A DNA stretch of 64,000 nt from Armigeres subalbatus (taxonomy: Eukaryota; Arthropoda; Insecta; Diptera; Culicidae): the NCBI RefSeq assembly GCF_024139115.2, contig NC_085139.1:67251203-67315202 (forward strand), given 5' to 3'. Positions 1 to 64,000 of this stretch are shown piece by piece. Below the pieces are notes generated by a model, which was not told where the DNA came from, made no database searches, and worked only from the letters and a program-made list of their open reading frames with translations. Positions within the stretch are counted from its first letter, which is position 1. Every line of letters starts with the position of its first letter. The position numbers were made by a program, and so were the translations under genes.

Positions 1-1865
1 AGCTAAACGTCAGAATATGATGTCAAAAATGCGTTGACGTTTTGTTTCCGTGTTTGGCGGGATCGATATTTTCTGGCGCGTAAAATTTTCCTTTGTTCAA
101 TGCAAAAAGTAAACAACATTGACGCTTGTCAAAATGCCCCAATTAGCGAACGGCATTTGCTAGTTGGGGTGAGGTCGTGCCCCAATTAGCGAACGATCAC
201 TGTATATATTTTAATTGCAGGTCTTGAAATATTCATGTTCTGATCAATTTAAATTTAAAAATTTCAAAGGAACAAAATCTTTCACTTATAATTTTACTTG
301 GAGAATGACTTGATTTAGATGACCGTGTACAATTTTGTTTGTGATATGTGGAAAGACGAAGTAAACGAAGTGTTCCTTTTATTTATTTAAATACTGATTC
401 TGCGAGCAAGCGACAGCGGATCATTGGCCGCTGTACCGTGGTGAGTATTTATAGTGTTATTATCATGATACCGGACCACTTTGATGTGGGAGAAATCTTT
501 CAACACTTAAAGAAAAAAAACTTATAAATTAAAACCTTATAAGCAGCAACATATTCGAAAATATCAATACATTTCATTATGTCATCTAATGAATGATCCC
601 ACACCAAGAAGCTAATAACATTCATAAGTTAATGAAAAGTATAAGTTTGGAATGTATGTGCCTAGTGCAATGTATAAGTTTTTTCTTATACATATCATTA
701 AGCATGAAAAAGTATTAGAAATCTAAATAACATTAATTTATTTACGTGAAAGACCTTTAGGAAGGGGTCCCTTGATTTACACCGCCGAAGCAGTTCGCAA
801 AATTTGTGTTAGCATGTATCCTTGTTTCTTTTCAGAAATTGAGTTAATGATAAAACACTGCAGCTTGCCACCATCACTGATGATTCAAGATCGTTCGGTG
901 ACTATCATCGAGCTACATCACCAACGGGATACAATAAAAAATTAAACAGGTAACTTTTCTTTTTCTTCTCGGCTTATACTTTTTGTAAAAAACCTGACAT
1001 GATTTTATAATTTCCGTCTTCCACAGAAAAACAAATGCGAGCAGCATCAGTTACAGCGTCTTCAGTGAGTATAGCCGGTTGCATCGTCGGCGACTGAAAT
1101 CTACGTTTATACATCCCGGTCTGAATAGCAGTAACACACTGAACAATACCATTCAAATTTAAATTAAATGGCATCTAATTTAAATTCGAACTAAAAATGA
1201 ACTAAAATCAAATTGAAATCATTTTGAAACAAAAATCAAATTGTATTAAAATTAAATTGAAACTAAATTAAAGTTAAATTGAGCTTAATCAAAATTGAAG
1301 TAGACTTATCTTAAAAATTAATATATTTTAATATATTAAATGAAACGAAATTTAAAATGACTGATTACAAATAAAGTTTAAAACTTAATTAAAACTAAAT
1401 AAAATAGTACCATTAAAACAAATTGAACAACATTAAATTGAATTGTATTTTTATTGTAATATTGAAGTCGAGATTGAAGTAAAATGTATTTAAAATCCCA
1501 TTGTATTTTTACTGTGAAACAATAGAAAAAATGCGAGAAAAACATTTGAAACACATTGTTTTCTATTGTTTTGGCCTTCGAAATCATCCCATTAAAGAAC
1601 CGTTAAATCAATTGTTTTGCTCTGAATTTTGTATGAAAAATTTCCGATTTTTTTATTGTAAAGATACATAACAACCCCCCTTTTTTATTGTAAAAGTCCC
1701 ATTTACCATTCACTTTATCGTGGAAAACCATTGTCTCTGATGTGATTCAGTTGTTAAAATTCCATTACATTCAATGGTAATTATTATGTTTTAATTGGTG
1801 ATGTAACAGTAAAATTTATGATATTTTAATCATATTTTTTATCCGGGATTACTTTCGTATTCGCG
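1..1865. other. AT-rich intergenic DNA, no gene seen
   Basis: No convincing coding region on either strand; reading frames are short and made of low-complexity A/T codons. The motif GCCCCAATTAGCGAACG occurs twice in direct orientation (136-152 and 179-195), with an inverted TTGGGG piece between them, so a small old repeat lies here. About 1145-1450 is a drift of AAATTAAA/AACTAAATT words. About 1440-1850 has several copies of a TTTATTGTAAAA-like word and may be a decayed MITE, but I could not define its ends. Confidence 0.6.
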
Positions 1866-2190
1866 AATGAATCGACTGCTTTGAGCGTGCTTACAGCGGC
1901 ACACAAGGAGTTAACTTTCTGAAATCAGTATGGCGAAAGGCATCTAAGTTTCGATTTCTCAAAATTAAGCATCTTCATCGAAAAAATATTTGGTAGGCGT
2001 AGTAGCGGACACCATCCCTCATAACCGGTACCAAATAGTTTTTCATGAAAAGTTCCTAATTTTGAGAAAACCAGCGTTAGATGTCTTTCACCATACAAAT
2101 TTCTGGCGGTTAACTCATGCTGGCTATTTTGCGCATATACTATAGCGCCTGGATGTGGCTGCGGCGAGTAGAAAATCAGCCACTGCCAAT
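1866..2190 (+). mobile_element. Fold-back MITE family 1, copy A
   Basis: Element of about 330 bp starting AATGAATCG and ending GCCACTGCCAAT. It contains two arms of about 85 bp that are imperfect reverse complements: one runs from GTTAAC through TATGGCGAAAGGCATCTAAG to ATTTGGTA, the other from TACCAAATAG through TTAGATGTCTTTC to GTTAAC. The next copy (B) abuts directly. Related copies lie at 2191-2523, 3772-3907 (partial, reverse), 3908-4240 (reverse) and 43569-43900. No coding capacity, so it is probably a non-autonomous DNA transposon. Confidence 0.75.
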
Positions 2191-2523
2191 AATGAATCGA
2201 CTGCTTTGAGCGTGCTTACAGCGGCACACTAGGAGTTAACTTTCTGAAATCAGTATGGCGAAAGGCATCTAAGGTTCGATTTCTCAAAATTAAGCATCTT
2301 CATCGAAAAAATATTTGGCAGGCGTAGTAGCAGACACCTTCCTACATAACCGGTACCAAATAGTTTTTCATGAAAAGTTTCTATTTTCGAGAAAACCCGC
2401 GTTAGATGTCTTTCACCATACAAATTTCTGGCGGTTAACTCTTGCTGGCTATTTTGTGCATATACTATAGCGCCTGGATGTGGCTGCGGCGGGTAGAAAA
2501 TCAGCCACTGCCAATAATTCATT
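2191..2523 (+). mobile_element. Fold-back MITE family 1, copy B
   Basis: Second direct copy of the 330-bp fold-back element, joined head to tail to copy A. It shares the same arms around a GTAGTAGC...ACCGGTACC centre. Ends are AATGAAT / ATTCATT. The pair looks like insertion of one copy into the AATGAAT terminus of the other, or a local duplication. Confidence 0.75.
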
Positions 2524-2779
2524 CATTGGACCCGACCGTTCGAAATAGTCGCTCTTTGAACGGTCGTTGGAATCTCCGTTTTCACCTTCACACCGGTTTT
2601 CATAGTAAAATCTGTCAAAACTGACAAGTCTGCCACGTGCTTTTTGCTATTTCCCTCGGACTTTTCTTTCTTTTTCCGATGTTTTGACATCTGTTTTGAT
2701 AGAAAAGGAGCAAAAAACAAGGTAATCTACCAAACTTTTATTGAAAAACCCAGATTAATCCACCTAACGGTGATGGCGC
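2524..2779. other. No gene seen
   Basis: Contains the inverted words CCGTTCGAAATAGTCG and CTTTGAACGGTCG near 2533-2567, a short fold-back piece. The rest is AT-rich and non-coding. Confidence 0.4.
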
Positions 2780-3470
2780 CTTTCTCGCGCAAAAGGTAAT
2801 AAATGTAGCCTTTACGCTTACACCTCGATGATGTACAAGAAAGGCAAAACAGTTACACCGTCTAATGTTATGATAGAAAATTTACACTAGTAGACGACAG
2901 ATGGCGCGGCCAAAAGTTTCTCGAATTTCCTATGTTCGAATTTTGACTTTCGGACAATTTCATAGTACTATGAAACTTAACGAAGAGCATACTTACGCCT
3001 AAATGCGTGCAACACGAGCATCTTTAAAGTGCGATGAAACTCTTAATGGGAAGTCACGGATAAAATATTCATAGATGCAAGGCATTTTTCATAACACATT
3101 ATTGTTCTATGTGACTATGTCTCATCACTATTTTAATATTATCTATTTTTTGCAATTTGCAATTATTATGAAATTCAATAGTGATCAACAGCGTTTTAGT
3201 CTCTGTCGGATGCAACTTGTTGCAAGAAAATCGGTTAAGAGTTTCTATGTGAAAATTTGGCTAATGTTTTTTTATGGCATTTTGTGCACACACACACGCA
3301 CACACATACACACACACACACGCACACACGGACAGACAGACATTTGTTCAGCTCATCGAGCTGAGTCGAATGGTATATAACACTATGGGTCTCCGGGACT
3401 TCTATCAAAAGTTCGAATTTGGAGTGAAATGATAGCCTTTCGGTACAACTTAGTTGTACGAGAAAGGCAA
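2780..3470. repeat. Dispersed repeat ending in GTACGAGAAAGGCAAA
   Basis: Bounded by GATGTACAAGAAAGGCAAAA near 2829-2848 and by CCTTTCGGTACAACTTAG...GTACGAGAAAGGCAAA near 3437-3470, words I associate with abundant mosquito repeats. The interior is non-coding and carries the CA microsatellite at about 3288-3333. Exact ends were not established. Confidence 0.4.
3288..3333. repeat. (CA)n microsatellite
   Basis: Imperfect run of CACACA with CACG and CATA interruptions. It produces a fake run of Val-Cys codons on the minus strand. Confidence 0.9.
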
Positions 3471-3771
3471 AAAAATTCACTTCTTATGCCAGGAAGTGCA
3501 AAATTTTGCTACCAGTGGGTCCACTATTGGGCATTTTACCCTATTCTAAAAGGAGTGAAAAATACTCTCCATTGACCATTTTTAACCCCCACCCACCCCC
3601 TCGTAACGTTTTTTGTATGGAATGGTTGTAAAATTTGTATGGACCGTAACGCTCAGACAGACACCCTCCCACCCCCAAAAGCGTTATGTAATTTGTGAAT
3701 GGGCCCATTAATGATTAAAAAGCTAGCTTTTTTTTGACATGTGTGCAATAGACTTATGCAGGGGTTCATCG
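3471..3771. other. No gene; MITE-like debris
   Basis: Carries runs such as CCCCCACCCACCCCC and a GCGTTATGTAATTTGTG word resembling ends of common mosquito MITEs. No ends or duplications could be set. Confidence 0.4.
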
Positions 3772-3907
3772 AATGAATTATTGGCAGTGGCTGATTTTCT
3801 ACTCGCCGCTTCCACATCCAGGCGCTATCGTATATGCGCAAACAGCCAGCAAGAGTTAACCGCCAGAAATTTGTATGGCGAAAGACATCTAACGCGGGTT
3901 TTCTCAA
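3772..3907 (-). mobile_element. Fold-back MITE family 1, partial copy
   Basis: A 136-bp reverse-orientation piece, starting AATGAATTATTGGCAGTGG and stopping inside the first arm at TTTTCTCAA, where an almost identical new copy begins. It is either a truncated copy or the result of template switching. Confidence 0.7.
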
Positions 3908-4240
3908 AATGAATTATTGGCAGTGGCTGATTTTCTACTCCCCGCTGCCACATCCAGGCGCTATAGTATATGCGCAAAATAGCCAGCAAGAGTTAACCGC
4001 CAGAAATTTGTATGGCGAAAGACATCTAACGTGGGTTTTCTCAAAATAAGGAACTTTTCATGAAAAACTATTTGGTGCCGGTTATGTAGGAACGTGTCCT
4101 CTACTACGCCTACCAAATATTTTTTCGATGAAGGTGCTTAATTTTGAGAAATCGAACCTTAGATGCCTTTCGCCATACTGATTTCAGAAAGTTAACTCCC
4201 AGTGTGCCGCTGTAATTACGCTCAAAGCAGACGATTCATT
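3908..4240 (-). mobile_element. Fold-back MITE family 1, copy C (reverse)
   Basis: Complete reverse-orientation copy: AATGAATTATTGG at one end, CGATTCATT at the other, with both imperfect arms present around position 4075-4105. It is the inverse of copies A and B, so the whole 1866-4240 region could itself form a large hairpin. Confidence 0.75.
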
Positions 4241-4372
4241 CACTCACCCGACGGATTTTGACATTTGAGCGGGTCGTCTTCTCGAACAAAAGTTCATTTT
4301 GCGTTCATTATGCGACCCGCTCAAACGTCATAATTTCTTGGGGGAGTTCATTTTGCGTTACCCGGTAAAAAT
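4241..4372. other. Small inverted repeat, no gene
   Basis: ACATTTGAGCGGGTCG and CGACCCGCTCAAACGT form an inverted pair of about 17 bp at 4260-4331, with the word TTCATTTTGCGTT repeated between and after the arms. Probably a small MITE; ends not resolved. Confidence 0.4.
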
Positions 4373-4560
4373 CGTTTACTCATTAATGGGTACTTTTTCT
4401 CTGCTATCTCTTTTTCTCTGCTGAAAAATTTACCCATTTTGGGAGAATAAGTGGATTTACTCATATAAATGAGTAGATCCACTTATTCTCCCAAAATGGG
4501 TAAATTTTCCAGCAGATGGAAAGAGATAGAAAAGAAAAAGTACCCATTAATGAGTAAACG
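4373..4560. repeat. 188-bp hairpin (palindromic MITE)
   Basis: Starts CGTTTACTCATTAATGGGTA and ends with its reverse complement. The arms are nearly identical over about 85 bp (TACCCATT..., ACCCATTTTGGGAGAATAAG) around a centre TACTCATATAAATGAGTA. No coding capacity. It lies about 400 bp upstream of the F-box gene. Confidence 0.8.
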
Positions 4561-4963
4561 TGTTTCTCCGTGTAGTCTATATTCTCAAATATGATTAAAA
4601 AGTACTCCTGAAATGAGTATCCCGGTGTTACCGTGTGTAAAATTTATTAAGCATGCACTTTTTCCTCTGCTGCCATCTAGTGATGAATAGATGAAGCTTA
4701 TTCATCTGGTACTACATTACTACAATGGATGAGCTTTTGATAAGCTTTTTACTCATGCCTAGTACCTCCCGTACTCTCGGATGCGTCTCGCGTGTCGCGT
4801 GCGTGGGTGTGTGATATGCTGCATTATAATAGTTGCAATCGTTGCAATCAAATATATCAGCTGTTGCTTGTTTACATTCGTAGTTTCATGTTGCCATCGT
4901 ATGTATAATCATTTTCCTTTATTATCGATATTAGGAATTTAATCAATAACTTCGAGCCATAAA
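4561..4963. other. Upstream region of F-box gene
   Basis: No other gene seen. Holds a TTCATCT/GATGAAT inverted word pair near 4685-4710 and ordinary AT-rich sequence. Probably includes the promoter and 5' UTR of the gene starting at 4964, but no clear TATA box or initiator could be chosen. Confidence 0.4.
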
Positions 4964-6583
4964 ATGCTCCCGGAAACATCATTCCGTGATCTGCCAGATG
5001 AGGTAAGAGCAGAAATGCAACAAACTTTAGTTTTAATCCAAACCAGGGTTCTACACCTGTTTGTATTCACCTTGATCCAAACATCTTCACTATTCCAGAT
5101 GCTGGAGAATATCCTATCATACTTAAGCTTCGAGGACCGTAAATCAGCTCTCCAAGTCTGCCAAAGGTTGTCCACAGTGAAGCCATTTGACTTTGCAACG
5201 GTTCAACTGGTGGTCGACTTTGCACGAAACCCCGGCCAGGAAGCCACCTACTTCCGCATACTGCTGGCCAGCAATCGTCCGTACAAACATTTGGTTCTCT
5301 ACTTTGGTTACGACTCGGGAAAGTACGATTTGCTGGTGGAAATCTTTCAACATTTTAGCGCAAAACTGGAAACCCTCAAGCTCATCCCTCACAACTTCAT
5401 TCCGGTCAAGCTGAAACTGTTTGCCCAGGTGGCTGCGCTTGGTTCCAATCTTCGGCACCTTCACATCGATGCATGCAACTTCGACTACAGTCGCGACGAG
5501 ATGGACTTCCCGGTTATGCGCAATCTTGAGGAGCTGTACCTTGAAAACAATCTGCTTAGTTTGGTGCCCAGCATGAAGGACATTACGCCGAACATTACTC
5601 GGTTGCACATGCAGATCAGTTACTATTCAGAAGAACCACAACTGTTCCTGCGGCATTTCAGTTCCAGCTTGGTGGAGTTGGAAATTTGGTTTCTTTCGGA
5701 GGATTACTTTATGACGATTTGTGAGATGCAATTTCCTTCCTTGAAGAAGATAAACTTTTATTGCGTTGATTTGGAAATTGACCACATAGGGTCACTCGAG
5801 AAAATCGAACTGATAAATTCGTTTTTCAAAGAGATTCCTCTTTTGACGGAAGTGACTCTTCGTTGCAATATAGATGATCGGGTTATACAAAAATTATGCC
5901 GATCCTGCGTCAATATACAGTTCCTATGCGTGAGCATGGACTACTTCCTACAGGAAAGCTTTTTAGCCGTATGCGAGCTGAAACAACTGCAGCATTTGAG
6001 AATCGAAGAAGCAGCTATCAACGTTCCCACGGAAATGTACCTACCGATAAAGAGTCTACAAATCCTCACACTTTATTCAGTTCGCATCGTCCACGAAGAT
6101 AAATTCAATGAATTCATTCGAGATGCCTTTCCGAATCTCATCGCCATCGAAATGCTGCACCTGAATACGCGTAAAAATGAAAGCCGGTCGTTCCAGTTGC
6201 ACACAAAAATCACCCAAGATATGTCTTCTATCCAGCGACTGGTTTTCAGTGAACCGGGTACCAACGTTATGGTCAATTCCTTGCTGGAGTTTTGTGAAAC
6301 AAGCGGATCTCTGGAACTGCGACTCCGGTGTTGGAACATTGTGGATTTATTTCCGGGAGATGAAACGCCAGAGTTGATTCGGGTGCAAAAGCTGAACCTA
6401 GACGTACCAATGATCGCACCGTCCGTCATGCACAAGCTAATTAGTTCAATGAGGGAGCTACGGCAGCTGGAGGTGGCCCTAAGCGACTACTGTACACCAA
6501 AGGTTATCGACACGTTGAGAGAGCAGTTCCCACGTTGCCACGTGGTAGCGAAGCGGAAGGTACCGATCGAGGAGCCTCTTTGA
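4964..6583 (+). CDS. F-box / leucine-rich-repeat protein (FBXL-like), two exons
   Basis: Probably the substrate-binding subunit of an SCF ubiquitin ligase. I read two exons, 4964-5002 and 5099-6583, giving about 507 residues. The 96-bp intron (GTAAGAG...TTCCAG) has no stop and a length divisible by three, so an unspliced reading also stays open and adds 32 residues. Splicing creates a canonical F-box start, LPDEMLENILSYL, followed by CQRL; the unspliced reading splits this motif after LPDE. From about residue 120 on there are leucine-rich-repeat-like stretches (LRHLHIDACNF, LEELYLENNLLSLVP, LTEVTLRCN, LQHLRIEEA, LQILTLYSV). Start codon context is AAAATG. No neighbour shares an obvious function; TEs surround it. 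I cannot name an orthologue. Confidence 0.85.
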   Translation: MLPETSFRDLPDEVRAEMQQTLVLIQTRVLHLFVFTLIQTSSLFQMLENILSYLSFEDRKSALQVCQRLSTVKPFDFATVQLVVDFARNPGQEATYFRILLASNRPYKHLVLYFGYDSGKYDLLVEIFQHFSAKLETLKLIPHNFIPVKLKLFAQVAALGSNLRHLHIDACNFDYSRDEMDFPVMRNLEELYLENNLLSLVPSMKDITPNITRLHMQISYYSEEPQLFLRHFSSSLVELEIWFLSEDYFMTICEMQFPSLKKINFYCVDLEIDHIGSLEKIELINSFFKEIPLLTEVTLRCNIDDRVIQKLCRSCVNIQFLCVSMDYFLQESFLAVCELKQLQHLRIEEAAINVPTEMYLPIKSLQILTLYSVRIVHEDKFNEFIRDAFPNLIAIEMLHLNTRKNESRSFQLHTKITQDMSSIQRLVFSEPGTNVMVNSLLEFCETSGSLELRLRCWNIVDLFPGDETPELIRVQKLNLDVPMIAPSVMHKLISSMRELRQLEVALSDYCTPKVIDTLREQFPRCHVVAKRKVPIEEPL

Positions 6584-7199
6584 CAGTGTTGGGAAACGTG
6601 CAAAGATCGTTCTTTTAGGTAATGTATTTGCCAATGTGTGTTATTATAGTTAACTAGCACAATGATTAATGTTGACAGAGAACGGTAATTTTACCGTTAA
6701 GTTTAGTTATTGTAATCTGCTCCATAAATTTTTGAAAAGCAGGAACAATTTTAGCAGAATAATATTACTATTCATGTTCACCACCTCCACCTTTATCGAG
6801 AATACCCTATAAGAATAATATGTAGGTATTTAATAAGTTCTCATTTATAAATGATCCGTGAATATTAGCATTTTAACAGAGCTTATATCTATGCGGTTTA
6901 CTATTTATTGCGATATCCGAAATCCATTTGATCTCTTTTGTGATATATTGAACGGTGATCCTCCGATTTCCCCGAACGTTAGAACGTTTCCCACGGGTCC
7001 GGCAGGTCGTTTCCGCATCTTGTAGCCAGCGTGGTCGCTCAAACACTTTGAACTAATATTGACTCCACCCCCAAGAAAATGTGTCGATTGTTCCTTTGTT
7101 TAACCGTGTCCGACGTTTCGATATTCGACATCTTTTGACGTAGGACTACGACTGCATTTTTCGTGTGTTATAAAAATAGTATTTTGGCCACAAACAACA
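6584..7199. other. Downstream flank, no gene seen
   Basis: Presumed 3' UTR and intergenic DNA after the F-box gene. Near 7136-7151 is the word TTGACGTAGGACTACG, which recurs at 52435-52450 and, inverted, near 59298-59311; this suggests an unidentified dispersed element. Confidence 0.4.
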
Positions 7200-7416
7200 A
7201 AAGCAACGAATAAAGGACAACGATTGGAAAATCGGAACGGAACGTGAGAACTTTGAATGAACCCGCACGTGTTGGGCTCCTGGATCGTCAGTTGCAGAAG
7301 GTCGGCGTGAGTGTGGCAGCAATCTAGGAAATACGGTGTCTCAGAACTGGATAAAGTGAATTCCGGGCGGTGGATACCATAGGGAACACTTCAGTCAAGT
7401 ACCACATCTATTATAG
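7200..7416 (+). pseudogene. RTE-clade LINE, 5' piece (endonuclease)
   Basis: Translated words VRTLNEPARVGLLDRQLQ and VGVSVAAI are the start of the apurinic-like endonuclease of RTE (JAM1-type) retrotransposons. A stop (TAG near 7326) replaces an expected codon. The reading runs to VKYHIYY at 7416 and then continues, after a 16.5-kb interruption, as SNGDRAERGVGF at 23940. ACATCTATTATAG at 7404-7416 is repeated at 23927-23939, showing that the R1 element beginning at 7417 inserted here. Other pieces of this RTE copy: 23927-25299 and 37131-38283. Confidence 0.8.
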
Positions 7417-8682
7417 ACCAATATGCCTGCTTGATACGGCGGGGAAGGTGCTCGAGAAGATCATCCTCAACAGGTTGTTGATACGCACGGAGGGTGCGGA
7501 TGGTCTATCGAGTAATCAGTTTGGCTTCCGAAAGGGTAAGTCGACCGTAGACGCTATCTTGTCGGTTACCAAATCCGCATAGATAGCTATCCAGCGTAAG
7601 AAGAGGGGAGTTCGCTATTGTGCAGTAGTGACTCTCGACGTGAGGAATGCTTTCAATAGTGCCAGTTGGGCAGCTATTGCAGATGCGCTCCTGCGTCTTG
7701 GAATTCCCGAGTACCTGTACAAGATTCTCGGAAGTTACTTCCAGAATCGAGTACTGGTATACGACACGGAGGCGGGTCGGAAGTGCGTTGACATAACCTT
7801 AGGGGTTCCGCAAGGTTCCATACTGGGTCCGTTGTTATGGAACGTCATGTACGGCGGTGTCTTGAGGTTGAAGTTCCCGGTGGGCGTGGTAATCGTCGGC
7901 TTCGCTGACGATATTACGCTGGAGGTTTACGGCGAATCGATCGAAGAGGTGGAGTTGACTGCAGCCCACTCGATCCCAATTGTGGAGGAGTGGATGAGTT
8001 CCAGGAAGTTAGAACTGGTTCACCACAAGACTGAGGTGGTTGTTGTTAACAACCGAAAGTCGGAGCAACAAGCGGTGATAAGGGCAGGCAACTGCACGGT
8101 CACCTCTGAACGCTCCATCAAACTCTTGGGGGTAATGATCGACGATAAACTCACCTTTGGTAGCCACGTCAATTACGCCTGCAAGCGTGCCTACACAGCT
8201 ATAGTGGCATTGTCCCGGATGATCTCCAATAGCTCTGCGGTTTATGCCAGCAAGCGCAAGCTTCTGGCTAGCGTTGCTCTGTCCATACTGAGGTATGGGG
8301 GGCCAGCTTGGAGCACGGCCCTGCGTATTAACTGCTACAGAACGAAGTTAGAAAGTACGTATAGGCTCATGTGCCTAAGAGTTGCGAGCGCGTACCGTAC
8401 CGTGTCGCACGATGCACTTTGCGTCATCACCGGTATGATGCCTATTGACATCGTTATCGGTGAAGACATAGACATAGAGGCACGAGAGGCATCCGTAGGA
8501 CTGTCAGGTTGGCCTCAATGGTCAAATGGAAGCGTGCGTGGGACAGTTCCACTAAGGGTAGATGGACACATAGGTTGATACCGGAGATAGGTACGTGGGT
8601 CAAGAGGCGCCATGGGGAAATCACTTTCAACCTGACAAAGGTCCTTACAGGTCATGATTGCTTCAGACAGTACCTACACCGT
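7417..8682 (+). pseudogene. R1-clade LINE, first half (reverse transcriptase)
   Basis: Reverse transcriptase of an R1-clade non-LTR element, truncated at the 5' end inside the RT domain. Motifs: ICLLDTAGKVLEKII, NQFGFRKGKSTVDAI, VTLDVRNAFNSASW (motif A), GVPQGSILGPLLW, GFADDITLEVYGES (catalytic DD). An in-frame stop lies at 7580-7582, and near 8515-8560 the frame shifts to one carrying KWKRAWDSSTKGRWTHRL and GHDCFRQYLHR. The coding line then breaks at about 8682 and its 3' part resumes at 22981. Flanked at the outer ends by a 13-bp target duplication, 7404-7416 and 23927-23939. Confidence 0.85.
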
Positions 8683-9117
8683 AGACCTCTCCATGTTTTC
8701 AAAAAGTATCAAAGGTTCAACCGGTCAGCCCAGAATCACAATTCTTATGCTAAAATAAGTCTCCTGTCAAATTTTCAGCTAACTCGGATAAAATTTCGAG
8801 GTGGCTCAAGTCGATTTAGTGTTTTTGGGCTATTTTCAATTTTGGAAAAAATCTGACCTGATTATCGGCCGCCGATGGCCGTTGGAATAAGAAGTTACAG
8901 ATCATTAAGTATAATTTTAATCTATTTTCCTTCATTATATTTGGTCTTATCGTGATACGCGCATATGCAATCGGTCGTTAAAGAGATGATCCTTATTGTT
9001 GTGTTGATTTTGGTACTAGAATCACATATTGTTACTGACGCCTATCGGGTTTTAGTCACATTCATTCTAAAAGTGATTTTTGCATATTAATAATTAGCTC
9101 TTCCATTTACATTCTTC
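8683..9117. other. Foreign DNA interrupting R1, no gene
   Basis: Non-coding sequence between the broken R1 copy and the first fold-back element. The word TTTTCAATTTTGGAAAAAATCT near 8837 recurs at 20414, where it follows an (ATC)n run. No target duplication for the break at 8682 was found. Confidence 0.5.
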
Positions 9118-9125
9118 CTGATAGG

Positions 9126-9548
9126 CAAGGATGTTATCGATCATTTAGTGATTCGCGTTCGATCATTTAGTAGTTTGTCGATAGCTCATTCCAGAGGCTG
9201 AATTTCGAGGTGTGTTGTGTGGTGGATTTCTGGTGCGAGGGTTTTTCTGCAACTCTGCCTAGGGTTCGTTGTTTGGATTCCACTAGTAACGAAGTTGTTG
9301 CTATAGTGTCAGTAACTTAGACTAAATGATAACAAAATTCCAATCATTTAGTTTAAGTTACTGCAACTAGCGCTATAACTCCGTTATTAGTTGAATTCTA
9401 ACAACGAACCATTAGGCAGAGTTGTAGAAAGGCCTTCGCACTGGAGGTCCACCATGCGACGCATTTAGAGGTTCAGCTTCTGGAGTGAGTTTTTGACAGA
9501 CTGCGGAATGGTCGAGCGCGAGTTACTGGATGATCGATAACATCCTTG
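9126..9548. mobile_element. Fold-back MITE family 2 with 8-bp TSD
   Basis: 423-bp element with near full-length inverted arms starting CAAGGATGTTATCGATCAT. It is flanked by the 8-bp direct repeat CTGATAGG (9118-9125 and 9549-9556). A second copy at 59735-60158 has a different 8-bp repeat, GCTTAGGT. A third, inverted and truncated, lies at 22657-22980. The 8-bp duplications suggest hAT-type mobilisation (inference). No coding capacity. Confidence 0.85.
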
Positions 9549-9924
9549 CTGATAGGTAACATTATATTTCCCCAAGCTCCCACTACAATGAATCATTGCA
9601 TCTGTTATCTTTCATTTTTATATATCTTTTTCTTAAATAACTTAAATTTAGATGGTGATAATCTTTCAAATTTTCACATGAAATTTCCAATTTCGCGTGA
9701 ATTTCCACGAGCAATTTTTTGAGTTTTCGCAGATTATTCTTATTATTCTTATTATTCTGTAGAGTAGTTTTTTTTTTATCAACGCTGGAAATTCTTTTAC
9801 ATTTCCTAAGAAAATTCGTCACAAACTGAATGGCAGAAGCCCTTCTCCAATTTCTATAAAAATCGGATTATTTCAAGCAAAAATATGCTAATATGTATTT
9901 CGACAAAATGTTTGTCCTTAAAGT

Positions 9925-10006
9925 ATACTGCCGTAAATCGCATATCTGTCCCATATGAATAGAAAACCCAGCAAATATGGGACAGATATGCGATTCACGG
10001 CAGTAT
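9925..10006. repeat. 82-bp hairpin ending TACTGCCG
   Basis: Near-perfect palindrome ATACTGCCGTAAATCGCATA...CGGCAGTAT with a short AT loop. A copy is in the right arm at about 22201-22285. A different hairpin with the same TATACTGCCG end sits at 31351-31436. Probably a family of tiny TA-targeting MITEs. Confidence 0.75.
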
Positions 10007-10269
10007 AGCGAATCCAATTATTAGTATGTTCGATTACACTGTTGGAAGGGAATTCTCTCTATCCCGTGGGTTTCGTGTAAGTGTCTCTGTCTACGGTTCC
10101 GTCACCCTTATTTTTGGTCCTTCATTGTCATCAAGATGAACCATAAACCATAAATACTCTGATTACCATGATAAAAAAAAAGAAATAGGAAAAAATGTTT
10201 GTGAAAAAAATCAGATTTCATATTCATTTTAATCAAGACGCTAATGTTATTATCTATGATACTGCAATC

Positions 10270-10690
10270 TGTCCTTTTATTTCATCTTTTCAGAAATCAA
10301 GAAGTCTATTTTTCAAGAACAAACATGAACAATAAACAAGAACAAAGAATATTTCCAACTATTGGTTTTCCATCTCTGAAGACAGCACAAATCTAAAACT
10401 AGCTGATGTTGAAGAAAGGTCCTCCCTCATCCAGGACATGCGTTTTAAAATTTGGTGAGAGAATTCCTTTATACATGATATATATATACACATAAATATT
10501 TACCAAATTATATGACTATTGACAAAAAAAATCATCAGGGCACCCGATTGAAGCGATTTGGATAGGAAGAGTGGAATCGCCAACTTCCTATTGTTAACAT
10601 CTCGTGGATAAAGGGCGGGCTCTTCTCCCCATCTATTGGGTCAATCTGGGTAACGAGGGCTAGATTATATTATTGTATGTGAGCGATTCC
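10270..10690. repeat. Dispersed repeat X, part
   Basis: The series TTTTCAGAAATCAAGAAGTC, CTCATCCAGGACATGCG, GGGCACCCGATTGAAGCG and GGGCGGGCTCTTCTCC recurs in the right arm (about 21540-21930, inverted) and at 27836-28610. In the third copy it continues into an (ATC)n end. The copy here stops at about 10690, just where the right arm carries the extra palindrome. Confidence 0.7.
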
Positions 10691-11258
10691 AAGCAACAGC
10701 ATCAAAATTTAAGAAAATTTTTAATTCATGATTTTCTATTGAGTTGAAACTTTGCACAGTTTTTCAATTTCATCTAAATCGTCATTTTTCGATATCAAAT
10801 CTTCATATTGAGTCACGACTAACTTTTCAAAAGGGTGTATGTGAAAATGGTTCAAAAATATTTAAAAAGCTGCACAGCAAAAACGGAATGTTCGATTGTT
10901 ATGATTTTTCAGCAAAGTTAGACAACTAAATGGTGATTCTTAAGAAAATGTGCACAGTAAAAAATAATTTTTTGCCTTTAAAAATATCATTTTTGTCACA
11001 AAACTCAAATATCTCAAAACCCTATCTTTTTTCGAACGTAATTTTTTAGGAAAACGGTCCATTATATTAGCTATCTACCATAAAAATTTGGTGATGGTAA
11101 ACTAATAAACAAAAAAGTTATGACATTTCAAACATTTCACAATTTTCACATATAGTAAACAAAAAAAATTTCCGTGTATTTTTTTTTTTTCAAGAATCGC
11201 AGTTTGATGCTGATTTTATTGTTAAGGGCCTTGCGTGAGTTAAACAAGTTGTTTGTAT

Positions 11259-11298
11259 GATATTCCATATTTATGTATTCATCGATATTATGTATATT
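11259..11298. other. Spacer between inverted arm and TIR element
   Basis: AT-rich; ends in ATT, a possible 3-bp duplication repeated at 16855-16857. Confidence 0.4.
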
Positions 11299-11555
11299 CA
11301 CCCTTATTCTTGTTTACGTCCGTATCGGACTTTCGAACGAACGTCTCGATTCGAATGAGTTCGAAAATGGTATTCCCGTTTTCGAACGAATGCTTTACGG
11401 ATGAGATTCGTATGCGAAAAAGTGTTGCCCTGTCGACGAGCAATTTCGCAACAATTCTAAGCTGTCAAAAAGCAAAGAAACAAAACAAAACAATGATCAA
11501 AAACTTTCCGGTTAGAATGTTTAATTATAAATGATCATCAGTTTTTTTCGCAATT

Positions 11556-12750
11556 TTTAATCAAATATCGCGGTAACGGTATCGGGAAGAACTACTAAAT
11601 TAGACGGGTAATGAGACGATTGTGTAAGAATTCCGCACCGGTGGGTTCCAGCTGCTGATAATACATACGACCAAATTTGTCCAGCTTGTGGCGGATATCC
11701 AGCATATGCAGACCCTCGCCTGTATGGAATCATTTGCGAGAAAATACAACCATTATTCGAAGGATCTGTTACCACGAAACTCCGAGGATTACATTATGAG
11801 TGACCAACACTGTGCCATTTCCAGAAACAGCTGTTTCAAGAATCGAAAACAAGACGGAGATGATTACGGTGCGCTGAAGCATTCCCTGCTATCCGTCGCT
11901 GGGATTAGTTTTATAATTTTGCATGTTTGATTGAATGATATTTGAGGTGTTTTGAATGTTAAGTTCCGCACGATACAACATGCAAAGAAATTCTAAAAAT
12001 GAGTTCCGAAGAGAATACAATGAATGCTAATGGTGATAATAAATCAAATATAAATTAAACCCTAACGTCTAAATTTATTAAAATTCGTTGATTTCCTTGA
12101 TTTCTCTAATCATAAATAAGAATAGAGCACCTATTACACAATTACATGTGAATAATTGAAACGAGATTCAGATTTTCAATGCTAATGTAAGCTCATGAAC
12201 ATTTCTAGGATCCTAAATGTCCGGGCAAAATATAAAAAAGAACTTTTTTTTTAGTTTCAGCCCAAATCATGTAATACAACACCTCTCTTAACGTGATTGT
12301 TTATGAATAAGCTCCTGACGAGTCTTCAAAGTGATATATTTTTTAGGCGACTTCCGGATTTTGACGAGATGCTCTGGGTAACCTGCAGGGGATATTCCCG
12401 TTTTCAAATAAAATGTGTCAAAAGACTGATCTTTCATCAGGACTAATTCAAATTCCACAGAAAATCCTTCTGAAATTCGAAAGGAATTTTATTTATGAGT
12501 TTCCATGGCAAATTTATTTGAACTTCCAAGAAATATTCTTCTGAAAATCTACGGGATTTTCTTTTGAATTTTTTTTTTGAATTACGATGAGGTTTCAATT
12601 GAACTTCAAGGAGAAATTTCGAAAGAAATTCCCAGAAGTACGCAGAGGATTAGGATAAATTCGGAAAACAAACCCTAGAAAATTTCAGAAGAATTTTCGG
12701 AAGAAATACCTTGTATTTTCCAAAAGAAAATGTAGGAATTCTCAAGACTC
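11556..12750. other. Interior of TIR element, no gene
   Basis: Small reading frames only. From about 12400 on, words such as GAATTTCC and AAATTCT appear at loose spacing and grade into the minisatellite, as if these are older, decayed repeat units. Confidence 0.5.
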
Positions 12751-12759
12751 GTAATGGCG

Positions 12760-15700
12760 GTTCAAGAAAGACTAAAACGAATTCATCCTGGATTTTATCT
12801 AGAAGTTCCTCCAGAAGGTTTTTTTTCAGGAATTCCTTTTGGAGTTTCTCCAAAATCTCACACTAGAGTTCCTCCGGAAATTCCTTCTACAATTTCTCTA
12901 GGAATTAATCCGGGGATTCCTGGAGGAATTTCTGTAGGAACTCCTGTAGAATTTTTGAAGGAAATCCAGAAGTGATCCACAGAGGAGATTTTGGAAGAAT
13001 TCCCGGATACTTTGTTGGGGGTATTTATGGAGAAATGTCTGGAAGATTTCCTAGACGATCTGTAGAAGGAAAAATTCTTCCGCAAACTCCTCTAGGAATT
13101 CCTCCGGAAGTTCCTCTAGGAGTTCCCCCGGAAGTTTCTTCGAAAGTTCCTCCAGGAATTCATCCGGAAGTTCTTCCAGGAATTCTTCCGGAAGTTCCTC
13201 TAGGAATTCATGTCGAAGAGCCTCTATCGATTTCTCCAGATGTTCCTTTAGAAGTTCCTCTTGGCATTCATCCGGGAGTTCTACTAGGGTGCCTCCGGGA
13301 GTTCCTCAAGCAATTCAAGTTTCTCTAGGAATTTCTCCGCAAACTCGTCTAGGATTTCCAGCGAAAGTTCTTCTAGGAATTCCTCCAAAAGTTTCTATAG
13401 GAATTCCTACGTGATTTCTTATAGGGATTCCTCCAGAAGTTCCTCTAGGAATTCCTCCGGTAGTTTCTCTAGCCATTACTCCAGAAGTTGCTCTATGAAT
13501 TCTTCTGGAAGTTTCTCTAGGATTTCTGCACAAGCTTCTCTAGGAATTCCTCCGGAAGATCTTCTAGAAATCCTTCCAGAAGTTTTCCACGAATTCCTCC
13601 GGAAGATCCTCCTAGAATTCCTTCGGAAGTTCCTCCTGGAATTTCTCCGGAAGTTCCTCCTGGAATTTCTCCGGATGTTGCTTCTGGAATTCCTCCGGAA
13701 GTTCCTCCTGGAATTCCTCCGGAAGTTCCTCCTGGAATTCCTCCGGAAGTTCCTCCTGGAATTCCTCCGGAAGTTCCTCCTGGAATTCCTCCGGAAGTTC
13801 CTCCTAGAATTCCTCCGGAAGTTCCTCCTAGAATTCCTCCGGAAGTTCCTCCTGGAATTCCTCCGAAAGTTCCTCCTGGAATTCCTCCGGAAGTTCCTCC
13901 AGGAATTCCTCCGGAAGTTCCTCCTGGAATTCCTCCGGAAGTTCCTCCTGGAATTCCTCCGGAAGTTCCTCCTGGAATTCCTCCGGAAGTTCCTCCTGGA
14001 ATTCCTCCGGAAGTTCCTCCTGGAATTCCTCCGGAAGTTCCTCCTGGAATTCCTCCGGAAGTTCCTCCTGGAATTCCTCCGGAAGTTCCTCCTGGAACTT
14101 TTCGGAAGTTCCTCCTGGAATTCCTCCGGAAGTTCCTCCTGGAACTCTTCGAAAGTTCCTCCTGGAGTTCCTCCGGAAGTTCCTCCTGGAACTCCTCCGG
14201 AAGTTCTTCCTGAAACTCCGGAAGTTCTTCCTGAAACTCCTCCGGAAGTTCCTCTTGGAACTCCTACGGAAGTTCCTCTTGGAACTCCTACGGAAGTTCC
14301 TCTTGGAACTCCTGCAGAAGTTCCTTATGGAACTCCTACGGAAGTTCCTCTTGGAACTCCTCCGGAAGTTCTTCTTGGAACTCCTGCGGAAGTTCCTCTT
14401 GGAACTCCTGCGGCAGTTCCTCTTGGAACTCCTGCGGAAGTTTCTCTTGCAACTCCTGCGGAAGTTCCTCTTGGAACTCCTGCGGAAGTTCCTCTTGGAA
14501 CACCTCCGGAAGTTCCTTTTGGAACACCTCCGGAAGTTCCTCTTGGAACTCCTCCGGAAGTTCCTCTTGGAACTCCTCCAGACAGAAGTTACTTTTGGAA
14601 CTCCTCCAGGCAGAATTTACTTTTGGAACTCCTCCGGAAGTTCCTCTTGGAACTCCTACGGAAGTTCCTCTTGGAACTCCTACGGAAGTTCCTCTTGGAA
14701 CTCCTGCGGAAGTTCCTTATGGAACTCCTTCGGAAGTTCCTCTTGGAACTCCTCCGGAAGTTCTTCTTGGAACTCCTGCGGAAGTTCCTCTTGGAACTCC
14801 TGCGGAAGTTCCTCTTGGAACTCCTGCGGAAGTTCCTCTTGGAACTCCTGCGGAAGTTCCTCTTGGAACTCCTGTGGAAGTTCCTCTTGGAACTCCTGCG
14901 GAAGTTCCTCTTGGAACTCCTGCGGAAGTTCCTCTTGGAACTCCTGCGGAAGTTCCTCTTGGAACTCCTGCGGAAGTTCCTCTTGGAACTCCTGCGGAAG
15001 TTCCTCTTGGAACTCCTGCGGAAGTTCCTCTTGGAATTCCTGCGAAAGTTCGTCTCCTGTGGAAGTTCCTCCTGGAACTCCTGCGGAAGTTCCTCCTGGA
15101 ACTCCTGCGGAAGTTCCTCCTGGAACTCCTGCGGAAGTTCCTCCTGGAACTCCTGCGGAAGTTCCTCCTGGAACTCCTGCGGAAGTTCCTCCTGGAACTC
15201 CTGCGGAAGTTCCTCCTGGAACTCCTGCGGAAGTTCCTCCTGGAACTTCTGTGGAAGTTCCTCCTGGAACTCCTGCGAAAGTTCCTCCTGGAACTCCTGC
15301 GGAAGTTCCTCCTGGAACTCCTGCGGAAGTTCCTCCTGGAACTCCTGCGGAAGTTCCTCCTGGAACTCCCGCGGAAGTTCCTTCTGGAACTCCTGCGGAA
15401 GTTCCTTCTGGAACTTCTCCGAAAGTTCCTTCTGGAACTTCTCCGAAGAGTTCCTCAAGGATTTCTTTTGGAAGTTTCTCTGGGAATCCATTCGAGAGTT
15501 CCTCTTGGAACTTCTTCGGAAGTTCCTCCTAGAACTTCTCTGATAGTTCCTCCAGGATTTCTTTCAGGAATTCCTTCAGGCATTTCTCCGGCTGTTCCTA
15601 AAGAATTTTGGTCAGGAATTACTTCGGAAGTTTCGCCAGGAATTCCCTCGAAAGATCCTCCAGAAATTTCTTCGCAAGTTTCTCCAAGAATTCCTTCGGA

Positions 15701-15760
15701 AGTTCCGCTTGGAATACCTTCAAACTTCCACGGAAAAGTTTTCTGTATTTCCAGGGAAAA
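12760..15760. repeat. 24-bp minisatellite array
   Basis: Tandem GGAAGTTCCTCCTGGAATTC plus CTCC (24 bp) with regional variants: TCCTGGAATTCCTCC at about 13600-14100, TCTTGGAACTCCTGC at about 14240-15050, TCCTGGAACTCCTGC at about 15060-15400, and decayed units at both flanks. A longer segment at about 14240-14590 recurs at about 14632-14980 (offset about 390 bp), so higher-order duplication took place. The period is 8 codons, so most of the six frames stay open for hundreds of codons; this explains apparent long repeat proteins here. Confidence 0.95.
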
Positions 15761-16650
15761 CTCTACAGAAATTCCACAGTTTTTTTTTTTGCTTTATATG
15801 TATCGTGATGCCATGGAAAATTTTCTAAACGGGAAATTTGTCTAAACTTGCAAACTCTACTGCATTCCCTCAGTACATGTATCTGATATTCTAGGAAAAA
15901 AATCTCCCAAATTTCTACGTGATTTTTTTTAAATTCCAAAGAAAATTCTATAGAATATCCATGGAAAATATTTCTTAATCTCCTCGGTTGACTTCTGCAC
16001 TTCTACGTACTTTTCTTCTTAATTTTCACAGGAAATTTGTCTGAATCCCCAAGGAAATTTTATTCAAACTTTCACGGATAAGAATTCTGAAATTCTACGC
16101 AAAATTCTCCTGAGATTCCATGAGACAATTCTTCAGAATTTGCTCAGAAAATGATCCCGAGTTTACACGTGACGTCTTACTGAATTTCCACGGCAAACTC
16201 TTCTGTATTTTCACAGGAAATTATTCTGCGATTCCATTTAAAAATCTGATATTCCCCGAGAAATTCGGTTGAATCTCTATGGAAACAATTCTGAATCTCT
16301 ACCGGACACTATTTTGAAATTCCAGAAAAAAAACTATCAGAATTTCCAGAATTCTTCAGAGATTCCATGACAAATTGCTTGGAATTCAGGAAAAATCTTT
16401 TGAATTCCCACGGGTAATTATTCTAAAATTTCAACGTTTATTTTAATTTCCACGGACAACTCTTTTGAATTTCTGCGAGAAATTATTTATTCTGAGATTC
16501 CAGAAAAATTGATTTGAATTTCCACATAAAATTTTCCCTAATTTCCACAGTCAATAATTTTAAGCTTTATCGGAAAATTATTCTGCATTTCCCTGTGAAA
16601 TTCCTTTGCACAAATTCCAGTTTCTTGGAAATTTTGATTGGTTTGCAATA
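15761..16650. repeat. Decayed minisatellite tail
   Basis: Loose repeats of GAAATTCC / TTCCACGG / AAAATTCTTCTG at 20-40-bp spacing. I read it as older, diverged units of the same array. No gene. Confidence 0.55.
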
Positions 16651-17034
16651 AACGCATTTCAATTCGCAAGGTCAGAGTGACGAATTGAAAAGGTATCAAA
16701 ATACGCATTCGAACGAAAACGGGAATGCGACAAACATTCGAAAGAGTGAAGTTCGAAAAATCGAATGGTTAGAATTGGTTCGAACGAAAACGGGAATACG
16801 AATTAGTGAAACGTTCTCACGTATCCGCTTCGAACGTAAACCAGAATGAGGGTGATTATATGTATAAATATTATATGTATAAATAAATAAAAATGAATTA
16901 ATATTATCCTAAGTATTAAATTAAATGTGGCAGTTACACAATGTTGTTATAGAAACTCTAAGAGTTTTGGGTTTGAATTTTGGTATGGGTTATGATATCA
17001 TGAAAACAGTTTATTAATACTTATTTTTTATTTA

Positions 17035-19159
17035 TTTTTATTCAATTTTTTTAAAATATCGAACACTTTTGAATTATTATCAGCACAGTTTGAGTATAGT
17101 TTTGCTTTAATTTTATTTTCCGACAATGGAATGAAACAGTGAAATTTTTGGGTTCCTTGGATCGTTTTCGCGTTATTAAATTGCTCGCTGAGCTCTGAAG
17201 CCTTTATTTCGTACTCTTCAGTAGTAGTAAAACAAAATGATAATTTGGTTAAATCTTTTCTTTTCTACGATTTGCCCAATCAAAAAGTTCTTTCGCAGTT
17301 TTAATTGGATGCTCACGTTCTTTGGCTAAACTTGCTCTTGTGGCCATGCGCTTTATTGTTCCTCCAATAGCATCACAAGGACCTTTGCCATGTGATGTAG
17401 CAAAAAAATGCCATTCTGCATCAATTCCGTACATTGATTTAAATTGACATAGGCTCGAAAAATTCTTACGATTTTTGTACTGCGACGCTGCTCCATCAGA
17501 CATGAAATATATCTTTTTGACTTCTTTATGCTTATCAACGCGTAAAAAGTTAATCATTTTTTCAATGAACAATGAACGGATACTGAATCGTGTCTTAAAT
17601 CTTCGGAATTTATAATAAAACTTAAGTGTTCAATTTGCGTACTTCCATTAAAATAAATAACGAATGGATGAATTGTAGCTTGTTGTACGTTCCAGTGATG
17701 GGACTGCACTTCATCTTGCAATACAAAGCTGTAATTTTCAGAAAAATCACAAATGACTAAAAATTCACCATTTTGTAATGTATTTTTCGTATTTTTAAAA
17801 AAGCTGGATTGTTCTGTTTTAATGAAATCGTGAGGGATTAAACTTTCTAATTTCAAGCAAAAATATGACACAAACTCATCTACAGGTTTTACAATAGTTT
17901 CTATGTCACACCTATCCGTGGTCACCCATTGCTCAAATGATAACTGATCAATATATTTTTCTTCAAACTCAGCGAATAAAGTATTTTCCAATGATGAAGA
18001 ATCTGGACAATCCGAACAAGATCGTAGATAGCAATTTGATGTTGTATTTTCACACAAAAGACTACCAGTTAACATTTTAATATCCTTTGTTAAATTGATT
18101 CTTTTCAAACTATGTAAAATAAGATTAATATTCTCATGGGTTGTGCACACACACATTATGTGTTCCTGAATTGGAAAGAAGCTTACATTGCCTTGGCCGA
18201 AGGCTTGCAAATGAGGAAAACCTATTTTAATATTATCGTGAATTTCCTTGAAGCGTGTGTACGCTTCTTTCAAAATCGTCATCATTAATCGTTTTTGGAT
18301 TGCTTGACGCTTTCCATCGTTTTTACTGATACATAATCTTTTGACCAGGCATAGCTCGACTTACTTCATCATCTTCAAAATATTGAACTACTATTTCTTT
18401 TGTCTCATCTGTTAATGCAGTACTAGACCTAGTATTTTTGGTTGAAAGACAGTTATTCTTCAATTGTTTTGCCTCTTTTACTGTATTTCTATTGGTTTTG
18501 AACTCATCAATGGCATCCTGAATAGACCACGAACTTGGCAGCATCGACAAAATCAATAATTTTTCTTTCCTTGTCGTGGCTGCATTCGAGAACCTTTCCT
18601 TCATATTTATAATTACCTCATCGTAGTCTGTATTTTCCACATCATCAGGTCCTAATTTGAAGAGGTTTCTTCGTACAGCTTCGTTTATTTCACGGTATTT
18701 TTGCTCCGGGTAATAAACGTAGTCCATCTTACTCCATTTAATCGGAGTCACTTTTATCCCAGCTATGCCCTCGTTGAAGCGTTCGATGTTGACCTTTTGG
18801 ATACACTCATCTTCCGATTGATTTGTTGAAACAGATTTCGCTGATGGTACGGTGGCAAGGCTCTCAGCACTTAATACTTCTGGTAATTCCTCAGTTGTTG
18901 TCGATACATCTGGCAATTCCTCAGTTGCTGTCGTTTTCGAACTTCCTGCGCTCTGCTCAACCGATGATATACAGATTGCTCTTTTGTCAACGTTTAGACG
19001 GCAGGACGTGCAAATGCGTAAATTTGTATTCAATGTGGACATTGGAGCATAACCAGTCGCTTTCAGTTTATCTATGGTGCTTTCGGTGAGATTTCGTAAC
19101 TCTTTTGAACACTTTTTTCCATCAAACGGCCTACAACAGTTGAGAAAGCGGCTACTCAT
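17035..19159 (-). pseudogene. DDE-type transposase pseudogene
   Basis: Three collinear frames, 19159-18323, 18285-17554 and 17572-17249, plus a fourth running to about 17041, join into one protein of roughly 690 residues. The N-terminal part has a C-rich head (NCCRPFDGKKCSKELRNLT, CTSCRLNVDKR) and a central PSSWSIQDAIDEF. The catalytic-looking part has CDFSENYSFVLQDE, SHHWNVQQATIHPF, MSDGAASQYKNRKNF and FATSHGKGPCDAIGGTIKR. The end has IQGTQKFHCFIP. I recognise these motifs from a multi-copy transposase-like family of insects and cnidarians but cannot assign the superfamily (Sola-like is a guess). Frame changes near 18330, 18300 and 17255 fall in short A runs, and one lies near 17570; they could be decay or sequencing error. 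Confidence 0.7.
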
Positions 19160-19627
19160 GTTGTTCGTAATATTTCAATAAACAAAATCACTTTTAAGTT
19201 TTTACTGACTAGTTTGGTGTCATTTGCTTGACTGAAGAAAAAAATTACTATAAGATCTTTAACAACCTTAGTAGTAGTAATTTTTTTGCTTTTTCGTGAG
19301 CATTGTCATGGTATATACCTATCATGCATTTGTTGTTGTTGAAGATACCCGTTTCCTCCCGATCATAAAGTCCATTCTCTAAGAGGTATATTTAAGCTAT
19401 AGACGTACACGTGTATATAAATCTTTGATTTTGCAGCTTTTGTCTTTAAAATAACATTTCTGATATGTTTCTATCAACGTTATTATCAACAGGTTTCAAC
19501 ACTATTAAAAGAATTTTTCGCCAGTCACGTGCAATGAAAATTATGACACTATCAATACTTTTGATCACAACACTGGATCGTGTCTAAGTTTCTTATAGAT
19601 GCTATGAATAATTAAATCAAAATATCA
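19160..19627. other. Flank of transposase pseudogene, no gene
   Basis: AT-rich sequence between the transposase start and the right inverted arm. No terminal inverted repeat of the transposase unit could be found. Confidence 0.5.
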
Positions 19628-20184
19628 TGAAAACAACTTGTTTAAATCACGTCCCTTAACAATAAAATCTGCATCAAACTGCAATTCTCGAAATAACTTA
19701 CACAGAAAAAAATTTTTTTACTAAATGTGAAAATTGTGAAATGTTTGAAATGTCATAACTTTTTTGTTTATTAGTTTACCATCACCAAATTTTATGGTAG
19801 ATAGCTAATATAATGGACCGTTTTCCTAAAAAACTACGTTCGAAAAAAGATAGGGTTTTGAGATATTTGAGTTTTGTGACAAAAATGATATTTTTAAAGG
19901 CAAAAAATTTTTTTTACTGTGCACATTTTCTTAAGAATCACCATTTAGTTGTCTAACTTTGCTGAAAAATCATAACAATCGAACATTCCGTTTTTGCTGT
20001 GCAGCTTTTTAAATATTTTTGAACCATTTTCACATACACCCTTTTGAAAAGTTAGTCGTGACTCAATATGAAGATTTGATATCGAAAAATGACGATTTAG
20101 ATGAAATTGAAAAACTGTGCAGAGTTTCAAATATTTTCGAAATGGTCGCTCAGGATCGACTGACATGCCCCCGTGGAATGCCTC

Positions 20185-21530
20185 ATGTACGAACTTTCTT
20201 CTGGAAGGAGATTCTCTATTTATCCCGTGGATTCGCATAAGTGTCTTTGCTTATGGAACCACCCCACCCATTTTTGGCCCTTCATACAGGAGTTTGATGA
20301 AATACATACAATAGTATAATCATGATCAAATCGTTTGTCAGATATGGCCAGTGCTATCGGCAGATGCCTTGCTACAATAGATGGTAGTATCATCATCATC
20401 ATCATCATCATCATTTTCAATTTTGGAAAAAATCTAACAAGAGATATAAACGTCGAAAACTATCGCAACAACCTCTATACGAAAGCTTTTGGTGTGCTCT
20501 ACAAGTCTTGTGAACATTGCGATTCGTTCCGTTCACGTTTTGTCCATGTTAAAGTGATTTTCAAGCTTTTAAGTGCATAAAAATACTGTCCCCCCCAAAC
20601 TCGTTGTTCTACAAAATTGAGTTTATGACAAATGATTGTTAATTTATTTTATTATAGTTCCTCTTTTTTCTCTGAAAATTTGAGTAATATAATTGCCCAT
20701 GTGCGATTTACCGTTAAATTCTTAAAAATCAGAAGCTGAACATTTGTCATAAATTTGCACGCTTAAATTTCTTCAAACAAGTTGTTCAAACAAAGAAGCT
20801 TCGATTTCACTTGTTACTAAGATGCACTCAATGTTAAAAGCATGCAAACATATGATGAAATTAACAAAATTTGGAAGTCGTTTGTTGCAAGCATCAAATA
20901 TCATATGATTTAATTTATGTTTTGTTCGAACAACTTGCTTGAAGAAATCCTAACGTGCAAATTTATGACAAATGTTCAGCTTCGGATTTTTAAGAATTTA
21001 ACGGTAAATCGCACATGGGCAATTATATTACTCAAATTTTCAGAGAAAAAAGAGGAACTATAATAAAATAAATTAACAATCATTTGTCATAAACTCAATT
21101 TTGTAGAACAACGAGTTTGGGGGGGACAGTATTTTTATGCACTTAAAAGCTTGAAAATCACTTTAACATGGACAAAACGTGAACGGAACGAATCGCAATG
21201 TTCACAAGACTTGTAGAGCACACCAAAAGCTTCCGTATAGAGGTTGTTGCGATAGTTTTCGACGTTTATATCTCTTGTTAGATTTTTTCCAAAATTGAAA
21301 ATGATGATGATGATGATGATGATGATACTACCATCTATTGTAGCAAGGCACCTGCCGATAGCACTGGCCATATCTGACAAACGATTTGATCATGATTATA
21401 CTATTGTATGTATTTCATCAAACTCCTGTATGAAGGGCCAAAAATGGGTGGGGTGGTTCCATAAGCAAAGACACTTATGCGAATCCACGGGATAAATAGA
21501 GAATCTCCTTCCAGAAGAAAGTTCGTACAT
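20185..21530. repeat. Long palindrome with 577-bp arms
   Basis: 20185-20761 and 20954-21530 are reverse complements with only a few differences seen (for example near 20366 and 20480). The 192-bp spacer is itself weakly palindromic (CTTCAAACAAGTTGTTC / GAACAACTTGCTTGAAG). Both arms carry an (ATC)n run and the same 81-codon frame in opposite directions. The outer 225 bp of each arm belongs to repeat X. Confidence 0.9.
20389..20414. repeat. (ATC)n microsatellite
   Basis: Eight to nine ATC units; inverted twin at about 21301-21326 and a third copy at about 28812-28837. It marks an end of repeat X. Confidence 0.9.
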
Positions 21531-22656
21531 ACAATAATATAATCTAGCCCTCGTTACCCAGATTGATCCAATAGATGGGGAGAAGAGCCCGCCCTTTATC
21601 CACGAGATGTTAACAATAGGAAGTTGGCGATTCCACTCTTCCTATCCAAATCGCTTCAATCGGGTGCCCTGATGGTTTTTTTTGTCAATAATCATATAAT
21701 TTGGTAAATATTTATGTGTATATATATATCATGTATAAAGGAATTCTCTCACCAAATTTTAAATCGCATGTCCTGGATGAGGGAGGACCTTTCTTCAACA
21801 TCAGCTAGTTTTAGATTTGTGCTGTCTTCAGAGATGGAAAACCAATAGTTGGGAATATTCTTTGTTCTTGTTTATTGTTCATGTTTGTCCTTGAAAAATA
21901 GACTTCTTGATTTCTGAAAAGATGAAATAAAAGGACAGATGGCAGTATCATAGATAATAACATTAGCGTCTTGATTAAAATGAATATGAAATCTGATTTT
22001 TTATCACAAACATTTTTTCCTATTTCTTATTTTTAGCATGGTAATCAGAGTATTTATGGTTTATGGTTCATCTTGATGACAATGAAGGACCAAAAATAAG
22101 GGTGACGGAACCGTAGACAGAGACCCATACACAAAACCCACGGGATAGAGAGAATCCCCTTCCAACAGTGTAATCGAACATACTAATAATTGGATTCGCT
22201 ATACTGCCGTGAATCGCATATTAGTCCAATATTCGCTGGGTTTTCTATTCATATGGGACAGATATGCGATTTACGGTAGAATACTTTTAGGACAAACATT
22301 TTGTCGAAATCCATATTAGCATATTTTTGCTTGAAATAATCCGATTTTTATAGAAATTGGAGAAGGGCTTCTGCCATGCAGTTTGTGAAGAATTTTCTTT
22401 GGAAATGTAAAAGAATTTCCAGCGTTGATAAAAAAAACTACTCTACAGAATAATAAGAATAATAAGAATAATCTGCGAAAACTCAAAAAATTGCTCGTGG
22501 AAATTCACGCGAAATTGGAAATTTCATGTGAAAATTTGAAAGATTATCACCATCTAAATTTAAGTTATTTAAGAAAAAGATATATAAAAATGAAAGATAA
22601 CAGATGCAATGATTCATTGTAGTGGGAGCTTGGGGAAATATAATGTTACCTATCAG

Positions 22657-22980
22657 CAAGGATGTTATCGATCATCCAGTAACTCGCGCTCGACCATTCC
22701 GCAGTCTGTCAAAAACTCACTCCAGAAGCTGAACCTCTAAATGCGTCGCATGGTGGACCTCCAGTGCGAAGGCCTTTCTACAACTCTGCCTAATGGTTCG
22801 TTGTTAGAATTCAACTAATAACGGAGTTATAGCGCTAGTTGCAGTAACTTAAACTAAATGATTGGAATTTTGTTATCATTTAGTCTAAGTTACTGACACT
22901 ATAGCAACAACTTCGTTACTAGTGGAATCCAAACAACGAACCCTAGGCAGAGTTGCAGAAAAACCCTCGCACCAGAAATC
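22657..22980 (-). mobile_element. Fold-back MITE family 2, truncated inverted copy
   Basis: Begins CAAGGATGTTATCGATCAT after the inverted TSD word CCTATCAG and pairs with 9126-9548. It stops at CACCAGAAATC (22980), 98 bp short of the other arm's end. It is the outermost part of the right inverted arm. Confidence 0.8.
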
Positions 22981-23926
22981 GGCCTCGGCCTCGGCCTCGC
23001 CCGAATGTCCGGTGTGCGCAGGTTTAGAGGAAACGGCGGAACACGTGTTGTTCGTGTGCCCGCGTTTTTGCACAATGCGTGACCACATGCTTGCCACATG
23101 TGGTCTGGACACTGCCCCGGACAACCTATTCCGGAGGATGTGTAAAGATGAACTTGGCTGGAACGCCGTTTTATCGGCTATCGTCCAAATCGTCTCGGAG
23201 CTACACAGAAGGTGGCGCGTGGACTCGAGGAATGGCTAGTTCAGGCGCAAATAAGAGGTGGTCCAAGGGTTCGGAGTCGACTTCATGGGTCACATCGGTG
23301 CCCTGTGGTCGAACTCGATCCTTTTATCGAACAAGTGGCCGCTTGAAGAACAACATGGTATCGTCGCTTTCGCGGCGTCGGTCAACCGGGTGAGTTCCAA
23401 GCCCGAGGACGGAAAGGGGTCCTCGTCAAGGCTGGGGCAGGCCTAGGCACCGCGTCGACAAGTCCCTCTGTGTGCTGGCGAATAGGCCCTGTCGCAGAGA
23501 GGTCAATTTGGGGTGCACGCGGCATCATCATTCTTGATACCAGTCGTGCAGAGGGAAGCAGGCGCGAAGTCGACCCTTCCCACCTTCCGAGGACATAAGG
23601 CGTGGTAAGGCCACCTGGAAAGCCGGCAATGCGCTGGCACGATACCATGGTGTTCTTCTAAAAAAGCGAGTCACGATGTTCGATGCTGCAAGGACACGCA
23701 GCTAACCTCGAGGGTGCGTTATGCACTGGCCCCCCTTTGAAGCATTACTTTGTGGTTGTACCGAAGGGACGATGGGCTTGGCGGCAATGGAAACGGTTTA
23801 GCGGGTCGGGGATGCAGTCCTGCCTCCCTCGTTTGCTGTTGGAGGTGGCCCCTAACCCCGCACTTCCTGGAAAACCCAGGATGTCTGTTGAGCAGATTCC
23901 CCCTCCATTGCTTAGGAAGAAAAAAA
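22981..23926 (+). pseudogene. R1-clade LINE, 3' half
   Basis: Resumes the R1 frame with SPECPVCAGLEETAEHVLFV and CPRF, the Cys/His motif typical of R1-clade C-termini, ending RRWRVDSRNG and a stop at about 23239. The rest is 3' UTR ending in a short A-rich tail at 23920-23926, directly followed by ACATCTATTATAG (23927-23939), the second copy of the 13-bp target duplication seen at 7404. A GGCCTC triplet repeat at the junction (22981-22998) probably marks the scar of the break. Confidence 0.85.
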
Positions 23927-25299
23927 ACATCTATTATAGTAACGGTGACAGAGCAGAACGAGGAGTTGGCTTCATGATGATCGGGAAGCAGATGAAGCGT
24001 TTTATCCGGTGGAATCCGAAAAGCGACCGCATTCGTGTGTTGAGAATGAAGGGCAAATTCTTCAACTATAGCCTGATCAACATCTATGTCCCAACGAACG
24101 ATAGGCCTGATGACGTGAAGAATGAGTTCTCTGAGAGCCTTGATAAGGCCTACGGAGAGTGCCCAACACACGATGTAAAGATCCGCTACCAACGATAATG
24201 GTCTGCGACTTGTAACTTTTGCTGCTGCTAGAGGGATGGCAATAAGCAGTACTTACTTCGCACGTAAGAATATCCCCAAACACACCTGGCACTGGCAACA
24301 TCCGAGTGGAGACATTTGCTCACAGATAGACCACGTTCTGATCGACGGACGATATTTCTCGGATGTTATAGATGTAAGGTATAAGGTCCTTCAGAGGTCC
24401 GGACATTGACTCGGATCACTGGCCTTGTTTGTTGCGAAAATTCGGGCGCGACTTTCCAGTGTCACGAATCCACGAAACAACAGAAAGATGCGTTTTAATA
24501 TCCAACACTTGTCAGTTGACGGAGCTGCTAAACAGTACCACCAGAAGCTAGACAAGTGGATGCCACTGGATCTGGCGACGTCAACAGATTGTGGGAAAAT
24601 ATCCACGAAGCTGTGACTACAATAGCGCAGGAAGTGTTAGGCACTGCAGAACGACGCCAACGAAATGGTTGGTTTGATCTCGGGTTTGATAAGGAGTGCC
24701 AGCGAGTGACGGACGAGAAACATGTTGCTAGGAGTCGAATGCTAGTGGCTCGTACCCGTTCCAACCGAGAGCGGTACAGTGTAGCAAGGGCAGAAGAGAA
24801 ACGAATCCAACGCAGAAAAGAAAGGCAACACAAAGAGAGTGTGATAGCTGAAGTGGAGGAGAACATGGATAGAAACGATATGCGGATGTTTTACGCAACT
24901 GTCAATGGTGCGCGGCAAAAGACTGCGCCAGTGACCGCCATGTGCAATGACCGAGAGGAGAATTTGCTGACAGACAAGACCAGCCAGGTGGAAGGAGCAC
25001 TTCGAAGATTTGTTGAACGGTGAAAATGAAGGTGTATTAAGGAGTAGGATGGACATAGTCTGTGACGGTCATGCTGTGGAACCATCAACGCTGGACGAGA
25101 TTAAGAAGGCTCTAAACGAGCTGAAAAACAGTAAAGCTGCTGGGAAGAACGAGATCCCGGTCGAGCTTCTCAAACACGAAAGTAAGCAGCTGCATCAATC
25201 AATCCACCACATGGGAGGATGAAGAACTGCCTGCCGGCTGGTTGGATGGCCTCATATGCCCAATCTATAAGAAAGGGCACATATTAGAGTGTGCCAATT
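23927..25299 (+). pseudogene. RTE-clade LINE, middle piece (endonuclease to RT start)
   Basis: Continues the RTE copy from 7416. Readings: YYSNGDRAERGVGFMMIG, RVLRMKGKFFNYSLINIY, SGDICSQIDHVLIDG (endonuclease), NRKMRFNIQHLSVDG, ALNELKNSKAAGKNEIPV and WLDGLICPIYKKGH (entering RT). Small deletions and frame changes occur near 24184, 24380, 24560 and 25215. It stops at GTGCCAATT (25299), where a GGGTCCTAAA-ended MITE is inserted; the next RTE codons (NYRGITLLNSAYK) follow at 37131. Confidence 0.85.
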
Positions 25300-25436
25300 G
25301 GGTCCTAAAGCCCTACCTCGTTTATGGTTGCAAACGATAGTGCATCGGTCAAGAATACTTGAACCGATGTTATAAAAATTCTGGTAAAAGTCTAAATCAG
25401 TAAAAATAATATTTTTGTGTTTAATATATTTTGAGG

Positions 25437-25610
25437 GGCCCTCCTTAGCCGTGCGGTAAGACGCGCGACTACAAAGCAAGACCATGCTGAGGGTGGCTGG
25501 GTTCGATTCCCGGTGCCGGTCCAGGCAATTTTCGGATTGGAAATTGTCTCGACTTCCCTGGGCATAAAAGTATCATCGTGCTAGCCTCATGATATACGAA
25601 TGCAAAAATG
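25437..25610 (+). mobile_element. Feilai-like SINE, 5' part
   Basis: tRNA-derived head with box A-like TTAGCCGTGCGG and box B-like GGTTCGATTCC, then GGCAATTTTCGGATTGG and GGCATAAAAGTATCATCG. I recognise it as the Aedes Feilai type. It is interrupted at GCAAAAATG by the 11-kb transposon and resumes at 36699. SINE target duplication: AATATATTTTGAGG at 25423-25436 and 36809-36822 (14 bp). Confidence 0.85.
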
Positions 25611-26508
25611 CCCAAGAAACAATTGTTGTTTGAAGAAATGTCTCTTACAGCTACGCTATTCAGCTGTATGTTTAATTATAATGGATTTATTGCATTTGAT
25701 ACTACTAAACCAACCTTGTTCGCCCAAAAATGGAGAATCTATTCAACAACAGTAGTTCTATAAGCATGTTGAAATAAATGTTTAAGCTATCACCTTGCCT
25801 CGATTGTTCAACTGCAAAAACAATAAAAGAGCTACACCAACATTAATTCAACGCTTGTTACTACAAGGCTTATTACCCGAACTAATAAAGCTTTTGTTCA
25901 ATGTTTTACAAATAAGGCTGTTCGACAACAGTATGTTTGTGTAACATAGAAGATTGGGGGAAACTATTATTCAACATTAGTTCGAGGAAAGGTTCCGAAT
26001 ACAATTGGAATAACGTTGGATTAGGTGGCTATAATATATCTCAAATAAAGCTTATTACAAGTTTCTACAACAAGCTTTTTTTTTAATAAAAATGTTAAAA
26101 GAGGACTTCTCACGGATAGTTTTTATCTTGATATTATTTTATGGCTTTCATGAACTATCGATGTTACCAAATTCATGATATTCATAATTTAATCATTAAA
26201 CAAAACACCCTGGGCTGGACCAAGCATGAACTCGTCACCTCCGGTTTGAATATGCTAAGCTATAAGAATTTCGGCGGCATGATATTCATCATATACTGTA
26301 TATTAATTTCATTAAATTAAATTAAATTAAATTTTATCACATTTCTTCTAATTAATGGTTTCCTGCTATTGAAATCAAGATTCCAAACACAGTTCAACCC
26401 AACTCGTTTTTGCAATATTCAATTTTGGCTACATACGATTTTGGCTACTTACGTTTATAAATCCTTAAATTATCACGAAATTTTAAAAAAATGTGTTCGA
26501 AAGAAGAG
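25611..26508. other. Subterminal region of 11-kb transposon
   Basis: No gene. Carries repeated AACAA/TTGTTCAA/TAAGCTT words, likely transposase-binding or spacing repeats, and an (AATTA)n run near 26305-26331. The word CATGAACTATCGATGTT at about 26150 recurs at about 28840. Confidence 0.55.
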
Positions 26509-26510
26509 TA

Positions 26511-27693
26511 GGGGAAGAGGTGGTAAAATGAACAGTTGGCTATATTTATATTAAAACACTATTTAGGCGTATGTTAATCATGCACACGTTTTCCTCGAAA
26601 TAAAATAAAGTACCTGAGCTAATATTTTGGTTTTGAGACCGAACGAATAGCTATTACTATCCAAAATACCAAACGAGGCCGTAAAAATAGGGTCTGATGT
26701 AATTTTTAACCATTTTTCTGCAAGCTTCAATTCTTAATAAATTAATAATAACATTGATTTAAACCTGTTCTAACAACAGCGGCAAATAGGACAACCTTCA
26801 CAAAGATGTTGCAGGGGTAAATAGTAAAATTATTGGTTTGCATAGTTGGAGGAAGAGTTATTTATCACAAAGCACGTATGGGGGTAAAATGAACACTTGT
26901 ATCAAACTTTCACAAATTTATGGTAAAAGTTGTGCGATTGTGAAGCGGAAGTTCAAGAAACAAACCATATCAAATAACCAAGATAAAACTTTGAACACAG
27001 AGAAACAGACGTCTCACTCAGAACAAATTGCAATCAAAATCATCGTCACGAAAACATTGTCGCCCAATGCTAAAATCCCGGTGAGTGGCCAAGCGGCAAC
27101 CAGATGGCGGTAGTGTGCAAACGTCAAACACAAGCAAAATCGATGAAAGCGCCATCGGTGGTCGATTGACCACCTACAAAAAGTTAAATAAACCGTTAAA
27201 AAGGTGTACGATGGAACATATGTTGAGTGAGACGTCTGTTTCTCTGTGCTTTGAATATGTAAATTTAATTTAAACATAATTGATATTTTCAAACTTTTTT
27301 CATTCTTTTTATTAGTTTGATAATTAAGAGCTTTTCAAAACTTATACCAGATTTTTCAAAAGGCTCTCGTAATCTCAATTAGTTTTATATACAGTGCCAG
27401 AGTAAAAAAATGAAAATTTAATGTTCCAAAAGGGTTTAAGAAGCGATGTTCATTTTACCACCAGGCAATGTTCATTTTACCCGCACTATTTTTGTACATA
27501 CGAAATTTCGATGTTTTTTATTTCGATGAAAAACTATATAAAACAATGTTTATTAACGAAAAAATTGTTCAGTGCAATAAGAATATGAGTTAAATTGCTG
27601 AATTGCTGAAGTGGTAAAACTAGCAAATTATCCTCGTTTTATGATTGAATTTAACGCAAGTCCTTAACGTGTTCATTTTACCACCTGTTCCCC
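26511..27693. mobile_element. TA-flanked element, GGTGGTAAAATGAACA ends
   Basis: Left end GGGGAAGAGGTGGTAAAATG, right end (inverted) GGGGAACAGGTGGTAAAATG, flanked by TA at 26509-26510 and 27694-27695. Further internal copies of GGTAAAATGAACA occur in both orientations (26884, 27450, 27470). About 0.92 kb once the MITE at 26996-27248 is removed. TA target and lack of a gene suggest a Tc1/mariner-type MITE. Confidence 0.7.
26996..27248 (+). mobile_element. CACAG MITE, copy 1 (7-bp TSD)
   Basis: 253 bp, TIR CACAGAGAAACAGACGTCTC (at least 20 bp, perfect), flanked by CTTTGAA at 26989-26995 and 27249-27255. A second 253-bp copy lies at 30005-30257 with its own 7-bp repeat. No gene. Nested in the TA element at 26511-27693. 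Confidence 0.9.
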
Positions 27694-28011
27694 TATAGTT
27701 TATATAGAGAAAAAAAAGAAAAAAAAGGGTGTATTATAGTATAGTATAGAGTATATACATATTCATTTTAATTTCATTTTTAATTATTCAATTTTATTCG
27801 AATGCTCATGCTATTATGTCTTTTTATTTCATCTTTTCAGAAATCAAGAAGTCTATTTTTCGATCTTTGAACCAGAATGAAATATACTCTGAAGATAGCA
27901 TAAATCTAAAACTAGCTAGTGTTGAAGAAAGATCCTCCATCATCCAGGACATACGAATGGAAACTTGGTGAGAGAATTCCATTATATATATTTACCAAAT
28001 TATATTGAAAC

Positions 28012-28273
28012 CACAGACAAACAGACGTAACACTAGAAAAAATAACATCGACCATGACCTCAACGATCAATTTGAATTTGATTGGTTGCGCGTTTCACAA
28101 CTAGAGGCGCTTGCATCATAATCCTTCGAGTTTGACATTTCACTCCAGCGCCTTCTGGTGACAATGTCATACGAAATATTGTTTCGTGTAACATGCTCGC
28201 AAGATGGTGGTAGAAGAGTTGGGCGATGGATTTTTCAGAAAATTGTTCAAGCTGTTACGTCTGTTTGTCTGTG
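28012..28273. mobile_element. CACAG MITE, diverged copy (7-bp TSD)
   Basis: 262 bp, TIR CACAGACAAACAGACGTAAC, flanked by TTGAAAC at 28005-28011 and 28274-28280. End sequence and duplication length match the 253-bp CACAG copies although the interior differs, so this is a sister family. Confidence 0.85.
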
Positions 28274-28281
28274 TTGAAACT

Positions 28282-28429
28282 ATATCTAGACCAACATTTG
28301 AAAAGGGCGTAACAGCCAAAATTTGATCTCTCCAATATTTTGTCTATGTATATAGCTATGTATGTAGATAAGGAATCCGCAGGAATAAATTTTGGCTGTT
28401 ACGCCCTTTTCAAATGTTGGTCTAGATAT
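28282..28429. repeat. 148-bp palindromic element
   Basis: Inverted arms ATATCTAGACCAACATTTG and onward for about 44 bp (through GGGCGTAACAGCCAAAATTT) around an AT-rich loop. It lies one base after the TSD of the neighbouring MITE. No coding capacity. Confidence 0.85.
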
Positions 28430-28840
28430 GATTATATACCATAATCCAAAAAAAAAAAACATCCATCAGGGCACCCGATTGAAGCGATTTGGATAGGAAG
28501 AGTGGAATCGCCAACTTCCTATTGTTAACATCTCGTGGATAAAGGGCGGGCTCTTCTCCCCATCTATTGGGTCAATCTGGGAAACGAGGGCTAGATTATA
28601 ATATTGTATGTACGAACTTTCTTCTGGAAGGAGATTGTCTAATCCTCCCGTGGATTCGCATAAGTGTCTCTGCTTATGGAACCACCCCACCCATTTTTGG
28701 CCCTTCATACAGGAGTCTGATGAAATACAAACAGTAGTATAATCATGATCAAATCGTTTGTCAGATATGGCCAGTGCTATTGGCAGGTGCCTTGCTACAA
28801 TAGATGGTAGTATCATCATCATCATCATCATCATCATTCA

Positions 28841-29343
28841 TGAACTATCGATGTTTCAACTAAATAATTTATAGAACTGTGACTTGTTTTTATACATCAA
28901 CTACGGTTATCACAATCTCCAACGATGCGAGACTCGAACTCAGGACCCTTCGATTGACATCCGCCTGCTCTTCCGCTGCTCCATGCAAGGTTATATAAAT
29001 CGACCATGTTAAATGTAGTTATAAATTATTTAATACCAAACTGAACCACTTATTGCACAAACATTGCATAAACAACATTTGAGCATATTTATTAAATAGA
29101 ATGTATATGTCAACAATATTGTTGAACACGTTTGCACTGCAACGTTTATACACATTCAGATAAGCACCGTATGTAGTTGCCCCGATTGTAGTTTAAGAAT
29201 CGTTGAATAATCAATTCAGAAACAATCTGGTAACACTGCTTCCAATAGTCAATCCGTGCGCGCACCCGTTGCCCATCACTGTCAAAACAACAACAACAAA
29301 CAGTGCCGTGCAGTGACTAAAGCGGTGAATATTTGCAGGAAAA
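28841..29343. promoter_or_regulatory. Upstream region of DUF4806-like gene
   Basis: Holds the presumed promoter and 5' UTR of the gene starting at 29344. Includes CCATCACTGTCAAAACAAC and CAGTGCCGTGCAGTGAC just before the start. No clear TATA box. The word TCGAACTCAGGACCCTTCG near 28934 resembles a tRNA-type box B fragment of a SINE. Confidence 0.3.
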
Positions 29344-32300
29344 ATGAACAAAGGTACGTATTTTTAGTATTCTAATGAAAAACCATTGTTGAAGTGCAAT
29401 TTAATATATTGTAGATTACTTTCTTGTTGTGGAGACAGTCGAGGCCGGTAGACCCGTCTTGTCGGTAGTGCCGCACAAATGGGTAGCTGAAAATTCCCTA
29501 TTCTGGCCTCCAAAGCAGGCGAATGTGCTCCGGAAAGACGCCGGTTCAAGTCCAATGCCTTCTTGGACTAAATTGCCTTGTGCAGTGAAACGGAAGTACA
29601 TTCCCAGTTTTGGGGAAGCGGAGCGAGAAGCCGATGAGCTTTCAGGGCAATCCACCGACATGTCAGACTTCGCTACGAAACGAAAAAAAAAGTTGAAGAA
29701 AACCTCAAAAGCCCTCGATCTAAACCACCTCATCACTGAAAAACGTAAGTAGATTATTGGTTCAGGGATCGTTCACATATTACATATTCACATATTATGT
29801 AACCATTGACAAAAGAACATTTTAAACTCTCATCTGCCCCACGTAACATAAATCAGTATAAATACCTAAACAAAAAAAAATCCCGTAACACTCGACTAGA
29901 TGTCCTCCCCCTTTCCTTACGTTACGTAATATGTGAACGATCTTCAACAAAATTTCAAAAATAGCATACGGAATAAAAAAGCACACTCTTCATTAAGTTC
30001 ATAACACAGAGAAACAGACGTCTCACTTAGAACAAAATGCAATCAAAATCATCGTCACGGAAGCATTATCGCCCAGTGCTAAATGCAGTGTGTGTGGTCA
30101 AACGGCAACCAGATGGCGGTAGTGTGCAAACGTCAAACACAAGCAAATCCGATGGAAGCGCCATCGGTGGCCGATTGACCACCTACAAAAATTTGAATCC
30201 ACCGTTAAAAAGGTGAACGATGGAACATGTGTTGAGTGAGACGTCTGTTTCTCTGTGTTCATAATTTGGATATTACATCTGCCAATAACATTAAAATGCT
30301 TTTATTCCTCTTCGTTACAGAATCTCAGATTCAAGGAAAGCCCTCAACCGGACAACGAGACTGGACAGAGAAGTCAAGCACAACAGCGTCCCAAATTCCT
30401 GTCGTTACTCAAACGATTGACCGAGTTTATTGTGATCTAGATTTATCGAATCTAATGACGAATTCACAAGGAACAACGTTGGACTCTCATCCGACTCTTG
30501 CACCTCAACCGGCTCAAATGTCATCATCAACATCGGCCCCAGTGGAAACGGAAGTGATTTCGGAAGGATACGTCCTTAACATCCAGCAGGTATAAATTTT
30601 GTTTATTGTAGTAGTAGAGTTAATGTAGCATAACAATCGTATTTTTTTTACTTTTTATTTCTTTGCTTCACTGTCTACATCGCTTATAAATGAACTTATT
30701 TCAAAATAAGTCAAACTCAAAATTTGGTACTGTCATTATATGGATATATGTGCAAAGTTCATAGAAAATCAAGCTAACATGAGACAGTGGTATGTAGTGT
30801 ATTGCATATCGCCTCAGTTACACAACAAAAGAAGCAATACAACCGGCAACTGATGCGTCTGGTTGTATGTGCTAACACTTTTTTTTTCTCGTAATGAATA
30901 TCAAATACTAAATTAAACCAATCTAATTGGTCTTCCACTTTCTGTTTTCAGCCGAATACGGATAGGATCATTAAGGAAGTTTCCGAAAAAGTCATCGAGC
31001 AAGTGAGCGTTAATGTGCTAAGCTCGATGGAAGCAATGCTGGCAAAAACCGCAGCTTCCTTGGAGATGAAGATCGATGCTGCCATTCGTCAAAGCAACAA
31101 TGAGTATTATTCAGAAGCTTCAACATCCTTCCAGTTTTCGCCAGTGGCTACCACGGATGGAATAGATGCATTGGAAGAGAGTCTCAACGATGAGTCGTTT
31201 GCCAAGCAGTTCGTAAGTTGTATTTTTTTACGATAATTATTTGTATTATTAACGTCTGTGTAACTGTGGTAATGCTATTTTTTGGAATATGTTGCCCTGT
31301 TCTAATATAGAAATCTACTGTCATTCAATTAATTATACCTACAATACCATTATACTGCCGCTAACCGCAAGTCGAGCACATCTGTATATGGGACTCCATA
31401 TACAAATGTGCTCGACTTGCGGTTAGCGGCAGTATAGGTATTGTACACAAATTACGCAACCAAGGGAAGAGGTTTAACTCAACGTAGCAATCCATTCTTT
31501 TATATAAATAATAAATTAATTAGTTAATATATTTTTTTTAGTTTGCGCACATGAAGAGGAAAATTGGAAACAGCGGCGATGCGTGCAATGGTCAGAATAT
31601 TGCTTATGGATTGATTGATCACTTTTTCGAAAGGAAGGTGATGCTCGATTGTTCCTGGACCGGAGAGAGTAAAGGAGGAAGTGCCAAGTATCCCATGAAA
31701 AAATGTGTCAATATTCTTAACATGTTTTTCAAACTGGTTCACAGCGTGAACAATACATTTTCACAAGCGCTGTTGGAGGATCTGTTCAAAAGATTCCAAG
31801 AAATGCGAAGAAGCGAAGTGAAACAAAAGGCAAAAGGCAATCCTCAATTCATCGGCGATCAAAAACAAAAGGTTCTGAGAAAGGTAGGGATATTGAGTTT
31901 ATTAAAAAAATAATACTTGGCAAGGGTAATATTGAAAAATTATTGAAATTGGATGTTTTTAATGTAAAATGAGATCTTTTGTATAAGCGAAAGCTGAACA
32001 ATTTTAACGCAAAATATGTAGCTTGTTTACATGAATTGACTTTTATATCCAAATTGGAATATTTTAAACGGTTTAATTTAATAAGAAGTAAACAATAAGC
32101 AACTTTTTTTTACAAATTCTAATTTTCTATATTGTGACAATTACATCGCAACACAGGTTATAAGGGGTCGTCCATATACTACGGAAAATTAAAATTTCGT
32201 ATGAAAAAATTCCGCGATGGGGAGGGCCTGGTTTATTGACGATCCCTAACTTATTTTACTATTCAATGAGCACATCCACTGTGATTACTTGAGTTTACTT

Positions 32301-32663
32301 AGCCAATTTCTAACAATTATTTTAAAATCAATTTCAGAAATTCATTGTACTCCGCATACTACTGCTATCACCACCAATGACGTACACCGTGCCCCACAGA
32401 TATCTGGTATCAGCGTTACTGAAGTTCCGGCGCGTCCGGTGGAACTTGGTGGAAGTAAGGGCTCAGATGTGGTAAATGTAGACTCAGATTCACCTATTCT
32501 CATGAAGATCGAAGAAGGCGCACTGAATGTTGCAATAAATTCAGAACATGGAGAGGATGAATATGAGGAGGAAGAAGAAAATGAAGGAGAAAATGAAGAG
32601 CACGAGGATGATGAACATGAGGACGAAGAAGAATCGTCGCAAGAGTCCGAAAGTGATTTTTAA
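29344..32663 (+). CDS. DUF4806-like protein, six exons
   Basis: My exon model is 29344-29353, 29415-29744, 30321-30589, 30952-31212, 31542-31883, 32400-32663, about 491 residues with phases consistent throughout. The N-terminal part (YFLVVETVEAGRPVLSVVP, KWVAENSLFWPP, PCAVKRKYIPSF) resembles the head of insect DUF4806 proteins, then a basic KRKKKLKK stretch (possible nuclear signal), a Ser/Thr/Gln-rich middle, and LEESLNDESFAKQF...DHFFERKVMLDCSWTG, the DUF4806-like fold. The tail is very acidic (E/D-rich). The last acceptor is uncertain: the better-looking CAG at 32335-32337 gives the wrong frame, so I use CCCCACAG ending at 32399. MITEs sit in introns 2 and 4. Function of the family is unknown; its place inside the transposon suggests an accessory protein. 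Confidence 0.75.
29767..29942. mobile_element. MITE in intron 2
   Basis: Inverted ends GATCGTTCACATATTAC and GTAATATGTGAACGATC with AT-rich interior. About 176 bp. Target duplication not resolved. Confidence 0.65.
30005..30257 (+). mobile_element. CACAG MITE, copy 2 (7-bp TSD)
   Basis: 253 bp, same length, orientation and TIR as 26996-27248, flanked by TTCATAA at 29998-30004 and 30258-30264. Inserted in intron 2 of the DUF4806-like gene. Confidence 0.9.
31351..31436. repeat. 86-bp hairpin in intron 4
   Basis: Near-perfect palindrome TATACTGCCGCTAACCGCAA...GCGGCAGTATA. Shares its TATACTGCCG end with the hairpins at 9925 and 22201 but not their interior. Confidence 0.8.
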
Positions 32664-32866
32664 TGCGGTCCTGTAGACTTCGGTGGATTCCAATAACGAT
32701 CTCATTTGATATAATGCTGTTTTAAGAACCTTTTTATTTGTTTTGTTCCAATGAACTTTGTTTTCTTGTTTTATTTTAATGAAATACAAATACAATCCTT
32801 TCATAAACTTTTACTTCGATATAAATGTGTTCATAAAGAAAAACTGAGAAACATTTTAGCATGATA
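32664..32866. other. Gap between convergent genes
   Basis: 203 bp between the two stops. AT-rich and likely to carry both 3' ends; no clear AATAAA on either strand. Confidence 0.4.
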
Positions 32867-34130
32867 TTAAAAGGAAAAAGTGTGCAAAAGAGGTATGTAA
32901 ACACATCTATCTGTTTTGTAAGAAATTGCAACAAACTTGCATAAAATGTCATCAATCTTAAAGCTTTGTATGCTCTTAAAATTAGAAACGTGAGCTAAAT
33001 AAATATGAAAGAACGATGATCGAATTGGCAGCTTGAAAAAATCAGTTTGATTAGCGATTACTTTTCCATGTATTAGAATACTATTGTTAGGGTTAACCGA
33101 AGCATCAGTCATTTGAACAATTTCGAAATTCTTCGTTAAAAACCACGAATCTTTAAATGCATTATTAAGTTCCAATCCTGATCGCACTGCACATTTAACT
33201 GAACTGCCACGTTTTTTTACTGATGGAACAAATACAATATTGGTATTGTCACTATCTTTAGGTCCCCGATTCTTTTCCAGTATTCTGTTAGCAACTTGTT
33301 CAAGACAATAGTTTCCCTGCCGCACGCATTTTTTCAGTTGGAATAGATAATTCTCGAAGGGATATGCTGAAATTGTGCTAAGATTACCAAATCTTTCTAC
33401 ATCATTTACTACATGCTCAAGGTTGTGAATATTACTCGTTACGAATTCCTCACCGTATATTTCTATGAATCCTTCAATGAACTTTTCGAACAATGTTTGG
33501 GCGAGAGGAAGCCATTTCCTAAAATATTCAGTTGAGCATAGTCTAACAGCAATAAACAGAAGCAAGAAGTGATTGTACAATTTGTCGTCTATTATATCTT
33601 TAAGTACAACTATGCCAACATAGTTAAGAAATGAGTGCCATTCGGTGCCTTTCCAAAAGGCCAAACAGTCTAATCCTCTCATTTGTCGGTGTATTTCTTG
33701 AGGTAATTTGATTTTTAAAATGGAATCAGAAAGTTCCTGTATTTTTATAGCGGACAACTTCCCCTTATATCCTAGAGTTCCGTCTCGCCATCCTGTTAAG
33801 AGCCGTTTCATCACACCCAATTCCAACAAGTGAAGGGAATCGGCAACAACGAAGTCTTTGATCATATCAAATTCGGGAAGCTTCAAAATCGGTGAATCTT
33901 GTCCTGAATGGTGCTTTCCGTATTGCTTTTGACGAAATTTCAAATCCGTCCTCAAAGGGCAATGCAACATGGGAAACACAACTGTCCGGGATACGTAAGA
34001 ATACTCTCCATTAATAGTGCACTTTAAGCAGCCATCCTTTCCGTTAAAGTTGATTACACCTGAACCATTTTTTAAAGAGAAGAATTTAAAATTAATGTTA
34101 ATATTTGTTTTCTTTCATTTTATGAAAATA

Positions 34131-34328
34131 TCACAGACAAACACACACACTATTTGGAACGAATTGCAATCAAAAACGAATACGTGATTATTGGAAACAG
34201 TGTAGTTGGCGAAGCTACGAATACGTGCAACCAATAAGGAGATCGCTTTGCCAATTAGGTATATTTGAAATCGACCGCTTAAAGGCGGACGATGGAGATC
34301 GTGTTCAAACAAACGTATGTTATCTGTG
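34131..34328. mobile_element. CACAG-type MITE remnant in intron
   Basis: Ends CACAGACAAACACACAC and (inverted) CACAGATAACATACG; the interior word ATTGCAATCAAAA is shared with the 253-bp CACAG copies. No matching duplication at the flanks, so it is older or rearranged. It lies in the intron between transposase exons 2 and 3. Confidence 0.55.
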
Positions 34329-35141
34329 AATTGATATTGGCCAAATTTAAAGGGAAATTATACGGTTTGCGAATGCTTTTTGCTCAAGTGCGGATTGAAC
34401 ATATGAACATCATTAATTTTTGGGTGACAATTTTCTTCATTGTACTGAAATTCTAACTGCAATGCACTGGCAAACAGACGATCGATTTAAATTAGCCGCA
34501 AATATGCGGTTTATGGAAGTGAAAATTATGTCTATTAGGGATCATGCACAATGTATGTTAGTTAAGTCATATAGAGCAGAGAGTCACGAGCAAAGTTAGA
34601 GTGAGGGGAAAGGGATTAATATCAATTTTAATATAACATAATTTTTGCATAACTGTCTATATGTATGTAAACTATACCTTTAATTAGAGCTCGGGCTGGT
34701 GAATCACATATGAAGCAACGTAGTTTAATACGTATTATGTGGCCTTTGAAGTGAAATCCGTTTTGAAGTAATGGTATTGCATCATTTACGAACTGCGTCA
34801 AGTACTGATCTATATCAGTAGGTTTTGTTTTTCCCAAAAAGATTCCAATAGGCATCGGCTGTAGTTCTGGCATATTATGAACGTTGCATAGTATGGGCCA
34901 AAGTTGAAATTTTGAACTTTTATACACAGGCAAGCCGTCGATGTTAATGTTAATACTTATGTTTATATCTCCTGATATATTGTCAAACCACCTTTCAAGG
35001 CAAGCTTGTAGCCCATGGTGCCAGTATGTACCACCTGGGATCTTTTTGCAGAGTTTTCCAATATTCGAAGGAGTTTCCAGTAGCGTTCTTGGATCCATAG
35101 GTAAAGTTGTGTCGTTGTATTTTTCTTTGATCAACCCCAGC

Positions 35142-35540
35142 CAGTGATGGGAAATGTCAAAAAAATGTCATGGGGTTGCTATTACTAATTCGCTAATAAC
35201 TTTTTTCAAAAGTTATGTACAATTCGGATTTTTTTTATTAACATGTAATGCTCAAAGGATCCTACAAGTTTGCCAAACAGGTCATTGTTCTAAATACACA
35301 GTATGAGGCACGATAACGAATTTAAAAAAATGTCACGGAATGTCATGACATTAATGTCATTTGACACTAATTCGGTTCTCACGGCGCCAATTTCAGTTTT
35401 AGAGCAATGACCTATTAGAAAAAGTTTTAGTATCCTTTGAAGGCTTTATATTCATATAAAACATACGATTGTAAATTACTTGTGAAAAAAGTTATTAACA
35501 AATTAGTCCCATGACATCGATATGACATTTCCCGTCACTG
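35142..35540. mobile_element. 399-bp MITE, 8-bp TSD, in transposase exon 2
   Basis: Ends CAGTGATGGGAAATGTCA and TGACATTTCCCGTCACTG are inverted. Flanked by the exact 8-bp repeat ACCCCAGC at 35134-35141 and 35541-35548. TIRs starting CAGTG and an 8-bp target suggest a hAT-type MITE. It breaks the reading between DLLG and LIKEKYND of the transposase. Confidence 0.9.
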
Positions 35541-36093
35541 ACCCCAGCAAGTCCTTCAACGCATTATGATGGATGTTGTGACGAAGAGACCAGGACCTTA
35601 AGGCTTCACGTGAACTTTCTGTTGTGGAACTCACACATTCATTCTGCTGATTAATCAAATCATGCTGCTGCTTGGACTCAATATTGGCTAAATCATCAGC
35701 CGGACGAGTTTGAAGAACTGCATCAAATTTTTCGGAAACAACTTTTTGAGGTAGTTGCAAATTTTGATTGCAAAGAGCCGCCACGGTTGAATTTTTAGAG
35801 GGTTTACAATTTAGTTCTTCGTATTGATAAGGTACCGATGTTTTATCTTGTGTGTTTCGGTCTGAAATTATGCTTTTTAGTATAATTTTATAATATTAAG
35901 CAAAAACAAGCTTTATACCATTCGTAGGATCTGGTACAGCTTTGAGTGCTGCGAATGACGCTGCTTTTTCCACTGTTTTGTGTTGTACTTGTAGCGTCCT
36001 ATACAACAACCGGTATTTTTCACTAACCCGCTTTAATTTTCGGTGATATGTACCACTCTTTTTGAACTTTTTGAAGGATTTATCCATTTTCAC

Positions 36094-36696
36094 AAAAATT
36101 CAATACACAGTGACATCCGCACAGCCAGATACAACATAATTGATTTTGTCAACAATGATGAACCAACAGCAATTATGTTGTGTTGAACAACATATGAAAG
36201 AACATCACTATAAATAAATAAGTAAGTTATTCTAACAATTATCATACAGTAAGCTTATTTCACAACTAATCAACATGTTCGGTTCAAAGGCTTCCAATCT
36301 AATATAAGACACATTACTTCATTGAATTGTACAACTTCGGCAGCGCTGTTGAATAACAAATTCAAACAAATGTTATTAAGCATCACATAAACATGTTATT
36401 CAATATCAACTTGATTGCACAAGATAGGATTTATTTTGGTGGGATAAAGAATATTTACAGTGAATAATTCAACTGTACTTCACCCAACCTGGGAAATTTT
36501 AGGGCAACATTTGTTAAACTTTTATTCGATGCTTTATTCAAATAACAACAAAACAGGGAACTAATGCGGTGATTTCAATCAGTATAACATTTATTAAACA
36601 ACTTCTTAAACATGCTTTATTGTTCAACTACCACCGCTTCTATACAACAATTGTTCAACAAGCTTGTTGATTTATGGCTCTGAATTGTTTCTTGGG
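36094..36696. other. Right subterminal region of 11-kb transposon
   Basis: Presumed promoter of the transposase plus subterminal repeats (TTGTTCAACA, GTTGAATAACA, AACATGTTATTC). No further gene. Confidence 0.55.
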
Positions 36697-36698
36697 TG

Positions 36699-36808
36699 GT
36701 AACTTGGCTTAGAAACCTCGCAGTTAATAACTGTGGAAGTGCTTAACGAACACTAAGCTGCGAGGCGGCTCTGTCCCAGTGTGGGGATGTAATGCCAATA
36801 AGAAGAAG
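36699..36808 (+). mobile_element. Feilai-like SINE, 3' part
   Basis: GTAACTTGGCTTAGAAACC...GCGAGGCGGCTCTGTCCC...GCCAATAAGAAGAAG, the tail of the SINE begun at 25437, ending in (GAA)n-like tail and the 14-bp target duplication at 36809-36822. Confidence 0.85.
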
Positions 36809-37130
36809 AATATATTTTGAGGCAAATTTTGGCCTGTGCAACATTTCAGAACGAATCAACCATAAGCCCAAAACGTCAGGCCCATATAATAACTGTCAAA
36901 GGTGGAGTCAAGTGCCCTGCGGTGTTTTGCTAGTGCGTTTGAATCATATTATTCCGTACGTCAAACAAGACCGAAAATATCGAGGAAGCATTTTTCATCT
37001 ATTTTTCAATTTCAAATTAAACAATGTTCCTTTCGATTTTTGAGTCAAAAGAAAAACTGACGCGTTCAGGATGATTAACTTCATCGTTCCCTGAAATAAA
37101 ATCGAATATCGATTCTTCATTTTAGGACCC

Positions 37131-38283
37131 AATTACAGAGGGATCACCCTTCTGAACTCGGCGTACAAAATTCTATCGCGTATCCTGTTTAACAGACTGA
37201 GACCGCTTGAGGAGTCCTTCGTCGGCGAATACCAGGCAGGTTTTCGTGAGGGCCGATCAACGACGGATCAGATGTTTATCCTGCGGATGATCCTTGATAA
37301 ATTCCAGGAGTACAACTGGCAGACTCACCATCTGTTCATTGATTTCAAAGCAGCGTACGATTCAGTGAAGATAAATGAGCTGTGGCAGATTATGTCCGAA
37401 CATGATTTTCCAGCGAAACTGATTAGATTGATACGTGCAACGGCTCGAAATCAAGTATTCGGATTGTAGACGAAGTGTCAACCTCGTTTGTGACCTTAGA
37501 CGGATTGAAGCAGGGCGATGCACTTTCGAATTTATTGTTCAACATTGCACTCGAAGGCGCTATTGGGAGATCTGGTGTGCAGAGGAACGGCACTATCATC
37601 ACATGGTTGCATATGCTCCTGGGTTTTGCGGACGACATCGACCTTATTGGAATCGATCGCAGAGCAGTTGTGGAGGCTTATGTCCCACTGAAGAAGGAGA
37701 CGGCGAGGATAGGCCTAACCATTAACCATCTACCAAGACAAAGTACATGGTGGCAGGTAGAGATAGGGAAGACCTAGTGGTGTTGGTGTAGAGGTAGTGC
37801 TTGATGGGGATGTGTTTGAAGTTGTTGTAGAATTTGTTTGCCTTGAAACGCTTGTGACATGTGACAACGACGTTTCCCATAAAGTGAAAAGACGTATTGC
37901 TGCTGCGAAGAGGGGCGAAAAGTGCTGCGTACAATACTCGGAGGTAAACTAGAAAATGGTGCGTGGCGCAGACGCATGAATTATGAGCTGTATCAAGTAT
38001 ACAAAGAAGAAAATATTGTGAATCGTATAAAATACGGCAGACCTAAGTGGGCTTGTCACTTAGTGCAAATGTCGGAAGAAAGAATAGCAAAAACAATATT
38101 CAACAGAGAACCAGATAGGGGCCGGCGACTTCGTGGAAGGCCACGAACACGCTGGCTGCACGCGATGGAATCGGACCGGGGGACCCTGAACGTTCGGGGA
38201 AACTGGAGGAACATCGCCCAAGACCGACGATTATGGAGCTCTACAATACGCCCGGCATAGGTGTATCAACGCTGTAGCCAACC
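37131..38283 (+). pseudogene. RTE-clade LINE, 3' piece (reverse transcriptase)
   Basis: Third piece of the RTE copy begun at 7200. Motifs: NYRGITLLNSAYKILSRI, YQAGFREGRSTTDQM, HLFIDFKAAYDSV (motif A), LKQGDALSNLLFNIALEG, LLGFADDIDLIG (motif C), then RPRTRWLHAMES near the C-terminus. Frame changes occur near 37465 and 37725, and an internal deletion removes part of the thumb region near 37895. Ends about 38283 without a clear tail. Confidence 0.85.
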
Positions 38284-39105
38284 AGGTATTATCCAGGTAG
38301 GTATGTCCTGACGTCGATAATGTCGGAGAAGTGCCGTCCATCAATCAGAACGTGGTCGATTTGCTATTCTATCTGCAGTGGTGATCTCCAGGTGTACCGA
38401 TACGGGAGGCTGTGTTGGAAGTAGGTGCTGCGAATGGCCATATTCCTGGAGGCGGCGAAATCAATTAGTCGTAGGCTGTTTTCGTTCGTCAGCCGGTGAG
38501 CGCTGAACTTCCCAATGGTCGGTCTAAACTCCTCCTCCTCTTGGCCAACCTGAGCTTTCAAATTTCCTTTGATGATTTTGACGTCGTTGCTTGGGCAGCT
38601 GTCGTAATCATGTTCCAGCTGCGCATAAAATGCGTCCTTATCATCATCAGTGCTTCCGGAGTGTGGGCTATGGACGTTGATTATGCTGAAGTTGAAGAAC
38701 CGGCCTTTGATCCTCAACCTGCACATTTCATTGATCGGCCACCACCCGATCACGCGCCTTTGCATATCATTCCCGGTGGACCCTGGTGCACAGTTTCATT
38801 TAGAATCCCTCGCCGGCACTCGGACGATGATCAGCCGCCCCTAACATGGAGAACAGACGCTGTTGTGAACCGACCCTGACATGGAGAACAGATCCTCAGT
38901 AAGATTTGCACCTCCCTTTCCCTTTCAGCATACGACCACGACCACCCACCGGGGTTGATTACCCGATCTTCCCTAAGGTTCCTCGTATCCCGGCTAGCGC
39001 CCCGAGCAGGAGTTGCTGGGAGAGGGCTAAGGACCGCGAAATGGGGTCTATTTTATTCCTTCAGGTATGCGAAGTACCAAATGGTACGTTTTACCCAGCA
39101 TTTGC
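38284..39105 (-). pseudogene. RTE-clade LINE fragment, 5' region (copy 2)
   Basis: Minus-strand 5' UTR-like sequence (about 39105-38780) followed by an endonuclease fragment: RRVIGWWPINEMCRLRIKGR, NFSIINVHSPHSGS, CPSNDVKIIKGNLKAQVG, ENSLRLIDFAASRNMAI, and after a TAG near 38364, QIDHVLIDGRHFSD. Different from the RTE copy it abuts, and in the opposite orientation. Confidence 0.7.
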
Positions 39106-39118
39106 CGTGCCAACTGAT

Positions 39119-40472
39119 TCATTTCATTTATTTAGTTAACATCTAAACAGATAATACTGAATCAACAATTTGACGCCACAATGCACGGTTCGAGGCCGCA
39201 TCTCTCCATCCTCGGATACGCCCCACGCTCGCCAACACGCAGAAAAATTTACGTTAAAAACAAACATATTCTAGGTAAATCCAAACATAAATTCAGTTTG
39301 TTCTGGCATCAAAAATAAATAGGTATGTTTGGATCAAACATATTGTTGCATTTGAAGCGAACGAAAACTTTTTTTTGATTCAAATGTGCGTTTCAAGTTG
39401 TTTCAACCAGGTAAATGTTTGAAGCAAACATGGATATTATTGTTTTGGTTCGACCACTCATAATATTTTCTTATCAATTCTATGACTTTTCATATTCTGG
39501 TAGCATTTGACTACCAGATTTCACAATTCCAAACGTTCATATTTCATTTACTTACCTTTCTGTACCTGTAAAACATCCTTATCATGGATTTGGAAGCAAG
39601 AAAACATATGCTTCCACTCTTGCTCCTGCTCCTCTGCTGACTTCCGATCGGATCCGATCCGAACTCGAGTTTATGTTTACTTTTGCAAGAGCGAGCGAGG
39701 GGCTGCCCACTAGTGTATGCATAAAACAAACAGGGATTTAATTTGGTTTTAAAAATAAATATGTTTGATTCAAACATATTACCATTTTGGAAATAAACAT
39801 GTATATTTTTGAAGCAAATGGATGAAATTTGTATCCGTGAAGTCGTTCTGCACCTGGTCTGCCCATCTCGCTCGCTGCGCTCCACGCCGTCTCGTACCTG
39901 CCGGATCGGAAGCGAACACCATCTTTGCAGGGTTGCTGTCCGGCATTCTTGCAACATGTCCTGCCCATCGTACCCTTCCGGCTTTAGCTACCTTCTGGAT
40001 ACTGGGTTCGCCGTAGAGTTGGGCGAGCTCATGGTTCATTATTCGCCGCCACACACCGTCTTCTTGCACACCGCCAAAGATGGTCCTAAGCACCCGTCTC
40101 TCGAATACTCCGAGTGCTTGCAAGTCCTCCTCGAGCATTGTCCATGTTTCATGTCCGTAGAGGACAACCGGTCTTATTAACGTCTTGTACATGACACATT
40201 TGGTGCGGTGGCGAATGTTTTTCGACCGCAGTCTCTTCTGGAGCCCGTAGTAGGCCCGACTTCCACAGATGATGCGCCTTCGTATTTCACGACTAACGTT
40301 GTTGTCAGCCGTTAGCAAGGATCCGAGGTAGACGATTTCCTCGACCACCTCGAAGGTATCCCCGTCTATCGTAACACTGCTTCCCAGGCGGGCCCTGTCG
40401 CGCTCGGTTCCGCCCACAAGCATGTACTTTGTCTTTGACGCATTCACCACCAGTCCAACTTTTGTTGCTTCA
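39119..40472 (-). pseudogene. RTE-clade LINE, 3' part (copy 3), 13-bp TSD
   Basis: 5'-truncated RTE copy coding the C-terminal third of the RT protein: KVGLVVNASKTKYMLVGG, VVEEIVYLGSLLTADNNVSR, LYGHETWTMLEEDLQALGVF, GRVRWAGHVARMPDSN, then (after a MITE at 39236-39839) GRIRGWRDAASNRALWRQ and a TAG at 39143-39145. CGTGCCAACTGAT at 39106-39118 and 40473-40485 is a 13-bp flanking repeat, read as the target duplication. No stop is visible in the coding part apart from the MITE. Confidence 0.75.
39236..39839. mobile_element. 604-bp MITE with 2-bp TSD inside RTE copy 3
   Basis: Ends CACGCAGAAAAATTTACG and (inverted) CACGGATACAAATTTCAT; flanking AA on both sides. Removing it with one AA restores the RTE reading QNDLASVG. 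Interior carries repeated AAACATAT and GAAGCAAA words near the ends and no gene. Confidence 0.75.
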
Positions 40473-40485
40473 CGTGCCAACTGAT

Positions 40486-40619
40486 ATGAAGTGTTATTAA
40501 AGTGTGCGTTTTCGTTAAACATAAACTTGCCAGTGTTTGTCTTCTCGTACGAAAAAGACGTTTTTCGTACACACTCTTTTCAAAATTTCTAGAAGCAATT
40601 TAATTAACAACGATTAGCA
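40486..40619. other. No gene seen
   Basis: Contains the inverted words TCGTACGAAAAAGACG and CGTTTTTCGTAC near 40540-40572. Otherwise featureless. Confidence 0.4.
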
Positions 40620-40912
40620 CCCAAGTCACCATGGAGCTATATATGATTGCAAATAATACAGCCATTAAAGTTGACTTAAAGTGGAAAAAGGCCCTTTTAC
40701 GACCGAAATAATGCCTTATTACTTTGACATGTTAAAATAAAACATATGTAATGCATCGCTGCATTCGTAACGCTGAACTAGAGTATCGTTGCTTGACAGG
40801 CGATGAATAAATGCATCTTTACATCCGTAAAACTGATCTAATGCAATTAGCATTTAATATGCTGATCTGTGATCGATTACATGCATTAATTAATGCTTGG
40901 TGGTTACTTGGG
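40620..40912. mobile_element. CCCAAG-ended MITE, 2-bp TSD
   Basis: 293 bp, ends CCCAAGTCACCA and (inverted) CCCAAGTAACCACC, flanked by CA on both sides (40618-40619 and 40913-40914). The CCCAAG terminus and 2-bp duplication match the 11-kb transposon, so it may be a non-autonomous relative. Interior has ATGCATCGCTGCATTCGTAA / ATGCATCTTTACATCCGTAA as a diverged direct repeat. Confidence 0.65.
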
Positions 40913-41099
40913 CAGTACGGGGTTCGACTTTTCTTATAATATGTATAAAATGCAATATCACAAAATAAAATTCAAAATCGAAATCGAATGTGTTTATTAT
41001 ACCTAATATAACATGAGAAAAGTTCAAAAGAAATTATTCACTTCTAATGAGTAAAGATAAACTTTTTTGATACAGACAGAAGGTTAACATACGCCAACG
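40913..41099. other. No gene seen
   Basis: AT-rich spacer. Confidence 0.4.
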
Positions 41100-42412
41100 G
41101 TCCCTCGTTCAACCCATCAACGAGGCAGCTGTTTTACCCGCATCAGATCTGTCAAGCGTACCATCGATATCAAGCTCGAGCGCAAGCGAACGGAGAACCA
41201 TTCCGACGTCATTGGACGTCGCGCCGCTGACTCACGTGCACAATCAAACACTCATACAGGTGCTGTGGCGCCAGTAGTTTTACCTCTCCTTCCCGCACAT
41301 GCGGATATGTATGCTTCGGTTTCATTTCAGTCCATCGCGGACGTCGCGACGCACCATCGAATGCAGCTCATATTTACAGTTCGCACGGGTTCCGAACGGC
41401 AACAGTTTCGGTTCAGCGCTAGGGTTTATCGGTTGGTTCCTTTATCAGTGCGTACGCTCTTCTTCTTCGCTGGGGTGGAGCAGTGCCGTGGTAGATATTC
41501 ATACTCAGCGAACTTGGTTTGCTTCTTGTGGGCTTATAAAAGCAGTGTTTCGGGTCATTTTGCACATCCGTCCAGCCGTTGGAAAACGCGGAAGGGTTCA
41601 ATAGTTGTGGCTTTATTTTTGGTTTTCAGACCTCGCCGTGATTGGTCATCATTTTTCTTTTCGCACGGTCGGCCTCTTAGTGGTATTTCGCTGCACACAT
41701 TCATATCCATCAGGCAGGCGTCGTGCTGTGCCGACGTCGAATGCATTTTTGATTTTGACATTTCTATTTTTCGGTTCGAGCAGTTAGGCAAAAAGAGAAA
41801 GCCGTATCCAAAAGAAGAGTGAAGATACAACACGACTATTTCGCTTCAGAATCGGACCACACTGCCCGCACGCACACAGAAACTGCCAAACCAAACAACG
41901 AACCGCGATCCCGCTGCGAGCAGAAGATATTGCGCGAGCGAAGAACAAGCGGACGGCCAGTTGGAGTTTCAGCTTTCGCGGTGAACGGTTCGGTTTATGG
42001 TGTTTCGACAAGGTTTAGCCGTTTGGCGAAGAACGCGAGGAAATAGCTAAATAAAAATTGTTTTTCGGAACAAAGTGATTTCTCGCGTTCTTTCTTTTCC
42101 TGGTTTCGGTTCGTGAAAAAGGTAACGATACGCAAGTACCTTCGGCTCGCCTCCCCCCGCCCCTGCGAGAGAAATAGGAAGTGTGCGCTGGTAGAACGGT
42201 CGAGCTGTGCGAGGAAATAGTGCTTCAGTGGTGATTATTTTTCTTTCCCTATATCGTTCGAATGACAGCTGTTTGAGACGCGCGCATTGAAACTATTTTT
42301 GTTTTGTTTGTAAACCAAACGAATCTTCAAGTAACTGTGCTTCGTGAAGACTGCTTGGATTGACCCGTGAAAGTTGACCGTTGTTTGCCAAGCGACCGCT
42401 ACCGAGACTTTG
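41100..42412 (+). promoter_or_regulatory. Putative promoter and 5' UTR exon(s) of a host gene
   Basis: This stretch is clearly GC-richer and less repetitive than its surroundings. It has TGACTCA (41228-41234, AP-1-like) overlapping CACGTG (41233-41238, E-box), a TATAAAAG at 41535-41542, and splice-donor-like sites AAG|GTAACG at about 42121 and TTG|GTAAGTAA at 42413. No long reading frame has protein-like composition. I infer the 5' end of a gene on the plus strand with a long first intron whose coding exons lie outside this window. The direction is uncertain. Confidence 0.4.
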
Positions 42413-43568
42413 GTAAGTAACCCTATTTTATGTACGTTATCATCAGATAATGGGAGGGCACATATTCGATTTCTCATATACCCACGAGGACGACGGCCAC
42501 GACAGGTGACGATTGCCGAGATGAAATCAAGATCTCGATAATGTCAGGGCTGGTTGTGAGTTAATTTTTAATGAAGTGGACACTATTTTTAGCTCGAGCA
42601 AAAATGAAGGTTTTAGGAAAACCATTGTTTCGCATTTCGATGAAGATTTTCGGCTTGAGGCTTAGCTTTTGGGAAATCTACTCGAAACGAGATAAATGAT
42701 CTCGAACTACCTATATTTATTTTTGGTAATCCAATTGTCGAATGCCAATCTAGCCGTGACGCATTCTAGACCATTTAGTAAGGTTCTTTCAATGTAAAAA
42801 TTTAGACAAGGTTTTCAATCAAACAGAGAAGTTTGAAAAGATGAGATTTTTTCAATTAAAAAGAACAATCGATTTATCCTGTGAACAAATTGTCTCGTTT
42901 TATTGTCTCAGTCCAATCTTTGACTTGGCCATCTTCCCTAAAAACATTTTTTTAAAGCTTCTTACTACTAAAAAAATCTAGAACAAAAACTGAAAAGGTG
43001 CTGCACTTGTGAATTAGCGTGATGTTGATTCAAAATCTGGCGAATGTTGGGTCCAACTTAATAAAAAACTTCGTTTTTCATTTTCAAATTTTAAAAATAA
43101 CTACTACAGGCGACAAAAATATTGATTCTTTGGAAAATAAATCAAAGAATCGTTAATGCGAATGGAAAATGTTGACATGGGAGAAGTCGACTAATCACAA
43201 ACCCATTATCAGCCCTGCATCGATGGTAATATATGGCGCAATCGATTGTCGGCTCGGTCTGGGTGTGTGCGGTGGTCAGTTGGCCGTCGTGACATCGCTT
43301 CGATGATAATTTTGTAATCCGGTGATGATTTCGCTAACGAAATGCAAGCGCTCACAAGTGTAGACCCCACTTTTTTCTGCTTGAATATTATGCTATGAAG
43401 GATTATGTATTTCGTTTGGTCTTAGCCAGTCGACAGACAAACTCAAAGGATTATGTATTTTGATGTAAGTTAACGATTCATATCTTTTTACAGTAATTAA
43501 AGGACATATTTAAAGAGATTTAATTTGAAGAATTATTCGGCTTTCACATTCTTCATCTGCTCAATACC
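42413..43568. other. Possible intron, no gene seen
   Basis: Follows the GTAAGTAA donor at 42413. No repeats with clear ends and no coding region recognised. Confidence 0.4.
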
Positions 43569-43900
43569 AATGAATCGCCTGCTTTGAGCGTAATTACAGC
43601 GGCACACTAGGAGTTAACTTTCTGAAATCAGTATGGCGAAAGGCATCTAAGGTTCGATTTCTCGAAATTAAGCACCTTCATCGAAAAAATATTTGGTAGG
43701 CGTAGTAGCGGACACCTTCATACATAACCGGTACCAAATAGTTTTTCATGAAAAGTTCCTAATTTTGAGAAAACCCGCGTTAGATGTCTTTCGCCATACA
43801 AATTTCTGGCGGTTAACTCATGCTGGCTATTTGCGCATATACGATAGCGCCTGGATGATGAAGCGGCGAGTAGGAAATCAGCCACTGCCAATAATTCATT
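43569..43900 (+). mobile_element. Fold-back MITE family 1, copy D
   Basis: Same orientation and structure as 1866-2190, 41 kb away. Starts ATGAATCGCCTGCTTTGAGCG, ends GCCACTGCCAATAATTCATT. Confirms the family is dispersed and gives the element ends. Confidence 0.8.
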
Positions 43901-44458
43901 TCACCGATCGCCAGAATGGTTCTAAATATTAATTTCGTCAAGTGTCGTGTTATCAATTGGTTTGAACAGGTGTAGAAATTTCTCCTTTATATCTTTTATA
44001 TCATTTTGTGCTGATCAATGTTGTACCCTATGGCAAAAAGATATGAATCTGAAGCTTTTGCAGTGTGTGAAAGGTGGCTGTTTTGAATTTTTAATTTACT
44101 TATCGAAAAATAATCGGTTTGAAAAAAATCGCAATTTATTCATAACTTTCACAGTAATCTTAATTTTAATCATCTTTATACCGTGAGACGTGGCTACTTT
44201 GGATATTTTGCTCCTAAAAAAAAGCTATAATAACGCTTAGAAGATGGATTGTTCAAAGCATATACAAATAAAAGTTTATGATTCCAGCACTACCGAACTA
44301 ATATATTTATCTAAGTGTTATTCTTATATTCTTCATCAGGCCGGAGTATGCACACCAAGCAACTAATAGAAATGAAAACTGGCTTAAATCTTGAATTCGA
44401 ATAAAAAACGATCTTTTTTTAATGCGTTCATTGTGATCAGTGTGTAAAGCTTAAACGT
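43901..44458. other. No gene seen
   Basis: AT-rich; no feature with support. Confidence 0.4.
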
Positions 44459-46735
44459 ATGAGGGATAAAATCACTGACTTGGAAATTCGGAATCCGTTC
44501 GAAATTTGTTTGAAATTTCATTCGAAACTCGGCAGAATTCCTTTCGCATATCGGCGGAAATCCATTCGAAATCCGACACAATTCTATTATTCAGAATTCG
44601 GCGGAATTACATTTGTGAAACGGCTCGTAGATTTCCATTCGAAATTTGGCAGAATTTCATTCGGAATTAGATGGAATTCAGAATTCGCCAGTATTCTATT
44701 CGGAATCCGGCGGAATTCTTTTCGGAATCCGACAACATCCATTCGGAATTCGATTCGGAATTCGACTGATTTCCATTCGGAATTCGACGAGATATCATTC
44801 AAAAATCGGCAGAATTTTATCCGGAATTTGACGAATTTAAATTCAAAATTAAGATTTCGTCAGTATTCTATTCTGAATTCGGTGGAATTCTATTCGGAAT
44901 TCGGCAACATCCATTCGAAATTCGGTGAAATTTGATACGGAATTCCATTTGGAATACAGTGGATGTCCATTCGGAATTCGGTGGAATTCAATTCAGAATT
45001 CGACTAATTTCCATTCAGAATTCGGCAAAATTTCGTTCAGAATTCGGCGGGATATCATTCGAAATTCGGCAGAATTATATTCTGAATTCGGTGGAATTCT
45101 ATTCGGATTTCGGCAACGTCCATTCGAAATTCGTGGAAATTCGACTGATTTCCATTCCAAATTCGTCAAATTTTCGTTTGTAATTCGACATTCTGTGCAA
45201 TTCCTTTTGGAATTCTATTCAAAATGCGCAATTCGGCAACGTCCAACGTCGAAATTCGTGGAAATTCGACTGATTTCCATTTCAAATTCGTCAAATTTTC
45301 GTTTGGAATTCGACATTCTGTGCAATTCCTTTTGGAATTCTATTCAAAATGCTGGATAATCTTTTTCGGAATTCGGTGGATTTCCATTCGCAATCAGGCA
45401 ATTAGGCGGACTTCCATTCGCAATTCGACAGAATTCCATTCAGATTTCGGCGGTTTTCTATTCGTAATTCGAAAAAAATCCATTCGGAATTCTGCGTAAT
45501 TTCCTTCGGTATTCGGCGCAATTCTTTTCGAAAGTCCATTTAGAATTCGGCAGAATCCTGGCCATTCGGAGTTCTTTGGAATTCAATTTGGAATTCCACT
45601 GAACCCCACCCAAAATTCAGCGGAATATCACCCGAAATTTGGCAGTGTTCAATTCGGAATTCGGGGTGGATTTCAATTCGATATTCGGCAAAATTCCACT
45701 CAGAATTCGACAGTATTTCATTTGGATTTCGAAGGAATTCAATTCTTATTTTGGCGCCATTCTATTCGGAATTTTATTCGGATATTGGCGGAATTCCATT
45801 CGCAATCTGGTGGAAGTTCTTTCAGGGTTCGGCGGAATTTTATTAAAAATTCTGCGCTTTTTTATTAGGCATTCAGCAGAAATACGAATAGAATTCGGAA
45901 TCCGACGGAGTTTCAATCGGAATTCACTTGGATTTCCATTCGAAAGTTGATATTTTTTTTAATTCGGCGGAATTTCATTTGGAACTTTGCGGAATTCCAT
46001 TCAGAATATGGCAGAATTCCATTTGAATTGAATTTATTTCGGAACTCGGCGCAATTCCATTTGAAACTCGGAGCAATTCCAATGCAGAATTTGATTCGAA
46101 AATCAACGCAATTCCATTCGGAATTCAGCAGAAATCCATTCAGCGAAATTCAAATCGGAATTAGGAGGAATTCCATTCGTAAGTCGGCTGAATTCAATTC
46201 GGAATTCGGCGGAATTGCGTTCGAAATTTGGTGGACTTCCATTCGGAATTCGGCGCAATTCTATTCGAAATTCGGAGCAATTCCTATTCGGAATTCTATT
46301 CGAAAATCAACGCAATTCCATTCGGAATTTTGCGCATTTTAATTTGGATTCCGGTGCAATTTAATACGAAATTCAGCTGACTTTCATTCGGAATTCGGTG
46401 GTATTCAATTTGAAATTCGGAGGAATTGTATTCGGATTTCGACTGAATTGAATTTGAAATTTGGTAAGCTTTCATTCGGAATACAGCCAATTGCATTCAG
46501 AATTCTGCGTATTTGTATCTGGACTTCGGCGGAATTCCTTTCGAAGTTTGGAGGAATTCCATTCGGAATTTCATTCATTAGGAATTCGGCGGAAATTGAA
46601 TTCGGTGGAATTCCATTCAAAATTCATTAGATATTTATTTGGATCTCACCGAAATTCCATTAGAAACTTGGCGGAATTTTTGTTCGGAATTCGACATAAT
46701 TCAATTCGGAATTCAGAGGAATTCTATTCTAAGAC
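44459..46735. repeat. GAATTC-rich tandem array
   Basis: About 2.3 kb of diverged units built from CGGAATTCGGCGGAATTCC and ATTCGGAATTC with spacing in multiples of about 11 bp (commonly 22 or 33). Long open frames here (IRNS, FHSEFG, RRNSIRN words) are repeat-driven. Units are more diverged than in the 13.6-15.4 kb array. One segment around 45110-45200 recurs at 45235-45345 (GGCAACGTCCA...ATTCGTGGAAATTCGACTG), a recent local duplication. Confidence 0.9.
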
Positions 46736-47159
46736 TTAATTGACGAGCAAATGGTTGCTCTGAGCGCTCATATTGTGTGTCAGAGCCGAGTCCGAGTCCC
46801 TCACTATTGAAGCTCTGTGTAGTAGCTCCCTTTAGTTATTTGGAATTATTTCTTAAAGTTAAAATCTGAACTAGAACGAAGAAATGTTTTGCTCTTTAAC
46901 AACCATAACAGAGTGTCGACTACCTGCAAAAAAACTGAAAACTTGGACAAATCAGGGAATTGTCAGGAAATTTGGGTGCCAATCAGGGAAATCGGCAAGA
47001 GACAAAGTGAATATTGTTTGTTCTAAGGTTCAAATGAGGAGTCGAAAATTCACGTCTTAATGCAAGAATAAATGGGCATTAGATTTTCTGTTGTTTTATA
47101 TACTTCAGAAGATGGATAAAATTTGTTCCTAGTGGGCGAGTTGGTTTTTTTTTTCTTAA
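46736..47159. other. No gene seen
   Basis: Non-repetitive by eye; contains GGGAATTGTCAGGAAATTTGGG-like leftovers near 46955-46990. Confidence 0.4.
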
Positions 47160-47960
47160 ATTTGAATATATACGCCAAAATTTCTGAAAAAAAAACAAGA
47201 AATTCCTGCAAGAATTCCCGAAGAACTTCTTGGAAGACTTTGGGGATCTATTGGGAAATTCCAATAAGAATTTCTTCTAAAAATCTCTTCTGGTTCTCCT
47301 TTAAAATTGTTTCCAGAAATGTTTTCGGCAATCCTCCAGAAATTCTTTTCTGGAATACCTCCAGGATTACCTTCGGAAATTGTTCTAGGAAATTCTGTTA
47401 ATGTTATCTACCACACGTTTCGACACGGAGGTTGTATTCTCAGGCGAAAATATAGTCGTTTTTTGTCTATTGTTTGGTGTAACTTCAACTGTCAGGATTG
47501 ATTTTTTGTAGGTTAATTTCTTCGGACAAACTGTCACTTGTAAATATATATTTGCTGGCAGTAACGCTATTTCCACTTTTATAAACTCCCATATTCTGAA
47601 TTTTCTATTGGTAACCTGTAGAAAGGATTATTATTACAAAAATACAAAAAAAAACAGTCGTCTAACAGTGGAATTATTGAAAACATTTCCGAGAGAATCC
47701 CTAAAGAAATTTCGGATGGAATTTCTATAAGAATTTTCGAAGGAATTCTTGAAGGGAACTTTTGGAGGAATTTCTAAGAAAATTTCTGAAGGAATTCTGA
47801 AAGGCATATTTCCTGGGTGGATTCCCGAAGGACTTACTGGAGAAATTCGAGAATGCCAGATTTTGTTTCCGGAATTCGTTCTCAAATTCCTTTAGAATTT
47901 TATTCAAAAATTCTTAGAATTCCGTCGAAAAAAAACTGGAGTTATTTCCGAGAGTTTTTT
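47160..47960. repeat. Decayed AAATTCC / GAATTCC arrays
   Basis: Two blocks, about 47190-47400 and 47690-47960, of loose AGAATTCC / GGAAATTTCT units in opposite strand sense, separated by about 290 bp without them. They resemble the flanks of the 24-bp minisatellite. No gene. Confidence 0.6.
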
Positions 47961-48553
47961 GGAGAGTTTCCGAAGAAATGGCTGAACATCCGACGATGGT
48001 CCTAAAACTACACTACTTCAAACAAATCTTTAAGCTGTCGGTTTTTTCCACCAATTTCTTCCGTACTCCAGGTTTGATCTTTACTTCTGATGCTCGAATA
48101 CTTTTTATCACACTCAAATAAGGCCGATACAAATATTAAAAATCCATTTTGTCTCCCTCCCCCTCGGATTTTTTTGCCAAAAAATAATATTTTGAGGGGG
48201 CAACAAAATAAAATTCGGACAATTTTGAGGATTTTCAAAACATTCTTTAACAAATCCGAGGAGTTTTTTTTTATTTTTTTTATTTTAATATTTATTTTTT
48301 ATTATCCCCCCCCCCCTTGACCTTTCGGAGACCAGTAGGACAAAAAGTCAATTAAATATTTGTAACGGCCTAATGAAAAAAAAAAAAAAAACACTTAATA
48401 CAAACTTCTGATTAGAATACTAACTACCTAAGGTTTTGCTTAAGCTAGGAATGTTCTCTTCTTTTGCATTTAACAAAAAATCTGCAGCCTGCAAATGAAT
48501 TTTTAAAAGGTTCTGAACGAGAGGTATTATTCTTGAAGATAGACTAAGTCAGT
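47961..48553. other. No gene; homopolymer runs
   Basis: Contains T-rich runs at 48266-48300, a C run at about 48307-48316 and an A run at about 48375-48391. Assembly is least reliable here. Confidence 0.5.
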
Positions 48554-50914
48554 TTGGTGAGTTTGTCAGTTATAAATATTTACAAAGGGAAGATCCATTA
48601 TTTACGTATCGCAAAAATTGGCCATTTTCAATCATCCCCAAAATCCTTCAGACCAATTAGCTTATCGTCCATCATATTAAAAATAATGGAAAAACTAATA
48701 GATGAGCATATAAAATCAACCTATTCAACGAAAACTCCTCTAAGCGGAAATCAGTTCGCGTATCAGGAGGGAAAATCTTCAGTAACAGCGCTTCACAAGC
48801 TAGTTACAGAGTTGGAAAGGTCTTTTGAAGCAAAAGAAATCTCACTTGGAGCGTTCCTTGACATTGAAGGAGCATTCGATAACACATCTCACAGTTCAAT
48901 GAAGGATGCTATGTTGAAACGAGGTTTCGATGTATGCATTGTTGATTGGATTGGCGAGATGTTATCAAAAAGAGAAATCTCGCTTAACTTTTCAAAAGGA
49001 CCTAAGTAACATTTTTTTCATGAATTAATTTGAATAGCGCAATCAACATAACACCATGAAAGCTATTGATTGCGCTATTCAAATTAATTCATGAAAAAAA
49101 TGTTACTTAGGTCCTTTTGAAAAGTTAAGCGAGAAATATCAGCCAACCTTGGAAGCTCATCAATTAGTGGAAGAACAGTAAAAGGGTGTCTCCAAGGAGG
49201 CGTACTATCACCTCTATTGTGGTCTTTAATCGTTGATGATCTTCTCAAACAACTGGAGGCTCGTGGCTTCGAAGTAGTTGGCTTCGCGGATGATATAGTT
49301 ATATTGGTGAGAGGAAAATATGACTGTGTTATTTCTAACCGAATGCAAATTGCCCTAAATTTCACCACACTATGGTGTGAAAAAGAAGGATTAAACATAA
49401 ATCCTTCAAAGGCCACATTGGTGGCGCTTACAAGGAGAAGAAATTATTCTTTTCCTACTTTAAAATTGAAAGTAGCAGATTTGAAACTTCCAAACTCAGT
49501 CAAGCATCTTGGAGTTAGACTTGACAGTAAGCTGAATTGGAACTTACATCTTGAGGAAGCATTGAGTAAGACTACAAATGCTTTATGGATAAGTAAGGCG
49601 ACATTCGGTAAAAAGTGGGGACTGAAGCCAAAAATGATTCAATGGATTTATATGTCGATTGTGAAACCCAGAATTTCATATGCCGCATTAATATGGTGGC
49701 CAAAGACAAAAGAAAGGGTGGTTCAGAAAAAGTTGGAAAAACTTCAAAGATTGGCTACTCTTTCAATAACTGGTGCAATGAGAAGCACGCCCAATAAAGC
49801 GCTAGACGCTTTGCTCCACGTGCTACCATTGGATCAATTTATTCAGTTAGAAGCAGAGAAGAGTGCTTTGAAGAACAAAAGAGATTCAAACCTCTTCGAA
49901 GGTGACCAAAAAGGACATCTTAGTATTCTAAACAAAATAAATATCAACTCACTTATCACAAACAATGATGACTGGATGAAGAGAAGATAAAACTTTTGTC
50001 GTTGTTTTGATGTAATTAATCTAGAGCGAAATACATGGGCAAACGGTGGACCAAATCTTCGCTCAGGATCAATTGTATTTTACACCGATGGTTCAAAGCT
50101 GAACAATCAAGTTGGGGCAGGCGTGACTGGCCCAGGGATAAATATTTCGATTCCCATGGGCAAATGGCCAACTGTTTTCCAAGCTGAAGTTCAGGCTATT
50201 CTTGAATGCTCTAATTTATGCTTACGCAGAAATTATAGGCATTCAAATATTTGCATAATGTCTGACAGTCAAGCAGCATTGAATGCTTTGAAATCAGCAA
50301 TATGTAGATCTAAACTCGTTTGGGAATGTGTTCAGTCACTCCAAACCTTAGGTAGTCGTAACAAAGTGAACCTGTATTGGGTTCCTGGTCATTGTGGCAT
50401 TGAAGGCAATGAACAAGCTGATATGCTGGCCAGGCTTGGTTCATCTCGACAATTCATAGGTCCCGAACCATTTTGTGGTGTGGTGTGGGAACATTCTAAA
50501 ATAGAGGACATTTGGAAAAACACATTGATTGCGAGGCAGTCTAAACGCTTCATCACACGAAACGTATTTATCACTCGCAAAATTTTAGATCTTTCAAAAA
50601 AAGATCTTAACACATACACCGGCCTTATAACAGGCCATTGCCCGAGCCGATATCACTTGAAGCTGTTAGGAAAACTTCAAGATGATGTATGTCGTTTCTG
50701 CGGCATGCATGTAGAAGGCTCGGAACATCTGTTATGCCATTGTCCGGCAATTTTTAGAAAGAGATTACATACAGTTCTTCAACAAGGGGCTGATAGAACC
50801 CTCAGAAGTCCCAATATGGTAGTACGATTCATCAGAACCATAATACCGCATTGGGATAACGCTGGTAGTCAAGGTAATGCAATTGCTCTAAATAGTAATG
50901 ATGCGTCAACTTGA
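48554..50914 (+). pseudogene. LINE with reverse transcriptase and RNase H
   Basis: One frame carries FRPISLSSIILKIMEKLID, GNQFAYQEGKSSVTALHKLV, LGAFLDIEGAFDNTSHSS (motif A), KGCLQGGVLSPLLWSLIVDD, VVGFADDIVILVRG (motif C), then RNase H with FYTDGSKLNNQVGAGV, FQAEVQAILECS, IMSDSQAALNAL and YWVPGHCGIEGNEQADMLA, then a Cys/His end CRFCGMHVEGSEHLLCHC. RNase H after RT is found in LOA, I, Outcast and some other clades; I cannot choose. 5' truncated. It is broken only by an in-frame 155-bp palindromic insertion (48979-49133, which brings a stop at 49007-49009) and a TAA at 49988-49990. A short A-rich tail follows near 50990. Confidence 0.85.
48979..49133. mobile_element. 155-bp perfect palindrome inserted in RT
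   Basis: Arms of about 68 bp, CTCGCTTAACTTTTCAAAAG and onward, match perfectly around a 19-bp loop. Flanked by AAAT at 48975-48978 and 49134-49137; a 7-bp reading (GAGAAAT) is also possible. It sits between KRE and ISANL codons of the RT. The total addition of 159 bp keeps the frame. Confidence 0.9.
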
Positions 50915-51951
50915 CAAAGCTAGATCAAATGAGGCATATATCACAATAGATCTAACAAATGGTCGCAGTGATTAAAATACCCAACAAGGAAAAAAAAACT
51001 TTATAACTTTTTTGAAGACGTTGCTATCAATTGATTGTCTTTGAAGTCACTAAAATTCTCTTTTTTCGAGCTCAAGTCTAGCTAAAGTTGAGCTAAAAAG
51101 ACGCTATTTTCGACTATTTTGAAACTAATAACTAGGTTTCGTTGAATAAAAATATATATTTTGAAAAAATGTGAATTTTTGTGTATGACATCGAAGTTAA
51201 ATGACAGATCAATGGACCACTTGATTCTTTTTGGCCCGAGATGGGATGGAGAATCCAAATATATTCGCAAGGTTCATTGCAGGCCTTGCCGATTTTATTA
51301 CTTATCTTTTTCAAAAACTGTAAAACTTTGTACTGTAGCCATTTAACTGTTGGCGGTTTGGATTAAACTTTTCAATTTTAGATGCATTTCTTATGGTTTC
51401 GAAGAAACCAATAGTGAACTATGGGTTGCCCACGTGCTCTTCAGCGCTTGTACCTATATTAAATATGCTTTTCAGTCTGTTTATTTTTATAACACAACAA
51501 ATTTGTTTCATTCATTATCATTTATATTTCGTTGCATAAAAATGTTTATTTTTCAATCAAAACGATTAAATTTACATCTGTGCTTGATATTGAAATTTGG
51601 AATTAAGGGGTGGTTTATATTTTCGTTAGAGATCCCTCGTAGTAATATTTTAAATATTTTTTCTCTGTAAGTACAGGGGTTGTTGGACAGAATGATCGGG
51701 ACAGGCTAAATTTTATCAAAATTCAAATGCCCATAACTCCGTGAAATATCAACTGATTTCTTTGGTTCTGACAGCGTTCGACGGAAAAATGAATCAAGTT
51801 TTGGAAAACTAGTTCAAATCCTTGGTTAGACCGCTGGATACCGGAGATAATTCAGATTATTTGAGGGCATGTCAAAAATGCTATTTTTTGAGCGTTTGTA
51901 TTTTTCACTTGGGTGAAATGTTGATCCTTTTTATATTTTTTACAGAAACTA
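50915..51951. other. No gene seen
   Basis: 3' UTR and tail of the LINE to about 50990, then AT-rich DNA. GGGGTTGTTGGACAGAATGA near 51676 resembles the end of a mariner-type mosquito element; the partner end was not found. Confidence 0.4.
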
Positions 51952-52170
51952 CACACTTAGTTTTTATTTCTGCAGCTCGGCAAAAAACCGCACAGCCGTG
52001 CGTCAGCAAAATAAAAAACTGATATTTCAGCAAAAATGACGTTTGTTAGCTGATTTTCAGCAATTTTGACAGAAATCTCGGTAAAAAACATGTTTGCCGG
52101 GGCACGGCTGTGCGAATCTCGGTAAAAGCTCAACATTTTGCTGAGATTCCGGTAAAAAAAATCAAGTGTG
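51952..52170. mobile_element. 219-bp TA-flanked MITE
   Basis: Ends CACACTTAGTTTTT and (inverted) CACACTTGATTTTTTT, flanked by TA (51950-51951 and 52171-52172). Interior has inverted GCACAGCCGTGC / GCACGGCTGTGC words and several TCGGTAAAA / TTTTACCG-type motifs. Tc1/mariner-type MITE likely. Confidence 0.8.
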
Positions 52171-52740
52171 TAGAGCTTTTCCTGAGTTGATTGATATGTT
52201 GACGTCACAGATCGGACAACAAACACCTGAGATATGACTGATTTCGTGAAATCCGTGAAACCGGTTTCACCTATTGTAGCATGCACGCTATTGCTCTCGT
52301 AGATAGCGTTCTGGCATCAAGTGGTACCCCATTTGGCATAAAAAAAAATCGTGTTTCAAAAAACTCAGACATTAACCGCTTTGGTCAAACTCTTTACAAA
52401 GTCCGATTGACCTTAAATTTAGCATTGGGACTTTTGACGTAGGACTACGTCTGTGTTTTCTATATTGGGGTACACTTTACGATTGCGAAAATCTGGGACC
52501 GTCACGAAAATATGATAGACTTTAAACTTTAATATCTAAGCCGTTTCTCGATGGATTTTCAATTTTTTTGGACCATTCGATCAAGGATGAGTCAACGCTT
52601 CTTTGTATTAATTTGAAAATACTGATTTTTAACTATTTATTATCGATAATTGATAAAAAGTTTAGAAATAGGTAAACTAACCAATCACGTACATGCATCA
52701 CTAGCACAGACATCAAAAATCAATCACTTGCGGGTTTGGA
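52171..52740. other. No gene seen
   Basis: Includes TTGACGTAGGACTACGTC at 52435-52452, one of three copies of this word in the window. Confidence 0.4.
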
Positions 52741-53091
52741 TCTAATCCTCAGTTGGAACAAGATTTTACGCAGAGCAGACGCATCAAAGCGAGTTTAGCG
52801 GAGAGAACACAGCATCACGGAGACGCTAATAACATTTTCAAAGAAAATTCATCGCATTGGTGGTGGTGCTCGATGTGTTGCTGCAGATCATTCAACCTCA
52901 ACGAACCAGAATTTCATATGAAGAAAAGGTTGACCATAAAAATAGCACTGTGGCGATCCCGCACCGCCAGTGCCGATGCTGAAAATTCATTACAAATTGT
53001 GGTGTCAGTTAGTTGGAAAGGAACATTGGGAAAAGAAAATTGGTTCTTCTCAGGACCAACATTTTATAAAAAGAAAGAGTTAATTGCGAAA

Positions 53092-53214
53092 ATGGACTGT
53101 TTCGGTGGCATCGGGTTTGGCGTGGTAGCTTGGTTGCTGTTAGTGATCCCATCCATTAAAATTTTCTACATCATCTCCCTCCGACGCGCTATCAAATTCG
53201 CTATTTACGATTGA
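53092..53214 (+). CDS. Candidate 40-aa membrane microprotein, unit 1
   Basis: Reading MDCFGGIGFGVVAWLLLVIP followed by a basic SLRRAIKF part; one hydrophobic segment of about 20 residues could span a membrane. Start context GCGAAAATGGAC is good. The same frame is open in four units with mixed synonymous and non-synonymous changes. The frame is also open upstream (a 153-residue reading from 52753), so a longer exon is possible. No known family; it may be non-functional. Confidence 0.3.
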   Translation: MDCFGGIGFGVVAWLLLVIPSIKIFYIISLRRAIKFAIYD

Positions 53215-53511
53215 GTTTTGATCTTTGAAGAAAGTTTATTTCGGATCAACTTTCTTTTGTATAAAATCCATGAAGACGCCACCTATGTGAAAACTATCTA
53301 CCTACAACAACTACCCATTAGTGAACGTCGCTTGGACAGACAGATTTCAAGAGATAATGTTTATTAATTTGAAGAAACTTCGTCTTGAGTCAAATTTCTG
53401 TTATCATTCCTCGCAACAATACGCATCTTAGATAAACAACATCTCATAACCAAATTCAGAATCTTTCGAGAAAGTTTCATTGGATTCTTAGAATTCATAA
53501 TTCTTCTTTGT

Positions 53512-53733
53512 CTGTGGAAACCCGATCGAAATGGCTCGCGCGCGCGGAAAAGCGGCTTTCTTATATCTAATGAAGTAATCCTATTAGCTCCGCCCCTTCA
53601 TTAATCGTTAAGAGTGCACATTATATTTACACCATATCAGCTCACAAAGGGGCGGGGCTTACGGGTTTAATTTATGAAATACAAGAAAGCTGCTGTTCAG
53701 CGCGCGCGAGCCATTTTGATCGAGATTCCACAG
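53512..53733. repeat. GC-box inverted repeat, copy 1
   Basis: Imperfect palindrome of about 222 bp: CTGTGG...CGATCGAAATGGCTCGCGCG and its inverse, with AGCTCCGCCCCTTCATTAAT and GGGGCGGGGCTTACG as inner arms and a TATATTTA centre. Repeated once per unit. Confidence 0.8.
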
Positions 53734-53916
53734 AAGGCGGTTCGACATTCGATGCAGCGAAGCGGACACAGAAGCACGAAGTGGGTGGCAGTGTGGCAAT
53801 GCTGCAAATTTGCACAAGCGATTGGATGCAGTTAGTTATTGGAATGGGAATTGGAAAAAGAAAATTGGTTCTTCTCAGGACCAACATTTTACGAAAAGGA
53901 AGAGTTAATTGCAAAA

Positions 53917-54039
53917 ATGGACTGTGTCGGTGGCATTGGGTTTGGCGTGGTAGCTTGGTTGCTGTTAGTGATCCCATTCATTAAAATTCACTACATCATC
54001 TCCCTCCGACGCGCTATCAAATTCGCTATTTACAATTGA
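53917..54039 (+). CDS. Candidate 40-aa membrane microprotein, unit 2
   Basis: Same frame as 53092-53214 with MDCVGGIGFGVV at the start and N replacing D at the end. Context GCAAAAATGGAC. Four amino acids differ from unit 1. Confidence 0.3.
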   Translation: MDCVGGIGFGVVAWLLLVIPFIKIHYIISLRRAIKFAIYN

Positions 54040-54341
54040 GTTGTGCACTTTGAAGAAAGTTTATTTCGGATAGTCGGATCAACCTTCTTTTGTATAAAAT
54101 CAATGAAGACGCCACCTCAGTGGAAACTTTCTACAGCAACCACCCATCGGTGAACGTCGCTCGGACAGACAGATGTCAAGAGATAATGTTTGGTAATATG
54201 GAGAAACTTCGTCTTGAGTGAAATTTCTGTTGTTATTCCTCGCAACAATAAGCAACATAAACAACATCTCATAACCAAATTCATAATCGAGGAAATTTCA
54301 TAGGATTTTTAGAATTTGTCATTCTCCGAACGGTCCGTTGT

Positions 54342-54563
54342 CTGCGAAATCCTGATTGAAATGGCTCGCGCGCGCCTAAACCCAGCTTTCTTATATCTAA
54401 TGAAGTAATTCCATTAGCCCCGGCCCTTCATTAATCGTTATGAGTGCACATTATATTTATACTATATCAGATCACAAAGGGGTGGGGCTAACGGGCTTAA
54501 TTTATTAAATACAAGAAAGCTGCTGTTCAGCGCGCGCGAGCTATTTTGATCGGAATTCCACAG
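54342..54563. repeat. GC-box inverted repeat, copy 2
   Basis: Second copy, same structure as 53512-53733, with GGGGTGGGGCTAACG replacing the GC box on one side. Confidence 0.8.
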
Positions 54564-54777
54564 AGAGCGGTTCGACATTCAATGCAGTGGAGCGGACACA
54601 GCAGCACTGAGTGGGTGGCACTGCTGAAATTTTATTTCAACTTATGGAGGCTTAGCGAAAAATCATCAAGTGGCGGTCGTACAGTTGCAGTTGTTATTGG
54701 ACAGAAGGCGCATTGGGAAAAGAAAATTGGTTCTTCTCAGGACCAACATTTTATGAAAAGAAAGAGTAATTGCGAAA

Positions 54778-54891
54778 ATGGACTGTTTCGGTGGCATCGG
54801 GTTTGGCGTTGTAGCTTGGTTGTTGTTAGTGATCCTATCCATTCAAATTTATTGCATCATCTCCCTCCGACGCTTGAGTTTTGCACTTTGA
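54778..54891 (+). pseudogene. Microprotein frame, unit 3 (deleted end)
   Basis: Begins MDCFGGIGFGVVAWLLLVIL but loses about 20 bp after SLRR, so it ends early after LSFAL. Upstream GAGTAATTGCG lacks one T found in the other units. Confidence 0.5.
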
Positions 54892-55178
54892 AGAAAGTTT
54901 ATTTCGGATAGTCGGATCAACCTTTGTATAAAATGGTGGCTTTTGTATAAAATCAATGAAGACGCCACCTCAGTGGAAACTTTACACATCAACCACCCAT
55001 CGGTGAACGTCGCTCGGACAGACAGATGCCGAAAGCTAATGTTTTGCAATATGAAGAAACTGTTGTCGTTCCTCGCAACAATACGCATCTAAGATAAACT
55101 ACATCTCATAACCAAATTCAGAATCGATAAAATTTCATAGGATTCTTAGAATTTGTCATTCTTCGAACGGTCCGTTCT

Positions 55179-55399
55179 CTGCAGAATCTCGATCGAAATG
55201 GCTCGCGCGCGCCGAAAAGCAGCTTTCTTATATCTAATGAAGTAATTTTATTAGCCCCGCCCTTTCATTAATCGTTGAGTGCACATTATATTTACACCCA
55301 TATCAGATCGCAAAGGGGCGGGGCTAACGAGCTTAATTTATTAAATTCAAGAAAGCTGCTTTCCGGCGCGCGCGAGTCGTTTTGATCGGGATTCCACAG
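55179..55399. repeat. GC-box inverted repeat, copy 3
   Basis: Third copy; one half continues into a shortened unit (55400-55560) that lacks the microprotein part. Confidence 0.8.
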
Positions 55400-55583
55400 A
55401 GAGCGGTTCGACATTCAATGCAGCGGAGCGGACACAGCAGCACTGAGAGTGTGGCAATGCTGAAAATTTATTCCAATTTTTGGAGGCTTAGCGAAAAATC
55501 ATCAAGTGGCGGTCGGACAGTTGCAACGCAAGGTGTCGACAAGCGATTGGATGCGAATCCCGATCAAAATAGCTCGCGCGCGT

Positions 55584-58380
55584 AGTAAGTAGTAGTAAAA
55601 TTCTTCTTTATTTACACATTTTTTGTTCTACAATTATTTTTGACATGTACAGTGATCGGCCGGCTTGGCCCTCCAACTTCAATTTTAATTATTATTATTA
55701 TTATTATTTTTATGTTTCTACTTGATTTTTGAAATATATTGTATCATGACGGCCTTCAGGAGGCGCTAGTGTGTTTTTTTTTAATTTGATAACCTAACTA
55801 CTATGTACACTAATATTTACAATGAAAATTTGATAACCTAGATTGGAACTAGCGCCCTAAGCGCTTCTTGGTCCGAGTGCAAGCAACGGACCCTAAACTT
55901 TTCTTTACACTCACCAAAGCGTTCATGTAAGGTTTTTATTCCGGCCAGACGGTGGACCTCGGATGTTCTTGTCCTGGGAGGGGTGTTGAGGATCATCCTC
56001 AGGAATTTGTTTTGGACCCGTTGAAGTTTGAGGTGGTGGGTTTTAGCGCAGCTCTCCCAGACCGGCATGCCATATTCGATCACAGGGAGGATGATTTGCT
56101 TGTAGACAGCAAGCTTATTTATCAGGGGCAATGACGACCGGCGGTTTGTCAAAGGGTACAGTAGTTTCAACAGGACGTTACACTTTGTCACCGTTTTGTC
56201 AACCTGTTGCCTGAAAATAAGCTTGCTGTCGAGGGTCAAGCCAAGGTAGTCGGCCTCATTGGCCCATTCCACAGTCGTGCCATTGAGGATGATTTTACAG
56301 TCCCCAGGCGGAACAAGTTTAGGGGATTTGGAGTGGGGGAAAATGATGACCTGGGTCTTCGCCGCGTTGATACAGATCTTCCAGCTGGTGAGGTACTCTG
56401 TCAGGGCATCCAGGCCTCGTTGGAGTTTTGCCACTAGCGCTCTGATCACTCTACCGTTGTAGACGATGGAGGTGTCATCTGCGAACAGAGACAGAATGTC
56501 GCCTTCTGGAGGTTCTGGCATGTCGGAGGTGAACAGATTGAAAAGCAGGGGCCCGAGGATACTGCCCTGGGGGACGCCTGCGACTATGTTGTGCGCATTG
56601 GAACTCGCTCCGCTGATTGAGACCCGGAATGTCCTTGCCGACAGGTAATTGTTGATGATTTTCACCAGGTAGCTGGGAAGATTGTAGCGTTGTAGTTTGT
56701 ACACCAGGCCATCATGCCATACATTGTCAAATGCCTTCTCGACATCGAGAAAGGCCATGGCGGATGTTTTCGAGACAAACTTGTTCCGTCTGAGGACGTT
56801 GGTAACTCGGGTCAGTTGGTGTACAGTTGACCGACCGCGTCGGAAACCAAACTGTTCCTCGAGCAAGATGTTGAGATTTTCGGCAGACTCAAGTAACCGA
56901 TGATGAATAGCTTTTTCGAATAGCTTGGATAACCCTGAGAGAAGGCTGATGGGTCGATAACTTTTGGGGGAGGAAGGATCCTTCCCAGGCTTCCGGATGG
57001 GGATGACTTTCGCTGACTTCCAGGACGATGGGAAGTAGCTAAGCCGGAGACACTGATTAAAGATCAGCGAGAGGTGCTCAAAGAACGGAGCACTCATGTT
57101 TCTGAGCTCGAGATTCAGGATGCTGTCGAAGCCTGGGGCCTTCATGTTCTTCGACGATTTGATATAGGCCGTCAATTCGTCAGCTGAGATCTCCAACTCC
57201 TCCGAGAAGTCGTTGGGAATCAAATGGATGTTGTTAGCATGCTCGTTGACGGCTGCTTCGTGTGGACTGACGATGTTCTGCCCAAGATTGTGTGAGCTAA
57301 CGAAGTGACGACCTATTTCAGCGACCTTCTCTGCAGGAGTTATCAAGCGATCCTTAGAGCCATTATTGTCTAGTGGGATCAAAGGTGGAATGGGCCGAGG
57401 CTTGGATTTTAGAATTTTGGTCATTTTCCAGAACGGCTTAGCATAATCTGGGAGAGTGCGGATCTTATTCGAGAAGTCGTTATTTTTGAGGTCCACCATT
57501 CTGGCCTTGATAATTTTTGTGATTCGATTGCAGCGTGCCTTAAGCTCAGGCAGTCCAGTACGCTGAAACTGCCTGCGAGTGACATTCCGCAATCGAATCA
57601 AATCTTTGGTGAGTGTATCGATGTTTAAGGAGTTGCTTACCTGCCGAGCCGTCGGGACATGCTGCTCTCTGGCCACCAAGAATGCCTCTTCGATGGCGCA
57701 CAGCTGGCGGTCGATACTTTCCGGCGTCTCCGGATGCACCTCGTAGTCGACGGTGTTATCGACGCACTGCTGGAACCGCTGCCAGTTCACTCGGTGATAG
57801 TTCCGCCGTAACTGCTGGTGCCGATTGACCGAGGAGCCCAGTTCCGCCACCACCGGATAGTGATCCGAACTGAGCTCCTGGTAGACAACCGGCTGCGAGA
57901 CGTGGTCACTCAGGTTTGTTATGTAGAGGTCGAGGGTTGCGTGGACACCGGACCGACTCAGCCGAGTGGGGGAATCCGGGCTCAGGATCGTGTAGTGGCC
58001 TTCCTCCATGTCGTTGCTCCAGATGGTGCCGTTTCGATTGCCGCGACTGTTGCCCCAGGCTTGATGTTTGGCATTCAAGTCGCCGGCAATGATATACTGG
58101 CCTTGCCTCCGCGTCAGCTTGACGATGTCCCTCCGAAGGGCAGCCGATGATCCATCGCCGGCTTTGGCTTGCGTTGGACAGTACGCCGCGATGAGCGCGA
58201 TTGTGCCGACCGAAGTGGTGATTTCGACACCGATGGCCTCAATGACACTGAGCTGGAAACTTGGAAGCAGACGACAGTTGATGTTGTAGCGAAGAGCGAT
58301 GGCCACACCACCTCCCCTGGTCGGCCGGTCGAGTCGCACGATGCGGAAGTCCGGGATGTTGATGTTGATGTTCACCTCCG
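55584..58380 (-). mobile_element. Jockey-like LINE insertion, 12-bp TSD
   Basis: 2797-bp body inserted in the CG-rich arm of the fourth inverted repeat. GCTCGCGCGCGT occurs at 55572-55583 and 58381-58392. The 3' end (minus strand) lies at 55584 with a TACTA-type tail. An (ATT)n run at about 55688-55711 is in the 3' UTR. The 5' end is truncated within the endonuclease. Confidence 0.85.
55838..58375 (-). CDS. Jockey-like endonuclease-reverse transcriptase, 5'-truncated but open
   Basis: 845 codons without a stop. Endonuclease part: IIAGDLNAKHQAWGNSRGN and ELSSDHYPVVAEL (catalytic SDHxP). RT part: SYRPISLLSGLSKLFEKAI, FGFRRGRSTVHQLTRV, AMAFLDVEKAFDNVWHDGL (motif A), GVPQGSILGPLLFNLF, LSLFADDTSIVYNG (motif C, DD), then YGMPVWESCAKTHHLKLQRV. 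The N-terminal endonuclease start is missing (first codons read PEVNINININ), so the first Met is not the true start. No damage besides truncation points to a recent insertion. Confidence 0.85.
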   Translation of the reverse strand: MNININIPDFRIVRLDRPTRGGGVAIALRYNINCRLLPSFQLSVIEAIGVEITTSVGTIALIAAYCPTQAKAGDGSSAALRRDIVKLTRRQGQYIIAGDLNAKHQAWGNSRGNRNGTIWSNDMEEGHYTILSPDSPTRLSRSGVHATLDLYITNLSDHVSQPVVYQELSSDHYPVVAELGSSVNRHQQLRRNYHRVNWQRFQQCVDNTVDYEVHPETPESIDRQLCAIEEAFLVAREQHVPTARQVSNSLNIDTLTKDLIRLRNVTRRQFQRTGLPELKARCNRITKIIKARMVDLKNNDFSNKIRTLPDYAKPFWKMTKILKSKPRPIPPLIPLDNNGSKDRLITPAEKVAEIGRHFVSSHNLGQNIVSPHEAAVNEHANNIHLIPNDFSEELEISADELTAYIKSSKNMKAPGFDSILNLELRNMSAPFFEHLSLIFNQCLRLSYFPSSWKSAKVIPIRKPGKDPSSPKSYRPISLLSGLSKLFEKAIHHRLLESAENLNILLEEQFGFRRGRSTVHQLTRVTNVLRRNKFVSKTSAMAFLDVEKAFDNVWHDGLVYKLQRYNLPSYLVKIINNYLSARTFRVSISGASSNAHNIVAGVPQGSILGPLLFNLFTSDMPEPPEGDILSLFADDTSIVYNGRVIRALVAKLQRGLDALTEYLTSWKICINAAKTQVIIFPHSKSPKLVPPGDCKIILNGTTVEWANEADYLGLTLDSKLIFRQQVDKTVTKCNVLLKLLYPLTNRRSSLPLINKLAVYKQIILPVIEYGMPVWESCAKTHHLKLQRVQNKFLRMILNTPPRTRTSEVHRLAGIKTLHERFGECKEKFRVRCLHSDQEALRALVPI

Positions 58381-58392
58381 GCTCGCGCGCGT

Positions 58393-58580
58393 CTAAAAGC
58401 AGCTTTCTTATATCTAATGAAGTAATTCCATTAGCCCCGCCCCTTCATTAATCGTTATGAGTGCACATTATATTTACACCCATATTAGATCACAAAGAGG
58501 CGGGGCTAACGGGCTTAATTTATTAAATACAAGAAAGCTGCTGTTCGGCGCGCGCGAGCTGTTTTGATTGGGATTCCACA
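58393..58580. repeat. GC-box inverted repeat, copy 4 (distal part)
   Basis: Rest of the fourth copy, whose proximal 31 bp lie at 55553-55583 on the other side of the LINE. Contains GCCCCGCCCCTTCATTAAT and GGCGGGGCTAACG. Confidence 0.75.
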
Positions 58581-58770
58581 AAGAGCGGTTCGACATTCGA
58601 TGCAGCGGAGCGGACACAGCAGCACGAAGGCGGTCGGCGGTCAGATAATTTCAACGCAAGGTGCTGTCAAGCGTTTGGATGCAGTTAGTTATTGGAAAGA
58701 CGCATTGGGAAAAGAAAATTGGTTCTTCTCAGGACCAGCATTTTATGGAAAGAAAGAGTTAATTGCGAAA

Positions 58771-58893
58771 ATGGATTGTTTCGGAGGCATCGGGTTTAGC
58801 GTGGTAGCTTGGTTGCTGTTAGTTATTCCACCCATTCAAATTAACTGCATCATCTCCCTCCGCCGCGCTATCAAATTTGCTAGTAACGATTGA
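58771..58893 (+). CDS. Candidate 40-aa membrane microprotein, unit 5
   Basis: Reading MDCFGGIGFSVVAWLLLVIP then SLRRAIKFASND. Against unit 1 I count 6 synonymous and about 8 replacement differences, fewer replacements than free drift would give, but the numbers are too small to decide. Context GCGAAAATGGAT. Confidence 0.3.
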   Translation: MDCFGGIGFSVVAWLLLVIPPIQINCIISLRRAIKFASND

Positions 58894-58930
58894 GTTTTGC
58901 ACTTTAATGAAATCGGATTGTCGGATCAAC

Positions 58931-59734
58931 CTTCTTTTGTATGCATAAAGACCTTTTTGGAGGACACCATCCTCAAAAATGGCCGAAATAAAGGAGAAAT
59001 AAGAAGAATCAGAAGTGGCGTGAAACCAAACACAAATATATTTATATGCAACGTTTGGTCTTCACCCGCGATGTAAGCGTTCATGGCAAAGTAAGGATTG
59101 TGATGTCCCCGACTGAAAGCCAGTCGAGTGGCTTCAGCGGCCAATGAGTCATGTTAATTCCACGGTTAGAGACTCAAATTTCATCCAACTGGGAACAACT
59201 ATTCGACTTCTTGATTCAGTTGGCCTCCGAGCAGTTTGCTCAATGTTAATAAAACGACACAAATTATTATGGCAAATACTATCAATTTCGAATAGCTACG
59301 TAGTCCTACGTCACCTTTGCGTACAACCCGATTGGGCTGCACCTTTGAGTTTTTTAAGGAGATGAAACTTTTGAGCACTACCCGTTATTGAAATTCGTTA
59401 GTCAAATTTTTCCCATACATTCCACTGTCACCCTAATACACATAGTAGGAAGTTATACACGAAGAGCATATGTAGAAGATATTGATTCACATGTAATTTC
59501 TATTGAAAATGCATAGCTACTTAGAACTGTAAGAAGCAATGTTCAACATGAACAATTTTAGTTTCAGTATTTGTGACCATGATCGATCTTCAGAACATTT
59601 GGCGGTGGGGTTCTAAAATCTTGTGACAGTACATGTACAATGTATACAAAAAAGTTTGACATAGGGGGAGGAGGGATCTAGAAATCTAAGAAAGTAATGG
59701 ACGTCATATTTAAATCGCCCCTGGAAGCTTAGGT
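58931..59734. other. No recognised gene
   Basis: A 72-codon minus-strand frame at 59144-58926 has no known family. ACGTAGTCCTACGTCACC at 59297-59314 is the inverted form of the word seen at 7136 and 52435. Confidence 0.4.
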
Positions 59735-60158
59735 CAAGGATGTTAACGATCATTCGGCAATTTGCGTTCGATCATTTAGTAGTTTGTCAATAACACATTC
59801 CAGAAGATGAATTTCAAAATATGTTGTATGGTGGACTTCTAGAGCGAAGGTTTTTCTACAACTCTGTCTAATGGTTCGTTGTTTAAATTCCACTAGTAAC
59901 GGAGTTATAGCTATAGTTTCAGTAACTTAGACTAAATGATAACTAAATTCCAATCATTTAGTTTAAGTTACTGCAACTAGCGCTCTAACTCCGTTATTAG
60001 ATGAATTCTAATAACGAACCGTTAGGTAAAGTTGTAGAAAAACCTTCGCACTAGAAGTCCACCATACAACGTATTTTGAAATTCAGCTTCTGTAATGTGT
60101 TATTGACAAACTACTAAATGATCGAACGCAAATTACTGAATGATCGTTAACATCCTTG
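59735..60158. mobile_element. Fold-back MITE family 2, copy with 8-bp TSD
   Basis: 424 bp, CAAGGATGTTAACGATCATT and its inverse, flanked by GCTTAGGT at 59727-59734 and 60159-60166. Its arms are more alike than those of 9126-9548. Confidence 0.9.
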
Positions 60159-60539
60159 GCTTAGGTTTGCTTTGCAAGAGATTATGAAAAAATATACACG
60201 TGGATCATTATCTTTCAAACCTCCTCAAACAAGCACAATAATGTTGATTTGTACTTGTTTTCAATGCTAAATGGACGGATCACTTTCATCACACATAATT
60301 TCCGACTAGTTTTATCAAACCGTCAGAACATCTCTTTCCAGATCTTCTCAGACTTTTTGATGTGATTTGATTAAATTTGATTTTGTATCGGGATTTAAAC
60401 CACAAAAGGAATCGAAACCTGGTATTTTTCCATTCCAAAATAAATAAATAAAAATATTTAGGGATATCGCTGTTTTATGCGTTTCATTTCGATCCCAGTT
60501 TCTGGTTTGGTTAGGTTTTGCAAATTATGATAGTCGTTT

Positions 60540-63000
60540 TTTTTTTCAAATGGGAAATGAGGAACTGAATTTCATTTCAGATGTGCAAATATTCTCGACC
60601 GGTTTTGCTCATGCCTGCTGATGAGATCATTCGACATTTTGCGTTAGCTTCGCGCTTGCCGGTTCGGTGATTTTGGTTAGAATTTTTTTTCTTACATCTG
60701 AAAGAATATTAACCAAAAAAAAAACAGATCGATCCACTTAACATGTATTTTGTATGATAAAGAAGCAAGAGGATTGATATTCATTCGTATTCATATAATT
60801 TATTTTTTTCACCATAAAATTGTCTGTTAGTGTTTTCAGAACCTATTAGATCCTGTATTGTGTCGCAGCACGTTTTAGACATAATCTCAGATCAATTGGC
60901 TTATGATATCTATTGACTTTTGGACTGATTTTGGGACCTCTCGGTTCAGCTTGGAGTGCGAAACAAGCAAAACAGAAAACAAGTTTCGATAATCCCTAAC
61001 CGAAGGCATCCTAACACCCAACGCCAGAATGTGGCATGCTGAGCAAGAACCTGATAGGACACTAATTACAATGATCGTTCGGAAATTCGTTGAATTGATT
61101 GGTCCAGCGTGTTGTTATTGGAATGAGATGCCAATATCATGTTGCTACTGCGTCATATCGTATCCGTTTTTATGCAAATTTCAGTGTAGGAAACTTTTTT
61201 GTTCATTTTACATTTAGTTTATAATACGTAGCTGAAATGTTCCACAATTACATGACGGTTCATTGATAGGCATTTATTGATTGAACACACGTACGTGCAC
61301 TTTTTCCATTAATAACTGATGTTCTTGCATTTTTTCGAAGCAAGGATTACAGAACATGTTTTGAATGACTCGAAAGCTTTGATGACTGTTGAAGTTCCTT
61401 TCAGTAGATGATAGACAGATCGATTGGCGTAGGATAGGATCAGCTACAAAGCTTTAAAATATATTTATAAGCTGAAGAAAAACAACTATGAACATTGACT
61501 GACAAATTCGATAATTTTCCATTCTATCCTACACGCAATTCAGTTTCACTTTTAATTAACTTTTAGCTTTTATTACAAAAACCTACATAGCGTTAAGTTT
61601 TTTTTCTGATTATTAGTTAAATGTTCAAATTACTGCGGAGCTATTATTCGCAACACTTTCGTTTTTGATAATTTTCTAGAATTATGGAAAACTTGAATCA
61701 AAAGTGGATAATGATTCTTTGGGAAAGGTAGCTCCGAAAACCTAAAAAAATATGCATATTTTGCAAATAGTTTTATGCATCCGCATTTCATTGTCATCGA
61801 CTGATTTGAAGGACAAAAACGATATCAACGATAGCCGTTTTTTATGGGAAGTGAGAAGCTGAGTTCGAGATTCAAATGTGCATACATTCTCGACAGGTTC
61901 TTTTGACATTTTGCGTCCGGTCCGGTTGTTAACCACTTTGATGCGTTTTATTAGAATTTTGATATTTCACAAGTATTATTGAAAGTAAACCAGTTTCAAA
62001 AATGGGTATTAGAAGGCTTCGGGAAAAAAAATGTTCTGACGTCAAACCGCACCATGCTGAGAATGAACCTGAACAGGGTCGTCAGAAAAACGTTGAATTA
62101 ATTGGTTGAACTTGATTTTGCTGGAATCGAATAGGCACCCATATTACTGTGTTGGTTGGTGCGTCAAATAAACATATAAATGTGAAGGGACACGTAGAGC
62201 AAAACTCGTTCCGCATTTGTGTGACCTTGTGCAGGGTCGCTTATCGTTTATTCTTGTGCAGTTAACATCAATATTCATGTGTCAATTGCAATACGCCCAA
62301 TTCTTCAGAGCTAGGACCCCTTTTTTTTTTTTGGAAGCTGCTTTTTTTCCTTTCTATTTATTCATTCAACACAAAACCTTGCCACGTTTCGAGAATCTCT
62401 GAACACCAGATGAAAATTTGCATTGTGTGATCATTTATCTTGATGCCATAAAACTTCCGCCACAAGATTGACGTCAAACGAAAAACTAAATGTGGTAGAT
62501 TATGTATTTCATACCTCGATTTTTAAAATCGAGATGATATAATTTATGCGTTCTTCTTCTTGAAATCAATTTTTAAGAGGATTCACAATCTTTATGCGTT
62601 TGCAAATTCGCGATCTGGTTTGTGGTTGGCGAATCGCGACAATCGTTGTTCAGGGGAAATGAGGAACTGAATTCAGGATTCGGATACGTGCAAAGATTCT
62701 GGACCGGTTTTCTCACAGCGGGTGTGTGGTGAGGTCATTAGACATTTGCATTTTCTTGGTGCCTGGCATTGGTTGGGGTCGTTGCGTTGGTTAGAATTTT
62801 TGACATTTCGAAAGCATTAGTAAAAGAACACGAGTTCAATAAAGCTTCAACGAAGGTTTCCCATTTAACATTCTCGTGTTAGATTTAGGCACGGTGAGGG
62901 AGAGAGACAAGTTGATGAGACACTAATTGATCGTTCAGACGATCGTGGAATTGATTGGTCGTGGTAGTCTTTGTTGGGTTGGGATGCTCTTCTTGCTGCA
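60540..63000 (+). repeat. Diverged three-copy repeat
   Basis: Three segments share, in order, a GAGGAACTGAATT-like word, ATTCTCGACCGGTTTT-like word, GACATTTTGCG, GGTTAGAATTTT and, farther on, a GTTGAATTGATTGGTC-like word: about 60548-61130, 61845-62140 and 62652-62990. Spacing is uneven (about 1.3 and 0.8 kb) and divergence is high. No coding region persists across copies. Confidence 0.55.
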
Positions 63001-63275
63001 GCAAGTTGAACTTTTCAGAATCTAATGAATCTGTTGAGTATTGGTTCTTCAATACATCCACTGCACTTTTTTTTAACGGACACATGGAACTCATGAAATC
63101 TTAATCCTAATATTAATTGGGTGTTCTCAAACAAGGAATCTCAGAACTCTCTTTGTAGCTTGTAGAGTTTTGGCTCTACATGTACATGAAAAACTACAAA
63201 ATGCAAAGTGAGTTTCTTTTGAAGAAATTTTGATATCAAACAGTTGAAAAAAAAACCTAAGAAATAGTTTGAGGA
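63001..63275. other. No gene seen
   Basis: AT-rich spacer between the repeat and the LINE fragment. Confidence 0.4.
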
Positions 63276-63800
63276 TTACTTTTTGGAACTAGTGGTGGAT
63301 ATTTGATGGTACTGACTACGACTTGAGAGGAACGACAATCGAGCGCGTGAATCACGTGCAGGATCACGGGGTAATCCTGGATTCACAACTGACTTACAAG
63401 AAGAACGTCGCATACGTCGTCGATAAGGCTTCAAGAGCTCTTGCAGTTGTGTTTCGAATAGCGAAAACTTTCTCTGACATATATTGCTTGACATCGCTAT
63501 ATTGCTCTTTAGTGCGCCCCACTCTAGAGTACGGTTCAGCCGTTTGGAGCCCATGCTACAACAATGGTGTGGAACGATTGGAATCCGTTCAGCGTCGTTT
63601 TCTTCGGTTCGCACTTCGGATGCTGCCCTGGAATGACCCTTTCCGGTTAACAAGCTACGAGAGCCGCTGTCGCCTGATCAAACTTGACACTTTACTTTGC
63701 AAGTAAAGAAGGAACGCCACCAGAGCATTGACCATTGGGGACGTTGTACAAGGCAGGGTTGATTCAAAGGTTCTTCTTGAGCTTATCAATCTGATTACGG
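63276..63800 (+). pseudogene. CR1/Jockey-type LINE, C-terminal fragment
   Basis: Readings VNHVQDHGVILDSQLTYKKN, LVRPTLEYGSAVWSPCYNNG, VERLESVQRRFLRFALRMLP and CRLIKLDTLL form the C-terminal end of a non-LTR reverse transcriptase, most like CR1-type elements. A TAA at 63704-63706 interrupts it; the same frame continues with ALTIGDVVQGRVDSKVLLEL. The catalytic domain is missing. Confidence 0.75.
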
Positions 63801-64000
63801 TCAGGAAGGAACTTTAGGTGGTTTGCAGCGGATATTCAATCGTGTTTCCCAAGTGTTCGATTTCCATTTGTCTTTTCAGTTTTTGTATTATTTGTGCCTC
63901 GAAAGTATGCTGCGAAAAGTCGTTGTAGAGTAGCTGGCGAGTATTCCACAACTCTTGTATAACGAGTTCCTACAATTCCTGAAGGAGAATTTCTTCAAAA
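63801..64000. other. LINE 3' flank, window end
   Basis: Probably 3' UTR of the CR1-type fragment. Final 35 bp (CTACAATTCCTGAAGGAG...) again resemble the AATTCC repeat type. Confidence 0.35.

What the first reader, a model, noticed from the sequence alone, without database searches (positions are those of the whole stretch)
25611..36696. Two-gene DNA transposon: CACTA/CMC-like transposase plus convergent DUF4806-like protein
Seen: 14-bp perfect TIRs, a TG duplication, a known-sequence SINE as target so the empty site is visible, inverted subterminal repeats, and two multi-exon genes facing each other. Known: DUF4218-type transposases occur in CACTA/CMC elements; DUF4806 proteins are expanded in insects with unknown role. 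Inference: the DUF4806-like protein is the accessory (TnpA-like or regulatory) protein of a transposon family, which would explain the expansion of such genes.
Basis: partly seen in the sequence, partly recalled or inferred. Interest (0 to 1): 0.9.

Follow-up and report, generated by a model that had tools for sequence, protein, structure and literature searches.

The report
Two-gene mosquito jumping gene family
This is a mosquito DNA transposon that carries, besides its transposase, a second gene whose protein is predicted to hold a DNA-binding-type domain, and the same gene pair sits in other, distantly related transposons of the same genome, which points to a role for a protein family of unknown function.

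Summary
Both genes in this copy are broken. The pairing is not local. All eight loci found with a transposase at least 75% identical carry the DUF4806-like gene in the same convergent order; they form two subfamilies (three and five loci) whose second proteins are 36-75% identical by piece, with replacement changes far below silent ones. In more distant families, 19 of 44 dispersed DUF4806 loci lie within 10 kb of a transposase match (about 0.05 expected), 16 convergently. The complete members examined share 2-bp duplications and CCCA-type ends. A relative of the transposase is predicted with a RAG1/Transib fold, and the sequence has the DDE, C(2)C and H(3)H pattern of the CMC/Transib clade; the ends are not those of CACTA proper. 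The DUF4806 domain models as BEN-like. Best reading: a CMC/Transib-clade transposon lineage with a BEN-like partner, probably a TNPA-like end-binding protein; binding and necessity are inferred. Not all DUF4806 expansion is explained: a tandem array of 16 loci is not transposase-linked.

The parts
25611..36696 (.). two-gene DNA transposon (11,086 bp including later insertions)
25611..25624 (+). left terminal inverted repeat CCCAAGAAACAATT
36683..36696 (-). right terminal inverted repeat
25609..25610 (.). target duplication TG, left copy
36697..36698 (.). target duplication TG, right copy
25435..25610 (+). left part of the interrupted SINE (extent of the match to L017)
36697..36814 (+). right part of the interrupted SINE (extent of the match to L017)
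25611..26150 (.). left subterminal region rich in GTTGAA/TTCAAC
36097..36696 (.). right subterminal region rich in GTTGAA/TTCAAC
29344..29353 (+). DUF4806-like gene, exon 1
29415..29744 (+). DUF4806-like gene, exon 2 (N-terminal beta domain)
30321..30589 (+). DUF4806-like gene, exon 3
30952..31212 (+). DUF4806-like gene, exon 4 (long helix, start of DUF4806)
31542..31883 (+). DUF4806-like gene, exon 5 (main part of DUF4806/BEN-like domain; frameshifted near 31797 relative to L009)
32338..32663 (+). DUF4806-like gene, exon 6 with acidic tail; acceptor uncertain (32338, aligned, or 32400, used in the model)
35919..36087 (-). transposase exon 1
35541..35861 (-). transposase exon 2, first half
35142..35540 (.). 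399-bp MITE (hAT-like by its 8-bp duplication GCTGGGGT) inserted in transposase exon 2; absent from L009
34678..35141 (-). transposase exon 2, second half (both catalytic D)
32867..34059 (-). transposase exon 3 (C(2)C, H(3)H, catalytic E, possible BAH-like C-terminus)
26166..28836 (.). later insertion(s), 19-bp duplication, absent from L009
30005..30257 (.). later MITE-like insertion, absent from L009
31355..31429 (.). short palindromic insertion, absent from L009 (approximate)

Best explanation
This is a degenerate copy of a cut-and-paste DNA transposon lineage of the CMC/Transib (CMCT) clade that makes two proteins from convergent genes. Shown by sequence: the ends, the 2-bp target duplication, the two genes inside the ends, recurrence of the pair in a sister subfamily and in distant families, and purifying selection on both between the two subfamilies. 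Inferred from models and motifs: the transposase is a RAG1/Transib-fold DDE enzyme, perhaps with a BAH-like C-terminal domain, that cuts and joins the ends; the partner has an N-terminal beta domain, a long (probably coiled-coil) helix and a C-terminal BEN-like DNA-binding domain (DUF4806). Most likely the partner binds the repeated motifs next to the inverted ends, brings the two ends together or marks them for the transposase, and may also regulate the element's own promoters, as TNPA does in plant CACTA elements (recalled) and as may hold for the Myb/SANT protein of Harbinger elements. Steps by likelihood: one two-gene transposon 0.97; partner binds DNA 0.7; it binds its own subterminal repeats 0.6; it is needed for transposition 0.45.
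Confidence: 0.75

Rival explanations
1. The second gene is a captured host DUF4806 gene that rides as a passenger (or acts on the host, for example on chromatin silencing of the element) and has no role in transposition, like TET/JBP genes in fungal transposons.
For: Fungal transposons of many superfamilies carry TET/JBP genes that likely help escape silencing (PMC12730594, passages); DUF4806 also exists as a tandem array of 16 loci away from transposase matches; [quoted passage not shown]
Against: The pair occurs, mostly in convergent order, with transposases that share only 41-60% identity with the query, and is constrained in sequence between two subfamilies, which points to old and lasting use by the element.
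Confidence: 0.2
2. The second protein is a self-repressor or copy-number regulator that binds the promoter-bearing ends, rather than a helper of transposition.
For: The 18 internally deleted copies keep DNA upstream of both genes, and the motif-rich right end lies just upstream of the transposase start.
Against: Keeping the ends is equally expected if they hold sequences needed for transposition; nothing here tests repression.
Confidence: 0.2
3. Two unrelated neighbouring genes fell between copies of an inverted repeat by chance or nested insertion.
For: Nested insertions do occur in this copy.
Against: Eight of eight close loci and 19 of 44 dispersed DUF4806 loci show the pair; chance expectation 0.05.
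Confidence: 0.01

Closest known systems
CMC/CMCT transposons (EnSpm/CACTA, Mirage, Chapaev, Transib; clade as in PMC12730594, passages read)
   Same: DDE transposase with C(2)C and H(3-4)H between second D and E; target duplication within 2-5 bp; Transposase_21 and DUF4218 matches at E<=0.01 in 22 of 36 homologues each.
   Different: Ends are CCC..GGG instead of the CA..TG usual in the clade; a BEN-like partner gene, which I saw reported in none of the listings and passages returned by my paper searches.
Plant CACTA/EnSpm with TNPA and TNPD (function recalled; search listing only)
   Same: Two proteins, one catalytic and one proposed to bind repeated subterminal motifs.
   Different: Separate convergent genes rather than alternative splicing (recalled for En/Spm); no similarity to TNPA was tested; 2-bp rather than 3-bp duplication; ends not CACTA.
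RAG1-RAG2 transposons (TransibSU, PMC4411706, passages; ProtoRAG structure)
   Same: RAG1-fold catalytic protein plus a second gene in the same element.
   Different: Partner is BEN-like, not a kelch/PHD RAG2 (RAG2 fold recalled); 2-bp not 5-bp duplication; gene order in the starfish element is described as head-to-head.
Harbinger/Nuwa elements with a Myb/SANT DNA-binding protein (PMC12730594, passage)
   Same: Transposase plus a separate DNA-binding protein in one element.
   Different: Different transposase superfamily and different DNA-binding domain.
BEN-domain proteins (BEND6, BANP, NACC1, insv, Bsg25A) and DUF4806
   Same: Predicted fold; DUF4806 is called a BEN subtype in PMC11075544 (passage), citing Pan et al. 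2023 (not held).
   Different: Here the gene is part of a mobile element.

Membership tests
CMC/Transib (CMCT) clade | DDE triad with C(2)C and H(3-4)H between second D and E | tested here: met
   P0002 D120, D198, C217-x2-C220, H418-x3-H422, E442 are all in invariant or nearly invariant columns of 36 sequences; the window ORFs have DGLP, CDSPAR, DGCLKC, NIHNLEH, YPFEN. E442 as the catalytic E is inferred from motif order and the RAG1 alignment range.
CMC/Transib (CMCT) clade | target duplication of 2-5 bp | tested here: met
   2 bp identical in 16 of 20 pairs; 2 bp also in L043, L046, L047, L049, L050
CMC/Transib (CMCT) clade | 5'-CA..TG-3' ends (stated as 'in most cases') | tested here: not met
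   ends are CCC..GGG
CACTA/EnSpm in the narrow sense | ends starting CACTA/CACTG and 3-bp duplication | tested here: not met
   the definition is partly recalled (CAC..GTG and 3 bp)
CACTA/EnSpm in the narrow sense | tnp2 transposase (PF02992) at curated cut-off | tested here: inconclusive
   window C part E 7.5e-5 but 22.5 bits, below 28.6; relative P0002 just above (28.8)
Transib/RAG | RAG1-like fold of the catalytic protein | tested here: met
   on the model of relative P0002 (pLDDT 90.2), not of the window protein itself
Transib/RAG | 5-bp target duplication | tested here: not met
   5 bp as typical of Transibs from PMC4411706
Mirage | family-specific ends and transposase | not testable with these tools
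   no Repbase sequences at hand; DUF1258 matches in 13 of 36 homologues are only a lead
DUF4806 (PF16064) | Pfam match over the curated cut-off | tested here: met
   48.6 bits against 25
BEN domain | BEN fold | tested here: inconclusive
   [not shown]
BEN domain | sequence-specific DNA binding | not testable with these tools
   needs a binding assay

The most novel reading that the evidence does not exclude
A large lineage of RAG1/Transib-fold transposons in insects carries, as a rule, a BEN-domain partner gene in convergent order: a two-subunit recombinase evolved independently of RAG1-RAG2, and the source from which some host BEN/DUF4806 genes (such as the tandem array in this genome, and perhaps those reported in Hydra and on zebrafish chromosome 4) were taken.
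Probability: 0.35. Interest if true: 0.85.

Novelty: new variant of a known kind. Interest (0 to 1): 0.72.

Why it matters
DUF4806 proteins are numerous in several animals without known function (Hydra, zebrafish chromosome 4 and an ambrosia beetle in the passages seen). Finding them as a recurrent partner gene of a transposon lineage gives a testable function, explains part of the scattered copies, and warns against reading such expansions as host adaptation. It also adds a case of a RAG1-fold enzyme with a dedicated partner, which helps to compare how such recombinases gain DNA-binding subunits.

Tried and rejected
Chance neighbours: rejected by recurrence. Filing as CACTA proper: rejected on ends and duplication length. 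Homology search with the whole DUF4806-like protein and with an alignment of four: only 3 and 12 hits, probably swamped by low-complexity words. Scans of viral and of bacterial/archaeal contigs for the transposase: 54 and 41 pattern matches, no confirmed relative. Solved-structure sequence search with the partner: one hit at E 0.55, not credible. Inverted-end search: none in L048, whose shuffled control gave one of score 11. Of the 44 single-end places, 13 were fetched as such (L029-L041): 8 resemble the element (L036 and L041 only in short pieces) and 5 do not (L029, L031, L033, L035, L038), so some hits of the 14-bp end are chance or another element; 4 more (L042-L045) were fetched because of a transposase match, L045 without its end. 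L015 of the 20 pairs is a different, palindromic element. Horizontal transfer: beetle transposases sit inside a mosquito group in the tree, but support at that fork is modest (92/78) and paralogy is not excluded. Paper searches: in the listings and the passages I opened (seven papers) I saw no report of DUF4806 or BEN as a transposon gene; most listed papers were not opened, the one extra 'BEN domain' hit that I opened was a reference, and Repbase could not be searched.
Full report
What was checked. In the whole genome the exact end occurs 230 times against 8 for the reversed control. Only the first 100 places are listed; among them 28 neighbouring pairs face inward within 20 kb and one faces outward; the inward pairs span 1,268 to 11,086 bp and the window element is the longest. 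I fetched 20 of the other 27 inward pairs: 16 of 20 have the same 2 bp on both sides, and the duplicated dinucleotide varies. L017, one of these copies, happens to contain an intact copy of the SINE that the window element interrupts; joined flanks with one TG match it at 96% over 292 bp.

Host. C1 is 318,640,189 bases long and C3 430,149,658; these are the contig lengths listed for Armigeres subalbatus proteins P0121, P0109 and P0126, and P0058. The species is inferred from that.

State of this copy. L009 (C1:4443913-4451845) is a second full-length copy, 97.9-99.6% identical in its long aligned pieces, with a GT duplication, and it lacks the insertions found in the window copy: 26166-28836 with a 19-bp duplication, 30005-30257, about 31355-31429, and a 399-bp element with an 8-bp duplication in transposase exon 2. 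The window's second gene has a frameshift in exon 5 and L009 has one in exon 2. Of the other 19 fetched pairs, 18 are internally deleted: they keep the ends and DNA upstream of both genes and have lost the middles, as expected of derivatives of a two-gene parent; L015 is unrelated.

Does the pair recur? A genome search with the transposase C part gave 103 matches, a lower bound since 79 of 453 candidates were scored. Eight loci are at least 75% identical in their main match: the window, L009 and C2:182713350, C2:175470568, C1:198599553, C1:217990884, C2:39387859, C2:315287643. Each has an exact copy of the same end nearby. All eight carry the second gene in the same convergent order. They are two subfamilies, not eight independent cases: window, L009 and L042 on one side, and L039, L040, L043, L044, L045 on the other; the four pairs of these five that I compared are 96-99% alike. 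Against the window the second protein of the latter is 36-75% identical by matched piece and the transposase C part 59-85%. L043 is complete, with CG duplications and one mismatch in one end. Between the subfamilies (window against L040, L043, L044) silent positions are saturated (ps 0.73-0.81) and replacement positions are at 0.22 for the second gene, 0.13 for its exon 5 and 0.12-0.14 for transposase exon 3: both proteins have been kept by selection. Between near-identical copies (L042) there are too few changes to tell.

Beyond this family. PF16064 gave 81 matches, also a lower bound, and none in 14 control genomes; merged within 3 kb they are 60 loci. Sixteen loci (37 matches) form a tandem array at C1:8.83-9.45 Mb, none with a transposase match within 10 kb. 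Of the other 44, 19 lie within 10 kb of a transposase locus where 0.053 are expected for uniform placement; 16 are convergent and 3 in tandem orientation. The transposases concerned share 41-60% identity with the query. From the other side, 18 of 75 transposase loci have a Pfam-level DUF4806 within 10 kb. This undercounts: none of the eight loci above is among the 81 matches, probably because their domain is split by an intron. The two members of a 48%-identical family that I fetched, with single-exon 594-aa transposases and no Pfam-level match near (L049, L050), have a convergent ORF; that of L049 has a weak DUF4806 match (E 2.2e-4, 21.9 bits, below cut-off). 25 of 44 dispersed loci had no transposase in the list, and a further transposase search with a more distant query did not complete, so I cannot say how many are solo copies, host genes or missed pairs.

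Ends of the distant families. A blind search for inverted ends next to equal 2-bp flanks found CCCAAGTAACC-type ends with TA flanks in L046 and CCCAGGTAACC-type ends with TA flanks in L047; one shuffle of each gave nothing. L048 gave nothing, and its shuffle gave one chance pair of lower score. L049 and L050 start CCCAGATAAC and end GTTTACTGGG with TG flanks on both sides, read from the point where the two copies stop matching. So the five complete elements of other families or subfamilies that I read (L043, L046, L047, L049, L050) share CCCA.. ends and 2-bp duplications with the window family.

How it likely works. A RAG1-fold transposase cuts and joins ends; a BEN-like protein with a long helix would bind the repeated motifs inside the ends (GTTGAA/TTCAAC, 10 in 1,140 bp against 0.77, a motif chosen after the fact) and help pair or mark them. 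This is inference by analogy with TNPA (recalled) and the Harbinger Myb/SANT protein. A repressor role and a passenger or anti-silencing role remain open.

Known or new. Searches of the held papers found the word DUF4806 in four papers only, none as a transposon gene in the passages I read. The Hydra paper lists DUF4806 (69 and 54 copies in two Hydra species) in a table with many transposase-type domains. Repbase may hold elements of this lineage under another name; that could not be checked.

Noticed in passing
G000 C1:8826703-9452363 (outside the window): Tandem array of DUF4806 genes (37 Pfam matches, 16 merged loci) with no transposase match within 10 kb: possible host gene family, perhaps of transposon origin.
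   Followed up: partly
[not shown]
   Followed up: partly
35142-35540: 399-bp MITE with ends CAGTGA..TCACTG and 8-bp duplication GCTGGGGT (hAT-like by that length); L009 lacks it.
   Followed up: yes
26996-27248, 28012-28273 and 30005-30257: Two copies of a repeat with CACAGAGAAACAGACGT ends and one with CACAGACAAACAGACGT ends inside the element.
   Followed up: partly
L015 (C2:265370482-265376055): A different element sharing the same 14-bp ends but with long palindromic ends of unrelated sequence.
   Followed up: no
L009 flanks: The sister copy appears to be inserted in an integrase-like reading frame of a retroelement (judged by eye).
   Followed up: no
transposase tree: Leaf-beetle transposases (Diabrotica, Psylliodes) group inside a mosquito clade; Diabrotica is 57% identical over 99% of the query, a hint of horizontal transfer.
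   Followed up: partly
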